Shown here: one piece after another, positions 1-64,000 of the stretch
Layout of the letters: every line of letters begins with the position of its first letter
Numbering within the stretch: the first letter of the stretch is position 1
Source: Lachnospiraceae bacterium G41
GTDB lineage: Bacteria > Bacillota > Clostridia > Lachnospirales > Lachnospiraceae
Direction: 5' to 3'
Length of the DNA stretch: 64,000 nt
Assembly (NCBI GenBank): GCA_900100245.1
Contig: FNEU01000001.1
Location: 310,001-374,000, forward strand
The notes under the pieces: generated by a model
Databases searched by the model: none
What the model saw: only the letters and a program-made list of their open reading frames with translations
What the model was told of the DNA's origin: nothing
Program-made: the position numbers and the translations under genes

Positions 1-40
1 AACGCAAGTACCGATTAATTCTGCAATAAATTTTTTCATA
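1..40 (-). CDS. Aquaporin/MIP family protein, N-terminal fragment
   Basis: Only the first 13 codons lie in the window; the gene continues beyond base 1. They read MKKFIAELIGTCV, the usual opening of bacterial aquaporin/glycerol facilitator proteins, where this stretch begins the first membrane helix. A GGAGG ribosome binding site sits 7 bases before the ATG. With so few residues the family call rests on the N-terminal signature alone, and another membrane protein cannot be excluded. Confidence 0.5.
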
Positions 41-93
41 CAATTCCTCCTTTGTTATCTATAAAATAAGTCATTGCGACATTATTTACACTA

Positions 94-303
94 TCACTCT
101 TTGATTTCTACAGCTTCAGGCAATTTGCCTTTGTTCGCAAATTTCTCTTTTATGGAATCAAGGATATTCTCAGGAAGCGAAAATACTTTTTCGATAAGAA
201 AATCAAGAACCTTCTCCGTAAAATGGATAATGATTCTACCAAGAATAAATACCAATATAAACGGCAATGCCGCACTTATTAAAATTGCGCTCAGAGTAAT
301 CAT
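94..303 (-). CDS. Small single-pass membrane protein, unknown function
   Basis: A 69-residue protein. The start is placed at the ATG at 303 because GGAGGATTTT directly precedes it; an upstream in-frame ATG at 381 has no good site. Residues about 3-25 form a strongly hydrophobic helix (ITLSAILISAALPFILVFIL), followed by an amphipathic segment and a charged tail (KEKFANKGKLPEAVEIKE). The pattern fits a protein anchored in the membrane with a cytoplasmic tail. I recognise no family. The neighbours, an aquaporin and another small membrane protein, do not suggest a function. Confidence 0.6.
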   Translation of the reverse strand: MITLSAILISAALPFILVFILGRIIIHFTEKVLDFLIEKVFSLPENILDSIKEKFANKGKLPEAVEIKE

Positions 304-444
304 AAAATCCTCCGATAAACAGGTTAGAATTGTCAAATAAAACCATAAATTATTATACACCAATATAAAAAAAGTGACCATAAAAAAATAAATAAAAAAA
401 GACTTTAGAAGTTTAATTCCAAAGCCTTTTTCTAAAAGATTCTT

Positions 445-1134
445 TTATAATCCATCAACATAATAATACGAATACCATTCATCTCCAAGTTCTATTTTCG
501 TGGCGTATTTTTTATATTCTTTGGGAAAATTATCCATAACTCCAAGAGTTCTGCTCTTATCTCGAGACATAATAACTTGTCCTTTGGTGCATTCAGCATC
601 GTGAAAAATAACCTCACTTTGAGTGACAGATATTTCATATAAACCTGAATTTGCACCGGCAAATTTATAAGAAGTATCTTTGATTATTTCCAGGCACTCT
701 GTTTCTTCATCCGTTAAAGGCACATTTTCATAACAATAATCTCGACCGGCGAGATATATTCGATTAATTATATATTTTTTTTGTTCATCGTCATATTTAA
801 AAACAAAAGAGGAATTATAATCATTTTCTTCCTGTATAACGATTAGTTTGTCGGCTATGGTCTGATAACATTCTTTGCACTGAATAAACTCACTTCTGCA
901 CTCTCTTGCCTGTCTAAAATTACTTAATAAATTTCCGATAATCGGAACACCAACAAATACCAATAAAGCAGCCGAGGAAATTATCAGAATTATTAATTCA
1001 GGTTTTTTTGAATTTTTTTCATTAATTTTTCTTACAATACGAATTATTATGCAGATTAAAATACCCAGTAATAAAAGCACAATAATTGGGTAAAAACCGA
1101 AACAATACAAATCGAAGATTAAATCACCAATCAT
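445..1134 (-). CDS. Two-helix membrane protein with extracytoplasmic domain, unknown
   Basis: A 229-residue protein with a GAGGATAAATA ribosome binding site before its ATG. Two membrane helices are visible: residues about 14-35, rich in Ile and Leu, and about 48-68 (IILIISSAALLVFVGVPIIG), separated by a lysine-rich loop. The remaining 155 residues are soluble and hold a CRSEFIQCKEC cluster near residues 78-88 that could form disulfides or bind metal. No recognised domain. It may be a lineage-specific membrane protein. A gap of 66 bases separates it from the UPF0340 gene upstream on the same strand. Confidence 0.6.
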   Translation of the reverse strand: MIGDLIFDLYCFGFYPIIVLLLLGILICIIIRIVRKINEKNSKKPELIILIISSAALLVFVGVPIIGNLLSNFRQARECRSEFIQCKECYQTIADKLIVIQEENDYNSSFVFKYDDEQKKYIINRIYLAGRDYCYENVPLTDEETECLEIIKDTSYKFAGANSGLYEISVTQSEVIFHDAECTKGQVIMSRDKSRTLGVMDNFPKEYKKYATKIELGDEWYSYYYVDGL

Positions 1135-1200
1135 TATTTATCCTCACTCATTTCAGCATATCATCAATCAAGTCTTATAATCGGTGAAACCTTAAATAGC

Positions 1201-1764
1201 CTACATCAGTTTCTCGTCGTAAATCGCTCTCTGGCCGCCTACATATTTAGGGCGGTGTCTCGCGCAGATAATGGGTGCTTCGCCTATTTTTCGTAAGGAA
1301 ATTCTCATAGGTACTACGACACTGTGCATATGCATTCCAATCATTGTACCGCCAATATCTATGCCTGCATCAGCCTTTTGGTTAAGGCTTTCAACAAGTA
1401 CGGGATCGTCGAATCTCTCAAAGCAAACTGTCGCAAAAGCTCCGCCTGCATGATTGGGCTGAGGAATTGCATTTACCTGTTCTAAGCCGTATTTAATCAT
1501 GGTTTCTCTTTCAACAACCAGTGCTCTGTTTAAATGCTCGCAACACTGTGCGGCAGCAAAAATACCCTTTTCTTTTAGGATGGGAATAATACCGTCATAT
1601 ACTGCATTTGCGGAATCAAGATTTGTCGCGGTTCCGATTTGCGAACCGAGAATTTCACTTGATGAACAGCCGATTACGAATATATCCCCGGGATTAAGTC
1701 TTGCTCCCTCTAAAATCTCTGTAACAGCCTTTTTGCTCTGAGCGGTAATTTCTTTTAAATCCAT
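1201..1764 (-). CDS. UPF0340/DUF436 (TIGR01440) family protein
   Basis: The 187-residue length and the sequence match the UPF0340 family (Bacillus YwlG type). Typical stretches are GDIFVIGCSSSEILGSQIG near the N-terminus, AQCCEHLNRALVVER in the middle, QPNHAGGAF, and DIGGTMIGMHMHSVVVP near the C-terminus. The family is widespread in Firmicutes; I know of no established biochemical function. The start has AAAGGA eight bases upstream. It is transcribed divergently from the TM1266-type gene, with a 173-base intergenic region carrying promoters for both directions. Confidence 0.88.
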   Translation of the reverse strand: MDLKEITAQSKKAVTEILEGARLNPGDIFVIGCSSSEILGSQIGTATNLDSANAVYDGIIPILKEKGIFAAAQCCEHLNRALVVERETMIKYGLEQVNAIPQPNHAGGAFATVCFERFDDPVLVESLNQKADAGIDIGGTMIGMHMHSVVVPMRISLRKIGEAPIICARHRPKYVGGQRAIYDEKLM

Positions 1765-1895
1765 AATAGAATCCTTTCAATGTATTTCGTTTAGTAATTG
1801 ATTTCACTTTCATAATTATATCACAATAAAACAATAAGGCTACTTTTTCGCTTAAGAGCATGTAAATATTTTAGGTATCTTTTTCACAGATACTA

Positions 1896-1904
1896 TGTTA
1901 TAAT
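1896..1904 (+). promoter_or_regulatory. Extended -10 promoter for the regulator/nitrogenase-like operon
   Basis: TGTTATAAT is an extended -10 element (TG at 1896-1897, TATAAT at 1899-1904) 34 bases before the TM1266-type ATG. No good -35 box is seen 16-18 bases upstream, which is common for extended -10 promoters. I found no convincing second promoter between 2100 and 2318, so this is probably the promoter for the whole operon. Confidence 0.55.
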
Positions 1905-1937
1905 CACAACAGAATTTAATCATAGTGAGGAAATCAT

Positions 1938-2183
1938 ATGGAAACACGTGCTGCAGTTATTGCAATTATCGTGGAAAACGATGATTCCGCCAACGAGATT
2001 AATTCTCTCTTACATGAATATCGCGGTTCAATTATCGGGCGAATGGGAATTCCTTACCGCGAAAAAGGAATTTGTATCATAAGTGTTGCAATTGATGCCC
2101 CTCAGGATACAATCAGTTCCCTTGCCGGCAAAATAGGCAGAATAAACGGCGTTACAGCTAAAACCGTTTACTCACCCAAATAA
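1938..2183 (+). CDS. TM1266-type iron-only hydrogenase system putative regulator
   Basis: An 81-residue protein with a GTGAGGAAATC ribosome binding site. The sequence runs from AAVIAIIVENDD through YRGSIIGRMGIPYREKGICI to SLAGKIGRINGVTAKTVYS. This is the pattern of the TM1266 family (TIGR03959), which has a small ACT-like fold and is usually found beside [FeFe]-hydrogenase maturation genes such as hydEFG. Here it instead heads a nitrogenase-like and hyp gene cluster. A role in sensing a metal or metabolite for that cluster is inference; there is no DNA-binding helix-turn-helix visible. The leader after it carries an attenuator-like structure. Confidence 0.75.
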   Translation: METRAAVIAIIVENDDSANEINSLLHEYRGSIIGRMGIPYREKGICIISVAIDAPQDTISSLAGKIGRINGVTAKTVYSPK

Positions 2184-2192
2184 TAAAATTTG

Positions 2193-2317
2193 CTTTCTGA
2201 CATCAAAACCTCAATCGAGCTTGAGATGAAAGTCGTGCATCATAAAAGAATTACTATGTCTTTATGCACTCTTTCTATGTCGGAAAGAGTGCTTTTTAGT
2301 TTTAGAAAGAGAGAATT
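2193..2317 (+). promoter_or_regulatory. Structured leader RNA with attenuator layout before the nitrogenase-like genes
   Basis: Three helices can be drawn by hand. Stem A pairs 2193-2196, 2201-2203 and 2210-2214 with 2221-2232, with two bulges only on its 5' side. Stem B pairs GTGCAT (2235-2240) and AAAG (2245-2248) with CTTT (2260-2263) and ATGCAC (2264-2269). A terminator stem starts at 2266, so GCAC is shared by stem B and the terminator and only one can form. That is the layout of a riboswitch or protein-controlled attenuator. No known riboswitch class is recognised. Confidence 0.5.
2266..2300 (+). terminator. Intrinsic terminator/attenuator 18 bases before the first NifH-like gene
   Basis: GCACTCTTTC (2266-2275) and GAAAGAGTGC (2283-2292) form a perfect 10-bp stem with a 7-base loop, followed by TTTTTAGTTTT. 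It may simply end the regulator transcript, but it lies within the leader of the next gene and no separate promoter is seen after it, so conditional read-through is likely. Confidence 0.75.
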
Positions 2318-3070
2318 ATGATAAAATTTGCTATTTACGGAAAAGGCGGAATAGGTAAATCCACATTGTCATCAAATTTAAGTGCGGCCTTTGTAAAAAG
2401 AGGCTTAAAAGTAATGCAAATCGGCTGCGATCCGAAAGCAGACTCCACTTCTCTTTTATGTCCGAAAGAAAAGGTAACTTCGGTATTGGATCTTGTCAGA
2501 AGCAACGAATCTTTTACGCTCGAAGACATGGTAAAAGAATCGGAATCCGGAGTTTACTGCGTCGAAGCAGGCGGTCCCGTGCCGGGTCTCGGCTGTGCGG
2601 GACGAGGCATAATAAACGCACTTGAATCACTCGAAAACAAAGGTGCTTACGAATATTACAAACCCGATGTAGTCATTTATGATGTTCTCGGAGATGTGGT
2701 ATGCGGCGGTTTTACCATGCCCATGAGAAAAGGCTTCGCCGAAAAGGTTTATATAGTTACGTCAGGCGAGAAAATGTCCGTTTATGCGGCCGCCAATATC
2801 GCAATGGCCATTGAGAATTTTAAGAAGAGAGATTACGCAAAACTCGGTGGCATTATTCTAAACTGCAGAGGCGTTGAAAACGAGCTAGAAAATGTCGAAA
2901 CGCTCGTAAAAGATTTTGATACAAATATTTCCGCAATCATTCCCAGAAGCCCTCTTTTTGCAGAGGCTGAAAAACAGGGAAAAACAATCGTGGATCTTTT
3001 CCCTGATAGCGATGTTTGCGAAGCACTGCTTGGACTCGCTGACAGAATTATAAAGGATTTTGAATGTTAA
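2318..3070 (+). CDS. NifH-like ATP-dependent reductase, set 1
   Basis: A 250-residue homologue of nitrogenase iron protein (NifH/BchL/CfbC family), a homodimeric MgATP-driven electron donor. It has the Walker A loop GKGGIGKST (residues 8-16), the GCDPKADST motif (36-44), and both [4Fe-4S] ligand cysteines: C93 in LGCAGRG and C129 in DVVCGGF. It is shorter than NifH (about 270-295) and lacks the long C-terminal tail. Its gene overlaps the next one by 7 bases, so it almost certainly serves the D-like protein encoded there. It is clearly a paralogue of the second reductase at 5773. Confidence 0.93.
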
Positions 3071-4410
3071 AACAGATTTCTCTAAATGAAAACAGAATAC
3101 CCGAAGGTGTCAGGATATCCGAAATCGATTTTGACAATCCTTTTTTCGACGGACTGCATTACAACGCTCCCGCAAGAGGTGTGTGGAATATAGTTCATAC
3201 AGGTATGCTCATTCCCGAAGCGCATCAGATATATGTCTGTGCACAGGGGTGTCTGCGCGGTGTTATTCTAACCGCTGCGGAAATGAACCGTATGGAAAAT
3301 ATGTCCTGGGTTGCACTTCGCGAGCAGGATATGTGGAACGGCGAAATGGAATCGAGAGTCATCGAAGGATGTTCTCATATCGTCGATGAAATGAAAGAAC
3401 ATCCCAAATGCATACTCGTTTATTTAAGCTGCATGCATTTGTTTGAAGGCTGCGATTTTAAAGTAATCGCCAAGGAACTCGAGACACGCTACCCCGATAT
3501 TGACTGGGTTGACTGCTATATGACTCCTACCATGAGAAAAACATTCGAGCCCATGGTGATGATGAAAAAGAGTCTCTACTCTCCGATTAAAAAACTTGAA
3601 GTTGATGAAAAAAAGATTGGCCTCATAGGATGTGACCGCGCGACTGATAAATCCTGTGAGATTTATTCTCTTTTAGAAAAAGCTGATATGAAAATGTGGG
3701 ATATCACAGAATGCAAAACATATGAGGATTATCTCTCATTAGGTGCCGCATCTCTCCTTATCTCATATCTTCCGGTCGTAGGTTACGCTGCAAAAGATTT
3801 AACTAACAAGCTTGGTGTCAAACATCTGGCAATCGATTTAAGCTATGATTCAAATGAAATTGAGGCAAATCTTAAAGTACTGGCTGATGCCCTGAACGTA
3901 GATAACGAATATCTTAATGCTTTAATTGAAACTAATAAAACGAAAGCAAAAGAAGCTCTGCTTAAAACAAAAGAGCTCATAAAAGATACACCCATCGCAA
4001 TAGATGCAACTGCAACGCCTCGCCCTGTCGGCCTGGCTTTGCTCCTAAAAAAATCCGGATTTAACGTAAGAAGAATCTATACAGATGCATTTTCGCCAAA
4101 AGAAAGAATCGCTTTTGATGAATTATGTAAACTTGATGGCAGTATAGAAATCTTCCCTTTAATGGATCCGACAATGCTTTATGCATCAAACGAAGAAGAT
4201 ATCTCAAGCAGCGAATACTTAAGTATAGGACAGAATTGTGCGTACTTCTGTCAGACGAAGCATTTCGTCAATATAGTCGAAGGCGGAGGAATGTACGGAT
4301 TCGACGGTATTGTAAACTTATGTAAACTAATTGAGGACGCATACAATAATCCAAAGGATTTAAAACTCACTATCTCTCATAAGGGAATCGCCTGTGAGAG
4401 CTGTTTATAA
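3064..4410 (+). CDS. Nitrogenase component 1-like D subunit, set 1
   Basis: A 448-residue protein of the nitrogenase component-1 superfamily. The N-terminal part carries [19 protein letters not shown], like the P-cluster QGC region of NifK, with C59 and C63, and [11 protein letters not shown] (C123, C130), like the TCM region. The first P-cluster cysteine position is not a cysteine (GVWN). Near the C-terminus IGQNCAY gives C392, also conserved in the set-2 partner, and GMYGFDG matches the NifD GPYHGFDG stretch but without the cofactor histidine. The protein ends in CESCL, a terminal CxxC absent from the set-2 protein. Substrate unknown. Confidence 0.85.
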
Positions 4411-4412
4411 AA

Positions 4413-4441
4413 TGACACACAACCCCCGTCCCCCAGTGTCA
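4413..4441. repeat. REP-like inverted repeat
   Basis: TGACAC (4413-4418) and GTGTCA (4436-4441) flank a C-rich core in the gap between the set-1 D and K genes. The make-up resembles the GTCCC/TGTCA palindromes of REP elements mobilised by RAYT transposases in many bacteria. It may form a small hairpin in the mRNA and modulate the ratio of the two subunits. Confidence 0.45.
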
Positions 4442-4455
4442 AAAGGTAAAAAAGT

Positions 4456-5721
4456 ATGAATCAAACCGCACGAATAATTTCAATCTACGCTGCCGATACA
4501 TCGGGTGTCTGCTCCGCTTTATATGAGTACGGAGGGATGACCGTTATTCATGATGCGTCGGGCTGCAATTCGACATATACGACTCACGACGAGCCCAGAT
4601 GGTACGACAAGAAAAGCATGATGTTTATTTCCGGTCTTACCGAAAAGGATGCTGTAATGGGCAACGACGACAGATTTATGGAAGATCTGATTGTTGCTGC
4701 AAACGAACTTAAACCTGCATTCATAGCGCTCTGCGCTTCTCCTCTTCCCGCTATGATCGGAACAGATCTAGAAGCCATTGCTTATGCGGTAGAAACCGAA
4801 ACCGGTATTCCTTCATTTGCAGTAAAAACAAACGGTATGCAGTCGTATATTACAGGAGCCGGAAACGCATTTCTTGAGCTTGCAAAGAAATTTGCCAACT
4901 CAGATGAAAATGAGTTATGTCAACCAACTTCCAACCCTTATGTATTTAATGCACAAGCTCTGAAACTGATGTTTGGTACCAAGCTGCCTACCGCAGTTTC
5001 GGCCAATACGGATAATGATTTCCCGAAGCCTCAGGAAGATACTTTTAAGAAGATAAAAGTCAATCTTTTAGGAGTTACACCTCTTGATTATCCGACAAAA
5101 GAAAGCATTGACAGTCTGTTAAAATTCATAAAAGAATCAGGTTTTGAATTAAATGCGTGTGTTGGAGTAGATACTAATTTAAGTGAGTTTAAAAATATCA
5201 AAAAAGCCGAAGTTAATCTTCTTTTATCATCATGCGGAAAGCCTCTGGCAGATTACCTTTTCAGTGAATATAAAATCCCCTTCGTAAAAGGTGTTCCTTA
5301 CGGATTAGGATTTTCAGACAAGATAAAAGATGCACTTATCAAGGCGTGTGAATCAGGCGAAAACATCGATGCAACCGAAGGTTTCAGAGAAGCAGGCAGT
5401 GTTGCAATTTTAGGAGAAAGCATTATGAGTGCTTCTCTTGCTAGTGCGCTTCTTTTAGACAAAGGAATCAAAGCCAACGTTCTTGAAACCGTAGGCGACG
5501 GCGATTTTGAAATCTTAAAATCATTCGATATTTCATGTGATGATGAAAAGATTTTGGAAAACGAATTAAAGAAATATGACGTGATTATCGGCGATCCTTT
5601 GTTTAAGCCGATATGCGCGGATAAAAAATTTATAGAACTTCCTCATGAAGCATTTTCCGGAAGGTGTTTTACCAAAAACGCGCCGAATCTTATCTACACG
5701 TCAATCGATAAATTTATTTAA
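4456..5721 (+). CDS. Nitrogenase component 1-like K subunit, set 1
   Basis: A 421-residue component-1 superfamily protein, probable partner of the D-like subunit just upstream. All three positions expected for a bridging iron-sulfur cluster are cysteines: C19 (DTSGVCSALYEYGG), C37 (HDASGC) and C93 (IALCASPLPAMIGTDL). A DEPRW motif at 45-49 occurs at exactly the same positions in the set-2 K protein, so it is probably specific to this family. The C-terminus (PHEAFSGRCF) has no recognisable FeMo-cofactor ligand. The ribosome binding site is AAAAGG. It would act as a D/K heterodimer or heterotetramer reduced by the NifH-like protein. Confidence 0.83.
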   Translation: MNQTARIISIYAADTSGVCSALYEYGGMTVIHDASGCNSTYTTHDEPRWYDKKSMMFISGLTEKDAVMGNDDRFMEDLIVAANELKPAFIALCASPLPAMIGTDLEAIAYAVETETGIPSFAVKTNGMQSYITGAGNAFLELAKKFANSDENELCQPTSNPYVFNAQALKLMFGTKLPTAVSANTDNDFPKPQEDTFKKIKVNLLGVTPLDYPTKESIDSLLKFIKESGFELNACVGVDTNLSEFKNIKKAEVNLLLSSCGKPLADYLFSEYKIPFVKGVPYGLGFSDKIKDALIKACESGENIDATEGFREAGSVAILGESIMSASLASALLLDKGIKANVLETVGDGDFEILKSFDISCDDEKILENELKKYDVIIGDPLFKPICADKKFIELPHEAFSGRCFTKNAPNLIYTSIDKFI

Positions 5722-5760
5722 TTTAGGAGCCGGACACGTTTCGCGAGTCAGGCACCTAAA
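5722..5760. repeat. REP-like GGAGCC...GGCACC imperfect palindrome
   Basis: TTTAGGAGCCGGACAC at the left end and GAGTCAGGCACCTAAA at the right end are imperfect inverted repeats (12 of 16 positions pair). The same core recurs at 12640, 29143, 31775 and 45678. It lies between the two nitrogenase-like sets and its right end runs into the ribosome binding site of the second NifH-like gene. Confidence 0.55.
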
Positions 5761-5772
5761 AGGAGTACACAC

Positions 5773-6537
5773 ATGATTAAAATAGCTATCTACGGTAAAG
5801 GCGGCATAGGCAAATCAACCGTAACAAGTAACTTAAGCGCCGCGCTTGCGTACCTTGGAAAAAAAGTCATACAGATTGGCTGCGATCCGAAGGCAGATTC
5901 GACCGCAAATCTTTTATCGGGAAATCCCGTATTTCCCGTTATGAATTACATGCGTGATTATGACAAAGAGCCCGAGTCACTCGATGAGATTTCAAAAGTC
6001 GGTTACGGCGGAGTTTTATGCATAGAAACAGGCGGACCCACTCCGGGACTCGGATGTGCGGGACGAGGAATCATTACCACATTTTCACTGCTTGAAGAAT
6101 TAAAACTTTTCGAAACCTTCAAGCCCGACGCAGTTTTATACGACGTACTTGGCGACGTTGTCTGCGGTGGTTTTGCAGCACCCATCAGAGAAGGTCTTGC
6201 AAGCAAAATCATTATTGTAACATCAGGCGAAAAAATGGCTTTATATGCAGCCAACAACATAAACAGCGCCGTTGAAAATTTCAAGGAGCGAAGCTACGCA
6301 AATGTGCGCGGTATCGTTTTAAACAGAAGAAATGTTTTAAACGAGGAAGAAAAGGTTCGCGAATTTGCAAGCACTCACAATCTTGAGATTATCGCTGATA
6401 TTCCAAGAAGCGATGACATCATTCGTTTCGAAGATGAAGGTAAAACCGTTATCGAAGGTGACCCCACTCTTTCGGTAAGTCAGAGCTTCCTTGATTTGGC
6501 AAAACTTCTCATAAAAGAAGACGAAGAAGGATTATAA
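5773..6537 (+). CDS. NifH-like ATP-dependent reductase, set 2
   Basis: A 254-residue second iron-protein homologue. Walker [10 protein letters not shown] is at residues 8-16 and the [11 protein letters not shown] region follows. Both cluster ligands are present in GLGCAGRG and DVVCGGF. It differs from the set-1 reductase mainly between residues 46 and 80 and in the C-terminal quarter, regions that contact component 1 in nitrogenases, so each reductase may be matched to its own D/K pair. AAGGAG lies ten bases before the ATG, and the set-2 D gene follows after 24 bases. Keeping two reductases in one operon is unusual, since one NifH normally serves several component-1 proteins. Confidence 0.92.
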
Positions 6538-6561
6538 ATCTTTTAGGATTTTAGGACATAA

Positions 6562-7842
6562 ATGAACAAAGCATTTTTTAAAACAACAAAAGAAATAGTT
6601 GAACTTGGATACGATAATCTCCCTGTGGAATTTGTATCCAATAAGCACTTAATATACTCATCCCCCGCCACCTTATCCTTCAACTCTCCCGGAGCCAAAG
6701 GATACGGTGTAAAGCGTGCAGGCCTCGCAGTTCCGGAGTCCGTGATGCTGCTTGTATCACCCTCATGCTGCGGAAGAAACACATCACTTTTTAAGAGTTC
6801 TCCGGAATATAAAAACCGTTTCTTTTTTCAGCTTTTGGACGATACCGACATCGTAACCGGAAGGCATTTGATGAAGATAAACGATGCATGCAAAGAGATA
6901 CTCGATTCACTCGATAAAAGACCCTCTGCAATCATGATCTGTATCACATGCGTTGACGCACTCTTAGGTACGGATATGGAGCGAATCTGCAGAAAAGTAA
7001 CAGAGACTCATTCGATTCCCTGCGTAGCATGCTATATGTATGCGTTAACAAGAGAAAAACGTCTCTCTCCGATGGCTTATGTCAGAACGAGTGTCTACTC
7101 TCTTTTGGAAAAATCCAAAAGAAAAAACAAAGACATGAACATAATGGGATTTTTCTCTCCCCTAAATGATAAAAGCGAGCTTTATCCTCTCCTAAAAGAA
7201 GCAGGTATAGAGAACATCAGAGAACTTGCAAGATGCGAAACTTTTGATGAATACAAAGAGCTTTCAAAAGCCAATTTTAACCTTGTTTTAAATCCCGAAT
7301 CAAGACATGCGGCACAGGATATGCAAAAGCGACTCGGCATTCCTTTTATCGAAATGCTTCGTCTTTATCAGCCGGATAAAATACACAATCAGTATACGTT
7401 ACTTGCAAATGCGCTCGGTGTAAAATTCGATGATTCGGAATATTTTGAAAACACCAAAAAGAAAATAGCGGAATTTAAGGAAAAACATGGTGAATTAAGA
7501 TTTGCCGTCGGCGAAATCCTAAACGGTGACGCCATAGAGATAGCATTAATGCTCGTAAAAGAAGGCTTTAAAGTCGAATGCGTATTCGCAACCATCGGTG
7601 AGCTTAATTACAGATTTTTAAAGACTTTGGCAGAGTTAAGTCCCGAGACCAAAGTGTATTCCAATCTCTCGCCGACCATGCTGATGTATGAGAATGACGA
7701 TATCGACTGCTACATAGGTTCTGACTGTGCTTATTACTTTTCGGATAAGCCCGGAATTGAATGGTGTGATGATACGGAGCCCTTCGGATATCAGGCTGTC
7801 ACAGACCTTTTTGATGCACTTGATAATGAACTTTCAAAATAA
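6562..7842 (+). CDS. Nitrogenase component 1-like D subunit, set 2
   Basis: A 426-residue, highly divergent component-1 protein. SPSCCGRN (C69, C70) stands at the QGC position and ICITCVDALLGTDMERI (C127, C130) at the TCM.EVIGDD position. It shares with the set-1 D protein a CYM motif around 157, a PTML motif in the C-terminal third and IGSDCAY (C389), aligned with C392 of set 1. The stretch matching the NifD cofactor-histidine region reads EPFGYQAV, with no histidine. There is no C-terminal CxxC. AGGA precedes the start. The role may be catalytic or, like NifE, a scaffold; the sequence does not decide. Confidence 0.78.
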   Translation: MNKAFFKTTKEIVELGYDNLPVEFVSNKHLIYSSPATLSFNSPGAKGYGVKRAGLAVPESVMLLVSPSCCGRNTSLFKSSPEYKNRFFFQLLDDTDIVTGRHLMKINDACKEILDSLDKRPSAIMICITCVDALLGTDMERICRKVTETHSIPCVACYMYALTREKRLSPMAYVRTSVYSLLEKSKRKNKDMNIMGFFSPLNDKSELYPLLKEAGIENIRELARCETFDEYKELSKANFNLVLNPESRHAAQDMQKRLGIPFIEMLRLYQPDKIHNQYTLLANALGVKFDDSEYFENTKKKIAEFKEKHGELRFAVGEILNGDAIEIALMLVKEGFKVECVFATIGELNYRFLKTLAELSPETKVYSNLSPTMLMYENDDIDCYIGSDCAYYFSDKPGIEWCDDTEPFGYQAVTDLFDALDNELSK

Positions 7843-7851
7843 TTGTTTTGG

Positions 7852-7878
7852 TTTACATAATTTATTGGTTTACATAAA
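7852..7878 (+). repeat. Two TTTACATAA boxes between set-2 D and K genes
   Basis: GTTTACATAA occurs at 7851-7860 and again at 7868-7877, 17 bases apart. The same box is the unit of the 13-bp-period array before hypE and occurs in the radA-uridine kinase gap (51060-51140). Function unknown. Confidence 0.5.
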
Positions 7879-7899
7879 ATAATTTAGCAGGTATTTTAA

Positions 7900-8928
7900 A
7901 TGAAAAAATTCCTAAAATACATGTCGCCCTTTGCTCCCGATCAGTCCGGTGCGTGCGGTGTCTTTTATGAGCTGGGCGGATTAATCATAATATGTGATGC
8001 GGGCGGATGCGCAGGAAATATCTGCGGCTTCGACGAGCCCAGATGGTTTGATAAAAAAAGTGCCGTATTCAGCGCCGGTCTTCGTGACATGGATGCCATC
8101 ATGGGACGTGACGATAAGCTTATTCAAAAACTATCCCTCGCCCACGAACAGTTAGGCGGAAAATTTGCACTGATTGTTTCAACTCCCGTTCCCGCAATTA
8201 TCGCAACAGACTTACGTTCCCTTGAAAGAATGGGCGAGAAAAAAATAAACGTACCGTGCATAGCCATAGATTCAACAGGTACCAACTATTACGATAAAGG
8301 CGAAGAAAAAGCCTGGTTTCGTCTTTTTGAAACCTTTGCAAAAGAAACCTTTGAAAAGGTCGAAGGTAAAGTCGGAGTAATCGGAGCAACACCCATTGAA
8401 ACAGGCTATAAGGATGCTGAAAAATTAAGCGCTTATCTTACAGGAAATACTGTTATTTATTCCATGGGAACAACTTTGGAAGATGTAATAAAAGCGAGCG
8501 AATGCGAGAAAAATATCGTCGTATCTCTCGCAGGATTAAAAGCAGCAAAATACCTGAATGATAAGTTTGGTATTCCTTACGAAATCGCTTATCCTTTTAT
8601 TCCTGAAAACATAATTGATGAAGCGAAGAAATACGCAGGTAAAAACATACTTATCATTCATTCGCAGTTTGCCGCAAACGAACTTAGAAAAGCAATCGGA
8701 GGCGACAATATCAAATGCGCCACATGGTTTATGCAGGATAAAGAATTTGCACTTGAAGGCGATATTCAGTTAAGCGGTGAAGACGATCTGACGGAACTTC
8801 TTGAAAAAGAAAGTTTTGATTTGATAATTGCAGACTCCGATGCTCTGCCCTTAATCAAATCCACAGGTTATGAAGGCGAGTTTATCGATTATCCGGAATT
8901 TGCTGTTTCAGGTCGCCTGTTAGGTTGA
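7900..8928 (+). CDS. Short nitrogenase component 1-like K subunit, set 2
   Basis: A 342-residue protein, about 80 shorter than its set-1 counterpart and far shorter than NifK. It keeps C19 (DQSGAC), C37 (DAGGC) and DEPRW at 45-49, but the third cluster position is valine (V93 in ALIVSTPVPA), so a set-1 type cluster would need another ligand; C32 and C42 are nearby extra cysteines. It ends with EFAVSGRLLG, matching AFSGRCF of set 1. A frameshift is not evident; the shortening comes from the middle. The 57-base gap before it contains two copies of TTTACATAA. Confidence 0.78.
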   Translation: MKKFLKYMSPFAPDQSGACGVFYELGGLIIICDAGGCAGNICGFDEPRWFDKKSAVFSAGLRDMDAIMGRDDKLIQKLSLAHEQLGGKFALIVSTPVPAIIATDLRSLERMGEKKINVPCIAIDSTGTNYYDKGEEKAWFRLFETFAKETFEKVEGKVGVIGATPIETGYKDAEKLSAYLTGNTVIYSMGTTLEDVIKASECEKNIVVSLAGLKAAKYLNDKFGIPYEIAYPFIPENIIDEAKKYAGKNILIIHSQFAANELRKAIGGDNIKCATWFMQDKEFALEGDIQLSGEDDLTELLEKESFDLIIADSDALPLIKSTGYEGEFIDYPEFAVSGRLLG

Positions 8929-8973
8929 CATAACATCAGAATTGCAACTGCGGTTCTATTTGGAGAATAAATT

Positions 8974-11298
8974 TTGAATACTTGTATCATCAGAGTATAC
9001 GGCATCGTTCAGGGCGTGGGTTTTCGCCCCTTTGTAAGCCGGACCTGTCTTTCAAACAACATAAAAGGCACAGTCGCCAACAAAGGCTCGTATGTCGAAA
9101 TACATGCTCAGGGCGAAAATATCGATGCACTTTTTGATGCGTTAAACCACCGCCCTCCCAAGCGTTCCGTCATACTAGAAATCATTAAAAAATATGAAGA
9201 CGAAGAGCCATATGATTCATTCACAATCATAGAGAGCGAAAAAGATCCCGGAGAGATTTTTGTTTCACCCGATATTGCCATCTGCGACGAATGCAAAAAA
9301 GAACTCTACACACCCACAGATAAAAGGTATTTGCATCCTTTTATCAACTGTACAAACTGCGGTCCGAGACTTACCATTCTCGACTCAATGCCATACGACA
9401 GAGTTCGTACCAGCATGGGTGAATTCGAAATGTGCGATTACTGCCATAACGAATACATTTCACCCGCATCCAGGCGCTATGATGCACAGCCTGTATGCTG
9501 CAACGAATGCGGCCCCGAATATTATCTTTTTGATAAAAGTCTTCTCTCTGAAAACATTTCGGAGACTGAAGAATCTTTTATGAAATATACGAATATTAAA
9601 GGTCGTGATGCAATAACCGCAGCAAGAAAAGCAATAATAGATGGTAAAATCGTAGCGGTTAAAGGTATCGGCGGATTTCATCTTGCTTGCGATGCAACCA
9701 ACGAAGAAGCTGTAAAAAGGTTACGTGTTCTTAAAACAAGACCTGCTAAACCTTTTGCGGTAATGATGCGTTCCTTCGATACGGTTTTAAAATACTGTGA
9801 AGTAAAAAAAGAACAGGAAGAACTTTTATGCGGTCATCAGAAACCCATCGTTCTTCTAAAGAAAAAAGAAGAATGCAAAGAACTTGCAGAATCACTCGCG
9901 CCCGGAAATCCCACACTAGGTGTAATGCTTCCGTATGCGCCAATACAGTTACTTTTATTTGATTATAACGACGAGCTTTCAATGCCTGATGCACTGGTAA
10001 TGACCTCGGGAAACGCATCGGGTGCACCGATTTGCAGAACAGATTATGATGCATTAAATGAAATATCGTCATTTGCTGATTATATTCTTTCAAACAATCG
10101 TAGAATTAGATTAAGATGTGATGATACCGTTACAGACTTTTTCGAAGGAAGCCCTTACATGATCAGAAGATCGCGTGGGTTTGCTCCTCTTCCCGTGATG
10201 ATTTCGTCAAAAGTAAAAGGTCACGTGCTGGCAATCGGCGGCGAACTTAAAAACACATTCTGCATCGCAAAGGATTCAATGCTTTATCCTTCCGCATACA
10301 TCGGAGATATGGAAGATCTTCGTTCAGTCGAGGCGCTTAAAGCATCGATTACCAGAATGGAAACCCTGCTTGAAGCATCACCTACTCTAGCCGTATGTGA
10401 CCTTCATCCTTTGTATCACACCACAGAGGTTGCAGAAACGCTTAATTTGCCCCTTATTAAGGTCCAGCATCACTATGCGCATATTTTATCATGCATGGCA
10501 GAAAACAATTACCTGGACGACGTTATCGGTGTTTCCTTTGACGGTACGGGTTATGGTACTGACGGTACTATCTGGGGTGGCGAAATTCTTAAGTGTAGCG
10601 TCCGTGATTTTGAAAGAATCACAAGCGTTTCACCTTTTATTCAGTCCGGTGGTGATATATCCGCAAAAGAAGGCTGGCGAATTGCAGCAAGCATTCTTCG
10701 CGACACTTCCGAAAACGGCAAAGATATCGCACATAAATTAAACCTTTGCAGTGAAGGCGAATATAATCTTCTCGCGCAAATGGCAGATAAAAACATAAAC
10801 AGCGTAAAATCAACCTCTGCAGGAAGAATCTTTGATGCGGTAAGCGCAATCCTGGGAATCAAACGCTCTTCCACTTTCGAAGGCGAGGCTTCCACATCAT
10901 TAATGTTTGCTGCACAGAAGTATGAAAAAGAACATTCTGACATTTCTTTTATGAGCGATATCGAACTCATAAAAGACAAACAATTAAATACAAACGAACT
11001 TGTTTTAAATATTGCCGAAAAATATTTAAACAGCGAAGGCAAAGAAAAGTTGGCTTACTATTTCCATGATGCGCTCTCTTCGATGATAGTTAAGCAGTGC
11101 GTTCTGTCTTCAAATGAAACTGGCATAAAAACCGTCGCACTAAGCGGTGGTGTTTATCAGAATATTTTGTTGCTTAAATTAACAAAAGAAAAACTTAAAA
11201 ATGCTAACCTTAATGTCATCCATCACAGCATTATCCCGCCCAATGACGGCGGAATTGCTTTGGGACAGGCATTATATGGACTTTTCTATTTAAACTAA
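8974..11298 (+). CDS. hypF: Carbamoyltransferase HypF
   Basis: HypF uses carbamoyl phosphate and ATP to load a carbamoyl group on the C-terminal cysteine of HypE, the precursor of the cyanide ligands of the Fe(CN)2CO unit. The 774 residues are complete: acylphosphatase domain (VQGVGFRPFV, 12-21), zinc-finger pairs C104/C107, C126/C129, C154/C157 and C176/C179 with family spacing, a YrdC-like domain (KGIGGFHLACDA), and a Kae1-like C-terminal domain (HHYAHILSC, FDGTGYGTDG, ALSGGVYQN). Translation starts at TTG, since GGAG lies nine bases before it and no ATG fits. It follows the set-2 K gene by 45 bases. Confidence 0.96.
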   Translation: MNTCIIRVYGIVQGVGFRPFVSRTCLSNNIKGTVANKGSYVEIHAQGENIDALFDALNHRPPKRSVILEIIKKYEDEEPYDSFTIIESEKDPGEIFVSPDIAICDECKKELYTPTDKRYLHPFINCTNCGPRLTILDSMPYDRVRTSMGEFEMCDYCHNEYISPASRRYDAQPVCCNECGPEYYLFDKSLLSENISETEESFMKYTNIKGRDAITAARKAIIDGKIVAVKGIGGFHLACDATNEEAVKRLRVLKTRPAKPFAVMMRSFDTVLKYCEVKKEQEELLCGHQKPIVLLKKKEECKELAESLAPGNPTLGVMLPYAPIQLLLFDYNDELSMPDALVMTSGNASGAPICRTDYDALNEISSFADYILSNNRRIRLRCDDTVTDFFEGSPYMIRRSRGFAPLPVMISSKVKGHVLAIGGELKNTFCIAKDSMLYPSAYIGDMEDLRSVEALKASITRMETLLEASPTLAVCDLHPLYHTTEVAETLNLPLIKVQHHYAHILSCMAENNYLDDVIGVSFDGTGYGTDGTIWGGEILKCSVRDFERITSVSPFIQSGGDISAKEGWRIAASILRDTSENGKDIAHKLNLCSEGEYNLLAQMADKNINSVKSTSAGRIFDAVSAILGIKRSSTFEGEASTSLMFAAQKYEKEHSDISFMSDIELIKDKQLNTNELVLNIAEKYLNSEGKEKLAYYFHDALSSMIVKQCVLSSNETGIKTVALSGGVYQNILLLKLTKEKLKNANLNVIHHSIIPPNDGGIALGQALYGLFYLN

Positions 11299-11317
11299 AT
11301 TAACGGAGGATAAAAAA

Positions 11318-11530
11318 ATGTGTGTAGGTTTACCTGCAAGAGTAGTCAGTGTTAATGACGGTACCGCCATCATCGATGCAAACGGTGCCAAAAGAGATGT
11401 TCGCGCAGAGCTTCTCGACGACCTTGAACCCGGCGATTACGTAATGGTTCACGCCGGCGTTGCAATCGCAAAAATCAGTTCTGACGACGAAGAAGAAGGA
11501 AGCGAAGTTCTCGGACTTCTTGCTATTTAA
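11318..11530 (+). CDS. hypC: Hydrogenase maturation chaperone HypC
   Basis: HypC is a small chaperone that with HypD carries the Fe(CN)2CO unit to the hydrogenase large subunit. The 70-residue length is typical, and it begins MCVGLPARV, so removal of methionine would expose the essential N-terminal cysteine. The C-terminal acidic stretch SSDDEEEG is unremarkable. The ribosome binding site CGGAGG is strong, 19 bases after hypF. Normally HypC also contacts the apo-large subunit; no such subunit is encoded here, so its acceptor may be a nitrogenase-like protein or an unlinked hydrogenase. Confidence 0.93.
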   Translation: MCVGLPARVVSVNDGTAIIDANGAKRDVRAELLDDLEPGDYVMVHAGVAIAKISSDDEEEGSEVLGLLAI

Positions 11531-11590
11531 GACTCTAATCAAATAACTGATTAACGCGGCACGAAAAAAAATATCTAAAAAGGAATACTT

Positions 11591-12634
11591 ATGAACGAAA
11601 TAATTGAAAAAGCCCGCGAAATAATCACTTCATACGACGGACCCAAAGTCCGCATAATGGAGGTTTGCGGAACTCATACTCATGAAATATTCAGACTCGG
11701 AATACGCTCTCTTTTACCCGAGAACATCGACCTTATCTCCGGCCCGGGTTGTCCCGTTTGTGTAACTCAGGTTGGCTTTATCGATGAGGCTTTGTATCTG
11801 GCACTTGAGAAGAACTGTCTGATAACCACATTCGGCGATCTCATAAAAGTACCGGGCACCGAAATGAATTTAGCCAAAGCACGAGCAAAAGGCGCAAATA
11901 TCAGACCTGTGTACTCTCCGGATGATGCAGTAAATCTTGCAATAGAAAATCCTGATAAAGATGTAGTTTTCTTATCAGTCGGTTTCGAGACTACCACACC
12001 ATCCTCATGCTTGGCAGTAAAGAGAGCAAAAGAACTGGGACTTAATAACTTTTCTATTCTTGTTGCGAACAAATCAATGCCTAACGCTTATCAAAAATTA
12101 AAAGGAAGCGCTGATGCATTTTTATATCCCGGTCACGTAAATGCCATTACAGGAAACGGAGTTTGTAAACAATTAAAAGAAGAAGGTGTATCCGGAGTTG
12201 TTGCTGGATTTACCGCAACTGAACTTATGACTGCACTTGCAGTAACTATCGAAATGTTAAAAAAAGGCGAACCCTTCTTCGTAAACTGTTATCCCAGAGT
12301 CGTAAAAGACGAAGGAAGTGTATTTGCTCAAAAGCTTATGGATGAAGTAATGGAGCTTTGCGATACCGAATGGCGCGGCCTTGGAATGATTGAGAAATCC
12401 GGATTAAAATTAAGAAGCGAATATTCCGATTTCGATTCAAGGATTAAATACAACATGCCTCACATTGAAGGAAAACCCAATCCAGGCTGCAGATGCGGCG
12501 AAGTATTGCAGGGACACTGCAAGCCTTCCGACTGTCCTTTATTCGGAAAAGTCTGCACTCCTCTTCACGCTGTAGGTGCATGCATGGTATCCGACGAAGG
12601 AGCCTGCTCTGCTTTTTACCAGTATGCTCAGTAA
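11591..12634 (+). CDS. hypD: Hydrogenase maturation protein HypD
   Basis: HypD is the [4Fe-4S] scaffold on which Fe(CN)2CO is assembled together with HypC. The 347-residue protein has the conserved EVCGTHTHE motif (C26), GPGCPVC (C54, C57) and the C-terminal cluster-binding region: C300, C302, C310, C315, C322, C331 and C339 in a compact block ending 8 residues before the terminus. All hallmark cysteines appear intact, so a working protein is expected. AAGGAA precedes the ATG, 60 bases after hypC. A long AT-rich gap of 177 bases follows before hypE. Confidence 0.96.
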   Translation: MNEIIEKAREIITSYDGPKVRIMEVCGTHTHEIFRLGIRSLLPENIDLISGPGCPVCVTQVGFIDEALYLALEKNCLITTFGDLIKVPGTEMNLAKARAKGANIRPVYSPDDAVNLAIENPDKDVVFLSVGFETTTPSSCLAVKRAKELGLNNFSILVANKSMPNAYQKLKGSADAFLYPGHVNAITGNGVCKQLKEEGVSGVVAGFTATELMTALAVTIEMLKKGEPFFVNCYPRVVKDEGSVFAQKLMDEVMELCDTEWRGLGMIEKSGLKLRSEYSDFDSRIKYNMPHIEGKPNPGCRCGEVLQGHCKPSDCPLFGKVCTPLHAVGACMVSDEGACSAFYQYAQ

Positions 12635-12639
12635 AACAT

Positions 12640-12661
12640 GTGCCCACAGGTGCCTGGCTCC
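12640..12661. repeat. REP-like GTGCC...GGTGCCTGGCTCC element
   Basis: The element directly follows the hypD stop codon. Its core GGTGCCTGGCTCC is shared with 45678-45705 and, in the opposite orientation, with 5726, 29143 and 31775. Confidence 0.5.
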
Positions 12662-12688
12662 TATCTTTTAGAAGCAATTAGTTATTGA

Positions 12689-12775
12689 TTTACATAATTA
12701 GTTGACATATATAGTTTACATATTTGCTTAACATAATGGGTTAACATATTTATTTTACATAATTTGTTAACATAA
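12689..12775 (+). repeat. Seven TTNACATA boxes with exact 13-bp spacing upstream of hypE
   Basis: Boxes begin at 12689, 12702, 12715, 12728, 12741, 12754 and 12767: TTTACATAAT, TTGACATAT, TTTACATAT, TTAACATAAT, TTAACATAT, TTTACATAAT, TTAACATAA. The nine-base core is conserved while the four spacer bases vary. The array ends 36 bases before hypE. Iteron-like protein binding or a degenerating minisatellite are both possible. Confidence 0.75.
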
Positions 12776-12811
12776 CGAATAATTATTTATTTTATGAAAG
12801 GTGGCAATCTC

Positions 12812-13816
12812 ATGGAAAACGTAATTACCCTTGCCCACGGTTCCGGAAGTATTCAGACAAACGAACTCATTAACGGAATCTTTAAATCAAATTTTGACAA
12901 TCCCGACTTAACCGCAGATGATGCTGCAGTGCTCTCTCTTGATGAGGGTAAAATTGCAATGTCTACCGACGGCTTTATAGTTTCACCCTATGAATTCCCC
13001 GGCGGAAACATAGGAAAGCTTGCTATCTGCGGAACTGTAAACGATATCGCATGTATGGGTGCTAAACCTAAGTACCTTACATGTTCTTATATCATCGAAG
13101 AGGGATTCCCTGTAGAAGAGCTTGAAAAGATTGCCAAATCCATGGGTGAAACCGCAAGAAAAGCAGGTGTGGAAATTGTCGCAGGCGATACCAAAGTTGC
13201 TGGTAAAGGTCAGGTTGATAAAATCTTCATCACAACTACAGGTGTTGGCAACATAGTCGAAGGTGTAAATACCTCGGGTGCATTTGCAAAACCCGGAGAT
13301 AAAATAATCGTTACGGGTGATATCGGAAGACACGGCTGTACTATTCTTCTTGCAAGAAACGAGTTCAATATCGATGCTGATATTACCAGTGACTGTGCAC
13401 CTTTGTGGAGCAATATCGAAGCCGTCCTAAAAGAAACAAAAGACATTCATGTTATAAGAGATGCCACACGTGGCGGCGTCGGAACAGTCCTTTATGAAAT
13501 CGCTCATCAAAGCAATGTTGGTATTTCTCTCGAAAGCGAAAAGATTCCAGTAGATCCCGGCGTTCGCGGTGTATGCGCAATGCTCGGTCTTGAACCTTTA
13601 TATCTCGCTTGTGAAGGACGACTCGTATTCTTCGTTCCCGCATCGGAAGCAGACAAGGTACTGAGCGCATTACAGTCTTGCGAAAACTCTGAAAAAGCTG
13701 CAATCATCGGCGAAGTAACCGAAGATAATGTCGGCAAAGTAATCTTAAATACAGCAGTCGGAGCAAAAACACTTCTCTCCCGTCCAAGCGGCGAACTTCT
13801 TCCCAGAATCTGTTAA
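12812..13816 (+). CDS. hypE: Hydrogenase maturation dehydratase HypE
   Basis: HypE dehydrates the thiocarboxamide on its C-terminal cysteine to a thiocyanate, the donor of CN to the HypCD iron. The start is placed at the ATG at 12812, since AAAGGTGG lies just before it, giving 334 residues; an in-frame ATG at 12794 has no site. Visible family features are LAHGSGS near the N-terminus, ADDAAVL, VAGDTKV of the PurM-like ATP site, and the essential C-terminal PRIC, so the acceptor cysteine (C334) is present. It is the last gene of the cluster, followed by a strong terminator. Confidence 0.96.
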   Translation: MENVITLAHGSGSIQTNELINGIFKSNFDNPDLTADDAAVLSLDEGKIAMSTDGFIVSPYEFPGGNIGKLAICGTVNDIACMGAKPKYLTCSYIIEEGFPVEELEKIAKSMGETARKAGVEIVAGDTKVAGKGQVDKIFITTTGVGNIVEGVNTSGAFAKPGDKIIVTGDIGRHGCTILLARNEFNIDADITSDCAPLWSNIEAVLKETKDIHVIRDATRGGVGTVLYEIAHQSNVGISLESEKIPVDPGVRGVCAMLGLEPLYLACEGRLVFFVPASEADKVLSALQSCENSEKAAIIGEVTEDNVGKVILNTAVGAKTLLSRPSGELLPRIC

Positions 13817-13871
13817 TAAATTCAAATCTTATATTTCGATTATGATAACAAAGAACAGTTATAACAAATTA

Positions 13872-13895
13872 GAGCCCGGCAAAATCGTCGGGCTC
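13872..13895 (+). terminator. Terminator at the end of the hyp cluster
   Basis: GAGCCCG (13872-13878) pairs with CGGGCTC (13889-13895), followed by ATTTGTTCTTTT. It ends the cluster and separates it from the convergent ABC permease gene. Confidence 0.75.
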
Positions 13896-13907
13896 ATTTG
13901 TTCTTTT

Positions 13908-13955
13908 ACTCTTTTGATCTTTTACACTTTTGATCTTCTACTCTTTTGCTCTTTT
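13908..13955. repeat. Three 16-bp tandem repeats (ACTCTTTTGATCTTTT type)
   Basis: Units at 13908-13923, 13924-13939 and 13940-13955 read ACTCTTTTGATCTTTT, ACACTTTTGATCTTCT and ACTCTTTTGCTCTTTT. They lie between the hyp terminator and the stop codon of the ABC permease. Probably a simple minisatellite. Confidence 0.75.
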
Positions 13956-13966
13956 AGAAATATAGT

Positions 13967-16069
13967 CTATCTAAGTATCGGCCGCTTCTTTTGAAGTAAC
14001 AGGAATACTGTCAGGGCGATTGCCACGCAACCGATTACAATTCTTATAATTGATCCTTCGGCCGCCTCGAATACAAGCAATCCGAGATTAATAACTATCA
14101 GGGTTACAAAGAAGAACTTGCCAAATCCTGTAATAAACATACTTCCTCGAATTGCCTTACGGCAATGTAAGAAAGCTGTAACGAATAGTACCGCCGCCAG
14201 AGATAATGCAATTAATGCGAACATTATATAAGGTGCATTGTTAAGACATTCCGTAAAAGAAAAGGGAGGCGGATCAGGAATCCAGTAACTTTTTGTATGA
14301 TCATATACATAATGCCAATAGTAATATTTAATGCCAGACATACTTTCTGAATATGACAAAAGTATCATTCCGAAAATCATTGTCAAAAGCTTAATAAATG
14401 GCGCACTTACAGATACATCGATTAAGGCATAGAACATTTCAACCGCAAGAAATGCACAGACCGTATATAGTGCAAATCCAAACAGTAATTTGGCTACTAT
14501 GCCTTCATACGGAGCAAAGAAAACCCTGTCCAACGCGTGTAATCTGTATACAATAATAATCTGCGCTGCGAAAGTTATGCATGTAGGTATTATTATCATC
14601 AATGAATCCAACAGTATTTTAACGAAAAACAGTTTTCTTCTCTTAACGGGCAGCCTTTCCATATATTCCGTAATATATCTTCCGTCGTTTAATAAGAATT
14701 GAAGCACTTTTACCACGCTTAGAATCAATACCGAAAATACCAGGATATTAGCCAGGTATTCCAGCATCGTTCGTGGATATACAGTCTGGAAATGAAACCA
14801 CAGCTCCTCAAATGCTTCAGGCGACATCTGTGGAATATTGCTGAAATCATATTCTTTTATGAGTTTAATCGTGTCACCTGTTTTGATAATACCGAATACC
14901 GTGCATAAGATAATCGGAATCAAATACATGCGTGCCATGCTTGCAGTTACACTTATTTTTCTTACTTTACCCAAGGAAAAAGCCGCATTTTCCTTCTTCT
15001 TCGATTTAAGGATTATAAAGAAAACAGCTAATCCTATTGCAAACAAATCTATCCAGAACGTCAATTCAAAAAATATTCCGCGCAAATTTCTTATGCCGCC
15101 GATTACTGCATTATAGTAGTAATCTCGAATCATATTATAATTTGCCATGATAAGTAGAAACGCCAAAACTGATATTATAAGTTTAATAAGTGAAGGATAC
15201 ACCAGAAAGCGGTTCTTCGTAAACTCTCTCTTGCCAAGAGTATTGCGAATCAATACACCTGCTATTGCGAATACAATAAAACTTATAAATATATATGTAT
15301 ACAGTTTTGATCTGTCAAATCCAAATGCTCCTAAAAGAATATTATTGAAAGAATCGGTTACAAACAATTCATATGCGAAACACAGGGATATACCACCGAA
15401 GACATATCCGATCAGTTCTTCTTTTATGATTGATCCGAGTAAGAACATAAGAGCAAAAGCAACACATAAAAGAAGTGATAAATATGCGTATGACAAAATT
15501 CCCGATACTAAAACATCATCTTTGATACGAGCAAAATAATACTTATCCTGATGTAAATTAAGCACGGAAATAATGTAATCGTGTCCCTCCGAAAGAGTTT
15601 TCCCAAGAAGAATCCTGCATCTTAAGTATGATATAAAGAAAGATACCGTCATACATATAAATATCGAAATATTGCCGGTCACAAACGAGAACCATTCGAA
15701 ATCTCCGTTATTAAGCGGAAGCCTTGTATAGATATTCTTTTCACCCAAACCTTTATACAAAAGCTTATAGAAAATCATAAATATCATAATGAAAAGAATC
15801 ATTATAATAAGACTTCCTATAGCATTTGTTGCATCAAGATGAAGCATGGTATTCGTAAAAGGCAAAAATGAGCTCCTTAAAAATGTCGCCAGATCATTGC
15901 CCGCAGTAAAATGATCCGAGAGGTATTTCGCGGGATTGTCCGCCAGTCCCTCGGGAAAGCCGAGCGATAAATTGTAATTGGTCGCAAACACAGTATAGGA
16001 AATCGCGGTAACAAGCAAAATTATCCAAAATCCCAACGTTTCGCGAATATATTTACCATAGTTTTTCAT
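13967..16069 (-). CDS. ABC-2-like exporter permease, large membrane protein
   Basis: A 700-residue polytopic membrane protein with roughly fourteen hydrophobic segments. It appears to have two similar halves, each with a cytoplasmic motif of the kind EKNIYTRLPLNNGDFEW (about 130) and YITEYMERLPVKRRKLFF (about 465), which suggests an internal duplication of an ABC-2 type permease. Lying twelve bases after the ATPase gene and downstream of a GntR regulator, it is the likely membrane part of that exporter. The substrate is unknown; in YtrA-type operons such exporters are often induced by cell-wall antibiotics. Confidence 0.75.
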   Translation of the reverse strand: MKNYGKYIRETLGFWIILLVTAISYTVFATNYNLSLGFPEGLADNPAKYLSDHFTAGNDLATFLRSSFLPFTNTMLHLDATNAIGSLIIMILFIMIFMIFYKLLYKGLGEKNIYTRLPLNNGDFEWFSFVTGNISIFICMTVSFFISYLRCRILLGKTLSEGHDYIISVLNLHQDKYYFARIKDDVLVSGILSYAYLSLLLCVAFALMFLLGSIIKEELIGYVFGGISLCFAYELFVTDSFNNILLGAFGFDRSKLYTYIFISFIVFAIAGVLIRNTLGKREFTKNRFLVYPSLIKLIISVLAFLLIMANYNMIRDYYYNAVIGGIRNLRGIFFELTFWIDLFAIGLAVFFIILKSKKKENAAFSLGKVRKISVTASMARMYLIPIILCTVFGIIKTGDTIKLIKEYDFSNIPQMSPEAFEELWFHFQTVYPRTMLEYLANILVFSVLILSVVKVLQFLLNDGRYITEYMERLPVKRRKLFFVKILLDSLMIIIPTCITFAAQIIIVYRLHALDRVFFAPYEGIVAKLLFGFALYTVCAFLAVEMFYALIDVSVSAPFIKLLTMIFGMILLSYSESMSGIKYYYWHYVYDHTKSYWIPDPPPFSFTECLNNAPYIMFALIALSLAAVLFVTAFLHCRKAIRGSMFITGFGKFFFVTLIVINLGLLVFEAAEGSIIRIVIGCVAIALTVFLLLQKKRPILR

Positions 16070-16081
16070 AGGCTTCTCCTG

Positions 16082-16960
16082 TTATTGTTCCTTTTTATCA
16101 CCGAGAGCAACGAAATACTCTTCCAGTGACAGATCCGTAACTTCGATAAAAGATGCACCAAGAGTCTTAAGCTTTTCTTTGATGCTTTCATCTTCTTCCT
16201 TTGAATTCATGGTATATATGCTGCCTGTATGCGATACATGTTCAAATCCGGCGTTTACAAGATCCTCATCCGATACGCCTTTTTCAAACACAGCCTGTAC
16301 GCGTTTAATCTTGCTCTTAAGTTCATTGACCGCCACATTGCTTTCTATCTCTCCCTGATGCATGACGGTTACTACATCGCAAATTTTCTCAAGACTTTGT
16401 AAATTGTGTGAACTGATAAAAATACCGGTGCCGTTTTCCTCGACCTCGCGAATAAGCATATCGAAAAACTGCGTTTTTGCAATAGGATCAAGTCCTGATG
16501 CCGGTTCGTCCATAATGATGTACTCCGCTCCTTTAGACATCTCAAGCATTATATTAAGTCTCATTTTCTGACCCTTGGAGAGGTTGTTAGCAACGGATTT
16601 AAGGGGTATCTTATAAATCTCGTTATACTTATTAAACTTATCGATACTGAAAGTATCATAAAATCTCGCATACATCTTAAGCACAGCCGACACCGTGTAA
16701 AATGGCACGAATTGAGCATAATCTCCGACGTAAGCTATTCGTTTCTTGGCATCCACATTGTCGTATACATCGTTACCGTCTAAAGTGATACTTCCTTCAT
16801 CAGGCGTATATATTCCCACAATACATTTAATAAGCGTTGTCTTGCCGGCAGAGTTTTCACCGATCAGGCCGTGAATCTGTCCTTTGTCAATTTGAAGCGA
16901 GACATTGGAAACGGCGGTTTTCTTTTCATATCTTTTGGTAACATCGTTAATCTTAATCAT
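16082..16960 (-). CDS. ABC transporter ATP-binding protein
   Basis: A 292-residue ABC ATPase. Walker A is GENSAGKTT (about 34-42; serine replaces the usual glycine or alanine), the signature is NNLSKGQKMRLN, Walker B YIIMDEPASGLD, and the switch histidine is in ISSHN. The C-terminal 80 residues are an extension seen in ABC-2 exporter ATPases. Its ATG overlaps the stop codon of the GntR gene (ATGA), so the two are translationally coupled, and the permease follows. It should energise export of an unknown compound. Confidence 0.92.
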   Translation of the reverse strand: MIKINDVTKRYEKKTAVSNVSLQIDKGQIHGLIGENSAGKTTLIKCIVGIYTPDEGSITLDGNDVYDNVDAKKRIAYVGDYAQFVPFYTVSAVLKMYARFYDTFSIDKFNKYNEIYKIPLKSVANNLSKGQKMRLNIMLEMSKGAEYIIMDEPASGLDPIAKTQFFDMLIREVEENGTGIFISSHNLQSLEKICDVVTVMHQGEIESNVAVNELKSKIKRVQAVFEKGVSDEDLVNAGFEHVSHTGSIYTMNSKEEDESIKEKLKTLGASFIEVTDLSLEEYFVALGDKKEQ

Positions 16961-17334
16961 ACTTCCATCTCCTTATACAGATTCTTTACGAGGCTTGTTA
17001 CATCATCCTTTGAATAACCCATCATTTTAAGTTCAAGAATGGCGGATTTTAAATCTTTTTTGACCATTGAAAGTTTCCCTTCGTCGGGTTTCAATTCAAT
17101 CTTCTCGGCAATAAAAGTGCCCTTTCCGCGGATGGTCTCGATAATTCCCTCACGCTCCAACTCCTGATAAACTTTGGCAACCGTTCCGGGAGTTATATTT
17201 AAGTCAAGTGCTAATTTTCTGACCGAAGGAATGGCATCTCCCGGTTTTAAATTACCGCATAAAACATGATATTTCATCTGTTCTGTTATCTGTTCATATA
17301 TTGCTTTTGAACTTTTGTTATCAATATGAAACAT
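16957..17334 (-). CDS. GntR/YtrA-family transcriptional regulator
   Basis: A 125-residue protein with an N-terminal winged helix: DNKSSKAIYEQITEQM, then GDAIPSVRKLALDLNITPGT and AKVYQELEREGIIETIRGKGTF, all classic GntR. The C-terminal part is short, as in the YtrA subfamily, with no large effector domain. The start is set at 17334, where AAAGGATATAAC precedes the ATG; the longer frame upstream has no site. It heads the operon with the ABC ATPase and permease and probably represses it. Confidence 0.92.
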   Translation of the reverse strand: MFHIDNKSSKAIYEQITEQMKYHVLCGNLKPGDAIPSVRKLALDLNITPGTVAKVYQELEREGIIETIRGKGTFIAEKIELKPDEGKLSMVKKDLKSAILELKMMGYSKDDVTSLVKNLYKEMEV

Positions 17335-17394
17335 GTTATATCCTTTCATAAAACTTATATATTTCGCAGTCAATTTGTCTGTATCTAAAAAAAA

Positions 17395-17423
17395 TAACTG
17401 TATCACTCGTACTGATACAGTTA
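17395..17423 (-). terminator. Perfect 11-bp palindrome: terminator of the J-domain gene, possible GntR operator
   Basis: TAACTGTATCA (17395-17405) and TGATACAGTTA (17413-17423) form a perfect inverted repeat with a 7-base loop. On the minus strand it is followed by TTTTTTTT, so it works as a terminator 45 bases after the J-domain gene. It also lies 61 bases upstream of the GntR start, where an operator would be expected; both roles may apply. Confidence 0.7.
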
Positions 17424-17467
17424 TAACACTTATATTTATGTTTGTAAATAGTTTTTTGAAAATATCT

Positions 17468-18448
17468 TTATTTCTTTCGCGATGCTTTAATTCGTTCTGC
17501 AGCGCGCGATAAGGCTATCATGGTACCGGTCGGTCTATAACGCCTTTCCTTGTAATTATATTCACATATAACCGATTTTAATTCCTCATAAAAGATGTTT
17601 AATGAATCATCGGGACTTCCTTCCTTTGTTTTAACAATGTCTTCAAGAAGTGCTTTTTTTAGATCATTTTCAATATATCTTCCTCTTAAGGCTTCTATAA
17701 GCATCGGAAGAAATTTACTGTTTCTAAGCATATCCCGGTACAGAGGATGTGTCATGAATTCGTTCATGCTCTTTAGAGTCAGAACAGTCTTGTCGGGAAG
17801 CCATGGGTCCTCGGCATATGCCTTTTTTACCAGCCCCGCAAAAAACTCAAGATCGTCGCGTTCCTTCCTCTTCCTGTCAGCCTCTGCTTTGTCTTCGGGC
17901 TCTTTTTCCTCAGGCATGATACTTAATATATCTGCCCAGAAGGCCTCTTCGGCTTCATCATCCGACTCAATTTCTTCGGCTGTTTTGTCAATGGCATCAA
18001 CGAATTCACGGATTATATCAAATCCTGCATCAGATGTATCCGAAGTTTCATCTGTGTTATCTTCTTCGTTAATACTCTTTTCCAAATCATCCCAAAAACG
18101 GTAAAAAGAATAATTATCTTTTGACAGAAAAGATTCAATTGAGATATCCGCTTCTTTGTCCAGCTCTTCTGCCTTTTGACCCTTTACGTGATAATATGCA
18201 TTCTTCTCTTTAGGCGTATCAAGAATTTCCGAAAAAGCAATCTGAGCCAGTTCCTCCATACCTTTTTCGTTATTTAGAATTTCTGTCAGACTCTTGAATG
18301 CATTGTGTATCTTCTTCCATTCCTCGGGATTTTCTTCGGGATGATATTTAGCCGACATTTTGGAGTAGGCTTTTCGAATCGCTTTCAAGTCATTGGTTGG
18401 AGCCAGGCCAAGGATGGCAAAAAGACTTTCAAACTCATTCTTTATCAT
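17468..18448 (-). CDS. J-domain protein with atypical HPE motif, partner of the Hsp70-like gene
   Basis: A 326-residue protein. Residues 1-65 form a J-domain (FESLFAILGLAPTNDLKAIRKAYSK-type helix, then KYHPEENPEEWKKIHNAFKSL). The signature tripeptide is HPE rather than HPD, which normally activates Hsp70 ATPase, so either it is tuned to this Hsp70 or it is regulatory. The rest is charged, glutamate-rich and of unknown structure. The start is set at 18448 because GAGGATCATAAG precedes it; this overlaps the Hsp70 gene by 14 bases, implying coupled translation of the pair. Confidence 0.82.
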   Translation of the reverse strand: MIKNEFESLFAILGLAPTNDLKAIRKAYSKMSAKYHPEENPEEWKKIHNAFKSLTEILNNEKGMEELAQIAFSEILDTPKEKNAYYHVKGQKAEELDKEADISIESFLSKDNYSFYRFWDDLEKSINEEDNTDETSDTSDAGFDIIREFVDAIDKTAEEIESDDEAEEAFWADILSIMPEEKEPEDKAEADRKRKERDDLEFFAGLVKKAYAEDPWLPDKTVLTLKSMNEFMTHPLYRDMLRNSKFLPMLIEALRGRYIENDLKKALLEDIVKTKEGSPDDSLNIFYEELKSVICEYNYKERRYRPTGTMIALSRAAERIKASRKK

Positions 18449-20246
18449 TCTTATGATCCTCTTCCCAGCGTTTGAAGGATTCGTCGCTCTCCCTGGTTTC
18501 CTCATCGAGCCACGAATCGTCGTACTCGTAATTTTCGAGCAGATTCTTAAGTATCGTCATCTCTATGTTAAGAAAATACATTTTAAGGTATTTTCTGAGC
18601 TTTATAGCCTCGTATCTGTCCTCGGCGAGCTTGCTCTCGAAGAAAAGTATTTTCTTGGAAATCTCACGTTTAATATTATCGGGACACTGCACGAATAGTT
18701 TCTTGCCCCATTCGATGATTCTTAAGTTTTCCTCGTCCTCGTAAGACACCAGTTTAAGACCTTTAAGCTGCTCAACTTTCTTCTTTACCGTCTCTTCATC
18801 AAGACCGAGTTCGTTGTCAACGAAGAGTTCTTCCTGCGTCATCTCAAGGTCGGGAATATCTACATTCACGATGAGGAAGCCATTTAAATCATAGGTGAAC
18901 GTAATATACGTAAGCATCCCTTCTTTGCCAAGCCCGTGCAAGTTTACCTCGAAGCTGCCAATCTGTCTGTTTTCCTCGGCATACATTTCCTCGCCCTGGA
19001 AAATATCCACTTTTATGATGCCCTGCCCGTCATAAAGCACTGTATACGGATGTGTTCTCGATGCAGGAAGCGCGGTATTACGAGGTATGATAAAAGATGA
19101 AAGCGGCTTTTCGGGATTGGTGTAATTCACAGTCGATATTCCGAGTGAAAAAGGCGCAACATCGGTTAAAATCACGTCTTTTACATCCTCGTCTCTCTCT
19201 TTGATGCCGGCATAAACGCCCATTCCGAGAGCGACAATTTTATCAGGCTCGTATACGTAGAGCTTGTCTTTTTTCAGAATGTGCTTTAAATACTGCTGCA
19301 CTATGGGCATTTTGCCCGAGCCGCCGACTACGATTACTTCGTTGATGTCTTCGGGTTTGTTGCCCGAATCTCTTAATACGTTTTGAATCGGAACATATAT
19401 TTTCTTGAATATCGGAGCCGAAAGAGCGGCGAATTCCTTCATCGTAAGGGACATAATGCCCTTGTAGCCCTTTGCATTGACCTTGACACTCGCTTCTTTT
19501 TTCTCGCTTAATTTCCTCTTAAGCGCCTCGGCATCCTCAAGGATAATATTATAATCCTGCGGTTTAATCTGAGCCGGATCCTTATCCAGGCTCTTAATAT
19601 AGTTAATTGCAATTGCCTTATCAAAATCGATGCCGCCTTGCATATTGTCACCGCTGACGGATATTATCTCCACGACATTTTCAAATGTTTCAAGCAATGA
19701 CACATCCAGCGTACCGCCGCCAAAGTCAAATACAAGGAGCTTATGGTTATCAAAATCTCCGCTTAATTCACGGCCTTTTTCAGTGTTTTTAAGATATCCT
19801 AAGGCTGCTGCCGATGGCTCGTTAATGATACGGTTTACAGTAAGTCCTGCGAGTTCTCCCGCGAGTTTGGTAGCTTTCCTGGCCTTATCGTCAAAGTAAG
19901 CCGGAACACTGATTACAGCCTCTGTCACTTCTTCTTTTAGGTATCTCTCCGCATCCGCCTTAAGATTTTTAAGTATAAAAGAAGAAAGCTCTGCTGCCGT
20001 GAACTTATTCTTAAGAAGAGTTTTCCTGCCCATATTACGCTTAAAAGAAGCGATAGTATCGTCGGGGGCGGTAATAAGTCTTTCTTTGGCCGCCTTGCCG
20101 ACTATCACTTCTTCGCCGTCAAAACTCACAACGCTGGGCGTAAGAAAATCACCGTATGCATTGGGTATGCATACGGCTTTTCCGTCTTCCCAGACAGTCA
20201 CAAGGCTGTTGGTGGTTCCAAGATCGATTCCGATTATTTTGGACAT
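18435..20246 (-). CDS. Hsp70-family chaperone, HscC-like
   Basis: A 603-residue Hsp70 with a full nucleotide-binding domain: IGIDLGTTNSLV at the N-terminus, INEPSAAALGY near 140, VFDFGGGTLDVSLLE, and VGGSGKMPIVQQYL around 300. The substrate-binding half is short and the C-terminus lacks the DnaK lid tail, giving the size of HscC-type proteins. Genomic pairing with a J-domain protein supports a dedicated chaperone system distinct from the housekeeping DnaK/DnaJ/GrpE set. Client proteins are unknown. The gene is followed directly by the overlapping J-domain gene. Confidence 0.88.
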   Translation of the reverse strand: MSKIIGIDLGTTNSLVTVWEDGKAVCIPNAYGDFLTPSVVSFDGEEVIVGKAAKERLITAPDDTIASFKRNMGRKTLLKNKFTAAELSSFILKNLKADAERYLKEEVTEAVISVPAYFDDKARKATKLAGELAGLTVNRIINEPSAAALGYLKNTEKGRELSGDFDNHKLLVFDFGGGTLDVSLLETFENVVEIISVSGDNMQGGIDFDKAIAINYIKSLDKDPAQIKPQDYNIILEDAEALKRKLSEKKEASVKVNAKGYKGIMSLTMKEFAALSAPIFKKIYVPIQNVLRDSGNKPEDINEVIVVGGSGKMPIVQQYLKHILKKDKLYVYEPDKIVALGMGVYAGIKERDEDVKDVILTDVAPFSLGISTVNYTNPEKPLSSFIIPRNTALPASRTHPYTVLYDGQGIIKVDIFQGEEMYAEENRQIGSFEVNLHGLGKEGMLTYITFTYDLNGFLIVNVDIPDLEMTQEELFVDNELGLDEETVKKKVEQLKGLKLVSYEDEENLRIIEWGKKLFVQCPDNIKREISKKILFFESKLAEDRYEAIKLRKYLKMYFLNIEMTILKNLLENYEYDDSWLDEETRESDESFKRWEEDHKNDKE

Positions 20247-20275
20247 ATTTTCTCCGTAATCAGGGGTTTAAAAGT

Positions 20276-20695
20276 TTAACAGATTTTCTTAGTCGGATCA
20301 TATGTAGCTTTTCCGAACGCAAGAATCGGGAAAGTAATAAAATAAAAGAAAATTGTTGCTATGGCAAATCCTACTCCTTTTCCGAATGTCTTTGCTATTC
20401 CAAATGTATATGCTATTATCGCAACGATATTTAAAAATGGAATAAAGCAGAATATGAAAAACATGATGTTATTGTTGCATGAAATCTCTGACATTACCCA
20501 GAAATTATAAATAGGAATCAGACACGCCCATCCGGGTTGTCCGGCTTTTACAAATATTTTCCACAAACTGACAATTAATAGTGTGCAGAAAGCAATAATA
20601 ACTAACGAATATACTATTACAAAAATTATAAAAAATATTGATGCTCCACCGGCAAATAAAGCAACAGCTGCATCTGATGAATTAGTGTTTGACAT
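20276..20695 (-). CDS. DUF5684-type four-helix membrane protein
   Basis: A 139-residue membrane protein with about four hydrophobic segments. KIFVKAGQPGWACLIPIYNFW, split by a helix break, is characteristic of the DUF5684 family found in many Clostridia. A GGGGG ribosome binding site precedes the ATG. Function unknown; a related protein is encoded at 26649. It sits between the FecR-type surface protein and the Hsp70 gene on the same strand. Confidence 0.8.
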   Translation of the reverse strand: MSNTNSSDAAVALFAGGASIFFIIFVIVYSLVIIAFCTLLIVSLWKIFVKAGQPGWACLIPIYNFWVMSEISCNNNIMFFIFCFIPFLNIVAIIAYTFGIAKTFGKGVGFAIATIFFYFITFPILAFGKATYDPTKKIC

Positions 20696-20748
20696 ATCTT
20701 TACCCCCTTTTTCTGAAAACTATTTCTTATCTATATCTAATTGTCTTT

Positions 20749-22326
20749 CTAATAATGATATAATTGACCGCAATCATCACATTTATACCATTGAATTTCT
20801 TGAAGTAAATTACCGTTTTCATCTTTTATCTCTTCCATATGATCAAACAAACCTTTATGCAATCCTGTAGCAGGAATGTCCTCTCCTTCTGTTGCTCCAC
20901 ATACACTACAAATACGTGTTTGGTGACCCAGACTTCCGCATGTTGCAGCAGTATCTTCTGACCAAGCTCCATACGTATGATTTCCTGTAGCAGGAATATC
21001 CGCCTCTTCTGTTGCTCCACATACACTACAAGTACGTGTTTTATGACCCGGCTTTCCACATGTTGGAGCAGTATCTTCGTTCCAATCTCCATATGAATGC
21101 TGACCCGTTGCCGGTATAACAGTATTCTCGTTTTGTATTGCATGGCATCCAGAACATTCCTGATGCTTTATACCTGTAGCACCACAAGTTTCAGCTGTAT
21201 CTATTACATCTACCCATGTATGCGTATGTGCAGGCTCAGGATTACTTGCGGGCTGGGGATTGCTTGCTGGCTGTCCACCACCGCCATTATTATTCTGTTC
21301 TCCGCCATTATTCGCCTGATTGTTTGCGTCATTGTTATCCTTGGCGGTATCTTTGTTGTCTTTGTTATCTTTATTATCCTTGTTATCCTTAGAATCCTTC
21401 GCGTCTTTAGAATCCTTTGCATCCTTATCCTTAGAATCCTTGTCGGCGTCTTTATCGGCATCTTTATCCGCGTCGGTATCCTTGTCGGCGTCTTTGTCTT
21501 TATCTGTATCTTTTTCGGCAACCTGAGCCTTTTCTTTTTCTTCAGCCTCAGCTATAGCTTTCTCTTCTGCCTCTTTTGCTGCCTGTTCAAGCTCTTCGCC
21601 TTTTTTTAGGAGCTCAACTAATCTGGGAACCGCTTCTGAAGGAAGGCTGTTGTAATCAAGGAACCATACTTCTTCCTGCTCTTCGGAAAGCACGAATTCA
21701 GAGAAATCATCTCCTCCTCTGATAAGTGCGCTCTGGCCTGCGAAGAATTCTTTTTCAACTCCGTTATACTCGCCCGTTAAGGTCTTTAACTGCGTAAGAA
21801 CAATACCGCTTTGAACCTCAAGCAGTGTATAGGTATATCCGTCTGCACCTGTGTAAACGGTCATTCTGAATCTGGTACCTCTTACAGACATTGTGGAGTT
21901 TGGAGTATCAACCTGATATGTGTCACCGTCTCCAAGTTTGGCTGTAAGAACGTTTAATTCGGAACCTTTATCAAGGACTATCTTTAACTTGTTGCCCTGC
22001 TTTGACGAAGCAGCCTCAAGTTTGAAATGCGTGTTTTCATCGGCATAAACATACTTGTCGTTATTCAAGCACAAAGTAAGCTCTGAGTCTTCCATTACAC
22101 TGACATCATCACCATCAAAAAGACGCTGCCCCTTGTATGCCTGTCCGTTGTTTTTCTGGCCGATTATGTTTACGATTCCTTTTACATCAGCAACAGAAAT
22201 ACTTCTGTATTTATTACTGTTAATAATCAGCATAGCGGCAACAACAGCCACAAGTGTGACAGCAGCCACAGCAGCACTGATACCAATAACTTTTCCTTTG
22301 GTAGTCTTTAAGAATTTCTTCAACAT
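20749..22326 (-). CDS. FecR-domain surface protein with Asp/Lys repeats and CxxC repeats
   Basis: A 525-residue protein. A membrane anchor lies at about 13-35. A FecR-like beta domain follows, with the signature DTPNSTMSVRGTRFRMTVY near 140-160. Then comes a charged coiled-coil region, then a low-complexity stretch of DKDAD, DSKD and NKD repeats (about 265-340), and Asn/Gly/Pro linkers. The C-terminus has three copies of a module with CxxC pairs (TCSVCGA type) and HTYG/HSYG, probably small metal- or disulfide-stabilised domains. The arrangement suggests a protein that spans the cell wall. Ligand unknown. AGGAGG precedes the start. Confidence 0.8.
   Translation of the reverse strand: MLKKFLKTTKGKVIGISAAVAAVTLVAVVAAMLIINSNKYRSISVADVKGIVNIIGQKNNGQAYKGQRLFDGDDVSVMEDSELTLCLNNDKYVYADENTHFKLEAASSKQGNKLKIVLDKGSELNVLTAKLGDGDTYQVDTPNSTMSVRGTRFRMTVYTGADGYTYTLLEVQSGIVLTQLKTLTGEYNGVEKEFFAGQSALIRGGDDFSEFVLSEEQEEVWFLDYNSLPSEAVPRLVELLKKGEELEQAAKEAEEKAIAEAEEKEKAQVAEKDTDKDKDADKDTDADKDADKDADKDSKDKDAKDSKDAKDSKDNKDNKDNKDNKDTAKDNNDANNQANNGGEQNNNGGGGQPASNPQPASNPEPAHTHTWVDVIDTAETCGATGIKHQECSGCHAIQNENTVIPATGQHSYGDWNEDTAPTCGKPGHKTRTCSVCGATEEADIPATGNHTYGAWSEDTAATCGSLGHQTRICSVCGATEGEDIPATGLHKGLFDHMEEIKDENGNLLQEIQWYKCDDCGQLYHY
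21320..21530. repeat. Low-complexity coding repeat (Asp-Lys codons)
   Basis: Repeated units such as TTATCCTTAGAATCC and TCGGCGTCTTTATC on the plus strand encode the DKD/KDAD stretch of the FecR-type protein. They also create long but meaningless open frames on both strands. Length variation by slippage is likely. Confidence 0.7.
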
Positions 22327-22356
22327 TTGTCCTCCTAAAAGATCCTCAGATAAACA

Positions 22357-23559
22357 TTATTCTTCGTTATCGTCCGAACCGATACCGTAGAATACCTTTT
22401 CTTCTATCAGTTCAAGCATTACTTTTACCACTTCGGGATCAAACTGTTTGCCTGCTCCCTCTTTTAATTCTTTTACGATCTTTTCCATCGGATATGCTTT
22501 TCTGTAGCATCTGTCCGAATTCATTGCATCAAAAGCATCTGCAACACCGATTATTCTTGCAACAAGCGGAATCTGTTCACCCGATAAACCTTCGGGATAT
22601 CCCTTACCGTCATATCTCTCGTGATGGTATCTTGCACCTTCGACGATATGAGGAACCGAACTGAAATCTTTTAGGATCTGTGCTCCGTTTGTCGTATGTG
22701 TTTTGATAATATCTCTCTCTTCGTCATCAAGTTTGCCAGGCTTATTAAGTATTACATCGGAAATATTGATTTTGCCGACATCATGAAGAAGCGCGATGTA
22801 GTAGATATTGTCAAGCTCATCCTCATCAAAGTCCATTCTCTCGGCTATCTTTTTGGTGTAGAAGCCGACACGTATCGAATGGCCTCGAGTGTACTTATCC
22901 TTCGCATCGATAAAATTGGTGAAAGTCTTCATTGACTGAATGATAATCTTACGGTCATGCTCAGTTCTGACTTTGTACTGGTGATCTTTTATAACCACCG
23001 CAATATTTATCGACACAAAAACGATATTTATAAATACCATTGCAAGCAAAATATAATAAAGCGGATAATCAGTTATTTTTGCTTCAGGTGTTGCCTTAAC
23101 AACAAAGTCGGTTATTTCTTCGTCTGAATTGGAAAAAAGAATGAAGCCGAAAGTAATAAATTCCTTAGGCTCAATAATGTCGTTAAATCCCTGATTGGGC
23201 GTATTTATGATTGTTACGGTTCCGTCATCATTTTCATAAATGGAAATGTTCCAGGAATCGTTTACTTTTGCATTGTTGGGAAGTTTGAGTGTGATTGACC
23301 AGTCTTTTACGTTGTTAAATGTATTGTTGTAAAGCTTGGCGTCATACTGATTAGCATGAAATCCGCTGTCATTCCACCCCTTGACAATAGGCATGTCAAC
23401 ATGCAAATCTCCCTTGTTGACGTTAGTGTCTGCAGCAGTCTGAATAACAGTGATTTCAGGTGTATTTTTTACACGTATAAAAAGAAATAAGAATCCGGCA
23501 CCAATCAACACGAAAATGATTGCACCGATTATAAATGCAGTTTTTCGACTTTTATGCAT
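22357..23559 (-). CDS. Membrane-anchored HD-GYP domain protein (probable c-di-GMP phosphodiesterase)
   Basis: A 400-residue protein. Helix at about 8-28, an extracytoplasmic domain to about 170 with a carbohydrate-binding-like fold pattern (WSITLKLPNNAKVND), second helix near 178-200, and then a C-terminal HD-GYP domain. HD is seen in LLHDVGKI, and the HHERYDGKGYPEGL motif gives the GYP signature with metal-binding histidines. IGVADAFDAM and the end of the domain are complete. It should degrade cyclic di-GMP in response to an outside signal. It is divergent to aspS2. Confidence 0.9.
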   Translation of the reverse strand: MHKSRKTAFIIGAIIFVLIGAGFLFLFIRVKNTPEITVIQTAADTNVNKGDLHVDMPIVKGWNDSGFHANQYDAKLYNNTFNNVKDWSITLKLPNNAKVNDSWNISIYENDDGTVTIINTPNQGFNDIIEPKEFITFGFILFSNSDEEITDFVVKATPEAKITDYPLYYILLAMVFINIVFVSINIAVVIKDHQYKVRTEHDRKIIIQSMKTFTNFIDAKDKYTRGHSIRVGFYTKKIAERMDFDEDELDNIYYIALLHDVGKINISDVILNKPGKLDDEERDIIKTHTTNGAQILKDFSSVPHIVEGARYHHERYDGKGYPEGLSGEQIPLVARIIGVADAFDAMNSDRCYRKAYPMEKIVKELKEGAGKQFDPEVVKVMLELIEEKVFYGIGSDDNEE

Positions 23560-23671
23560 ATTTTAGCCCTACTAAAATGCCCACTTTACACAAAAAACAC
23601 CATACATAGTTATCATAGCACAAATCATAAAAAAAATATATTTTTTCTTTAATTTATAGCATTTCCTTTAG

Positions 23672-23700
23672 TTGACTTTTATCCGTTGGGGTTTTACACT
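23672..23700 (+). promoter_or_regulatory. Promoter of aspS2
   Basis: TTGACT (23672-23677), a 17-base spacer, and TACACT (23695-23700), 37 bases before the ATG at 23737. Confidence 0.6.
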
Positions 23701-23736
23701 ATTAAAGGTAAAATTTTCTTGAAAAGAGGTTATTTA

Positions 23737-25098
23737 ATGGAACGTATTTACATTGAAAATGTTAAAGAATATGCAGACAAAGAAGTCTCACTTGCAGGTT
23801 TCGTAGACAACTACAGAGACGGCAAGGCAATGGCTTTCCTTGTACTTAAAGATATCACGGGCAGAGTTCAGGTAACAATCGAAAAAGAACTCCATCCCGA
23901 CTGGGAAGAAACCTTAAGCAAAATCACTCCCGATACTGTTGTAAGAGTAACCGGTAAAGTGCTTTTAAGCGATTTCGTAAAACTCGGCGGAGTTGAAATC
24001 ATTCCTTCAAGCATCGAAATCGAATCGGTTGCCGCTGCACTTCCCATTGCAAGGGAATATATTCCCGCTACCAAGAAAAAAGCAGCCGTTGAGCGTTCTT
24101 CAATAGATCAGAGAATCGAATACAGATGGATTGATCTTCGTACCGAAAGAAACCAGCTTATGTTCAAGGCTCAAACCACTCTTACAGCTGCTCTTCGTGA
24201 ATTCTTACTTAACAAAGAATTTATCGAAATACACACTCCCAAGCTTATTGCTGCTGCAAGTGAATCAGGCGCGGATGTATTCAGACTTGACTACTTCCCC
24301 AACTACAACCTTCCCTATGCTTATCTTGCACAGAGCCCTCAGTTCTACAAACAAATGGCTATGGCTTCAGGTTTTGAAAAGATCTTCGAAGTAGGCCCTG
24401 TTTTCAGAGCAGAGAAATCTTTTACCAGCAAGCATGCTACAGAATTCACATGTTTCGACCTTGAATTTTCTTACATCAACGGCTGCGAAGATGTAATGAA
24501 AATGGAGGAAAACTTAATCACATATGCTCTTACAAAGGTTAAGGAAAAATACGGCGATAAGATCAAAGAACTCTTCTCTACCGAAGAATTTGATGCAGAA
24601 GTAATCGTTCCCACAACTCCTTTCCCCAGAGTAAAACTTGCGGATCTTTATGATGCACTCGAAAAAGAATACGGATACACAGTTCCCGATTCTGAAAAAG
24701 GTGATCTTACAACAGATGCAGAACGTTTAAGCTATCAGTGGGTTAAGAAACATTATGGCCACGAATTCCTCTTTATCACAGATTACAGTGCGGAAAAGAG
24801 AGCCTTCTATCACATGCGTGACGAAAAGGGCGTTCCTCAGGGTTACGACCTTATCTGGAGAGGTGTTGAAATCACAACAGGTGCACAGCGTGAGCACAGA
24901 TATGATGTATTAAAGGCTCAGGCTGACGAGAAGGGACTTACCGAAGACGTTAAATTCTATCTTGAATTCTTCAAATACGGATGTCCTCCTCACGGCGGAT
25001 TCGGCCTTGGTATCGACAGACTTACAATGCTTCTTTTAGGACTCAACATAAAAGAAGCGATGTTCCTCTTCAGAGGCCCTTCACATCTGACACCATAA
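23737..25098 (+). CDS. aspS2: Archaeal-type aspartate--tRNA ligase, probably non-discriminating
   Basis: A 453-residue class IIb synthetase. It has an N-terminal OB-fold anticodon domain (residues 1-105) without the large GAD insertion of bacterial AspRS, so it belongs to the archaeal/eukaryotic type. Class II motifs are visible: QSPQFYKQ, VGPVFRAEKSFTSKHATEF (motif 2) and GFGLGIDRLTMLLLG (motif 3). Such proteins in Clostridia usually charge both tRNA-Asp and tRNA-Asn for the Asp-tRNA amidotransferase pathway. The start at 23737 has AAAGAGG upstream; a longer frame from 23686 would include the promoter. Confidence 0.92.
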   Translation: MERIYIENVKEYADKEVSLAGFVDNYRDGKAMAFLVLKDITGRVQVTIEKELHPDWEETLSKITPDTVVRVTGKVLLSDFVKLGGVEIIPSSIEIESVAAALPIAREYIPATKKKAAVERSSIDQRIEYRWIDLRTERNQLMFKAQTTLTAALREFLLNKEFIEIHTPKLIAAASESGADVFRLDYFPNYNLPYAYLAQSPQFYKQMAMASGFEKIFEVGPVFRAEKSFTSKHATEFTCFDLEFSYINGCEDVMKMEENLITYALTKVKEKYGDKIKELFSTEEFDAEVIVPTTPFPRVKLADLYDALEKEYGYTVPDSEKGDLTTDAERLSYQWVKKHYGHEFLFITDYSAEKRAFYHMRDEKGVPQGYDLIWRGVEITTGAQREHRYDVLKAQADEKGLTEDVKFYLEFFKYGCPPHGGFGLGIDRLTMLLLGLNIKEAMFLFRGPSHLTP

Positions 25099-25112
25099 AA
25101 GAAAAAAAAACG

Positions 25113-25136
25113 ACCTGTCCCGATTAAGGGACAGGT
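25113..25136. terminator. Bidirectional terminator between aspS2 and rlmD
   Basis: ACCTGTCCC (25113-25121) and GGGACAGGT (25128-25136), with a run of A on the left and TTTTATTTTA on the right, so it serves both convergent genes. Confidence 0.9.
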
Positions 25137-25142
25137 TTTATT

Positions 25143-26555
25143 TTATTTGGTCAACAAACATACGGTCTCGCAGTGATATGTGCTCGGGAACAAATCCGTT
25201 AAGCACATCTTTTCAAGTTTATATCCTTTTTCATAAAATGCGGATATATCTCTTGCCAGACTCGAAGGCTTACAAGATACATATACTATCCTTTTAACTC
25301 CATAGCCAAGGATTATTTCCAGAGCCTTTGGATTGATTCCGTCTCTGGGCGGATCAAGTATAATATAGTCAGGAAGCGTTTCTATGCCCTCCAAGCATTT
25401 TAAAACATCTCCCGCAATAAATTCACAGTTTTTAATATTATTACGCTCTGCGCTTATTTTAGCTGCTTCTACAGCCTCTTCTACTATCTCAACACCTATT
25501 GTTTTACTCGTTGCCTCGGATACAAGCTGGGCGATTGTTCCCGTACCAGTATACAAATCATATACAACTGGTTTTCCTTCAATACCTGTTAAAAGATATT
25601 CCTTAACTTTGGAATATAAAATCTCTGCCGCAAGTGAATTATTCTGGAAGAAAGAAAACGGCGATATCTTAAACTTAAGTCCAAGCAGTTCCTCTTCAAA
25701 ATAATCCTTTCCAAAAAGAATTGTGCTTCCCTCGTCTATAACCGCATCGGCAAGCGAATCATTTTTGATATGCAAAATCCCCGCATATGTTCCCTTAGTA
25801 TCTATGCTTAATAATTCATTCTTCCAATTATCAAGAATACCGGCCCACTCTTCTTTCGAATACTTATTGTTCCACTGAGAAGAAGTTACAAGGAACACAA
25901 GTATTTCTCCGGATTTTCTGCCCTTCCTTACACATAAATGACGAAGAACGCCCTCATGTCTCATCTTGTGATAATAGGGAATGTTTAGGCTCGTAAAATA
26001 ATCAAAAGTGGTTTTAAGAATCCTTCTATAATCCTCATCCACTATTCTGCATTCAAATGTATTAACAACATCATAAGTGCTGTTTCTTTTATGCATGCCA
26101 AGTGCCAAAGGACCGTCCTTATATTCGTCTCCGAACGAAAACTCCATTTTGTTTCTGTATTCACTCTCGTCGGGACTTCCCAAGATTCCTTCGTATGCGT
26201 TATCTACATCCAAAGCGTTCTCGCCCAGGGACTTTTTTAGCATATCGACAATCTGCTTCTCTTTTATTATAAGCTGGCTTTCGTAAGGAAAAGTCTGGTA
26301 TGTACATCCGCCACACTCTTTAAAATGCGGACAGGGTTCGGCAGTTTCTTCAGGCGCTCTCTCGATTACCTCTTCAAGTCTTGCTTCCAGAAGCCCGTGT
26401 TTCTTTTTATTTACGGTGCCTTTAACCTTCTGTCCGAGAATAGCGTTCTTAATCTTAATGTCATATGTTCCGTTCTCGTCCGAAACTTCAACATGCCCTA
26501 CATTGGGAAAATCATATTTAGTTACATAGCCTTCAAAACTGTCGCCTTTTTTCAT
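25143..26555 (-). CDS. rlmD: 23S rRNA (uracil-C5)-methyltransferase, RlmD/RlmCD type
   Basis: A 470-residue S-adenosylmethionine-dependent RNA methyltransferase. An N-terminal TRAM domain is followed by an iron-sulfur motif CPHFKECGGC, then the catalytic domain with VYDLYTGTGTIAQ (SAM binding), ILDPPRDGI and YVSCKPSSLARD holding the nucleophilic cysteine. It modifies uracil in large ribosomal RNA. Whether it targets U1939, U747 or both cannot be told from sequence; Gram-positive enzymes often do both. It ends just after the bidirectional terminator. Confidence 0.92.
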   Translation of the reverse strand: MKKGDSFEGYVTKYDFPNVGHVEVSDENGTYDIKIKNAILGQKVKGTVNKKKHGLLEARLEEVIERAPEETAEPCPHFKECGGCTYQTFPYESQLIIKEKQIVDMLKKSLGENALDVDNAYEGILGSPDESEYRNKMEFSFGDEYKDGPLALGMHKRNSTYDVVNTFECRIVDEDYRRILKTTFDYFTSLNIPYYHKMRHEGVLRHLCVRKGRKSGEILVFLVTSSQWNNKYSKEEWAGILDNWKNELLSIDTKGTYAGILHIKNDSLADAVIDEGSTILFGKDYFEEELLGLKFKISPFSFFQNNSLAAEILYSKVKEYLLTGIEGKPVVYDLYTGTGTIAQLVSEATSKTIGVEIVEEAVEAAKISAERNNIKNCEFIAGDVLKCLEGIETLPDYIILDPPRDGINPKALEIILGYGVKRIVYVSCKPSSLARDISAFYEKGYKLEKMCLTDLFPSTYHCETVCLLTK

Positions 26556-26589
26556 GCCTCAACCTTTAATCAAGTATATTTTAAAACGC

Positions 26590-26626
26590 GGAAATTTCGC
26601 CGGCATAAAAATGCCGACGAAATTCC
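26590..26626 (-). terminator. Long hairpin between rlmD and the DUF5684-type gene
   Basis: GGAAATTTCGCCGGCAT and ATGCCGACGAAATTCC pair almost fully around AAAA. It lies after the stop of the minus-strand gene ending at 26649 and before rlmD; the downstream T-run is modest. Confidence 0.65.
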
Positions 26627-26648
26627 ATAAACATCACAAAACAGATAT

Positions 26649-27311
26649 TTAATGATCTTCCATGTATACGTTATAGTAATTTCCTACGCCGTACTCAGGT
26701 TCCTGATTCATAGAGAAGATCAAAACGATGGTATAAAGCCAGGGAACAAAAATACTGATAATCGAAATCGGAAGCGCAAGTTCCTTGCTTCTGAAAGTAA
26801 CAAGCATATCGTATTTTTTACGCCATGCCATCGCCATAAGTACAATGGGTAAAAGAAGATCCAAAAGCTGTCCTACTGCGGGAACAACATTTAACGCAAC
26901 GATGATACTGGTTCCGAATAATGAAAGTACAAGAAAAGCAATTCCCATGTAATTACGTTTCTTGGTCTTAACAAGAAGGTTGAATTCCCTTCGCGGCAGG
27001 ACGAATTCTAGATATGTCTGAGCAAACGGAATAAACCCAAGCCAGGGATATTTATATCCTGCTTTTTTAGCCAGTTTATAGAGCGCTATGGCAGGAAGAA
27101 GATATTCAAGGATTAACAAAATAAATCCGAATATCGATGAAATGATTGCACCTATAATTCCCAAAACCCAGATACTAATTCCGAGCATTCCCGCAAAAGC
27201 AGCGAATATTCCGTATAAGGAAAATGCCGAGTTATTCGCGGAATTAAGTCCGGTTTCAATGTTTGTTAACGCATCATTGATACCGCTTCCGCTTAAAAGT
27301 AAAAATTCCAT
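26649..27311 (-). CDS. DUF5684-like membrane protein
   Basis: A 220-residue protein with about five hydrophobic segments. ALYKLAKKAGYKYPWLGFIP corresponds to the KAGQPGWACLIPIYN signature of DUF5684 proteins, as at 20276, but the rest is different, with the positively charged loop LPRREFNLLVKTKKRNY. AGGAGG precedes the ATG. Together with the small protein encoded 18 bases upstream it forms a two-gene operon. Function unknown. Confidence 0.72.
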   Translation of the reverse strand: MEFLLLSGSGINDALTNIETGLNSANNSAFSLYGIFAAFAGMLGISIWVLGIIGAIISSIFGFILLILEYLLPAIALYKLAKKAGYKYPWLGFIPFAQTYLEFVLPRREFNLLVKTKKRNYMGIAFLVLSLFGTSIIVALNVVPAVGQLLDLLLPIVLMAMAWRKKYDMLVTFRSKELALPISIISIFVPWLYTIVLIFSMNQEPEYGVGNYYNVYMEDH

Positions 27312-27329
27312 TATTTAACCTCCTGAAGC

Positions 27330-27521
27330 TTATTCGTCAAAGGAATCTGCTTCTGTTATTTCTTCAATTGTTTCTGTGGCGGATTCATTGCTCTCTTTTA
27401 CATAGATGGGGTTGTGTTTCATTCCGGGATTTCCGCCGCCTTCAGAAAGAGCAAGAGCCCATAAGTCTCTGCCAACACTGTTGGTATTATTGAACCAATT
27501 AAATCCTATTAAACCGATCAT
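27330..27521 (-). CDS. Small hypothetical protein, 63 residues
   Basis: The start has a perfect AAAGGAGG ribosome binding site, so translation is likely. The N-terminal part is uncharged and aromatic (MIGLIGFNWFNNTNS), there is a GGGNPGMKHNP turn in the middle, and the C-terminal third is strongly acidic (ETIEEITEADSFDE). No membrane helix and no cysteine. I recognise no family. The gene is cotranscribed with the DUF5684-like membrane protein, and the two may work together. Confidence 0.65.
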   Translation of the reverse strand: MIGLIGFNWFNNTNSVGRDLWALALSEGGGNPGMKHNPIYVKESNESATETIEEITEADSFDE

Positions 27522-27721
27522 AACAAATCCTCCTTTCGATTTTTAACATAACCTTTTCTTTTCTTTATTTGCAATAATTATAGCATCGCACATTCAAAAA
27601 AGCCACAACGTCATTGGTCATAAATGGACCTCTAATTGACTTATATGTGAGAAATAATGATGTAAATTTAACCTAAGGAGAAAAATAAACTTTCGTTCAT
27701 AAAATACAAACACATAAAAAA

Positions 27722-27748
27722 CACCTCGAAATATAAAAAATCGAGGTG
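27722..27748 (-). terminator. Terminator of the symporter gene
   Basis: CACCTCGA (27722-27729) and TCGAGGTG (27741-27748); on the minus strand it is followed by TTTTTTATG. It lies 16 bases after the stop codon at 27764. Confidence 0.85.
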
Positions 27749-27763
27749 CTTTATTTCTTTAAA

Positions 27764-29122
27764 CTACAGACTTAAGAAGAAATTGCTTATAAGAATTACT
27801 ATCATACAAATCGGACAGATGGCTAAAATCATAACCTTGTACAAGCCCTTGGCACCGAATTTCTTCTCTCCGTATAAAACTTCGTCTTCCACGAATTTTG
27901 TTTTTACAAAGTATCCTATGAGTACGCAGGTTAGAAGCGATACTATGGGCATAATCACGTTGTTTGAGACGAAATCGTAGAAGTCGAGGAACTGATATCC
28001 GAATATCTTAACTTCATTCCAGATACTGTATCCGAATACGGATGTAAGTCCGACTATTACTACAAATGCAAAGCAGATAAGAGTTCCGAGTATTCTGCCG
28101 ATTTTAAATCTTTCGCAGATAATAGATACTATTGTCTCAAGCAGTGAAATGGCAGATGTAAGTGCTGCAAGCGCAACGAGTGAAAAGAAGAATGCACCTA
28201 CTATCTGACCGCCCTTCATCGTCTTAAACACGTTAGGAAGCGTTACAAACATAAGACTCGGACCTGCGTTTAATGACTCTGCGTTACCGCCGCTGAAAGC
28301 GAATACCGCGGGAACAATTATCATACCTGCAAGGAATGCAACCGCTGTATCAAATATTTCTATCTGTCTTACAGAACCCTCAAGCGAGTCCTCTTTTCTC
28401 ATGTATGAGCCGTATGTAACCATAATACCCATTGCAAGCGACATTGAATAGAAAAGCTGTCCCATAGCCGCTACAAGAGTCTTTAAAAATACAGTAACGG
28501 TAAATCCCTTGAAGTTAGGAAGTACATAGTATTTAAGGCCGTCAAGAGCACCGGGAATAGTCATTGTATAAACAGCAATACCAACGATCAGAATAAGGAG
28601 AATCGGCATCAGGATTTTACTGATAGCCTCGATACCTTTCTGTACGCCAAGAATTACAACCAATGCAGTGAGAAAGGCAAATATAACGAAGAAAAGTGTG
28701 GGCTGAAACCAGTTGCCTATAAAACTGCCAAAGAAGCTTCCTTCGTCAGCTACACTCTTTCCGCTTCCAACTACAAACACGGTTAAATATTTAAGAACCC
28801 ATCCGCCGATTACACAGTAATACGGAGTTATGATAAAAGGTACGATTGCCGCTATGGGTCCTAAAAATGTAAATCTTTTATCCACATCCTTATAAGCTCC
28901 GATAACCGATTTGCCGGTTTTTCTGCCTATTGCAATTTCGGTAATCATAAGTGAAAAGCCGAATGTAACCGCTAATATAAGATATATTAAAAGAAAAATA
29001 CCTCCGCCGTATTTAGCTGCCAGATAAGGAAATCTCCAGATATTTCCAAGTCCTACCGCAGATCCCGCAGCTGCAAAAACAAAACCGATCTTACTACCAA
29101 AACCTTCTTTTTTCTTTTCCAT
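27764..29122 (-). CDS. Sodium:neurotransmitter symporter (SNF/NSS) family protein
   Basis: A 452-residue transporter with about eleven helices, the length of the MhsT-like bacterial NSS group. The N-terminal motif FGSKIGFVFAAAGSAVGLGNIWRFPYLAAKYGGG is diagnostic and carries the unwound TM1 that binds sodium and substrate. LGVQKGIEAISKILMP and the GAFFFSLVALAALTSAIS helix (TM8) also fit. It imports an amino acid or related compound with sodium. The substrate cannot be told. AAGGA precedes the ATG. Confidence 0.93.
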   Translation of the reverse strand: MEKKKEGFGSKIGFVFAAAGSAVGLGNIWRFPYLAAKYGGGIFLLIYLILAVTFGFSLMITEIAIGRKTGKSVIGAYKDVDKRFTFLGPIAAIVPFIITPYYCVIGGWVLKYLTVFVVGSGKSVADEGSFFGSFIGNWFQPTLFFVIFAFLTALVVILGVQKGIEAISKILMPILLILIVGIAVYTMTIPGALDGLKYYVLPNFKGFTVTVFLKTLVAAMGQLFYSMSLAMGIMVTYGSYMRKEDSLEGSVRQIEIFDTAVAFLAGMIIVPAVFAFSGGNAESLNAGPSLMFVTLPNVFKTMKGGQIVGAFFFSLVALAALTSAISLLETIVSIICERFKIGRILGTLICFAFVVIVGLTSVFGYSIWNEVKIFGYQFLDFYDFVSNNVIMPIVSLLTCVLIGYFVKTKFVEDEVLYGEKKFGAKGLYKVMILAICPICMIVILISNFFLSL

Positions 29123-29142
29123 TTTTCTATTATTCCTTCTTC

Positions 29143-29193
29143 GGAGCCAGACCGCCGACGGGAACGAAGTTCCCTAGTGCGAGTCAGGCACCT
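29143..29193. repeat. REP-like GGAGCC...GGCACC element with inner hairpin
   Basis: GGAGCC at 29143 and GTCAGGCACC ending at 29192 bracket a perfect small hairpin GGGAAC-GAA-GTTCCC (29160-29174). It lies upstream of the symporter gene, in the divergent region toward the phosphodiester glycosidase. The rest of the gap to 29365 is AT-rich without clear features. Confidence 0.5.
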
Positions 29194-29341
29194 GATATTT
29201 CATTCCATATCCCCTTTGAAGTCTTATAAATGCTCTCATAACCCACAATAAAATACATTATATAATTTAATCAAATCAGATTCAATTAAAACACACGAAA
29301 TTCATTATTCTTATATAAAATAATATTTATATATAATCTTA

Positions 29342-29375
29342 TTGTCCTAAACTACAAAATATGGTATTTTATAAT
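29342..29375 (+). promoter_or_regulatory. Promoter of the phosphodiester glycosidase operon
   Basis: TATAAT at 29370-29375 touches the ATG at 29377, so that ATG cannot be the main start from this promoter. TTGTCC at 29342 fits as a -35 only for the overlapping TATTTT -10 (29365-29370). Initiation near 29382 would give a 28-base leader before GTG at 29410. Confidence 0.45.
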
Positions 29376-29409
29376 CATGAAAACAACTAAAAGTAGGAAG
29401 AGGAATTCT

Positions 29410-30453
29410 GTGTTTTCCCGAATCGGTCGCTTTGTCGGTCGGTTCTTTATTTGGTTTGGCGTAACACTCCTCATTCTTTTGGTCGGTTCTTACATTTTCT
29501 TTTACTTTGTAAACAAAGGTCCATCCTCGAGAATAAGGGATCTTTTTGTTGCTTCCGCAAAAGAATCAAGTGTCGGCGGCGTACTGGCTGACATCTATTT
29601 ATCCCAAGAAGAAATCGACGAAATATTATCCAAAAACAATACATCGGAATTTACGGAAATAACGGATATTGCTATGGTTAAAACCGCAGCCTCCGCATCA
29701 CCCGAGGCAGGAATCGAAAGTGACGTCATAGAGCCTCAGAGCGATCCTTCAATAGATCCCGACGGTGACGGTATAGATGTCTTCGATGTTCACGGCGACA
29801 CGTACAAGGGCAAGATGATGGTAATTTATGACCCTTCGCGTGTAAAGGTTGCAACACTCGATTATTACGATTACGATGCGCCCGGTCTAACTCTTCCCAA
29901 GCTCGTTGAAAAATACGACTGCGTGGCAGGTGTAAACGGCGGTAAATACGATGATGAAATAGGCCTTGGTTCGGGCGGAATGCCTGAAGGTGTCGTATTC
30001 TCCGAAGGTGTGCTTCGTTTCGGTGATCCCGAGACATCATACGATGTATACGGCTTTACAAAAGACGATGTACTTGTGGTCGGCAGAATGACTGCAGGAT
30101 ACGCTCAGTCAATAGGTGTAAGAGATGCGGTATCTTTCGGTCCCGCTTTAATTGTAAACGGAAAATCGGCCAAGTATTCAGGTTCGGGAAGCGGTCTTAA
30201 TCCCAGAACCGCCATCGGACAAAGAGAAAACGGCGATGTGCTTCTCCTTGTAATCGAAGGCAGACAGCCCTCTTCTCTTGGCGCAACAATGGGCGATTTA
30301 ATAACGGTCATGGAAGAATTTGGCGCGGTTAATGCAGCCAATCTTGACGGCGGTATGTCTTCTTCCATGGTTTATAATGGCGAAGAAATAGTCTCAAGCT
30401 GTACTCTCGGTAACAGAGCCATGCCTACGGCTTTTGTCGTGGAAAAGAGGTAA
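29410..30453 (+). CDS. Membrane-anchored phosphodiester glycosidase (NAGPA-like)
   Basis: The probable start is GTG at 29410, since GGAAGAGG lies seven bases before it, giving 347 residues; the ATG at 29377 has no site and lies at a -10 box. One helix at about 15-38 anchors the protein outside the cell. The C-terminal half is the NAGPA domain: VAGVNGGKYDD, SFGPALIVNGK, NPRTAIGQRENGDVLLLVIEGR and AANLDGGMSSSMVYNG. Family members cleave sugar-phosphodiester bonds; here a wall teichoic acid, capsule or other exopolymer is plausible. A membrane protein gene follows two bases later. Confidence 0.88.
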   Translation: MFSRIGRFVGRFFIWFGVTLLILLVGSYIFFYFVNKGPSSRIRDLFVASAKESSVGGVLADIYLSQEEIDEILSKNNTSEFTEITDIAMVKTAASASPEAGIESDVIEPQSDPSIDPDGDGIDVFDVHGDTYKGKMMVIYDPSRVKVATLDYYDYDAPGLTLPKLVEKYDCVAGVNGGKYDDEIGLGSGGMPEGVVFSEGVLRFGDPETSYDVYGFTKDDVLVVGRMTAGYAQSIGVRDAVSFGPALIVNGKSAKYSGSGSGLNPRTAIGQRENGDVLLLVIEGRQPSSLGATMGDLITVMEEFGAVNAANLDGGMSSSMVYNGEEIVSSCTLGNRAMPTAFVVEKR

Positions 30454-30455
30454 AT

Positions 30456-31775
30456 ATGAACCGGGACATGTTTAACGAAAAAAAGAAATTAAGCAATATG
30501 GATACGCCTGATGCTTCATGGGCAGAGGACGTTTCTTTTAAGTCGCTCGAAAAGAAGATAAAAGAAAGCAAAAAGGCCTCGGAAAAGGCATTTTTATCCC
30601 TTGACGGAAAAGAAGAAAAGGAAATCAAAAAAAGCAAATTAAAAGAGCAGGCTGAAAAAAGAGAAGCCGCAATCGAAAGAATCGAAGCAGCCACAAAGAA
30701 AAAGCCCAAAAAAGGATTTATTATTTTCTTGGTAGTATGGGCAGCGATTCTTTTAACAGTAATCGGAGTTTTACTGTACAGATTTTATTTCTTCCTCGGA
30801 GATTACGAAGAAGTATATCAGGCGTCACTCCCCTACCATGTGATGGATGATTTCTTTGAAATGTTTGATCCGCTTGATTTTGATTCAATCTATGCGGCCG
30901 TTTCTGACAAGCCCGAGATAAATGAATTTGAAACCGGTACGAATGTTGAGAATTATTATTCGAAGCTTCTTGAAGGAAAAGAAATCGCCTATGTTGAAGC
31001 AACCGAATCAACAGATAAAAACCCTGTATATCATATTACCGCGGATAATTATATCGTAGGTCAGGTTAACCTAATCCAGACGGATGAAAAGCGCAAATAC
31101 GATCTGCCGATTTATCGCATAGAAAGTTTTGATATGTATTCCGATGCTGAATTTTCCGTAAATATCCAGGCATACACCGACTGCGAAGTCTATGTAAATG
31201 ATATAAAAGTATCTCCTGAATATGTAACCAGACTTGATTTAAACAAAGAAAAACATTTCGAGGGATTTACGGAACTTCCGCTTAAAAAATATTATCAGAT
31301 AACCGGCTTTTTCGAAAAACCTACGATCAAAGTCGTAAACGGCTACGGACAGAAAATAACTCCCACATTAAACAACAATACCGGCGTATACGAGACTCCG
31401 ATTTCTGCACCCAAGGAAGTCGAAGAAGAAATGAAAGCCTTCGCTACCGAAGCCGTACACACTTATGCGCAGGTTGTATGCCGTGAAATCAACGACTCGG
31501 CACTTGATAAGATATTTACCAAAAACAATATGATTGTCAGTGAAATCAAATCAAACAGCGGTAATCTTAAATACTTCCCCAATCACACCACGGAAAGCGT
31601 AGAGGATAAAATAATCGAGTTTATCCCTTATAGCAGCGAGGCATTTTACTGTGAGATCGAACACACGCAGCATATGCTAATCTACGGCGTACGCCCTCGT
31701 GATGTGGTTACCGATGCACGTTTCTATTATTATAAAGAAGACGGCGAATGGAAGGTCTGTGCAATGGTATTCTAG
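30456..31775 (+). CDS. Membrane-anchored protein with large extracytoplasmic domain, unknown
   Basis: A 439-residue protein starting two bases after the glycosidase stop, so translationally coupled. The first 85 residues are highly charged with Lys/Glu repeats; a helix lies at about 88-112 (FIIFLVVWAAILLTVIGVLL), and about 320 residues lie outside the cell, ending in a domain with SNSGNLKYFPNHT and DGEWKVCAMVF, similar to NTF2-like or DUF5050-like outer domains in outline only. No firm family. Coupling suggests it positions or assists the glycosidase on the cell surface. Confidence 0.72.
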   Translation: MNRDMFNEKKKLSNMDTPDASWAEDVSFKSLEKKIKESKKASEKAFLSLDGKEEKEIKKSKLKEQAEKREAAIERIEAATKKKPKKGFIIFLVVWAAILLTVIGVLLYRFYFFLGDYEEVYQASLPYHVMDDFFEMFDPLDFDSIYAAVSDKPEINEFETGTNVENYYSKLLEGKEIAYVEATESTDKNPVYHITADNYIVGQVNLIQTDEKRKYDLPIYRIESFDMYSDAEFSVNIQAYTDCEVYVNDIKVSPEYVTRLDLNKEKHFEGFTELPLKKYYQITGFFEKPTIKVVNGYGQKITPTLNNNTGVYETPISAPKEVEEEMKAFATEAVHTYAQVVCREINDSALDKIFTKNNMIVSEIKSNSGNLKYFPNHTTESVEDKIIEFIPYSSEAFYCEIEHTQHMLIYGVRPRDVVTDARFYYYKEDGEWKVCAMVF

Positions 31776-31786
31776 GAGCCGGGCAC
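31775..31786. repeat. REP-like GGAGCCGGGCAC half element
   Basis: A single GGAGCCGGGCAC core overlaps the last base of the stop codon of the upstream gene. It is the same core as at 5726 and 45678. Confidence 0.5.
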
Positions 31787-31794
31787 ATAAAAAA

Positions 31795-31819
31795 GAACAA
31801 CACAAAAATCATGTCGTTC
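31795..31819. terminator. Bidirectional terminator between convergent genes
   Basis: GAACAACA (31795-31802) pairs with TGTCGTTC (31812-31819), one mismatch on the plus strand and a G-T pair on the minus strand. A-run to the left and CTTTTTATA to the right. Confidence 0.6.
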
Positions 31820-31861
31820 CTTTTTATACACTTCTATATATTTTGATTTAGAAAAGTCTGA

Positions 31862-32182
31862 TTATTCCTCTTCCTTGTCATCCTTAATTTCGATTGCGTC
31901 TTCGTCATCAAAGAAATCATCATCGAAATCATCATCGAAGTCATCATCGAAATCTTCAAGATAATCAGGTGTGAGGTAACGATAAACAAGATAAGCAATA
32001 CCTGCTACTGCAGCAATTGCACCTACGATTGCAAGGATTGTAATGATAATATTACGTCTCTTTGCAGCTTCAGCTTCTTCCTGCTCTCTTTTCTTTCTGT
32101 TTATAATACCATCTAATTTTGTCATTTCAAGGAAATCATCGAAATCCTTAATCTTTTTGAACACTTTTAAAATATTAGCCAT
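31862..32182 (-). CDS. Single-pass membrane protein with Asp-rich tail
   Basis: A 106-residue protein. The start is placed at 32182, where GGGGGTCAAGAAA precedes the ATG. An N-terminal soluble part (MANILKVFKKIKDFDDFLEMTK) with a charged helix leads to one membrane helix at about 41-65 (IIITILAIVGAIAAVAGIAYLV). The outer tail is mostly aspartate (repeats of FDDD) and could bind calcium or another cation. Similar architecture is common in Lachnospiraceae but I know no function. The repeat of FDDD codons may vary in length. Confidence 0.65.
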   Translation of the reverse strand: MANILKVFKKIKDFDDFLEMTKLDGIINRKKREQEEAEAAKRRNIIITILAIVGAIAAVAGIAYLVYRYLTPDYLEDFDDDFDDDFDDDFFDDEDAIEIKDDKEEE

Positions 32183-32274
32183 TTTCTTGACCCCCTTTTG
32201 CAAATTCAGAAGTTCTATGGAATTATTATATCACTAAAAATTTAAAAAAGATACAATTTTTAAAAAATATTATG

Positions 32275-35046
32275 TTAATTAAGATAGGGTTCCGCATCCT
32301 CCACGGTTATAAGTCCGTCATTCACCATATTTCTTATATCCTGCTTAAGATAATCGCTTCTTTCAAAGTCATTCTCAAGTGCTTTTCCGTACCATAAAAG
32401 AGCCATCTGATAATTTCCCATTGTGTAATATGCGCAGCCGCAATTGTACATTTCTTCAGGATTGCTGCTCAGATTTGAAGCTTTTTCAAAATACGAAGCA
32501 CTCTTGGAGTAATCTGCGTCCCAGTAATAAATTCTTCCCATAATTCCATACATCTCAGCATCTTCGTAGCCTTTCTGTTCAGCAATAAGATAATACTTCA
32601 GGGCGGTTTCGGTGTTCATGGTGACTATGTTACCCACAAAGTACATATCTCCCATCAACTTATAAGTTTCTGCTGATGCATCCTGATTATCAACAGCTTT
32701 CTGCAAATAATAATAAGCTTTGGAAGTATCCTGATTCACCTCGTAACCGTAATAATACATCTTGCCGAGTTTATCGCATGCCGGTGTATAACCCATATCT
32801 GCGGCCTTTTCATAATATAAAATTGCTAACGCATTGTCTCTGGGAACTTCTATATCATCATGGTATATGTCACCGAGCGCGTAATATACTGCACTGTCAG
32901 CATATCCGTCGCTTTCAATTTCTTCCAAAAGTTCCTTAGCCTCTCCGCGATTTTGGCTGACACCGAGACCGTCCATTAACATATACGCAACTACTGTTTT
33001 GGCATTCCAATCTCCTGCTTCCATCGCTTTTTTAAGCCATTTATACGCGCTTTCATAATCAGGATTGCCGTCCGAAGCACCGTAATAGAACAGATATCCA
33101 AGATTTCTCATAGCCTCGGCATCATTCCTTGCCGCTGCTGCCATAAACCACTTTTGAGCAGTTTCATAATCACCCTGCATTTCATAGATCAATCCGATGC
33201 TGTTCATTGCGTCTGTATTTTGATATGTGGCAGCTTTATAAAACCATCCCAATGCGGTATTGTCATCATCTTCAGGCAAAAATCCCTGTTCGTATAAATC
33301 ACCCAGCTGCCACATAGCATCGGAATTGCCGTGTTCCGCGCTTTTCTTATACAGATCACAAGCCTTGTAGTAATCGACGTCAGCGCCATACCCGTATTCG
33401 TACATCACGCCCAGTGAAACATATGCGTCCAGACATCCGTTTTCAATTGCTTTTTCGTACCAGGCCCTGGCTGCATTATAGTCGTCTGTTCCGTCCTCTT
33501 TCTGCCCGAATTCTCCATAAAGATACATATCTCCGATACGCTTCATGGCTTCGGAATAATTCATATCTGCTGCTTTTTTATACCACTCATATGCTTTGTT
33601 ATAATCCTGCTTAACACTGCCGCTTCCGTATTCGTACAAAAGTCCTATGTCGCAGATAGCCTCCGGAATATTTAAATCAGCAGCTTTGCGGTAATAATCC
33701 ATGGCTTTTTCATAATCTTTTTCTACGCCGAATCCATAATAAAAACCGTTTCCTGCCGAAATCATGGAATACGCATTTTCTTTGTCGGCCGCTTTCATAT
33801 AAAAATCCTGAGACTTTTTGTAATAAATTTCCGAATTTACAAAATCGCCGTCTGAGAGATAAAGTTCAGCTATATTATAACAGCAGGCTCCCTCATAAAA
33901 GGGATATACTTTCATTGCTTTTTCATAACACTCCAAAGCCTTCGAGGTATCTTTCTCAACTCCGAAAACTCCATTCTCATATAAATATCCAAGATCAATA
34001 TATGAATCGCCCGCAACCTCTTTTACGTTGCTCGCAGTGGATTTTTCTAAATATCTAAAAGCATCCTCGGCCCCGTCTTCATAATTAAGATATCCGCTTA
34101 TATAAAAGTTTCCTTCAAAACAATATGCTTCAAGGCATCCGTTGGCCATTGCCTCATCGTACAGACTTATGGCTTTGACAAGGTCCGGATATACTCCCAT
34201 TCCATTCTCATACAGATTACCAAGTTCCAAACGCGCCAGGTCGCTTCCATTTTCAACGCCTTTTTCATAGTTCTCTTTGGCGGACGGATAGTTATATTCT
34301 CTCTCATCCAGCATACCGAGGTAATAATATGCATCGGCCTTTCCTTTTTTGGCAGCTTTTTCGAAATACTCTCTCGCAGCCTCGTTGTCACTGCTGCCCT
34401 GGTATTGGGAATAGTAAGCCTCAAGACCTTTTTTCATATATCTCTTACCGCTGCCGGCGATTCCGACAATTGAAACTATCGCAATTGCAACAATAAGAAA
34501 TAAAGCTAAAACAGCACATAATGCTCCGATAATAGCTACGGGAAGTATTACTTTCTTTTTGCTTTTTTTCTTAGGTTCGATTTTTTCGGATTTCTGCTTT
34601 TTTACGGCATTACGGCTCAAATTGGATGTGTCCACGCCGCTTAGGATAATATCGACATATTCCCTTAAGTCCTCGATTTTTTCCTGCAAAGGCGGTGTAA
34701 TCGCATCAAGCCAGTGAACGCGTGTCAGATAATATTCGAATTCGGAACTCATTTTCTCCTCGGACAATCTGAAAGGAACAATAGTTTTGCCTGCATTGAA
34801 TGCCATGGCAACTTCATTCATAACCTGTCTTGAAGTGTTGGAATCCTCGGTATAAATAAGCACCTGCAGTTTGCAGTCTTCAAGCGCTTTTGTAATGGCC
34901 GTTACCCATTCTTCTCCGGGCATAATATCTCTCGGCGCATACCAGCATTTGATACCGCTTGATTCAAATTCTGCAACTATTGCATCCGCAACATTTTTGT
35001 TTTTGCTTGAATAACTGATAAAAACATCAAAATTATCGTTTGCCAA
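32275..35046 (-). CDS. TIR domain protein with membrane helix and Sel1 repeats
   Basis: A 923-residue protein. The start is TTG at 35046, since GGGAG lies eight bases before it, inside the end of the PseG-like gene; a TTG five codons earlier has no site. The N-terminus is a bacterial TIR domain (NFDVFISYSSKNKNVADAIV, CWYAPRDI) with the conserved glutamate in TSRQVMNEVAMAF at E78, typical of TIR NADases. A helix lies at about 165-190. The rest is about eighteen Sel1-like repeats of 36 residues (AREYFEKAAKKGKADAYYYLG type). Sensor or scaffold in signalling or immunity is plausible; enzyme activity is not shown. Confidence 0.86.
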   Translation of the reverse strand: MANDNFDVFISYSSKNKNVADAIVAEFESSGIKCWYAPRDIMPGEEWVTAITKALEDCKLQVLIYTEDSNTSRQVMNEVAMAFNAGKTIVPFRLSEEKMSSEFEYYLTRVHWLDAITPPLQEKIEDLREYVDIILSGVDTSNLSRNAVKKQKSEKIEPKKKSKKKVILPVAIIGALCAVLALFLIVAIAIVSIVGIAGSGKRYMKKGLEAYYSQYQGSSDNEAAREYFEKAAKKGKADAYYYLGMLDEREYNYPSAKENYEKGVENGSDLARLELGNLYENGMGVYPDLVKAISLYDEAMANGCLEAYCFEGNFYISGYLNYEDGAEDAFRYLEKSTASNVKEVAGDSYIDLGYLYENGVFGVEKDTSKALECYEKAMKVYPFYEGACCYNIAELYLSDGDFVNSEIYYKKSQDFYMKAADKENAYSMISAGNGFYYGFGVEKDYEKAMDYYRKAADLNIPEAICDIGLLYEYGSGSVKQDYNKAYEWYKKAADMNYSEAMKRIGDMYLYGEFGQKEDGTDDYNAARAWYEKAIENGCLDAYVSLGVMYEYGYGADVDYYKACDLYKKSAEHGNSDAMWQLGDLYEQGFLPEDDDNTALGWFYKAATYQNTDAMNSIGLIYEMQGDYETAQKWFMAAAARNDAEAMRNLGYLFYYGASDGNPDYESAYKWLKKAMEAGDWNAKTVVAYMLMDGLGVSQNRGEAKELLEEIESDGYADSAVYYALGDIYHDDIEVPRDNALAILYYEKAADMGYTPACDKLGKMYYYGYEVNQDTSKAYYYLQKAVDNQDASAETYKLMGDMYFVGNIVTMNTETALKYYLIAEQKGYEDAEMYGIMGRIYYWDADYSKSASYFEKASNLSSNPEEMYNCGCAYYTMGNYQMALLWYGKALENDFERSDYLKQDIRNMVNDGLITVEDAEPYLN

Positions 35047-35050
35047 TTTC

Positions 35051-36094
35051 TTATCTCCCAAATAATTTTTCCAATCTTCCCACTATTCTTTCCGCTCCGT
35101 GTCCGTCAGTAATTTCCGAAGCCTTTCTGCTCATTTCCTTTGCCAGTGCTGGATCTTTAGCTACGCGTTTAACCGCGTTTAATACATCATAAAAGAAGCC
35201 GTCATTATTTCTTACGTCTCCCGCATAAATAAATGCACCAAGCTCTCCGAACTTCTCTCCGCCCGGTACCTGATTATCTGCCATTGAGAAACATATACAA
35301 GGCTTTCCGCATGCACAGATTTCATACTGCGTGCTTCCTGCGGCGGAAATGACTATGTCAGCCTCTTCTATTTTTTCTTTCATGTCTTTAACATTTACGA
35401 AATAGTTAATGTTTTTTGTGGCTTCGCAAATGTCTTTTATCTTGTCAATATCCGGCTCCATTTTGCCGAGAATCATATTTATGTTTTTATCTTTGAAAAA
35501 TTCATCTCCGGATAATATTTCGGCAAATCCGTATGCAAGATGTAAGGGATCGGCTCCGCCTACGGAAATCATAATATTCTTTATTTCACTGATTTCACGA
35601 ATATTTTTCTCTGTGAATTCTTTTCTTAAAGGCGCATATGTCGGACCTATTATCATTGCAGGTTCTTTGACCCCTTCGGTCATATACATCTCTTTGTATT
35701 TTTCCGCATCTGCATATACATTGTAATTAATGAGGCAGTCAACATCGTATGCAAACGAATATACATCGTCGAGATATACGGTTTTGATTAATTCTTTTAC
35801 GGACTGTAAATATGCCTGGGAAACATAATAACTGTCGATGATTAATAGATTTGCTTTTTCTTCGGCGATAATTTGTTCAAGCAGTGCAAGCTCATCATCC
35901 ATTCTGTTATACGACGTTGTAAGATAATAAACGTCATATCCTCTGTTCATGATAAAATCCATGGGAGTATCTTTGGCGCATACGAACACACAGTCATGCC
36001 CTTTTTCTTTTAAAGCATCGCAAACAGAGAGGCATCTCATCACATGCCCCTGTCCTATATTCTTATTCGCATCTGCTCTTATTAATGCTTTCAT
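35051..36094 (-). CDS. PseG-like UDP-sugar hydrolase/glycosyltransferase
   Basis: A 347-residue GT-B fold protein. The N-terminal RADANKNIGQGHVMRCLSVC is the hallmark of PseG (UDP-2,4-diacetamido-2,4,6-trideoxy-altropyranose hydrolase, pseudaminic acid pathway); ISVGGADPLHL and SAAGSTQYEICACGKP follow at the nucleotide-sugar site. There is no fused acetyltransferase. No other pse gene is nearby, so it may act on a different UDP-sugar or its partners lie elsewhere. The ATG lies four bases upstream of the pcrA stop side, and the next gene starts within four bases of its end. Confidence 0.82.
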   Translation of the reverse strand: MKALIRADANKNIGQGHVMRCLSVCDALKEKGHDCVFVCAKDTPMDFIMNRGYDVYYLTTSYNRMDDELALLEQIIAEEKANLLIIDSYYVSQAYLQSVKELIKTVYLDDVYSFAYDVDCLINYNVYADAEKYKEMYMTEGVKEPAMIIGPTYAPLRKEFTEKNIREISEIKNIMISVGGADPLHLAYGFAEILSGDEFFKDKNINMILGKMEPDIDKIKDICEATKNINYFVNVKDMKEKIEEADIVISAAGSTQYEICACGKPCICFSMADNQVPGGEKFGELGAFIYAGDVRNNDGFFYDVLNAVKRVAKDPALAKEMSRKASEITDGHGAERIVGRLEKLFGR

Positions 36095-36097
36095 GTT

Positions 36098-38578
36098 TTA
36101 AATCACCGTCAGTTTCGTAAATCTCGAATCGAGTATTCTCTGACCGTACTGGTCGAACTCTATTTTAACATAAGTGTTAACGCCACTTGAGTCAATTTCT
36201 TTTACGGTGCCTTCCCCAAATTTAATATGGTTTACTCTGTCACCAACCTTATAGTTTATATTGCTCTTAAGGTCGCTGCCTTTAGTAAACCCTAGAGGTT
36301 TTGCAGTGGCTTTAACTGTGGCGGTTTTATAATTCGTGCTGACCCTGGCTGTATCGCTTGATGATTTTATGTCAACTAAATCGGCATCTCTTGCACTTGG
36401 ATTAAATGTTTCGTTATTTGTTTTATGAGTTATGTTAACCTTTGCCGTGGCTTTGGGTTTGCCGTTTGACAATAATCCTGTCGATGCATAAGGTACTCCG
36501 CCGAAAATAGATTTTGACGCACCGTTTGAAGAATTCCTCAAATAACCGCCGTAAATGCCCGTAGAAGCGTATTTAGAATGCTGCATGGGAATCTCTTCGG
36601 CTGTGCTCTTTTTAAACTTTGTATCGGAATCTAAGAGCTCTGAGGGTATCTCTCTTACAAATCGGCTGATCGGATAATTCTGCCACTGGCCTCTTGCCAT
36701 TCTGCTTTGAGCCGCTGTCAGAGTCAAATCGTCCTTGGCTCTTGTGATACCAACATATGCGAGTCTTCTTTCTTCCTCGATATCCTCGGAATTGTATGAA
36801 GTTATGCTTCTCTCTCCGGGGAATAAACCGTCTTCCATTCCCACAATATATACATGTGAGAATTCAAGTCCCTTCGCCGAATGAAGCGTCATCATAAGTA
36901 TTCTGTCAAGGGAAGTATCCGCATTGTCTATATCAGCAACTAACGATACATCATTTAAGAATTCCTGAAGTGTCGGACCTTTCTCGGCGTCAGGGTTTTC
37001 TGCCAGATATTTTTCTTCAAAATATGCAGCCTTTGAAATAAGTTCGTCTATATTGGCAAGTCTGTCGTTAGCATCATCCTTGTCTTCGTTTTCTTTTATG
37101 TAGTCTTCGTATTTAATCTTGTCGATAAGTTCGGATATAATCTCCGGAATATCGTCGAATTCGCCTTCGTTTATTCTCTCTCTGAAAACAATGATATCCG
37201 ATGCGAAATCCTTCATCTTATCTGCAGCTTTGCCTATCGAAGGTATTCTGTCGGCGTGAAGCAGTGCTTCGAAGAGTGATATTTCATTATTCTCGGCATA
37301 CATTCTGGCTTTGCCGAGTGACGTCTCGCCTATACCGCGCTTGGGCACATTGACAATTCTTTCAACGTTTAAGTTGTCGTTACCGTTTGCAATCGTTTTA
37401 AGATATGCGAGAATGTCTTTTATTTCTCTTCTTGAATAGAAGTTTGTGCCGCCTACAATCGTGTAAGGAATGTTTTCTCTCAGCATCACTTCTTCAAGTT
37501 CACGCGACTGCTGATTGGTACGGTAAAGTATTGCTATATCGTTCCTTAACGCATCACGTCTTCTGACCTTGGTATATATGTCGTTTGCAACGAACATAGC
37601 CTCGTCCTTGGAAGAGGGAAACTGTCTGAAATGAATCTTGCTGCCGTCTCCTCTTGCGGACCAGAGTGTCTTTTCTTTTCTGCCGATATTATGCGCAATT
37701 ACAGCATTGGCGGCATTAAGAATATTTTCTGTCGAACGGTAATTCTGCTCGAGTTTAACGACCTTACATGTCGGATAATTCTTCTCGAAATCAAGAATAT
37801 TTCTTATGTTTGCACCTCTGAAACGATAGATTGACTGATCGTCGTCACCTACCACGCAAAGGTTTTTGTATTTATCAGCGAGCAGTTTTATAAACGCAAA
37901 CTGAACCGAGTTTGTATCCTGATACTCGTCCACAAGTATGTATTTAAATCTGTTTCTATAATTTTCAAGAACGTCCTTGTTTTTTTTGAAAAGCTCAACA
38001 GTAAGAAGCAACAGATCGTCGAAATCAAGCGCGTTATTGTCAAAAAGAACCTTCTCATATTCCCTGTAAAGAAAGGACACTTTTTTCTCGTAATCTTCTT
38101 TGGCAAACGACTCATATTCTTCGGGCGTAACCATTTCATTCTTGTTCGAACTGATAGTCGAGAGAATCATTTTAGGAGGATATTCCTTGGGATTAAGCCC
38201 ATGCTTTTTTAGGAGGTCATTCATGACTTTCTTCGAATCATCTGTATCATATATACTGAAATCCGAATTGTATCCTAAAAGATCAATATGACGTCTTAAG
38301 ATACGTGCGCATGTGGAATGAAAAGTCGAAACCCATATCGAATCCGCACCGAATCCGACTATGTCATCCACTCTCTTTCTCATTTCTTCCGCAGCTTTGT
38401 TCGTAAAGGTGATCGCAAGTATGTTATACGGAGAAATCCCCATATCAATCATATGCGCTATTCTGTATGTAATTACTCTTGTTTTACCCGAACCTGCACC
38501 TGCTAATATAAGCAGCGGTCCTTCCGTCTGCATCACAGCTTCATACTGCTCGGGGTTTAAAGATCGCTCTAAATTCAT
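36098..38578 (-). CDS. pcrA: ATP-dependent DNA helicase PcrA (UvrD/Rep family)
   Basis: An 826-residue SF1A helicase. Motifs in order: Q motif LNPEQYEAV, Walker A LAGAGSGKTRVIT, motif Ia FTNKAAEEMR, motif II LVDEYQDTN, motif III VGDDDQSIYRFRGAN, motif IV LEQNYRST, motif V TLHSAKGLEFSHVY and motif VI RRLAYVGITRA. The long Ser/Thr/Lys-rich linker and the C-terminal SLxTUD-like segment (VGDRVNHIKFGEGTV) match Gram-positive PcrA. It acts in repair and plasmid replication, unwinding 3' to 5'. The 177-base gap upstream carries a TTAACATAT box at the start and a terminator of the neighbouring gene. Confidence 0.96.
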   Translation of the reverse strand: MNLERSLNPEQYEAVMQTEGPLLILAGAGSGKTRVITYRIAHMIDMGISPYNILAITFTNKAAEEMRKRVDDIVGFGADSIWVSTFHSTCARILRRHIDLLGYNSDFSIYDTDDSKKVMNDLLKKHGLNPKEYPPKMILSTISSNKNEMVTPEEYESFAKEDYEKKVSFLYREYEKVLFDNNALDFDDLLLLTVELFKKNKDVLENYRNRFKYILVDEYQDTNSVQFAFIKLLADKYKNLCVVGDDDQSIYRFRGANIRNILDFEKNYPTCKVVKLEQNYRSTENILNAANAVIAHNIGRKEKTLWSARGDGSKIHFRQFPSSKDEAMFVANDIYTKVRRRDALRNDIAILYRTNQQSRELEEVMLRENIPYTIVGGTNFYSRREIKDILAYLKTIANGNDNLNVERIVNVPKRGIGETSLGKARMYAENNEISLFEALLHADRIPSIGKAADKMKDFASDIIVFRERINEGEFDDIPEIISELIDKIKYEDYIKENEDKDDANDRLANIDELISKAAYFEEKYLAENPDAEKGPTLQEFLNDVSLVADIDNADTSLDRILMMTLHSAKGLEFSHVYIVGMEDGLFPGERSITSYNSEDIEEERRLAYVGITRAKDDLTLTAAQSRMARGQWQNYPISRFVREIPSELLDSDTKFKKSTAEEIPMQHSKYASTGIYGGYLRNSSNGASKSIFGGVPYASTGLLSNGKPKATAKVNITHKTNNETFNPSARDADLVDIKSSSDTARVSTNYKTATVKATAKPLGFTKGSDLKSNINYKVGDRVNHIKFGEGTVKEIDSSGVNTYVKIEFDQYGQRILDSRFTKLTVI

Positions 38579-38708
38579 ATATGTTAAGTAAATCCTGATT
38601 ATTCTTTTATTTCGTGTTTTTTATGCACATACACTTTGATATTTTACCATAAAATCGAAGATTTTTAAAGGCGGATAAATGCTCATCATAAAAGAATCCA
38701 ACGAAAAA

Positions 38709-38734
38709 AGCGCCTGTGCCTTGGCACAAACGCT
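38709..38734 (-). terminator. Terminator of the LRR surface protein gene
   Basis: AGCGCCTGTGCC (38709-38720) pairs with GGCACAAACGCT (38723-38734) with G-T pairs on the minus strand, followed there by TTTTTTCG. Confidence 0.75.
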
Positions 38735-38756
38735 TTGTGTTTTAATCGTAAAAGAA

Positions 38757-41243
38757 TTAATATTTCAGTTCCTGGCCGATATAGATTAGATTTTCATCTT
38801 TTATGTTGTTTAATGCTACGAGGTTTTTAATCGTGGTATTAAACTTTGCAGCTAATGCAGATAACGTATCTCCGGCCTGAACAATATATGTTCCGCTTTC
38901 TTTAAGGCCGTTTTCATCGGTTTTATATCCGCCATATATGCTGTAAAGATACAAAGGTCCACACCATTTTACTTTAGGATCTGCCTGAACATCTCGACCT
39001 CTAATTGTTACATTAAAATCTTCGTCCATATATGTGTAGTTAAAGACAAGTGTAATCTGAGGATTCTCTTCGAGTATCTTCATTACATCGTACGGAAGTG
39101 AATCTCCCGCGCTCCAGTTAATTGTCTGCTCTTCACCTTTTGCGATTGCTTCTCTTAGCAATGCATAGAGTTCATCGAGATAATCTGATTTTGTTTCTTC
39201 TTTAACGTCTTCTGTATCAGGCTCTGACGGAGTTTCGGGTGTGCTCGGTGTTTCAGGTGTAGTGGGTGTCTCGGGTACCGAAGGCTCTGTAGGTGTTTCA
39301 GGCTTCTCAGTTCCGCCCTGAGCAGGCTTAGGCTCTTCTTTCTTTTCCCAATGAGCAAAAATGGTCATATTTGCTCCGAATACAGTAGAAGTTGTTATTT
39401 CATCGCCACCTGTTTCGTTTGTGAACCATCCGAGAAAATTGTAGCCGTCATATGAAGGTGTAGGAAGTGAATCAAGTTTATATTCAGCGTTGGTATCAGC
39501 CGATACAGGTTCAATACTTCCGCCATTGGCATCAAATATGATTGTATATGTGGGAAGAGGTTCTCCTGCTTCAAATGTTTCTGTTCCCTTCTTACCACAT
39601 TTACAGCTGTAGTAATATCTTGCTGCATGAGTAAAATCAGCATCCTCATCGAAATATGTAATTGTTGCAACCTTTTGGTCAAAGGCATGATTTTCTACAG
39701 TAAGAGTTCCATTTTCATAGGTAATAGCATAACAAGATGTTACATCCTCACCAGCTGAATTAACAATCTTTGCGCCACTAGGAACATTGTCGCAAGATCC
39801 GGGTTCAGTCTGACTGCCGGTAATAGTAACACTTTCTATGCTATCGTCATCAGCAAGAGCTGTATTAGTATATGAGTCTTTCGTTAGAGCACTTCCGTCA
39901 CATGCTTTTGTATCACTATCTGCAGTGATAGTCAGTTCTTTCGGGGAAATTTTAAAACTTTCTGTTGTATAACTATTGAAATTTGAACCAGCTCCTACAA
40001 GCTTGACCATGTATGATGAACCGGCATTTACGCATTCAGTATCTGATTTCCAAGTTACACCATTATCATTACTAAACTCAAAATAATAGTCTCCTTTTGA
40101 TGCTGTAATTTTATTTTCACCATTTTTTAATTCTATTGCATCTATAACTATATCCTTCCGATCTTTACTATTATATGTAAAAGTAGCACCTCCAAAATCT
40201 ACCGTACATGTACTTAAATCAAGAGGTTTAACCGTATGCTTTATTTCTATGGGTCCAAACGCTGGATTCGTCATTGTAAATTCAGCTGTATAATCTCCTG
40301 CATCCTTCACCTCTTTTGCATCTTTATAAGTTACAGTATAGTCAATACTCGAATCCACAACACCATTAACCTTAACTACAAATGGGATAGCCTGGCCGGT
40401 ATATGTATCAGAATCAAATCCATACTTATATATTTTTGTTGTATTTTCAAAAGCATCATCAGCAATAACCGTTTCTTGTGGTAATATTACATTTCCTATT
40501 TTTTCACAATCCTCGAACGCACTTTTATCAATACTGGTTACATTTCCTTTAAATGTTACACTTGTTAGATCGTAACATCCCGAGAACGCATAATCACAAA
40601 TGCTTCCTACGTTTCCTTTAAATGTTACATTTGTTAGAGCGTCACATCCCACGAACGCATGCTTACAAATGTTGCCTACATTTCCTTCAAATGTTACACT
40701 TGTTAGATCATCACAACCTTGAAATGCACATGCACCAATGTTTCCTACATTTTCATCAAATGATACACTTGTTAGATCGTAACATCCCGAGAACGCAAGA
40801 TCAACAATGGTGTCTATATTTCCTTCAAATGTTACATTTTTAAGAGCTTCACAACATTCGAATGCATAAAATCCAATACTATTTACGTTTCCTTTAAATG
40901 TTACACTTGTAAGAGCTTCACAATTTCTGAATGCATAATCTCCAATACTATTTACGTTTCCGACAAATGTTACACTTGTAATAGAGTCATTATCATAAAA
41001 TGCTCTATCACCTACTCCAACCACTCGCTTTCCTTCAATTTTAGCCGGAATTACAATATCAGCCCCCGTTCCGTTGTATTTGGTAATAGTTATTTCCCCT
41101 TCTTCATTAACTACATATTCAAAATCACCTGACGTTTCTGCTTTCGCCTTCATCGGAAAACTGAATACAGGCATTACTGCCAATACCATTACCATTGTCA
41201 CGATAAATGATAAAATTCTTCTTACGTTTTTTTTCATATTCAA
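38757..41243 (-). CDS. BspA-like leucine-rich repeat surface protein with LysM domain
   Basis: An 828-residue secreted protein. A signal peptide ends near residue 35 (AEA/AKA). BspA-type LRR units of 23 residues follow (SICDYAFSGCYDLTSVTFKG), about eight, then Ig-like MBG/Big domains, a B-repeat (YTIIFDANGG to GGDEITTST), a Pro/Glu/Thr linker, and a C-terminal LysM (YIVQAGDTLSALAAKFNTT) that probably binds peptidoglycan. Role in adhesion is plausible. The start is uncertain: TTG at 41243 has ideal spacing to GGGAGG, while ATG at 41237 is 13 bases away. Confidence 0.88.
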   Translation of the reverse strand: MNMKKNVRRILSFIVTMVMVLAVMPVFSFPMKAKAETSGDFEYVVNEEGEITITKYNGTGADIVIPAKIEGKRVVGVGDRAFYDNDSITSVTFVGNVNSIGDYAFRNCEALTSVTFKGNVNSIGFYAFECCEALKNVTFEGNIDTIVDLAFSGCYDLTSVSFDENVGNIGACAFQGCDDLTSVTFEGNVGNICKHAFVGCDALTNVTFKGNVGSICDYAFSGCYDLTSVTFKGNVTSIDKSAFEDCEKIGNVILPQETVIADDAFENTTKIYKYGFDSDTYTGQAIPFVVKVNGVVDSSIDYTVTYKDAKEVKDAGDYTAEFTMTNPAFGPIEIKHTVKPLDLSTCTVDFGGATFTYNSKDRKDIVIDAIELKNGENKITASKGDYYFEFSNDNGVTWKSDTECVNAGSSYMVKLVGAGSNFNSYTTESFKISPKELTITADSDTKACDGSALTKDSYTNTALADDDSIESVTITGSQTEPGSCDNVPSGAKIVNSAGEDVTSCYAITYENGTLTVENHAFDQKVATITYFDEDADFTHAARYYYSCKCGKKGTETFEAGEPLPTYTIIFDANGGSIEPVSADTNAEYKLDSLPTPSYDGYNFLGWFTNETGGDEITTSTVFGANMTIFAHWEKKEEPKPAQGGTEKPETPTEPSVPETPTTPETPSTPETPSEPDTEDVKEETKSDYLDELYALLREAIAKGEEQTINWSAGDSLPYDVMKILEENPQITLVFNYTYMDEDFNVTIRGRDVQADPKVKWCGPLYLYSIYGGYKTDENGLKESGTYIVQAGDTLSALAAKFNTTIKNLVALNNIKDENLIYIGQELKY

Positions 41244-41389
41244 AGCTAATCCTCCCGTTTTTTTATAGACAAAATTTAGTATTTTTAAACCTTTCTATAT
41301 ACTTAATTGCAGCTTTTACGATTTTTACTCACGATTTTTAAAAATTTTTTGAAAAAATTTTTAAAATTTTTTTGAGAAGCACAAAAAAA

Positions 41390-41409
41390 CCGGGTGCATA
41401 AGCACCCGG
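41390..41409 (-). terminator. Terminator of the ior-paaK-ACT operon
   Basis: CCGGGTGC (41390-41397) and GCACCCGG (41402-41409) around a short loop, followed on the minus strand by TTTTTTT. It lies 17 bases after the ACT gene stop. Confidence 0.9.
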
Positions 41410-41426
41410 AAAATATAATTTTTTCA

Positions 41427-41855
41427 TTACATTGAGTAAGCAGCTTCGGGATCTACGAGTGTAAGCCCTGCTTTCTTTACTGCATCATATCCTTTGTCGA
41501 TATCGGAGCATTTGATAATCATTGAGCCTGCTTCACGGCTTGAGTTAAGTGTGTACATATACTCAATGTTGATGCCTTCTTCGGCAAACATCTTGGTAAG
41601 GCGGTTAAGGGAACCTGCCTTCTGTTCCATGCTGATTGCAAGAACATCCGTAAGTCTTGCAAGACATCCTTCTTCTTTTAGGATGGCTTTGGCTTTATCG
41701 GGATCGGATACAATCATTCTGATAACACCGTATTCGCTTGTATCCGCTAGTGAAAGACATACGATATTGATATTGTTCTTTGCAAGAATATCCGTTACGC
41801 TGTCAAGTCTTCCTTCTCTGTTTTCAAGAAATACCGTCAACTGTTTTAAATACAT
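41427..41855 (-). CDS. Two-ACT-domain protein, amino-acid-sensing regulator type
   Basis: A 142-residue protein made of two ACT folds: residues 1-65 (LKQLTVFLENREGRLDSVTDIL) and 68-138 (DVLAISMEQKAGSLNRLTKMF). Such genes often follow phenylacetate-CoA ligase and are thought to bind aromatic amino acids, so it probably senses the substrate of the pathway and acts on the ligase or oxidoreductase. It lies 11 bases after the ligase gene and is the last gene of the operon. Confidence 0.85.
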   Translation of the reverse strand: MYLKQLTVFLENREGRLDSVTDILAKNNINIVCLSLADTSEYGVIRMIVSDPDKAKAILKEEGCLARLTDVLAISMEQKAGSLNRLTKMFAEEGINIEYMYTLNSSREAGSMIIKCSDIDKGYDAVKKAGLTLVDPEAAYSM

Positions 41856-41866
41856 ATCTTCACCCC

Positions 41867-43168
41867 CTAATCTACTAATACACGTTTGTCGATTACACGC
41901 TTTGATTTGCCTTCAAAACGGTCAAGGCTTCTCGGCTCAACCAGTTTAACCTTAACAGCAATAAGAAGTGCGCTCTGCAAAGCAGCTGAAATCTTCTTGG
42001 TGAGAGCTTCCATTTCTCTGATTTCATCGGAGAATACGTTCTCGTCAACCTCTACTCTGACTTCAAGAGTATCAAGGTTATTTACACGGTCAACTATCAT
42101 CTGATAATGAGGTGTTACGCCTTCAATTTCAAGAAGCGCGGTCTCTACCTGTGAAGGGAATACGTTTACGCCACGGATGATAAGCATGTCGTCGCTTCTT
42201 CCTCTGAACTTGGCAATTCTTGGAGTTGTACGTCCGCATTCGCATACCGAATGATCGATGCTTGTAAGGTCCTTGGTACGATAACGAAGAAGAGGTAATC
42301 CTTCCTTGGTAAGTGTGGTAAATACAAGTTCACCTACTTCACCGTCGGGAAGAGGATTAAGTGTCTCTTTGTCAACGATTTCTGCATAGAAATGGTCTTC
42401 TTGAACATGAAGTCCTTTGTGGAATGAACAGTCACATGCAACACCGGGTCCGCATACTTCGGATAAACCGTAGATATCGTGTGCGTTAATTCCGAGTTTT
42501 TCTTCTATCTGCAGTCGCATCTTCTCTGTCCAGGGTTCTGCACCACAGATAGCCGTCTTTAATTTAAGCTTATCTTTTACGCCCATTTCTTCGATTACTT
42601 CTGCAATGTGAAGAAGGTATGAAGGTGTACATGCGATAGCTGTAGCCCCAAAGTCTTCCATCATTGTAACGAGTCTCTTGGTGTTACCTGTGGACATGGG
42701 AACAGTCATACAGCCTAAATTTTCAGCACCGTAATGAAGTCCGAGACCACCGGTGAAAAGACCGTATCCGTAAGCTACCTGAATCATATCTTCCTTGGTA
42801 ACACCGCACATTACAAGATCTCTTGCAACACATTCCTGCCATGCTTCGATATCTCTTCTTGTGTAAGCAACAACCGTTGCCTTACCTGTAGTACCACTGG
42901 AAGCGTGTACACGCACGATCTGTGATTTGGGAACAGCCAGTAATCCGAAAGGATAGTTGTCTCTCAAATCATTCTTGGTGGTAAACGGAAGTATGGTAAT
43001 GTCCTCGATACCCTTAATATCCCCCGGCTCGAGTCCCATTGCCTGCATTTTCTTGCGATAAAACTCAACGTTGTGGTAAACGTTTGCGACGAGTTTTCTG
43101 AGTCTTGCACCCTGCATGTTGGCCATCTCGTCACGGCTCATGCATTCTCTTGCTTCATTCCAAATCAT
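41867..43168 (-). CDS. paaK: Phenylacetate--CoA ligase family protein
   Basis: A 433-residue adenylate-forming ligase. VHASSGTTGKATVVAYT is the AMP-binding P-loop; YGLSEVCGPGVACDC follows, then YRTKDLTSI, and a C-terminal domain with KGRSDDMLIIRGVNVFPSQ-like sequence. In this operon it probably links to the indolepyruvate oxidoreductase and runs in reverse, making ATP from aryl-acetyl-CoA, or activates arylacetates. The precise substrate (phenyl-, hydroxyphenyl- or indoleacetate) is not clear. GAGGT precedes the ATG. Confidence 0.9.
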   Translation of the reverse strand: MIWNEARECMSRDEMANMQGARLRKLVANVYHNVEFYRKKMQAMGLEPGDIKGIEDITILPFTTKNDLRDNYPFGLLAVPKSQIVRVHASSGTTGKATVVAYTRRDIEAWQECVARDLVMCGVTKEDMIQVAYGYGLFTGGLGLHYGAENLGCMTVPMSTGNTKRLVTMMEDFGATAIACTPSYLLHIAEVIEEMGVKDKLKLKTAICGAEPWTEKMRLQIEEKLGINAHDIYGLSEVCGPGVACDCSFHKGLHVQEDHFYAEIVDKETLNPLPDGEVGELVFTTLTKEGLPLLRYRTKDLTSIDHSVCECGRTTPRIAKFRGRSDDMLIIRGVNVFPSQVETALLEIEGVTPHYQMIVDRVNNLDTLEVRVEVDENVFSDEIREMEALTKKISAALQSALLIAVKVKLVEPRSLDRFEGKSKRVIDKRVLVD

Positions 43169-43236
43169 ACTTTCGTAACCTCATTTTCTTGGAAATTAAT
43201 TGTTTGCGTGTCTTATAAAAATCTTCCTAAAATTTT

Positions 43237-43806
43237 TTATAAGTTATAACCTGCTTCAAAAGCAGCTTTGTTGATATCGATGGTCTTTGTGGGAACCGTC
43301 TTTTCGATAACCTTTAACCATTCATCCTTCTCAAAATCCATATGCTTAGCTGCAATACCTACGATGATAGTGTTGAATACTCTTGCATTGCCGATCTTTT
43401 TAGCCTCAGCCATAGCATCGATATCAATTACTTTGTATTTTTTCTTTAAATCTTCGATGATGTTCTCGGGATATTCTGCTGCCCCTGTAAGAACTGTCAT
43501 TGGATCGATTCTCTGATCATTTACGATTAAGACACCGTCTTTTTTAAGAAAATGAGCATAACGTAATGCTTCAAGTCTCTCAAATGCGATAAGAACGTCT
43601 GCGCAGCCTTCTTCAACGATGGGCTCATAAACCTTTTCACCGTAACGAACGAAAGTAACTACGGAACCGCCACGCTGTGCCATACCGTGAACTTCTGAAA
43701 GCTTAACATCATATCCTGCGTCTGTAATGACACCGCCTAATATTCTACTTGTAAGCAAAGTACCCTGACCGCCTACACCTACTATCATAATACTCTTTGT
43801 TTCCAT
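43237..43806 (-). CDS. iorB: Indolepyruvate:ferredoxin oxidoreductase beta subunit
   Basis: A 189-residue protein of the pyruvate:ferredoxin oxidoreductase gamma family: IMIVGVGGQGTLLTSRILG, SEVHGMAQRGGSVVTFVRYG and ADVLIAFERLEALRY. It pairs with IorA, encoded two bases upstream on the same strand, in oxidative decarboxylation of aryl pyruvates to aryl-acetyl-CoA with ferredoxin as acceptor. The ligase gene follows after 68 bases. Confidence 0.94.
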   Translation of the reverse strand: METKSIMIVGVGGQGTLLTSRILGGVITDAGYDVKLSEVHGMAQRGGSVVTFVRYGEKVYEPIVEEGCADVLIAFERLEALRYAHFLKKDGVLIVNDQRIDPMTVLTGAAEYPENIIEDLKKKYKVIDIDAMAEAKKIGNARVFNTIIVGIAAKHMDFEKDEWLKVIEKTVPTKTIDINKAAFEAGYNL

Positions 43807-43808
43807 GC

Positions 43809-45545
43809 TTACACCTCTCTTGTCTCGATTGCACCGAATTTACATCTTGATGCGCAAAGTCCGCAGCCGTTACACATTGTATCGTCAATCTTGATTGTAC
43901 CGTCAGCATTCTTGCTCATAGCGGGACAGCCGGGCTTTAAGCATACGCCGCATTTCTTGCACTTGTCGGGAATCGCGTAACATTTTTTATGAGATATATT
44001 TGTTTTAAGAAGTGCGCAGGGAGCCTGAGAAATAATAACAGATACCGCATCTCTTGCAACTTCTTCTTTGATTGTTGCTTTAAGTTTCTCTGTATCAAAA
44101 GCATTTACAACCGATACATGCTCTACACCGAGCGCATGGCAAAGGTCGATTAAATCAACTGCATATGTAGCTTCGCCACTTAATGTCTTACCTGTAGCGG
44201 CGTGATCCTGATGACCTGTCATACCTGTGGTTGAGTTATCTACGATGATAACGGTACCTGTTGCTTTGTTGTATACCATGTTAAGAAGTGAGTTAATACC
44301 GGTATGAAGGAATGTTGAATCACCGATAACAGCAACCCAGTTCTTGATATAATCTTTGCCTTTGGCTTTTTCCATACCGTGAAGAGTTGATATGGATGAG
44401 CCCATACAAACGGTCGTATCGATTACGTTAAGGGGTGCTACAGCGCCCAAAGTGTAACAGCCGATATCTCCTGCTGCATGAAGTTTAAGCTCATTTAAAA
44501 CGGTAAATGTGCTTCTGTGAGGACATCCGGGGCAAAGAATGGGAGGTCTAGCGGGAACCTTTGCGGGCTCGTCTGTATTAACCTCTTCTCCTAAAACAGC
44601 CTTTCTAAGCATGTTGGCTGAATACTCGCCCTGAACAGTAAGGATATCTTTGCCGTGACACTTAATGCCCCAGGACTTAACCTGCTCTTCAATAAGTGGC
44701 TCGAGTTCTTCTATTACGTAAAGTGTATCTACCTTTGATGCAAAATCTTCAATAAGCTTCTGAGGAAGAGGATGAACCAGACCAAGCTTAAGTACAGAGG
44801 CGTTGGGAAGCGCTTCTTTTACGTACTGATAAGGAATACCGGATGTGATTACACCGATCTTGGTATCGTTCATTTCAACCCTGTTGATGGGAAGGCTACA
44901 GGCATCTGCTGCCATATCTTTCAGACGCTTCTCTACGAATACGTGTCTGCCCTTAGCCATAGCAGGCATCATAACGTTCTTGGGAACGCATCTTTCGTAA
45001 GGCTTGTCTTCCACTTCTACTCTGTCGCAAAGTTCAACTACGCCCTGGCTGTGAGCAAGACGTGTGGTTGTTCTGATCATGATGGGACAGTCATATTTTT
45101 CTGATAATTCGAATGCGAGTTTGGTGAATTCTTTGGCTTCGGAAGAATCCGAAGGTTCAAGAACGGGAACCTGTGCCACTCTGGCAACACATCTTGAATC
45201 CTGTTCGTTCTGTGATGAGTAAAGACCGGGGTCGTCGGCTGCAACAAGTACCAATCCGCCGTTAACTCCGATATAAGATACTGTGTAAAGAGGGTCTGAT
45301 GCAACGTTTACACCGACCATTTTCATTGAGCAGAGTGCTCTTGCACCGCTCATGGAAGCACCGATTGCTACTTCCATTGCCACCTTTTCGTTAGGCGACC
45401 ATTCTGCGTATATTTCAGGATATTTGACTATGTTTTCACTTATTTCGGTACTGGGTGTGCCGGGATAAGCAGAAGACACTTTGACGCCTGCTTCATATGC
45501 ACCGCGGGCGATAGCCTCGTTTCCGAGCATAATCTTTTTTTCCAT
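43809..45545 (-). CDS. iorA: Indolepyruvate:ferredoxin oxidoreductase alpha subunit
   Basis: A 578-residue thiamine diphosphate enzyme. Residues 1-180 form the pyrimidine-binding domain (MLGNEAIARGAYEAGV, SAYPGTPSTEI); GDIGCYTLGA and the GDSTFLHTGINSLLN metal-binding motif lie in the C-terminal half; a ferredoxin-like tail follows with KCKKCGVCLKPGCPAM and MCNGCGLCASRCKFGAI for two [4Fe-4S] clusters. It allows the cell to ferment aromatic amino acids. GGAGG precedes the ATG, and a good promoter lies upstream. Confidence 0.95.
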   Translation of the reverse strand: MEKKIMLGNEAIARGAYEAGVKVSSAYPGTPSTEISENIVKYPEIYAEWSPNEKVAMEVAIGASMSGARALCSMKMVGVNVASDPLYTVSYIGVNGGLVLVAADDPGLYSSQNEQDSRCVARVAQVPVLEPSDSSEAKEFTKLAFELSEKYDCPIMIRTTTRLAHSQGVVELCDRVEVEDKPYERCVPKNVMMPAMAKGRHVFVEKRLKDMAADACSLPINRVEMNDTKIGVITSGIPYQYVKEALPNASVLKLGLVHPLPQKLIEDFASKVDTLYVIEELEPLIEEQVKSWGIKCHGKDILTVQGEYSANMLRKAVLGEEVNTDEPAKVPARPPILCPGCPHRSTFTVLNELKLHAAGDIGCYTLGAVAPLNVIDTTVCMGSSISTLHGMEKAKGKDYIKNWVAVIGDSTFLHTGINSLLNMVYNKATGTVIIVDNSTTGMTGHQDHAATGKTLSGEATYAVDLIDLCHALGVEHVSVVNAFDTEKLKATIKEEVARDAVSVIISQAPCALLKTNISHKKCYAIPDKCKKCGVCLKPGCPAMSKNADGTIKIDDTMCNGCGLCASRCKFGAIETREV

Positions 45546-45581
45546 TTTTATTCCTCCGTTAAATTGCCGTACTAAACTATT

Positions 45582-45610
45582 ATTATATACTTATTTTTAT
45601 AGTAATTCAA
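45582..45610 (-). promoter_or_regulatory. Promoter of the iorA operon
   Basis: On the minus strand TTGAAT (45610-45605), a 17-base spacer, then TATAAT (45587-45582), 37 bases before the iorA ATG. Confidence 0.75.
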
Positions 45611-45677
45611 TGATAAAAGAATGCCCAAAAAGTGAAAAAAGAGTGCCTAACCGTGAAGGTGTCCGGAACAAAAAAAG

Positions 45678-45705
45678 GTGCCCGGCTCCGTTAGGTGCCT
45701 GGCAC
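45678..45705 (-). terminator. REP-like palindrome serving as rnpB terminator
   Basis: The plus strand reads GGTGCCCGGCTCC (45678-45690) then GGTGCCTGGCAC (45694-45705). On the minus strand GTGCC...GGGCACC is followed by TTTTTTT, 18 bases after the rnpB end. A REP core appears to have become a transcription terminator. Confidence 0.6.
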
Positions 45706-45723
45706 ACTATTCTTTTTATTCAA

Positions 45724-46056
45724 GCTGAGTGAAACTGTAAGCCGGGTTCTGTCTTGGACGATCATCTATCTAGAATCCGTGTCGCCACGAATTTCAAGCA
45801 ACCTACCTGAGCCAAGCCGGGCCGACTTTTTAGCTCAATTTGGTCTTGCTTCGGATGGGGTTTACACAGCCTTACCCGTTACCGGATAAGCGGTGGTCTC
45901 TTACACCGCCTTTTCACCCTTACCGCTTACGCGGCGGTTATTTTCTGTTGCACTTTCCTGAGAGTCACCTCTACCGGACGTTATCCGGCATCCTGCCCTG
46001 CGAAGCCCGGACTTTCCTCACCTCCTAATGGAGCCGCGATCGCCCGTTTCACTCAA
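45724..46056 (-). ncRNA. rnpB: RNase P RNA, bacterial type A-like
   Basis: The minus strand from about 46056 starts TGAGTGAAAC and ends GTTTCACTCA at about 45725, closing helix P1. Conserved core segments are seen: GAGGAAAGTCCGGGCT near 46010-46025, CAGGATGCCGGATAACGTCC (P8-P9 area), GCAACAGAAA, and the 3' core with AGACAGAACCCGGCTTAC. This is the catalytic RNA of RNase P, which matures tRNA 5' ends. Length is about 333 nt. The promoter and terminator are both visible, so it is an independent transcript. Fine ends are estimates. Confidence 0.95.
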
Positions 46057-46062
46057 ATAATG

Positions 46063-46091
46063 ATTATAATAAGATTTTTTTAAAAAATCAA
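46063..46091 (-). promoter_or_regulatory. Promoter of rnpB
   Basis: Minus-strand TTGATT (46091-46086), a 17-base spacer, and TATAAT (46068-46063), seven bases before the RNA start. Confidence 0.85.
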
Positions 46092-46234
46092 ATTGCCAGT
46101 TTGACCTTAATCGAACAATTATGGCAATTCTATTATTAAATTACGCGCTAAATTCCTCTTATTGCTAAAAAGTACGTAAGGAAATTTACTCCACGTTTGC
46201 TGTTTACGTGTGAAATCATGAAAACGCAGAAAAT

Positions 46235-46462
46235 GCGCGTAGTATCTCTCGTTTCAATCTAAATAACTACGCGTGAATTTAAAAAAGACAAGAAAATGCG
46301 CGTAGTTATCTCTCGTTTCAATTTAAATAACTACGCGCGGATTTAAAAAAACAAGAAAGTGCGCGTAATATCTCTCATTTCAATCTAAATAACTACGCGC
46401 GGATATAAAAAAACAAGAAAGTGCGCGTAATATCTCTCATTTCAATCTAAATAACTACGCGT
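46235..46462. repeat. Four 62-63 bp tandem repeats, each with a hairpin
   Basis: Units start at 46235, 46298, 46361 and 46423. Each has a GCGCGTA(G/A)T arm, a TATCTCTC(G/A)TTTCAAT(C/T)TAAA loop, an AACTACGCG arm and an A-rich AAAAACAAGAAA spacer. In unit 2 the arms are perfect over 11 bp (46298-46308 and 46328-46338). A degenerate half unit lies before the first (46203-46234). The region lies upstream of rnpB and downstream of the acyltransferase terminator. The 147 bases from 46092 to 46234 hold nothing else recognisable. Confidence 0.85.
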
Positions 46463-46474
46463 GAAATTAAAAAA

Positions 46475-46502
46475 ATGCTGAAACGCGCGTATTTTTCAGC
46501 AT
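46475..46502 (-). terminator. Terminator of the acyltransferase gene
   Basis: ATGCTGAAA (46475-46483) pairs with TTTCAGCAT (46494-46502). On the minus strand a run of seven T follows. It lies 34 bases after the stop at 46536. Confidence 0.85.
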
Positions 46503-46535
46503 TTTTATATTTCCGGCCTAAAATGGAACATAATA

Positions 46536-47561
46536 TCAGACTTTCTTCTTAACAAATAATTTCGAAAGAAGCAAATGGATTCTTTTACCGATAAGGAAAT
46601 AGTAAAGTCCGCCTATAAAGAATGTTACTACAGCATATAAAAGCATGGTCTTGCCGCTTACAAGATTAAGGCCCGTATAAAACGAAACTATAAAGAAAAG
46701 CAGTAAAACAGGCAATTGAATAAGATATATATCGAGTGTGGCTTCTCCGATTCTGTTAATCATCCTCTTTAGAATTAATACAAATCCGGCTTTTTCTTTT
46801 GATAATTTATTATTTTGATTGTCGGGATTATTATTCAGTTTGGTTTTTATTTTATCTTCTGAGATTCCGTTACTATTTGCTTTCCTGCCTTTGCCGAATA
46901 ATCCGACAAAAATAATTCCCAAGAGAAGTCCACCGAAGAAATGAATATAACCTCTCGCGATTCTGGTTGAAAGAAAAGGAATAATGGAAAACTCTGTAAT
47001 ATGTGTAATTACTACACCTGCAATCATTGGAATCGCAAGAAGAATTCCTGCAGGAATCTTTGTAATCTTTGATAAAAATACGAAGATGTACATAAGAATA
47101 TAGCAAAGAAGAAGTACACTTACATACCAGCATATCGGATTAATCTCAAAGTCTTTAGTGATGCTCCAGCTTCCGAGGCCGAGCGCCGTCACGATGCTTC
47201 CGAAAATATTGATATCCGTGGGATATCTTAACGTACCGTTACATAGTCTCACATAAAAGAAAAGCGCTATATCATAAAAGATTGTCGCTGCAATCATGCT
47301 CGGCAGGAAACGGATAAGTCTTTTGCCAAAGAAAGTCGGAAACGACATTTTATCCTGAATTCTTTTAACATAAGGCACCATGAAAAAGCCCGACATCAAA
47401 AAGAAAATTTCAACTACATATCCGAAGTAAAACTTTCCGCCGTAAAAGTTTATTCCACGATAAAAGAATGTTCCGGTCAGCTGCTGATAGTGATGGAACA
47501 AAACGAATGCGGTCAAAACCACTCTTAAAATATCGGGTAAAACTTTTCTGGATTCTTTCAC
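46536..47561 (-). CDS. Membrane acyltransferase (acyltransferase 3 family)
   Basis: A 341-residue protein with about ten helices. The N-terminal LPDILRVVLTAFVLFHHYQQL and EIFFLMSGFFMVPYVKR are the family signatures, with the catalytic-site histidine in FHH. It likely O-acylates a sugar on the cell surface. The start is GTG, seven bases after the preceding stop, with only a weak ribosome binding site, so coupling with the large membrane protein gene is likely. Confidence 0.88.
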   Translation of the reverse strand: MKESRKVLPDILRVVLTAFVLFHHYQQLTGTFFYRGINFYGGKFYFGYVVEIFFLMSGFFMVPYVKRIQDKMSFPTFFGKRLIRFLPSMIAATIFYDIALFFYVRLCNGTLRYPTDINIFGSIVTALGLGSWSITKDFEINPICWYVSVLLLCYILMYIFVFLSKITKIPAGILLAIPMIAGVVITHITEFSIIPFLSTRIARGYIHFFGGLLLGIIFVGLFGKGRKANSNGISEDKIKTKLNNNPDNQNNKLSKEKAGFVLILKRMINRIGEATLDIYLIQLPVLLLFFIVSFYTGLNLVSGKTMLLYAVVTFFIGGLYYFLIGKRIHLLLSKLFVKKKV

Positions 47562-47568
47562 GCTAGTC

Positions 47569-49377
47569 TCACTTTACTTCATATACCCAGATTCCGTACG
47601 AATCCGCATCTTTGATAAAAGGTGTGTCCGAAATGCTTTCAAGTCCGAGGCTTTCGGCATTGGCTATTTTAACAGCAGAGAATATATACTCTCCGCCCAT
47701 TTCTTTTAGGGTGTCGACATTCAGATCAACATTAATCTCTGTATTCTCTCCGCGGTAAATGTCAAATCTGTTGCCAAGATCCGCTGTATATACAAAACAT
47801 CTGTTGCCCCAGTTGTCGAAATATCCTCTGTTGGAATCATTCTTGGCAAGCTCGTTCTCAATGATTTTCCTGAATCTGTGCTTATACTCAAGCGGATAAT
47901 CCGTCGAATAACCGTCCACGGTATAAAAGCCGTTGAAGAGTGCAACCGCCGGATTAACGCCGATTGAAGCCACTCTGTAGGTGCTCTTGTCTCTTCCTAT
48001 AGCCTCATCAATCTCTGCATAGAGGTCCTCGGCATAATATTTTCTCCATGTTTCCACGTGGTATGTGTCGGGGAAAACCATGAGTCTGATATTGTGATAA
48101 AAGGGACTCGAAAGATATACATTTCTCGTATAGATTAATACAAGCGCTATTATTACAACGCAGGGAAATGCAGCGAAGAAACGCTGTTTTTTGAATATAA
48201 ATTCAACGATAAATACTTCCGCAATATCCCAAAGAATCGCGATTTCAAGGATAAGAACAGCCATCCAGCAGGCCGGCATCAGCCAGTAGATTCTGTTTGC
48301 CTGGAAGGTCTTAAATATTCCGCCGATATTTTGTCTTAACGCTACAATTGGTTCCGAGCAGTAAAAGCATGTAAACAAAGCATTTAAAACGTTTGCACCA
48401 TAAAAGATACAAAGCAGTTTATACTTCGTGTTTATCTTAAGCACATTGTCGATTTGAACTTTGCTCATAAAATGCACGAGAATGGGTACGCCTATCAAAA
48501 GTACTATCGCGGAAAGTGCAATCACTTTGCTGCAGCACTCCGAATGGCTGCCGCCGATATACATCATCTCTTTAAAAAGCGCCCATATATTATCATACGA
48601 ATTTAAGATTAACTCTTCTCTGTGGGAAATAACCTTTGCAGGTCCTATCGTGCTTTTTATGAGGTCCCATGAAGTGAAAATCTGTATCGCAATTAAGATT
48701 ATATCCGCCACGACCAGATTGCCTATGTATACGTTGTGATGCCTGTCAAATATTGCAAAGCCGATGATTGCAAGGGTTAAGAACCCTATGGACATAAAAC
48801 CGGCCCATGCAAGCGTGGTTCCGAATGCATAGTAAATTAAAATGATAAAATACAGCCAGTATTTTTCCCGATGCACTTTGCCTAATTTTATTAGCAAATA
48901 GATTAAAAGAGGGAATCCCACGATGTTAAGTCCAAACATCGATTTGAAGGGAAGATATGAGAAAAGACACGCAGCCGCAAAAGATGCGAACGCGTTGTCG
49001 GATATTTCTTTTCCTAAAAGATAAACTCCTGTATATCCGGTAAATACGACTATTGTAAGCATAATCGCGAATGCCGCATAAGGAGCAAAAGTCTTGTATA
49101 AAAATATTCCCCAGAAAGTGGAGATGGTGATTGTGTATCTGTTCTGCCCGCCCATAAATTCAGGTATAAAACTTCCGTTATTCCCGAAGTTTTTGGCATA
49201 GAGCATATACTTAAAGATTCCGTCGTCAAGCTCATCGTGAATCATAAAATACGCATTTTCACGAAGTACGTAATAAGGAATGAGGAATACCAGTACAACC
49301 AGTATTCCTGCTATAAACCATATCGGCCATTTATATTTGTCGTATTTTAGTTTAAGTTCCTTATATTTGCTGTTCAT
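47569..49377 (-). CDS. Polytopic membrane protein, probable DUF6044/YkoS-like
   Basis: A 602-residue protein with about twelve helices and a C-terminal soluble domain of about 150 residues. Early on, after the first helix, it has FMIHDELDDGIF, a short acidic loop placed like the catalytic loop of GT-C glycosyltransferases, and later FMGGQNRYTITIST. It resembles the DUF6044 (YkoS) proteins of Firmicutes, though I place it by overall pattern, not by a strong motif. With the acyltransferase after it, modification of an exopolysaccharide or wall polymer is plausible. Confidence 0.7.
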   Translation of the reverse strand: MNSKYKELKLKYDKYKWPIWFIAGILVVLVFLIPYYVLRENAYFMIHDELDDGIFKYMLYAKNFGNNGSFIPEFMGGQNRYTITISTFWGIFLYKTFAPYAAFAIMLTIVVFTGYTGVYLLGKEISDNAFASFAAACLFSYLPFKSMFGLNIVGFPLLIYLLIKLGKVHREKYWLYFIILIYYAFGTTLAWAGFMSIGFLTLAIIGFAIFDRHHNVYIGNLVVADIILIAIQIFTSWDLIKSTIGPAKVISHREELILNSYDNIWALFKEMMYIGGSHSECCSKVIALSAIVLLIGVPILVHFMSKVQIDNVLKINTKYKLLCIFYGANVLNALFTCFYCSEPIVALRQNIGGIFKTFQANRIYWLMPACWMAVLILEIAILWDIAEVFIVEFIFKKQRFFAAFPCVVIIALVLIYTRNVYLSSPFYHNIRLMVFPDTYHVETWRKYYAEDLYAEIDEAIGRDKSTYRVASIGVNPAVALFNGFYTVDGYSTDYPLEYKHRFRKIIENELAKNDSNRGYFDNWGNRCFVYTADLGNRFDIYRGENTEINVDLNVDTLKEMGGEYIFSAVKIANAESLGLESISDTPFIKDADSYGIWVYEVK

Positions 49378-49382
49378 CTCTT

Positions 49383-51044
49383 TTATACGTTAAAGCATGA
49401 GCCTCCGACGAATTCTCTTACAATCGAGTTCTTGGGAAGATTTGTGGTATCCATGCAGAGGAAGTATTCGAGGAGTTTAAGTAATCTCTTGGCTTCGAAA
49501 TACTCGGGATCTTCGGGTGTTACCTGATAAAGAATCGGTTCCGCAATGGCTTTTAAAGCAGCAATTTCATATATCTGAGCCGAATTAAACATAGCGTCCG
49601 CGGTCTCCTGGAACGGGAAAATGTTCTCTTCCTCGCCTCTTCTTACGGAAGGCCACATACCGATAGTTCTTTTAGCAGATGCTCCTCTGGTCCTGTAGTC
49701 TCTTACCATACGTCTTAAAAGTCTTGCGTCCGTGGTAGGAATACAGTTGTGTTCATCGATATTAAGAACTGTAAGTGCCGAAATATAAATCTTATATTTA
49801 CTCTCAACAGGAAGAGTCTCGCTCATCTTGTCGTTAAGAGCATGAATGCCTTCGATTACAAGCACATCCTCGGGACCGAGCTGTTTGAAATTGCCCTTAT
49901 ACTCTCTGGCACCAATCTTAAAATTGAATGTGGGAATTTCCACTCTCTTTCCCGCAAGAAGTTTGTTCATGTCATCGTTAAAGAGTTTAACATCGATTGC
50001 TTCAAGACATTCAAAATTATAATTGCCGTTTTCGTCAAGCGGAGTATCCGCTCTGTTTACAAAATAGTCATCCACTGCGATAGGATGTGGCTTAAGTCCA
50101 AGGGTACGAAGCTGTACTGATAATCTGTGTGAAAAGCTTGTCTTACCCGACGAAGAAGGACCTGCAATCATGATAAACTTAACGCCTTTTCTTGCAGCAA
50201 TATCCTTGGCGATTTCACTGATTCTTCTCTCCTGCAAAGCTTCCTGAACGAGCACCATATCGTCAATATCGCCGGAGCAGATACAGTCATTTAAATCACC
50301 AACGGTATCGATACCGAGCATATCTCCCCACCTTGTAGCGGTCATCATCGTATCAAATACCTTCTCAAGCGGTACAAATTCTTCAAGCACATCGGGAGCA
50401 GTTCTTCTCGGGAGATTTAAAATTATACCTTCCTTGTATTTGAGAACTTCGAAAAGTTTTACATATCCGCAGTTAGGAAGCATATATCCGTAATAATAAT
50501 CATAATATCCGTCGAGTTCGTAGAGATTGATTACAGAGCTTTTTCTGTATTTGATAAGTTTAAGCTTATCTTCCATTCCCTGTGCGGCAAAAATCTTGCC
50601 TGCTTCCTCAACGGGTTTGGTTGATTTGAGTATAGGAGTCGAATTGTCCGAAAGCTCACGCATTCTTTTCTCAAGCTTTTTAGCAAGAGCGCTTGTTACC
50701 TTAAAATCTCCGTCGCACGAGAAATAATATCCGGTATTAACCGAAAACTCGAGCTTAATCTTATTAATTTTATCTTCACCGATAACATCGCTGCAGGCTT
50801 TCATAAACATAAGCACAGCGGTTCTCTTAAATGTTCTGTATCCTGTGCCGTCTTTAACATCCAAAAACTCTATCACGCCGTCCGCATCGAGTTTCTTGGC
50901 AAGTTCTTTCATTTTGCCGTTAAAAATAGCAATTGCAATATCGCTCGTAAAATCATCTTTAAAATCTTTTGCTATCTCTTCAAATGTCGTTCCTTCAGGA
51001 TATTTCTTTGATTTCTTTCCAACCTTAACTTTGTAAGTATTCAT
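49383..51044 (-). CDS. TGS-domain uridine kinase-like nucleoside kinase
   Basis: A 553-residue protein. Residues 1-60 form a TGS-like domain (KVGKKSKKYPEGTTFEEIAK), followed by a region like the second additional domain of threonyl-tRNA synthetase, then a P-loop kinase: GPSSSGKTSFSHRLS with PIAVDDYFVNRADTPLDE, and GIHALN. This is the standard Firmicute nucleoside kinase of the uridine kinase/phosphoribulokinase group. Substrate specificity is not known. The upstream gap to radA contains three TTNACATAA boxes on this strand. Confidence 0.9.
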   Translation of the reverse strand: MNTYKVKVGKKSKKYPEGTTFEEIAKDFKDDFTSDIAIAIFNGKMKELAKKLDADGVIEFLDVKDGTGYRTFKRTAVLMFMKACSDVIGEDKINKIKLEFSVNTGYYFSCDGDFKVTSALAKKLEKRMRELSDNSTPILKSTKPVEEAGKIFAAQGMEDKLKLIKYRKSSVINLYELDGYYDYYYGYMLPNCGYVKLFEVLKYKEGIILNLPRRTAPDVLEEFVPLEKVFDTMMTATRWGDMLGIDTVGDLNDCICSGDIDDMVLVQEALQERRISEIAKDIAARKGVKFIMIAGPSSSGKTSFSHRLSVQLRTLGLKPHPIAVDDYFVNRADTPLDENGNYNFECLEAIDVKLFNDDMNKLLAGKRVEIPTFNFKIGAREYKGNFKQLGPEDVLVIEGIHALNDKMSETLPVESKYKIYISALTVLNIDEHNCIPTTDARLLRRMVRDYRTRGASAKRTIGMWPSVRRGEEENIFPFQETADAMFNSAQIYEIAALKAIAEPILYQVTPEDPEYFEAKRLLKLLEYFLCMDTTNLPKNSIVREFVGGSCFNV

Positions 51045-51059
51045 GTGTAACCTCTCAAT

Positions 51060-51140
51060 ATTATGTAAACTATTTTTACGATAATCGTTTTGATTTAAGT
51101 CTTTGCTGCTATTTTATGTTAACCAAAAATATTTATGTCA
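51060..51140 (-). repeat. TTNACATAA boxes in the radA-kinase gap
   Basis: On the minus strand TTGACATAA (near 51139), TTAACATAA (near 51122) and TTTACATAAT (near 51069) occur in the 98-base gap, the same three variants as in the array upstream of hypE. Spacing is not 13 bp here. Confidence 0.5.
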
Positions 51141-51142
51141 AC

Positions 51143-52510
51143 TTATATTTTCAATTCTTTTATGTTCTCAATATATGTCAGTTCCATACCGCTAACATCC
51201 TGAACGCTCTTTTTACAGGATGCGGGAAGTATGCACTTTTTAAAGCCCAGTTTCTTGGCTTCGCTAACTCTTGCTTCAGCCTGTGCTATGGCTCTGACTT
51301 CGCCTGACAAACCTACTTCTCCGAATACGGCTATATCTTCTTTTACGGGCTTATTATGGAAGCTCGAAAGTATTGCCACTACGAGTCCCAAATCCACAGC
51401 AGGTTCCGATACTTTGATGCCACCAGCTACATTTATGTATGCGTCGCAGTTTCCAAACGGCAGGCCCATCTTCTTTTCAAGCACAGCCATCAAAAGGTTT
51501 ACTCTGTTTAAGTCAACGCCGTCCGACTGTCTTCTTGGAATACCAAAATTCGTAGTAGTGATAAGCGCCTGTATCTCTATGAAGATTGGTCTTGTGCCTT
51601 CCATCGAACAGGAAACCACATTTCCCGATGAACCGACAGGTCTTCCCGAGAGCATAAACTCCGAAGGGTTTGCTACCTCTACGAGACCCTGGTTTCTCAT
51701 CTCGAATACTCCGATTTCATTGGTCGAACCGAAACGGTTTTTAACGCCTCTTAAAATCCTGTAGGATGCATGTCTGTCGCCTTCGAAATAAAGCACGGTA
51801 TCAACCATATGCTCAAGCATTTTGGGACCTGCTACATTTCCGTCCTTGGTTACGTGTCCGACGATAAAAATCGAAACACCCAATCCCTTGGCAAGTCTCA
51901 TCAAAACTCCCGTAGCCTCTCTTACCTGTGATACGCTTCCCGGAGCCGATGCCACATCCTCTAGGAACATGGTCTGAATGGAGTCAATTACTACCACTTC
52001 GGGTTTGTTTTCTTCGATTACTTCTTTTATGTCGTCAAGACATGTTTCGCAGTAGAGTTTAACGTTTTCCTTAAACTCTCCTATTCTGTCGGCACGCAGT
52101 TTAATCTGAGCGGCCGATTCCTCGCCCGAAACATATAATATATTTTTTCCTGAATCTCCGAGAGACTTGCAGACCTGCAAAAGAAGCGTCGATTTTCCGA
52201 TGCCGGGATCGCCGCCTATTAGAGTTAAAGAGCCCCAAACGATACCACCGCCCAGGACTCTGTCAAGTTCACCGATATTTGTTTTTATTTTGTCTTCTTT
52301 TTTTATCTCGACTTTGGAGACAGGGATTATGACGGTCTTTTCCGATGTGCTTCTTTTTGTCGAAGGAGAACCTTTTACAGACTGCTTGTTATCAAGTCCT
52401 TCCTTAAAAGTGTTCCATGCCTTGCATCCCGGGCACTGGCCCATCCACTTCGGTGATTCATAACCGCATTCCGTACAAAAGAAAACGGTTTTAACTTTAT
52501 CCTTTGACAT
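51143..52510 (-). CDS. radA: DNA repair protein RadA
   Basis: A 455-residue RecA-like recombination protein. It opens with a zinc finger (FFCTECGYESPKWMGQCPGC), then Walker A GGDPGIGKST, Walker B VVVIDSIQTM, the RadA-specific KNRFGSTNEIGVF motif, and a C-terminal Lon-protease-like domain (INVAGGIKVSEPAVDLGL). It processes branched recombination intermediates. GAGGG precedes the ATG, and the next gene upstream lies only eight bases away. Confidence 0.97.
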   Translation of the reverse strand: MSKDKVKTVFFCTECGYESPKWMGQCPGCKAWNTFKEGLDNKQSVKGSPSTKRSTSEKTVIIPVSKVEIKKEDKIKTNIGELDRVLGGGIVWGSLTLIGGDPGIGKSTLLLQVCKSLGDSGKNILYVSGEESAAQIKLRADRIGEFKENVKLYCETCLDDIKEVIEENKPEVVVIDSIQTMFLEDVASAPGSVSQVREATGVLMRLAKGLGVSIFIVGHVTKDGNVAGPKMLEHMVDTVLYFEGDRHASYRILRGVKNRFGSTNEIGVFEMRNQGLVEVANPSEFMLSGRPVGSSGNVVSCSMEGTRPIFIEIQALITTTNFGIPRRQSDGVDLNRVNLLMAVLEKKMGLPFGNCDAYINVAGGIKVSEPAVDLGLVVAILSSFHNKPVKEDIAVFGEVGLSGEVRAIAQAEARVSEAKKLGFKKCILPASCKKSVQDVSGMELTYIENIKELKI

Positions 52511-52517
52511 AAACCCT

Positions 52518-52916
52518 CTATTTGACTATTTTTATGTCTTTTATTTCTCCTTTTGAAAGTTCAACAGAAAAACTTACCTTACCGGAGCCGTTTGACTTCA
52601 TTTTGCCGATTGATTTTCCATCGATGGAAATATCGTATTCGGTGTTTTCTTCAAGTCCTACGGTAATCTGTGAATCCTTGTCTGATTCAACTTTAAAAAA
52701 CAAACCGTTATCGTTTTCTTCAAAATCCGTAACATTGGTACCCGGAACCGACTCAAAAAGGAATAAACCGTTCTTTTCGAGCTTCGTCATTGTATTGTAA
52801 GTCTTGATCTTGTACAGATCGCCGCAGTGAGGAAAATCCTCTTTTTTCTGCTTTTCGGGAAGTTCGTAGTTTCCAAATGCAAGTTTCCCGTTTTCCGAAG
52901 TACTGATGATATCCAT
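52518..52916 (-). CDS. Hypothetical soluble protein between clpC and radA
   Basis: A 132-residue protein with a GGGGG ribosome binding site. It has no membrane helix or signal peptide. The C-terminal half reads like a small beta-sandwich (ESDKDSQITVGLEENTEYDISIDGKSIGKMKSNGSGKVSFSV-type alternation, in pieces), as in carbohydrate-binding or Ig-like modules. I recognise no family. Position between clpC and radA, with eight bases to radA, suggests a shared transcript. Confidence 0.6.
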   Translation of the reverse strand: MDIISTSENGKLAFGNYELPEKQKKEDFPHCGDLYKIKTYNTMTKLEKNGLFLFESVPGTNVTDFEENDNGLFFKVESDKDSQITVGLEENTEYDISIDGKSIGKMKSNGSGKVSFSVELSKGEIKDIKIVK

Positions 52917-53046
52917 TTAAAATACCCCCATTTAATATTTTCTAGTGTCCCCTCTATCCGATTTTTTTAAAATAAAAAGCCGGGGCAAAGTTGTTATTTC
53001 GGATGATTTTATTATACCTTAAAACGGTCTCAATTTCTATATGATT

Positions 53047-55500
53047 TTAGTGAAAATTTACCTTTCCCTTGTTAAAAGAAACTTTGACCGTATCGCCCTC
53101 TTCAATGTTTCCGGAGAGGATTTCGCTGGCTAAAGGATCCTCGATATCAACCATCACTCCACGTCTTAAAGGTCTTGCTCCCATCAAAGGATTCGAGAAC
53201 TTATCTACTATGTGATTTCTTAAGGCAACAGTGAATTTAAGATCGATATTCATCTGCTCTTTTGCACGCTTTGCAAGATTTGCTAAAAGAAGCGAAGTAA
53301 TGTCTTCAAGTTCTTTTCTGTCAAGCTTGTGGAATACGATAAAATCATCGATTCTGTTGATAAACTCGGGCTTAAAGAGCTGTTTTACCTCTTCCATTAC
53401 GTTAGATTTCATCTTTTCGTAATTCTGCTCTTTGCTTTCCTTGCTGCCAAAGCCTAAATTCTTGGGCTCTGTGATTCTCTTTGCGCCGACGTTCGAGGTC
53501 ATAATGATAATCGTATTCTTAAAGTTTATCTTTCTGCCCTGTGAATCGGTTACCTGACCATCGTCAAGAATCTGCAAAAGCACGTTAAAAACATCCGGAT
53601 GAGCCTTTTCGATTTCATCAAAAAGAACTACCGAATAAGGATTTTTACGTACTCTCTCGGAGAGTTGTCCGCCGTCATCAAAGCCTACATATCCGGGAGG
53701 TGAACCAAGAATCTTTGATACCGAATGCGCTTCCATATATTCAGACATATCGACTCTTATGAGTGAATCTTCGGAGCCGAATACATCCTCTGCCAAAGCC
53801 TTTGAAAGCTCGGTCTTACCTACACCCGTAGGTCCTAAGAATACAAAGCTTCCTATAGGGCGCTTGGGATCTGATAATCCAATACGTCCTCTTCTGATGG
53901 CCTTGCTGACTGCCTCAACTGCTTCGTTCTGACCGATAATACGTTTATGAAGGTTCTTCTCAAGACCGATGAGTCTGTCGGATTCTTTTTTCGAAAGCTC
54001 CGATACAGGCACTTTACTCCATCTTGAAATAACTTTTTCAACCTGCTCGACGGTAACCGTCTTTTCAGTCTTCTTTTTCTTTCTCTTTTCAGCCGCTTCG
54101 GACTTTCTTAATGTCTCAAATAAGACGTCCTGTTCTTTCTTTGCTTCACCCGCCTTTTCGAATTCACCGTTTTCGATGGACTCTTTCATTATGCGGTCGC
54201 ATTCAAAGATTTTATCCCTTAAAACTCTTATTTTATCCGAAGGCTTGTAGCCTGTAAGTGACACGAGCGCAGCTGCCTCGTCCATTACATCGATAGCCTT
54301 GTCAGGAAGATTTCTGTCGGTTATGTATCTGTCCGAAAGATTTACGCAGGCTTCAATTGCCTCTTTATCATATACGACATTGTGATGCTCTTCGTATTTA
54401 TGTTTTATTCCTAAAAGAATCTGAAGAGTATCTTCCTTCGTAGGCTGTGATACGACTATGGGCTGGAATCTTCTCTCAAGCGCAGCATCCTTTTCAAAAT
54501 ATTTTCTGAATTCTTCTTCGGTAGTTGCACCGATTAACTGGATTTCTCCTCTTGATAATGCGGGCTTTAAAATGTTTGAAGCATCAAGCGTGCCCTTTGC
54601 TCCGCCTGCACCGATTAGAGTGTGTATTTCGTCCATAAAAAGGACTATATTGCCGTCTTCTGATACTTCTTCGATAACGGCCTTTAATCTCTTCTCAAAC
54701 TCACCACGATACTGAGTACCTGCAACAAGCGATGACATATCAAGAGAAAGGATTCTCTTGTCTTTTATGATGTCTGGTACGCAGCCGTCTGCCATTCTCT
54801 GCGCAAGGCCTTCAACGATGGCTGTTTTGCCTACACCGGGCTGACCTACGAGGCAGGGATTGTTCTTGCTTCGTCTTGCGAGTACCTGGATTATGCGCAT
54901 AATCTCATCTTCTCTGCCGATGACGGGATCAAGCTCGCCGTTTGCTGCCATCTCGGTAATATCTTTTGTATAATCCTCGAGTGAAAATCTCTGCGGGCCT
55001 TCACCCATCGGATTTTCTTCAGCTCTAACATATTCGTCGGGAATATAGCCTTCATCGTCAAATCCGAAGTTGGCTGCAATTTCCTCTGCGATTTTGCCTA
55101 CGGGCGTACCCGTATCTTTTAAAAGATATAAAAGAAGGTTATATGCAAGGCATTTTTCTTCTGTCACGATGGCATAAAGAATATGCTCCGTTCCGACAAG
55201 GTCCGAACCTGTATCTCTGGCAATTTTTTCTGCTACATCAAGTATCTTTTTAACCTGAGGAGTGAAGTCCAGTTTGCCTTTTACAACCACTTTTCTTAAG
55301 GCCTCGCTTCGTGACTCGAAGCATTTCTTGATGGCCGCAGGAGTAATACCGTGGCTTTCAAGGATGCTTCCTGCGAGAGACTCACTGCATTTAGCAAGAC
55401 CGTATAAAAGATGTTGTGTGTCAAGCGCACTCGCACCGAGATTCTTTCCTATCTGATTAGCGTATTTAAGTACCTGTTTGCTCTGCTCGTTTAATTCCAT
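53047..55500 (-). CDS. clpC: ATP-dependent Clp protease ATP-binding subunit ClpC
   Basis: An 817-residue AAA+ unfoldase. Two Clp-N repeats occupy residues 1-150, with [13 protein letters not shown] at the first AAA domain, Walker [14 protein letters not shown], a short middle coiled coil with a UVR-like motif ([34 protein letters not shown]), then the second AAA domain ([31 protein letters not shown]). It delivers proteins to ClpP and normally works with an adaptor. No ctsR or mcsAB lies beside it. Confidence 0.95.
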
Positions 55501-55521
55501 AAATAATTCCCTTATAAAGAA

Positions 55522-55545
55522 GCCTCTGTTATTTCTAACAGAGGC
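55522..55545 (-). terminator. Terminator of the SH3-domain protein gene
   Basis: GCCTCTGTT (55522-55530) pairs with AACAGAGGC (55537-55545). On the minus strand it is followed by TTCTTTAT. It lies between the SH3 protein stop (55557) and the clpC start (55500). Confidence 0.75.
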
Positions 55546-55556
55546 TTTAAAATTTA

Positions 55557-56921
55557 TTAGATATCAATGAAATCTATGTCGTCGTCATCATCCACGTCGT
55601 CATAATATTCATCATCCTCGGCTTCGTCATCAACCTCGGTAGTAAAGTAATTTAAGAACTTGTCTTTGGCTCTCGCCGCTTTACTCTGCTTGGGTTCTTT
55701 TTCTGCTCTGGCCGATACTCTTTCTTCTCTTGAAGAACGTCCTCTGGAATTCTCTATTGAAGAAACGGGGATTTCGTCTTCATCTTCTTCGTCTTCATAA
55801 TCGTCATAGTCGTAATCGTCGTCGTTCTCAACGCCTCTTGAAAGCTTAAGTGCCATGAAGAATACTGCGGCGAGAAGGATGATTATTACTATGATAAGAA
55901 CTATAAGGATTACCTTAAGATTGATTCCGAAGATTGTTCCTGCAGCATCTTTATCTTTCTTTTTGCTTGCTGCATCGAAGAGTCCGTCGTATGCAACATA
56001 TGTGCTGTTCTTTTCATCAAGTACGTACCATCCGGTAATCTCTCTTTCGTTCATACCGTAGATGATGTAGAAATCACCTTTGTGCCATACCTTTTCACCT
56101 GTCTCAAGCTTAACTTCCTCGAAACCGTCGGGAAGATTTTCAGGTGCTTCAAAAGGCTGAAGAGGTGTGATACCTTTCTTAACCTCAGCGGGTTCATCGG
56201 GTGTAGTATCTTCAGGTTCTGCAGGTACATCAGTTCCGGGATCCGTTGTACCGGGATCTTCGGTAGTTGTTGTATCGGGATTATCCGGTGTAGTTGTTGT
56301 TGAATCAATATTTGTTTCAGCGGGCTTGTTGGTAGGTTTTGTAAATGTAAGAAGGTCGCTTCTTATGAAACCTGTCTTGTTTGCACCGTCAGCCGTAAAC
56401 GAAACTTTGTACCACTTATATCCGTCGGAAGCTGTAGTTTCGCCTGTAACTGTAACTTCTGTATTCTTCTGAGCCTTTGCGATAAGATCTGAAGAAGCTG
56501 AAGCCTGTGAACGGATATTAACCACATCACCTGCGATATATGCGGGCTTTGCATCAACGTTTGTTACGTTGGTTGTAGTTGTTGTTGTGGTGGTAGTTGT
56601 TGTTGTAGTAGTAGAATCGCCCTTGGTAATAAAGTCTGCTCGTACATAACCTGTGGTTCCTGTAGCAGTTTTAATCTTATACCATAAAACGTTCTGCGCA
56701 TTTGTCTTCTCTTCGATGATGGTAACCTTGTCACCTGAATTAACTTTTCCGAGAGAAGTACTTGTAGCATCTGCTTCGGAGCGGATATTTACGTTGGTAT
56801 CATTTACCGTACCGGTTGTATCTGCCTTTGCTGTAATGGGTAAAAGGAAGAGGCAAATCAAAAGAATTGCAAATGCCGAAATTCCGTTTCTCCACAAATT
56901 TTTTCTATTAATTAATTTCAT
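55557..56921 (-). CDS. Secreted/membrane protein with two SH3b domains
   Basis: A 454-residue protein. A signal peptide (LWRNGISAFAILLICLFLLP, ending near ITAKA) is followed by two bacterial SH3 domains (VNDTNVNIRSEADATSTSLG and GDVVNIRSQASASSDLIAK), joined by a run of 14 threonines. A Thr/Pro/Asp linker (TTTPDNP and DPGTDVPAEP) leads to a third domain, one membrane helix at about 340-365, then an acidic cytoplasmic tail with EEDEDEIP. The topology, with a peptidoglycan-binding outside and a charged inside, suggests a wall sensor or anchor. GAGGTGATT precedes the ATG. Confidence 0.8.
   Translation of the reverse strand: MKLINRKNLWRNGISAFAILLICLFLLPITAKADTTGTVNDTNVNIRSEADATSTSLGKVNSGDKVTIIEEKTNAQNVLWYKIKTATGTTGYVRADFITKGDSTTTTTTTTTTTTTTNVTNVDAKPAYIAGDVVNIRSQASASSDLIAKAQKNTEVTVTGETTASDGYKWYKVSFTADGANKTGFIRSDLLTFTKPTNKPAETNIDSTTTTPDNPDTTTTEDPGTTDPGTDVPAEPEDTTPDEPAEVKKGITPLQPFEAPENLPDGFEEVKLETGEKVWHKGDFYIIYGMNEREITGWYVLDEKNSTYVAYDGLFDAASKKKDKDAAGTIFGINLKVILIVLIIVIIILLAAVFFMALKLSRGVENDDDYDYDDYEDEEDEDEIPVSSIENSRGRSSREERVSARAEKEPKQSKAARAKDKFLNYFTTEVDDEAEDDEYYDDVDDDDDIDFIDI
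56570..56617. repeat. Threonine-codon repeat in the SH3 protein
   Basis: A run of GTT/GGT-type triplets on the plus strand (ACN codons on the minus strand) encodes 14 consecutive threonines between the two SH3 domains. Slippage could change linker length. Confidence 0.7.
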
Positions 56922-56996
56922 CTGTTAATCACCTCGTAAATGTATTTACACAACTATAAAATATACCTTTTTTTGCCTGAAACGTCAAGTCTGCCC

Positions 56997-58268
56997 CTAC
57001 GCTTCGTCGATAGCCTTGCCTATGTCGTGACGCATGTATTTGTTGTCAAAATCAATCCATTCAGTCGCTTCATAAGCTTTCTTTCTGGCTTCTTTTAGGT
57101 CTTTGCCGAGTGCGGTAATACCGAGAACTCTTCCTCCGTTTGTTACCACTTTGCCATCAGCGATTTTACTGCCTGCATGGAAGCAGAAATAATCATCTTT
57201 TCCTGCAAAATTCTCGAGACCTCTTATTTCTTTTCCTTTTTCATATGAAACAGGATATCCGTCGCTTGCAAGTACTACACATACTGCAGCATTGTCTTCG
57301 AATTCAAGTTCAATCTTATCAAGTCTTCCTTCGATACATGCTTCGAATACATCCACGATATCATTCTTCATTCTGGGAAGAACAACCTGTGTTTCGGGAT
57401 CACCGAATCTTGCATTGTATTCAAGGACTCTGGGTCCTTCAGAGGTTAACATAAGTCCGAAGAAGATAACTCCCTTAAACTCTCTGCCCTCTGATTTCAT
57501 AGCATCTACGGTTGCCTGATAAATATATTTCTTACAGAAATCATCCACTCTCTCTGTATAGAACGGTGAAGGTGAAAATGTTCCCATACCGCCTGTATTT
57601 AAGCCTTCGTCATTGTCTTTGGCTCTTTTATGATCCTGAGCAGATGTCATAATCTTGATTGTCTTACCGTCGGTAAATGATAATACGCTTACTTCTCTGC
57701 CTGTAAGGAATTCTTCGATTACCATTTTGTTACCTGCACTGCCGAACTTCTTGTCATCCATGATTTCATGGATTCCCGCAACGGCTTCATCATAATCCTT
57801 GCAGATAAGAACGCCTTTTCCGAGTGCAAGACCGTCAGCCTTAAGCACGATGGGGAATTTGCAGCTGTCTAAGAATTTGATAGCAGGTTCGGATTCCTCA
57901 AACACTTCGTACTTAGCTGTGGGAATATTGTATTTTTTCATCAGATCCTTTGAAAAAGCCTTGCTCCCTTCGAGGATTGCAGCCTTTTTATTAGGTCCGA
58001 ATACTTTAAGACCGGCTGTTTCAAGAACATCTACCAGTCCTGCTACAAGGGGATCGTCAGGTCCTACAACAACCATGTCTACCTGCTTTTCCAAAGCATA
58101 CATTGCAACCTTGTCAAATTCCATTACTCCTATGGGAGCACATTCCGCAAGTTCTGCGATTCCGGCATTTCCGGGTACGCAGTAAATTTTATCCACTCTT
58201 TCACTCTTTGATATTGCTTTTACAATGGCATGTTCTCTTCCGCCACCGCCGACTACAAGTATTTTCAT
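56997..58268 (-). CDS. purD: Phosphoribosylamine--glycine ligase PurD
   Basis: A 423-residue ATP-grasp enzyme that makes glycinamide ribonucleotide. The N-terminus is MKILVVGGGGREHAIVKAI; VPGNAGIAELAEC, KADGLALGKGV, NTGGMGTFSPSPFY and EYNARFGDPETQ follow. The start is set at 58268 because GGAGACAAA precedes it; its ATG overlaps the purN stop (ATGA). It is the last gene of the purE-purM-purN-purD run. Residue spacing is standard; nothing is missing. Confidence 0.97.
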   Translation of the reverse strand: MKILVVGGGGREHAIVKAISKSERVDKIYCVPGNAGIAELAECAPIGVMEFDKVAMYALEKQVDMVVVGPDDPLVAGLVDVLETAGLKVFGPNKKAAILEGSKAFSKDLMKKYNIPTAKYEVFEESEPAIKFLDSCKFPIVLKADGLALGKGVLICKDYDEAVAGIHEIMDDKKFGSAGNKMVIEEFLTGREVSVLSFTDGKTIKIMTSAQDHKRAKDNDEGLNTGGMGTFSPSPFYTERVDDFCKKYIYQATVDAMKSEGREFKGVIFFGLMLTSEGPRVLEYNARFGDPETQVVLPRMKNDIVDVFEACIEGRLDKIELEFEDNAAVCVVLASDGYPVSYEKGKEIRGLENFAGKDDYFCFHAGSKIADGKVVTNGGRVLGITALGKDLKEARKKAYEATEWIDFDNKYMRHDIGKAIDEA

Positions 58269-58864
58269 TTTGTCTCCTTTGTTTTTGCAATCAAACCAAT
58301 ACTCTCGGGTAAAATAATCCATTCAGCCTGTTCCATGACTCTTCTCTGAAGAATCTCGGGCGTATCGCCGTCTAAAACTTCGACTGCTTTTTGCATAATA
58401 ATCGGACCTGTATCGGTACCTTCATCCACATAGTGAACTGTAGCTCCTGTAATCTTTACGCCTCTTGCAAGAGCTGCTTCGTGTACCTTGAGTCCGTAAT
58501 ATCCCGTTCCGCAAAATGAAGGGATAAGTGAGGGATGAATGTTTATAATTCTTCCTCTGTAAGCTTCAATAACAATCTCGGGAATAACTACGAGGAAACC
58601 TGCAAGTACCACAAGATCGGGATTGAAATCATTTAATGCAACTAAAAACGCTTTGTTAAACTCTTCTCTGTTCTCAAATGACTTCGGAGATACGCAGATA
58701 CCTTTTATACCTGCATTCTTGGCCCTTTCAAGAGCATATGCATTGGGGTTGTTGGAAATGACTCCTACAATCTCCGTATTCTGTAATTTTCCGTTATTAA
58801 TCGAATCGATAATCGCCTGAAGGTTTGTACCGCCGCCTGATACACAGACAACAATTTTTAACAT
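58265..58864 (-). CDS. purN: Phosphoribosylglycinamide formyltransferase PurN
   Basis: A 199-residue folate-dependent transferase. Signatures: VCVSGGGTNLQAIIDS, VGVISNNPNAYALERA, VVLAGFLVVIPEIVI, NIHPSLIPSFCGTGYYG and GATVHYVDEGTDTGPII, with catalytic Asn/His/Asp present. It uses 10-formyltetrahydrofolate to formylate GAR. Its start overlaps the purM stop by 7 bases, a sign of translational coupling. Confidence 0.97.
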   Translation of the reverse strand: MLKIVVCVSGGGTNLQAIIDSINNGKLQNTEIVGVISNNPNAYALERAKNAGIKGICVSPKSFENREEFNKAFLVALNDFNPDLVVLAGFLVVIPEIVIEAYRGRIINIHPSLIPSFCGTGYYGLKVHEAALARGVKITGATVHYVDEGTDTGPIIMQKAVEVLDGDTPEILQRRVMEQAEWIILPESIGLIAKTKETK

Positions 58865-59883
58865 AATTCAACTCCCTTTACGCCACTCTTGCACTTACCA
58901 ACGATATAAGGTGCTTCGCCTGCTTCTTTGATGGCAGCCATTGCCTTGCCGGCATCTGCGGGATCAACTGCAACTACCATTCCAAGACCCATGTTGAAAG
59001 TATTGTACATCATCTCTTCTGCGATGTTTCCTTCTTTCTGAATGAGTCCGAAAATAGCAGGTACGGGATAAGAATCCTTTTTAACCTCTGCTACGATGCC
59101 TTCGGGAAGCATTCTGGGAATGTTCTCATAAAATCCGCCGCCTGTAATATGGCTGCAGCCCTTTAATACTACGCCTGCGTCCTTAACACTCTTTAAAGCC
59201 TTAACGTAAATCTTGGTAGGAGTGATAAGCGCCTCACCAAGAGTTGTTCCGAGTTCGTCTCTGTAACGGTTTAAATTGTCCTCGGTCATTCTGAATACTT
59301 TTCTAACCAGTGAAAAGCCGTTTGAATGAACACCGCTTGATGCGATACCGATGAGGACGTCTCCGTCTTTTATGTTCTGTCCTGTGATAAGGTCTTTTCT
59401 GTCAACTACGCCTACAGCAAAGCCTGCGAGATCGTATTCGTCCTCGGGCATAAGTCCGGGATGTTCTGCTGTTTCACCGCCGATAAGAGCACAGCCTGAC
59501 TGCTTGCAGCCTTCTGCAACACCTTTTACGATGGTAGCGATTTTCTCGGGGATGTTCTTGCCGCATGCTATGTAATCAAGGAAAAACAAAGGCTCGCCGC
59601 CCGCACATGCAACATCGTTTACACACATTGCTACAGCGTCGATACCGATGGTATCATGCTTGTCGAGAAGAAATGCCAGTTTAACCTTTGTTCCGCATCC
59701 GTCTGTACCGGATAAAAGAACAGGGTCATCCATTTCTTTAAGTTTGCTCATTGAAAAAGCGCCTGAGAATCCGCCGATTCCTCCAAGTACTTCTTCTCTG
59801 AATGTTTCTTTTACAAAACCTTTCATCAGTTCGACAGATTTGTAACCTGCCTCGATGTCAACTCCGGACGATTTGTAATCCAT
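58858..59883 (-). CDS. purM: Phosphoribosylformylglycinamidine cyclo-ligase PurM
   Basis: A 341-residue enzyme that closes the imidazole ring to AIR with ATP. Seen are YKSSGVDIEAGYKSVELMK, GGIGGFSGAF, LLSGTDGCGTKVKLA, GIDAVAMCVNDVACAG, GGETAEHPGLMP and GCSHITGGGFYENIPR. It shares its fold with HypE in the same window but is unrelated in role. AAGGAG precedes the ATG; purN overlaps its end. Confidence 0.97.
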   Translation of the reverse strand: MDYKSSGVDIEAGYKSVELMKGFVKETFREEVLGGIGGFSGAFSMSKLKEMDDPVLLSGTDGCGTKVKLAFLLDKHDTIGIDAVAMCVNDVACAGGEPLFFLDYIACGKNIPEKIATIVKGVAEGCKQSGCALIGGETAEHPGLMPEDEYDLAGFAVGVVDRKDLITGQNIKDGDVLIGIASSGVHSNGFSLVRKVFRMTEDNLNRYRDELGTTLGEALITPTKIYVKALKSVKDAGVVLKGCSHITGGGFYENIPRMLPEGIVAEVKKDSYPVPAIFGLIQKEGNIAEEMMYNTFNMGLGMVVAVDPADAGKAMAAIKEAGEAPYIVGKCKSGVKGVELC

Positions 59884-59945
59884 TTTTTTCTCCTTAAAAA
59901 TAAATATTTTTATCCCTATACGTTATGGTTTTTACTAACCGAATA

Positions 59946-60446
59946 TTAATAATTTTTATATCCGACTTCCTGTAATCTCGCGTCTTTGTCCTGAACGCTC
60001 TTTTTAAGGGATTCGGAATAATCTTTTAATTTCTGCAAGAGTTCTGCATCTGATGTAGCAAGAATTTTAGCTGCAAGAATACCTGCATTTGCTCCACCGT
60101 TAATTGCTACAGTTGCTACGGGAATGCCTGAAGGCATCTGTACGATTGAATAAAGTGAATCTCTTCCGCCAAGGCTAGTGGTATGCATGGGAATACCGAT
60201 AACGGGCATGGGGAAAATTGCTGCACACATACCGGGTAAATGTGCTGCCATTCCCGCACCTGCGATGATTACCTTAAAGCCTTTTGATTCGGCGCTTTTG
60301 GCATATTCAAAGAACACATCGGGTTCTCTGTGTGCGGAGATGATAGTCATCTCGTAAGAAATTCCAAATTTGTCGAGCATTTCTGCCGCCTTGCTCATTA
60401 CGGGCATATCGGAATCCGAGCCCATTACTATTCCAACCTGTGCCAT
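59946..60446 (-). CDS. purE: N5-carboxyaminoimidazole ribonucleotide mutase PurE
   Basis: A 166-residue class I PurE. GIVMGSDSDMPVMSKAAEML is the N-terminal phosphate site, then SAHREPDVFFEYAK, IAGAGMAAHLPGMCA and PVIGIPM. The start is placed at 60446 after AAAGGAG; a longer frame from 60482 would overlap the lipoprotein gene. It begins 13 bases after the stop of the lipoprotein gene, with 62 bases to purM. Confidence 0.97.
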   Translation of the reverse strand: MAQVGIVMGSDSDMPVMSKAAEMLDKFGISYEMTIISAHREPDVFFEYAKSAESKGFKVIIAGAGMAAHLPGMCAAIFPMPVIGIPMHTTSLGGRDSLYSIVQMPSGIPVATVAINGGANAGILAAKILATSDAELLQKLKDYSESLKKSVQDKDARLQEVGYKNY

Positions 60447-60459
60447 TTTTATCTCCTTT

Positions 60460-62196
60460 TTACCACTCGCTGTGAATATCAAACAGCTCGCCGGTACTCT
60501 TATTGTTTATCATCATTTCGTCGTTTTTGTATGCCGCTTTAAAACCATATAAGTTTCCGTCAGCATCCGTGAGTGTAATAAATGTATCCAAATCGGTTCT
60601 GACAGGTCTTACTATGGTGCCTTTCTTTAAAGTTTTTTCAACATCTGTAGGCTTGTAATCGCTATCAACTTCGTAACCCTTAATATCTGTAGTCGGAGTA
60701 TACGCATAGTATTTTTCCCATTCATCATATAAAGCGTAATCGAAATATTCGCCAAACTCGAGTTCGCCGTCATCACCAACCCATACAGGGATTGTAGGGA
60801 ATTCAAAATTATTGCCAAAGAATGTGTTTGCAGCAAGTGTTGTTTCTCGAAGTTCATTGGTATCAAAGTAAATTCCGCCCTGGTAAGCAGCGATTTCTTC
60901 GAATTCTTTACCGTTAAACTCATATATCTGCAAATACTCTACACCATCAAAGAAGTAGTTCTGAACATACAGATAATCTTTTCCGTTTTTCCTGATGATA
61001 TAGATGGTGGGGTCCATAAAGGAACCGTCAATTCTAATATCCTGATAATAATCGGGTGCACCGTACACATATAAATGAGTATATGTATCCGAATAGAACT
61101 GATATTCTTCATTCCATTCTTTTTCCCAGCCAAAGCTTAAAGCATATTCTTTATCACCAAGATACATCGGATAGGAAACGCATTTTGAAACATGCATTAC
61201 ATATTCTTCGTCTGCATCTTTAAAATACTCGGAATTAAGATATTCGGGATATTCATCGTAATTGATGAATACTATCTGATGTCCCGAAGCATATGCGGCA
61301 AGTGCATAATCGCCGAAGTAAATAGCCACGCCGTCATAGTTTAAGGACCAGTTTGTTCCTTCTCCGTCTATCAGACTGTCAACATAGAGTTTAACATCTT
61401 CTTTTAACTCTTCTTCAGTTTCGGAGAAGAAAATTTCTTTGTCATAATTCTCATACAGCTCATCTGTAATGATATCAACAAGTCCGTCTGTCTTTATGAC
61501 AACATCATTAAAATTAATGGCCTCTCCTGTCTGGGAATTATAGGCGAATCCGCCTTCATAGGCTCCGCCGTGAGCTCCGCCGTAATAAACCGATGCATAG
61601 TTTCCTGTGGTGAAAACCTTCTGATCTGCTCTTATAATGCCCTTGTAATCATACTCATAAAAGACAGGACCCCAGTTGAGATCTTCAACATCAGACCACA
61701 TCTCATCAAAATCGCTCTCAAAACCTTCAAATATTTCGGTGAGCGCTTCTTCGTTGCTTGCGTTTACATCCGACATCTTATTGGCAAGTTCAACATATTC
61801 ATAATCATTATACTCAGACGAATTAACGTAAATGTTTGTATATCCGGTATCGATTATCTTGGTGCTGCTATAGTCATTTTCATCCAGATGTTTATCCTTA
61901 ACAGTGTAATCATATGCCGAATAAATGGGATATGATCTGTATTCGGGATGCGACTCCGTATTACCCTGATTGCCGTTATCATCAGGATTTGAGGGGTTGT
62001 CTGTATTATTCTGACCGTTGTCATTTCCGTTGTCGGTATTGCTTGGAGTATCACTTCCGTGATTTGCGGTGGAAGTAATGTTTGCAACGGCATCATTCGA
62101 ATCCTTGTCTCCTGCGTTGTTAACGCCTGTAGGAAGGCATGCTACCAAACTTAAAATCATGGTTCCGGCAACTAATCCGGCAACATATTTCTTCAT
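60460..62196 (-). CDS. DUF3298-type lipoprotein upstream of the purine genes
   Basis: A 578-residue lipoprotein. The start at 62196 has GGAGG six bases before it. Signal peptide MKKYVAGLVAGTMILSLVAC ends in a lipobox with the acylated cysteine at residue 20. An Asn/Asp/Thr-rich spacer follows, then from about 190 a DUF3298-like domain (ASVYYGGAHGGAYEGGFAY and the later AAYASGHQIVFIN). The C-terminal 200 residues are an unassigned domain. It sits directly before purE in the same transcript with its own promoter upstream. No link to purine synthesis is evident. Confidence 0.72.
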   Translation of the reverse strand: MKKYVAGLVAGTMILSLVACLPTGVNNAGDKDSNDAVANITSTANHGSDTPSNTDNGNDNGQNNTDNPSNPDDNGNQGNTESHPEYRSYPIYSAYDYTVKDKHLDENDYSSTKIIDTGYTNIYVNSSEYNDYEYVELANKMSDVNASNEEALTEIFEGFESDFDEMWSDVEDLNWGPVFYEYDYKGIIRADQKVFTTGNYASVYYGGAHGGAYEGGFAYNSQTGEAINFNDVVIKTDGLVDIITDELYENYDKEIFFSETEEELKEDVKLYVDSLIDGEGTNWSLNYDGVAIYFGDYALAAYASGHQIVFINYDEYPEYLNSEYFKDADEEYVMHVSKCVSYPMYLGDKEYALSFGWEKEWNEEYQFYSDTYTHLYVYGAPDYYQDIRIDGSFMDPTIYIIRKNGKDYLYVQNYFFDGVEYLQIYEFNGKEFEEIAAYQGGIYFDTNELRETTLAANTFFGNNFEFPTIPVWVGDDGELEFGEYFDYALYDEWEKYYAYTPTTDIKGYEVDSDYKPTDVEKTLKKGTIVRPVRTDLDTFITLTDADGNLYGFKAAYKNDEMMINNKSTGELFDIHSEW

Positions 62197-62256
62197 ATCA
62201 TCCTCCATAAAAACGCGGGTTTTTCAACTTTTTGACTTTTACCCACAGATATAGTT

Positions 62257-62285
62257 ATTTTACTACAAAATAAAGATTTTCTCAA
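62257..62285 (-). promoter_or_regulatory. Promoter of the lipoprotein-purEMND transcript
   Basis: Minus-strand TTGAGA (62285-62280), a 17-base spacer and TAAAAT (62262-62257), 61 bases before the ATG. No purine riboswitch is recognised in the leader. Confidence 0.6.
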
Positions 62286-62331
62286 CAATAAATCACTTTT
62301 CGCACAAGTCTTTATATCTAATATACGTAAA

Positions 62332-62360
62332 AAGAAGAGAAGTTTTTGGCTTCTCTTCTT
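62332..62360 (-). terminator. Terminator of htpG
   Basis: AAGAAGAGAAG (62332-62342) and CTTCTCTTCTT (62350-62360) form a perfect 11-bp stem; on the minus strand TTTTTACG follows. Confidence 0.9.
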
Positions 62361-62367
62361 AATTAAT

Positions 62368-64000
62368 TTATTTTGCTAGTATCATCATTATTTTGTTAGA
62401 TCTTTGAACGAACTTGGTCATCTCATCGGGTGATAAAGGTCCGTGCTGGATAAGTGCCAGGTCAAAGAGCTGTTCGCAGATAAGACTTACATTTTCTCCG
62501 TCCTTTTCCTCGATTAAGAACTGAACCAGCTTGTTGTTTGCGTTAAGTACAAGTGTAAGGCCTTCCTTGCTGAATTCATCTATACCCATTCCGCTTGCAT
62601 ACATACGCATCATTTCCTGCATCTTTCTGGTCTCGCCGGACATTGTCATCATAGCGGAAATGTCTTTGTTTTTAAGCTTTTCGAGTTTAACCTTGATGTT
62701 GTCTTTCTTTACAATCTTCTTGAAGAGCTTTGCAAGTTCCTCTTCGTTTGCCTTAAGTTCCTCTTCTACCTTGGCGGAGTTTTTGGTCTTTAACGCATCG
62801 GATAAATCTTCATCGATTCTCTTAAAGATTACGCCTTCATTCTTCATTTCAAGCTGATTGATGAAAGGCATATCAATGTTGTCCGTGAGCATTACAGCAT
62901 CCATCTTGGCTTTCTTAAACATAGCCACATACTGGCTCTGCTCTACGGGATCTGTTACGAAGTAAATAATCTTTTCTTTCTTTTCATCTGCCTTATTCTC
63001 TTTGGCTTCGGGCTCGATTTTTTCTGCTTCAACAGGATTTCCATCCTCATCCACAGCTTCTTCGGTGTCTATTGGCTTTGTCTCAAGACACTCGGGCAAA
63101 GTCATATAGGTTCCTTCAAGGTTCTTAAAGAGAATATAATCATTCATCTTTTCACAGAACTTGTCGTCCTTTAAGCAGCCGTATTTGATAAAGGGAGATA
63201 TATCTTCCCAGTATTTCTCGTAATTTTCCTTGTCTGTCTTGCACATTCCGGAAAGCTTGTCAGCAACTTTCTTTGTGATATAATCGCTGATTTTATTTAC
63301 AAATCCGTCATTCTGAAGCGCTGAACGCGAAACGTTCAAAGGAAGGTCCGGACAATCAATCACACCCTTTAAAAGAAGTAAAAATTCGGGGATTACTTCT
63401 TTTATGTTGTCTGCAATAAACACCTGATTGTTGTAAAGTTTGATGGTACCTTCGATAGCGTCATATTCCATGTTAATCTTCGGGAAGTAAAGAATTCCCT
63501 TAAGATTGAACGGATAATCCATATTTAAATGAATCCAGAAAAGAGGCTCTTTGTAATCGTTAAATACCTTGCGGTAGAATTTAAGATAATCTTCTTTTTC
63601 GCACTCTGCGGGATTCTTCATCCAGAGAGGATTTGTATCGTTTAAAAGTTCGGGACGTTTTTTAATCTTAATCTTGGCTTCGTCCTCGCCCTCTTTCTTT
63701 TCAAGTTCTTCGATTACAACATCACTGTCAAGCTTTTCACTTTTCTTGATGGTCTGTGTTTCCTTGGTGTCTTCTTTTATGATGTAAATCTCGGTAGGCA
63801 TGAAGGAACAGTACTTTTTGATGATTTCTCTTGCGCGGTATTCATTGCAGAATTCAACGCAGTCTTCCATCAAGTAAAGTGTAATCTTGGTTCCGACTTC
63901 AGCCTTGTCGGAGTCTTCCATCGTAAATTCCGTGCCGCCGTCGCATTCCCAGTGAACAGCCTTTGCGCCTTCTTTGTATGAAAGTGTATCGATTGTAACC
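62368..64000 (-). CDS. htpG: Chaperone protein HtpG (Hsp90), C-terminal part
   Basis: The reading frame stays open to the window edge, so the N-terminal ATPase domain beyond 64000 is missing. Seen are WECDGGTEFTM and GTKITLYLMEDCVEF of the late N-terminal domain, TNPLWMKNPAECEKEDYLKFY at the start of the middle domain, GVIDCPDLPLNVSRSALQ with the catalytic arginine region, and the C-terminal dimerisation part. An unusual insertion of about 35 acidic residues (EEAVDEDGNPVEAEKIEPEAK) lies near residue 315. Function is protein folding with ATP; the part within the window is intact. Confidence 0.93.
   Translation of the reverse strand, partial: VTIDTLSYKEGAKAVHWECDGGTEFTMEDSDKAEVGTKITLYLMEDCVEFCNEYRAREIIKKYCSFMPTEIYIIKEDTKETQTIKKSEKLDSDVVIEELEKKEGEDEAKIKIKKRPELLNDTNPLWMKNPAECEKEDYLKFYRKVFNDYKEPLFWIHLNMDYPFNLKGILYFPKINMEYDAIEGTIKLYNNQVFIADNIKEVIPEFLLLLKGVIDCPDLPLNVSRSALQNDGFVNKISDYITKKVADKLSGMCKTDKENYEKYWEDISPFIKYGCLKDDKFCEKMNDYILFKNLEGTYMTLPECLETKPIDTEEAVDEDGNPVEAEKIEPEAKENKADEKKEKIIYFVTDPVEQSQYVAMFKKAKMDAVMLTDNIDMPFINQLEMKNEGVIFKRIDEDLSDALKTKNSAKVEEELKANEEELAKLFKKIVKKDNIKVKLEKLKNKDISAMMTMSGETRKMQEMMRMYASGMGIDEFSKEGLTLVLNANNKLVQFLIEEKDGENVSLICEQLFDLALIQHGPLSPDEMTKFVQRSNKIMMILAK

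Follow-up and report, generated by a model that had tools for sequence, protein, structure and literature searches.

An operon of two nitrogenase-like enzyme sets and HypFCDE as a probable second way to build the H-cluster of [FeFe]-hydrogenase

What do HypC, HypD, HypE and HypF serve in a genome that encodes no [NiFe]-hydrogenase large subunit? The question is raised by a gene cluster of Lachnospiraceae bacterium G41, a rumen bacterium whose genome (G000) is 99.7% complete; the window is the whole stretch of 64,000 nucleotides that was analysed. Positions 2318–13816 of the forward strand hold two NifH-D-K-like trios followed by intact hypF, hypC, hypD and hypE. Open reading frames and curated models confirm this layout, which had been given in a preliminary description together with intergenic gaps of at most 60 bases except before hypE, where the gap is 159 bases. 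A TM1266-family gene and a leader RNA, both overlooked in that description, precede H1. The features are as follows.

1938–2183, +: TM1266-family protein, putative regulator of the [FeFe]-hydrogenase system (TIGR03959, 112.4 bits; cut-off 60.8)
2190–2245, +: leader RNA motif between TM1266 and the operon's first gene (model R1, 56.5 bits; R1 was built from 11 seeds, the window's own leader among them)
2266–2292, +: terminator-like hairpin and T run 3' of the leader motif, candidate attenuator
2318–3070, +: H1, NifH-like ATPase (PF00142, 283 bits; under every equivalog cut-off)
3064–4410, +: D1, nitrogenase component 1-like (PF00148, 64 bits)
4456–5721, +: K1, nitrogenase component 1-like (PF00148, 103 bits)
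5773–6537, +: H2, NifH-like ATPase (PF00142, 291 bits)
6562–7842, +: D2, nitrogenase component 1-like (PF00148, 105 bits)
7900–8928, +: K2, nitrogenase component 1-like (PF00148, 60 bits)
8974–11298, +: HypF carbamoyltransferase, cyanide synthesis (TIGR00143, 745 bits; cut-off 466)
11318–11530, +: HypC scaffold/chaperone, 70 aa, MCVGLPARVV..., N-terminal Met-Cys
11591–12634, +: HypD scaffold of the nitrogenase-like-linked clade (TIGR00075, 393 bits; cut-off 193)
12794–13816, +: HypE, C-terminal PRIC, thiocyanate carrier (TIGR02124, 434 bits; cut-off 252)
13872–13895, +: terminator-like hairpin 3' of hypE

Terminator-like sites in the region number 11, against 12.1 expected from shuffles.

H1 contains the Walker A motif and the cysteines of GCAGRG and VVCGGF. 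Cysteines are likewise conserved in the component 1-like proteins: C59, C63, C123, C151 and C444 are invariant in D1 (alignment of 28 sequences), C69, C70, C127 and C130 in D2 (24 sequences), C32, C37 and C42 in K2 (27 sequences), and C19 and C37 in K1, where C93 is nearly so (27 sequences). The AF2 model of D1 (pLDDT 85.5) has nitrogenase and NifEN as its Foldseek matches, and that of D2 (pLDDT 83.5) displays a nitrogenase fold. The top PDB profile matches of the D and K proteins are NifE, which is the top match of K1, and nitrogenase alpha chains. Although the cluster shares this fold and a NifH-like partner with NifEN, NifDK, CfbCD, Bch/Chl and Mar, its D and K proteins score far under the curated cut-offs of the nitrogenase families (D1, for example, reaches 25.6 bits versus 505 for NifE), and H1 and H2 reach 300 and 301.5 bits against a NifH equivalog cut-off of 394. 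The CfbC, BchL, BchX, BchN, BchB and methan_mark_13 models, where listed, also score under cut-off, and for methylthio-alkane reductase there is no Mar-named model among the matches, the similarity being one of fold only (9fmg). The coupling of two sets to hyp and hyd genes is a further difference. In the whole genome PF00148 matches the four cluster proteins only; therefore no NifDK or NifEN is encoded elsewhere.

The preliminary description proposed that the ligated iron may be delivered to a nitrogenase-superfamily protein, giving a new nickel-free enzyme. In this reading HypCDEF would pass Fe(CN)2CO, or a similar unit, into a D/K protein that has a reaction of its own, and a tie to HydE and HydF would reflect common regulation or chemistry. 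The conserved cysteines of proteins that lie so far under the curated cut-offs favour this proposal, as does the finding that HypF and D2 lie on one stretch in 69 of 80 named loci.

All domains of HypF are present (acylphosphatase, zf-HYPF, YrdC and HypF_C). On inspection by eye the Hyp motifs are intact: PRIC at the end of HypE, MC at the start of HypC, and CGTHTH and GPGCPVCV in HypD. HypC of the relative G269 scores 63.5 bits with TIGR00074. With intact HypF, HypC, HypD and HypE in the order F-C-D-E, the host resembles the HypABCDEF pathway of [NiFe] maturation, but PF00374, the [NiFe] large subunit, has no match in the whole genome, HypA and HypB give only partial matches under cut-off, and the HypD clade is a separate one. 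Of 77 HypDs collected, the tree places 37 from loci of this type in one clade (support 100/100), separate from 32 others that are labelled 'NiFe' solely for not adjoining nitrogenase-like genes. The window HypD is 59–73% identical to HypDs of whole-genome relatives with the system, and 38–47% to the other HypDs compared. The genome G238 has both types, split likewise in the tree, and its second HypD shares a contig with its PF00374 gene.

These data bear on the idea that the Hyp proteins are a relic that once provided ligated iron to a [NiFe]-hydrogenase since lost here. The preliminary description had named in advance hypA, hypB and a [NiFe]-hydrogenase in the same genome as evidence against its own view; the host has none of them over cut-off, but among the 18 system genomes 8 encode a PF00374 protein, a possible alternative client of the Hyp proteins. 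The remaining 10 have no PF00374 protein, and with intact Hyp motifs, no HypA or HypB in the host, a HypD clade of its own and a second HypD kept on the PF00374 contig of G238, a relic is highly improbable.

The client may instead be an [FeFe]-hydrogenase. That no hydrogenase is encoded, as first described, holds for the window, and for the [NiFe] type genome-wide; the genome nevertheless encodes two [FeFe]-hydrogenase-type proteins (PF02906, 333 and 114 bits) about 11 and 5 kb upstream, outside the window, one of which adjoins a HydB-like subunit. The host [FeFe]-hydrogenase combines PF02906 with a small-subunit domain and carries the L2 and L3 motifs. The textbook L1 motif of HydA is TSCCPxW, and that of the host is TSCSPGW; this deviation was set aside as a clue because the HydG-bearing genus mate G336 has an identical L1. 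HydF, with its tetramer and dimer domains, is encoded outside the window (G000:C14:181639-182802; TIGR03918, 561 bits). HydG is absent from the host genome, where the top TIGR03955 match has an E-value of only 2.1e-25. No HydE was found in those stretches of the host genome that were read, which we count against our preferred explanation.

PMC11736057 presents H-cluster assembly as the work of HydE, HydF and HydG, in which CO and CN- come from HydG. The host shares HydF with that pathway, its relatives encode HydE, HydF and TM1266 in one run with the cluster, and the target hydrogenase is the same (host HydA and HydB are 85.5% and 92.7% identical to those of G336). It differs in having two H/D/K sets and HypFCDE instead of HydG.

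The operon order in relatives is TM1266-HydF-HydE-H1D1K1-H2D2K2-HypFCDE, whereas HydG-type runs read TM1266-HydE-HydG-HydF or part thereof (11 loci). Among the 80 named loci with the cluster, HydE is found in 45, HydF in 28 and HydG in none; the HydE of G075 scores 562 bits with TIGR03956. TM1266 adjoins HydE, HydG or HydF genes in 8 of 10 HydG loci (L268–L277) and in L150. The cluster is present in Ruminococcus albus AR67 and R. bicirculans 80/3, and PMC6288185 describes the isolation and characterisation of R. albus HydABC. In a tree of HydE (52 collected), 28 of the 31 cluster-linked sequences placed form one clade; because the other three (L080, L081 and L176) fall among HydG-type HydE, HydE is only partly distinctive and is weakened as a marker of the system. 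The recurrence of the arrangement in 80 named loci and in 17 relatives with whole genomes disfavours a neighbourhood by chance.

The leader is a new covarying RNA motif. Model R1 has 32 members with changes on both sides in 11 of 15 pairs, and Rfam gives no match above threshold. Twenty of 23 placed matches lie directly 5' of hydF, hydE or H1. No leader was found at the sites where HydF lies apart from the cluster, namely in the host and seven others (L138, L143–L149), which also counts against our explanation.

Within the 193 HydF-containing genomes of the host's order, the system occurs in 17 of 29 without HydG versus 0 of 164 with HydG, HydG being counted at E ≤1e-100 (170 genomes; 171 lie over the model's own cut-off). 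If the differing genome is G082 (best match 1.8e-72, counted as lacking HydG), the figures become 17 of 28 and 0 of 165. With G281, which has no HydF match, the system genomes number 18; they span 8 genera and 3 families, and all encode a PF02906 protein. Two genera hold both types: G336, of the host's genus, has HydG and HydF with no HypD or PF00148 protein, and another genus is split between G372 with HydG and G173, G269 and G329 with the system. One genome, G388, has set 1 in one run with HydE and HydF, yet also HydG, which again counts against our explanation. HypD alone is not telling, since 27 of the 164 genomes with HydF and HydG have it. In the closer D1 group (20 genomes), HypD is present in 17 and adjoins genes of the sets in all 17; the proposed tie of Fe-CN-CO machinery, free of nickel insertion, to these D/K families thus stands. 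The other finding that the preliminary description had named as evidence against its view, that such sets usually occur without hyp genes, applies only to distant D1 relatives (25–31% identity), whose 13 loci lack hyp, hydE and TM1266 genes in the vicinity.

HydG might also be present in divergent form or lost in assembly gaps, with the cluster as an add-on. PMC9431212 reports that 5 of 8 acetogenic Clostridium species lack a typical hydG and have divergent candidates, and 7 system genomes have best matches to the HydG model of 6e-56 to 4e-49. The other 11 (the host and, G281 aside, the system genomes of f11 and f8) reach only 2e-15 to 2e-25, and matches near 1e-50 are not specific to HydG because they also occur in the HydF-less genomes G134 and G166. 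No system genome has a match better than 6e-56, while genomes counted as having HydG reach 5.5e-105 or better. Given also the completeness of the host genome, a hidden HydG has very little probability.

Eight genomes of three genera (G017, G252, G260, G268 and G321; G008 and G053; G129) have HydF and lack HydG, HypD and PF00148 proteins over cut-off; HydG can therefore be absent without the nitrogenase-like/Hyp system. They are compatible with HydE and HydF sufficing with stray diatomics, the nitrogenase-like and hyp genes serving another role nearby by chance or common regulation, and PMC9431212 cites an activation of about 1% when HydE and HydF act alone. Such activity would fit poorly where [FeFe]-hydrogenase is the H2 outlet, and the linkage is found repeatedly, in loci whose titles name Lachnospiraceae, Ruminococcus/Oscillospiraceae and Lentisphaeria, which makes this account improbable.

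A new D/K enzyme as the destination of the Fe-CN-CO unit would leave unexplained both the absence of the system from all 164 genomes with HydG and HydF and the presence of HydE, HydF and TM1266 in one run with the sets. With HydG missing, HydF and [FeFe]-hydrogenases in the genome and HydE in relatives, this part of the preliminary description is doubtful; it is unlikely, if less so than stray diatomics, and the H-cluster is the simpler target.

From gene content, the absence of HydG, the linkage to HydE, HydF and TM1266 in relatives and the common leader RNA, we conclude, at a probability of roughly 0.7, that HypCDEF, together with the nitrogenase-like sets, stand in for HydG and supply HydE and HydF. 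The operon would thus probably be another, so far undescribed route to the H-cluster of [FeFe]-hydrogenase. What follows on the chemical steps, on the component that makes CO and on how sets 1 and 2 share the work is a proposal. HypF and HypE would form cyanide from carbamoyl phosphate, and HypC-HypD would carry an iron to which these ligands are passed. The two H/D/K sets could drive, with ATP, the low-potential steps otherwise covered by HydG chemistry. Most likely these steps would make CO, with CO2 or a C1 unit as precursor, or reset the ligand ratio so that Fe(CN)2CO becomes an Fe(CO)2CN-type unit, or both. Building the diiron site, carrying it and inserting it into HydA would then fall to HydE and HydF. 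PMC12134894 states that added CO2 was ruled out as a direct source of CO for [NiFe] in R. eutropha, a result that we count against the preferred reading. More tentatively, and at somewhat less than even odds, CO production may be the dedicated role of the D2/K2 (or D1/K1) enzyme, which together with HypCDEF would provide all CO and CN- ligands of the H-cluster, with carbamoyl phosphate and a C1 unit as precursors in place of tyrosine.

No description of the system was found among the matches listed from open-licence PubMed Central (no bioRxiv, few subscription journals), and HydG does not appear in the text of PMC12578642 and PMC8924675. In the rumen of sheep, half of all hydrogenase transcripts came from bifurcating [FeFe]-hydrogenases of fermenting Clostridia, such as Ruminococcus, and the H2 feeds methane formation (PMC6776011). 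With HypCDEF tied to two nitrogenase-like enzymes and to HydE/HydF, questions of cofactor assembly become testable in one place. The system may account for some of the 'nifH' genes that have been tallied in rumen bacteria with negligible N2 fixation. If the more tentative reading is true, the nitrogenase superfamily would include a physiological CO-making member, and H-cluster assembly would have a second, convergent origin, used by rumen H2 producers.

The preliminary description had listed ten genes in series, namely H1-D1-K1 (set 1, a NifH-like protein with nitrogenase component 1-like D and K proteins), H2-D2-K2 (set 2), hypF, hypC, hypD and hypE, and all ten are borne out on the forward strand by open reading frames and curated models.

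Features of the operon region and of the host genome (window coordinates, unless a contig, C, is named)
1201-1764, reverse strand, DUF436 protein, divergent to TM1266 (PF04260, 237 bits)
1938-2183, forward strand, TM1266-family gene upstream of H1 (TIGR03959, 112 bits, cut-off 61)
2190-2245, forward strand, conserved structured leader RNA in the TM1266 to H1 interval, YCTGACRTCRAAACC-stem-GGYTTGAGATGAAAG
2266-2292, terminator-like hairpin after the leader RNA
2318-5721, forward strand, H1-D1-K1
5773-8928, forward strand, H2-D2-K2
8974-11298, forward strand, hypF, domains complete
11318-11530, forward strand, hypC
11591-12634, forward strand, hypD
12794-13816, forward strand, hypE
13872-13895, terminator-like hairpin
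45722-46055, reverse strand, bacterial RNase P class A RNA (316 bits)
C17:298450-299307, PF02906 protein 1, about 11 kb before the window start
C17:304627-305325, PF02906 protein 2, about 5 kb before the window start
C14:181639-182802, HydF (561 bits), on a different contig from the operon

The terminator-like hairpins are no more frequent in the region than in shuffled sequence. Both H1 and H2 retain the Walker A motif and the two cluster cysteines, and the motifs described in the literature for HypC, HypD and HypE are intact. The D and K proteins score far under the curated nitrogenase-superfamily families that they match. The AlphaFold models of D1 and D2 (pLDDT 85.5 and 83.5) resemble chains of nitrogenase component 1, NifEN, DPOR and Mar, and the nearest sequence profiles are NifE and nitrogenase alpha chains. 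In alignments, D1 C123 and D2 C130 fall on the TC cysteine conserved in NifE and in a nitrogenase alpha chain, and may hold a P-cluster-like centre.

The genome (2.59 Mb in 22 contigs, 99.72% complete) is close to those of rumen Lachnospiraceae (D2 97% identical in one locus). A profile search detected no [NiFe] large subunit in it, and HypA and HypB gave only matches below the cut-off. At these cut-offs the reported absence of hypA and hypB extends to the whole genome; that of any hydrogenase holds within the window but not genome-wide, as the two PF02906 proteins, of [FeFe]-hydrogenase type, lie outside it. The first is a 585-residue HydA with the L2 and L3 motifs, adjoined by a HydB-like NADH subunit. 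The TM1266 family is itself named after [FeFe]-hydrogenase systems. HydG is missing from the genome, its top match to the HydG model reaching E 2.1e-25, where genomes counted as HydG-bearing reach 5.5e-105 or better; no HydE was found within the stretches of this genome that were read. The genome holds no PF00148 protein beyond the four of the cluster and no full NifH other than H1 and H2, two further NifH Pfam matches above the cut-off being fragments of 39 and 44 residues (29-36 bits).

Among 392 genomes of the order, HydF (E <=1e-50) occurs in 193 and HydG (E <=1e-100) in 170, with both in 164. The two-set system is present in 17 of the 29 genomes with HydF and without HydG, against 0 of the 164 with both (Fisher p 5e-17, kinship ignored); for HypD alone the figures are 16/29 and 27/164. 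The 18 system genomes are spread over eight genera and three families. Both types occur within one genus in two cases. In the genus of G41, G336 possesses HydG and has neither HypD nor a PF00148 protein, yet it shares 85.5% identity with G41 in HydA and 92.7% in HydB; in genus g13, G372 carries HydG and G173, G269 and G329 the system. HydG-type loci (ten chosen from HydG matches, L268-L277, and L150) show a TM1266-HydE-HydG-HydF run or part of it; in G336 this is HydG-HydF, with TM1266 3.8 kb off on the opposite strand.

The other 12 genomes with HydF and without HydG speak partly against a strict rule of HydG or system. G151 has D1-K1 at a contig end, G174 is 80% complete and shares its genus with G084 and G135, G156 carries one set, of the distant kind, and HydG is ambiguous in G082; eight more (genera g83, g74 and g143) have no HypD and no PF00148 protein above the cut-off. 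Two of these eight, G017 and G260, which lack HydG, HypD and nitrogenase-like genes, encode TM1266, HydE, HydF and then a B12-binding radical SAM protein (DUF4080, 580 residues) in this order (L152:8047-12298 and L156:7949-12200). A search of other whole-genome stretches at E 1e-20 found no relative of this protein, which is perhaps another substitute for HydG. G388, a genome with HydG, carries H1-D1-K1 with TM1266-HydE-HydF and without hyp genes or set 2 (L073:8048-15148), perhaps an intermediate state.

Of the 18 system genomes, 8 have a protein of PF00374, the [NiFe] large subunit family, and 10 have none; the Hyp set of the system is therefore not bound to PF00374 proteins. In a tree of 69 HypD sequences, taken from 109 collected, the 37 linked to nitrogenase-like genes form one clade (support 100/100), with the other 32 outside. 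G238 has one HypD adjoining D1 and a second, outside the clade, on the same contig as a PF00374 gene.

D1 relatives occur in 33 of the 392 genomes and are of two kinds. In 13 genomes there is a single H-D-K set with D1 25-31% identical (L085-L097), and no hyp, hydE or TM1266 gene was found near it in the stretches read; G185 also has a second set, L091 has one HydF-labelled BLAST match, and in G166 and G352 HypD and PF00374 lie elsewhere in the genome. The remaining 20 genomes include G41, and 18 show evidence of both sets; G151 has D1-K1 only, at a contig start, and G388 set 1 only. The possibility raised at the outset, that such sets usually lack hyp genes, thus holds for the 13 distant single-set genomes and not for the two-set genomes, where hyp genes adjoin in 17 of 18; the exception, G293, is 70% complete and without HypD.

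The order is TM1266-HydF-HydE-H1D1K1-H2D2K2-HypFCDE in family f11 (HydF and HydE of G075 were confirmed with curated models, 557 and 562 bits) and H2D2K2-HypFCDE-TM1266-H1D1K1 in g13. In G238, about 12 kb separate D2 and hypF; its D2 reading frame (592 residues, L083:9624-11402) contains the K2-typical GGCTGNICGFDEPRWF stretch in its C-terminal part and is a D2-K2 fusion. H1 was not seen before D1 in G135, G084, G390 and G380; in these genomes H2 probably serves D1K1.

A scan of named genomes with a D2 alignment, one genome per species, kept the best 80 of 476 relatives, which belong to Lachnospiraceae, Eubacterium, Ruminococcus (R. bicirculans 80/3, R. albus AR67, FC2018), Lentisphaeria/Victivallales and one Synergistaceae. 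Many of these loci are cut by contig ends, and in them we counted D2 80, K2 77, H2 76, K1 72, D1 65, H1 63, HypF 69, HypC 62, HypD 62, HypE 54, TM1266 55, HydE 45, HydF 28 and HydG 0 times. A DUF436 homologue is present in 4 of the 80.

A model of the leader RNA built from 11 sequences gave 23 matches (E <=0.5) in 78 cluster loci and none in 75 further sources, comprising HydG-type, other hyp and single-set loci and the separate HydF loci of eight system-type genomes. Twenty of the 23 precede HydF, HydE or H1, mostly right behind TM1266, two of them overlapping the called HydF start by about 12 bases; in L174 and L175 the leader lies between H1 and D1, and in L183 between HydF and HydE. All 32 members (seeds and matches) are oriented with the genes. 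Both-side changes occur in 11 of 15 pairs, and the pairing score is 0.444 against 0.195 shuffled and at most 0.123 slid, a value flattered by an alignment fitted to the model. No Rfam family matched at threshold. By eye, the 3' end (GAAAG..GTGC) could pair with the terminator stem at 2266-2292, and the leader is a candidate attenuator or riboswitch. That a single switch precedes hydF, hydE or the nitrogenase-like genes provides independent evidence for a joint function of these genes.

Nitrogenases are able to reduce CO2 to CO, and also cyanide. In the standard route, as outlined in the cited part of PMC11736057, HydG turns tyrosine into CO and CN- and passes an Fe(CO)2CN unit to HydE. According to passages of PMC12134894, the Hyp product is Fe(CN)2CO, whereas the H-cluster requires more CO and less CN-; for anaerobes the origin of the HypCD-bound CO is described there as unknown, and added CO2 was excluded as direct CO source in R. 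eutropha. In the system, HypF and HypE would convert carbamoyl phosphate to CN- on HypCD. The two neighbouring nitrogenase-like reductases are natural candidates to make CO and to adjust or reduce the iron unit. Set 2 accompanies hyp in most loci, and set 1 accompanies HydE/HydF or TM1266, being kept with HydE/HydF in G388 despite HydG; from this we guess that set 2 would act with HypCD and set 1 nearer HydE/HydF.

No earlier description of the system appeared among the matches listed in the open-licence PubMed Central literature searched. Among eight acetogenic Clostridium species, five are noted in passages of PMC9431212 as missing hydG, which is ascribed there to divergent HydG or stray diatomics. 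A bifurcating hydrogenase has been characterised from R. albus (PMC6288185, in extract), and strain AR67 of this species carries the cluster. An excerpt of PMC6776011 counts 23% of surveyed rumen genomes as nitrogenase-bearing by NifH, though N2 fixation there is negligible; part of these counts may be the nitrogenase-like/Hyp system.
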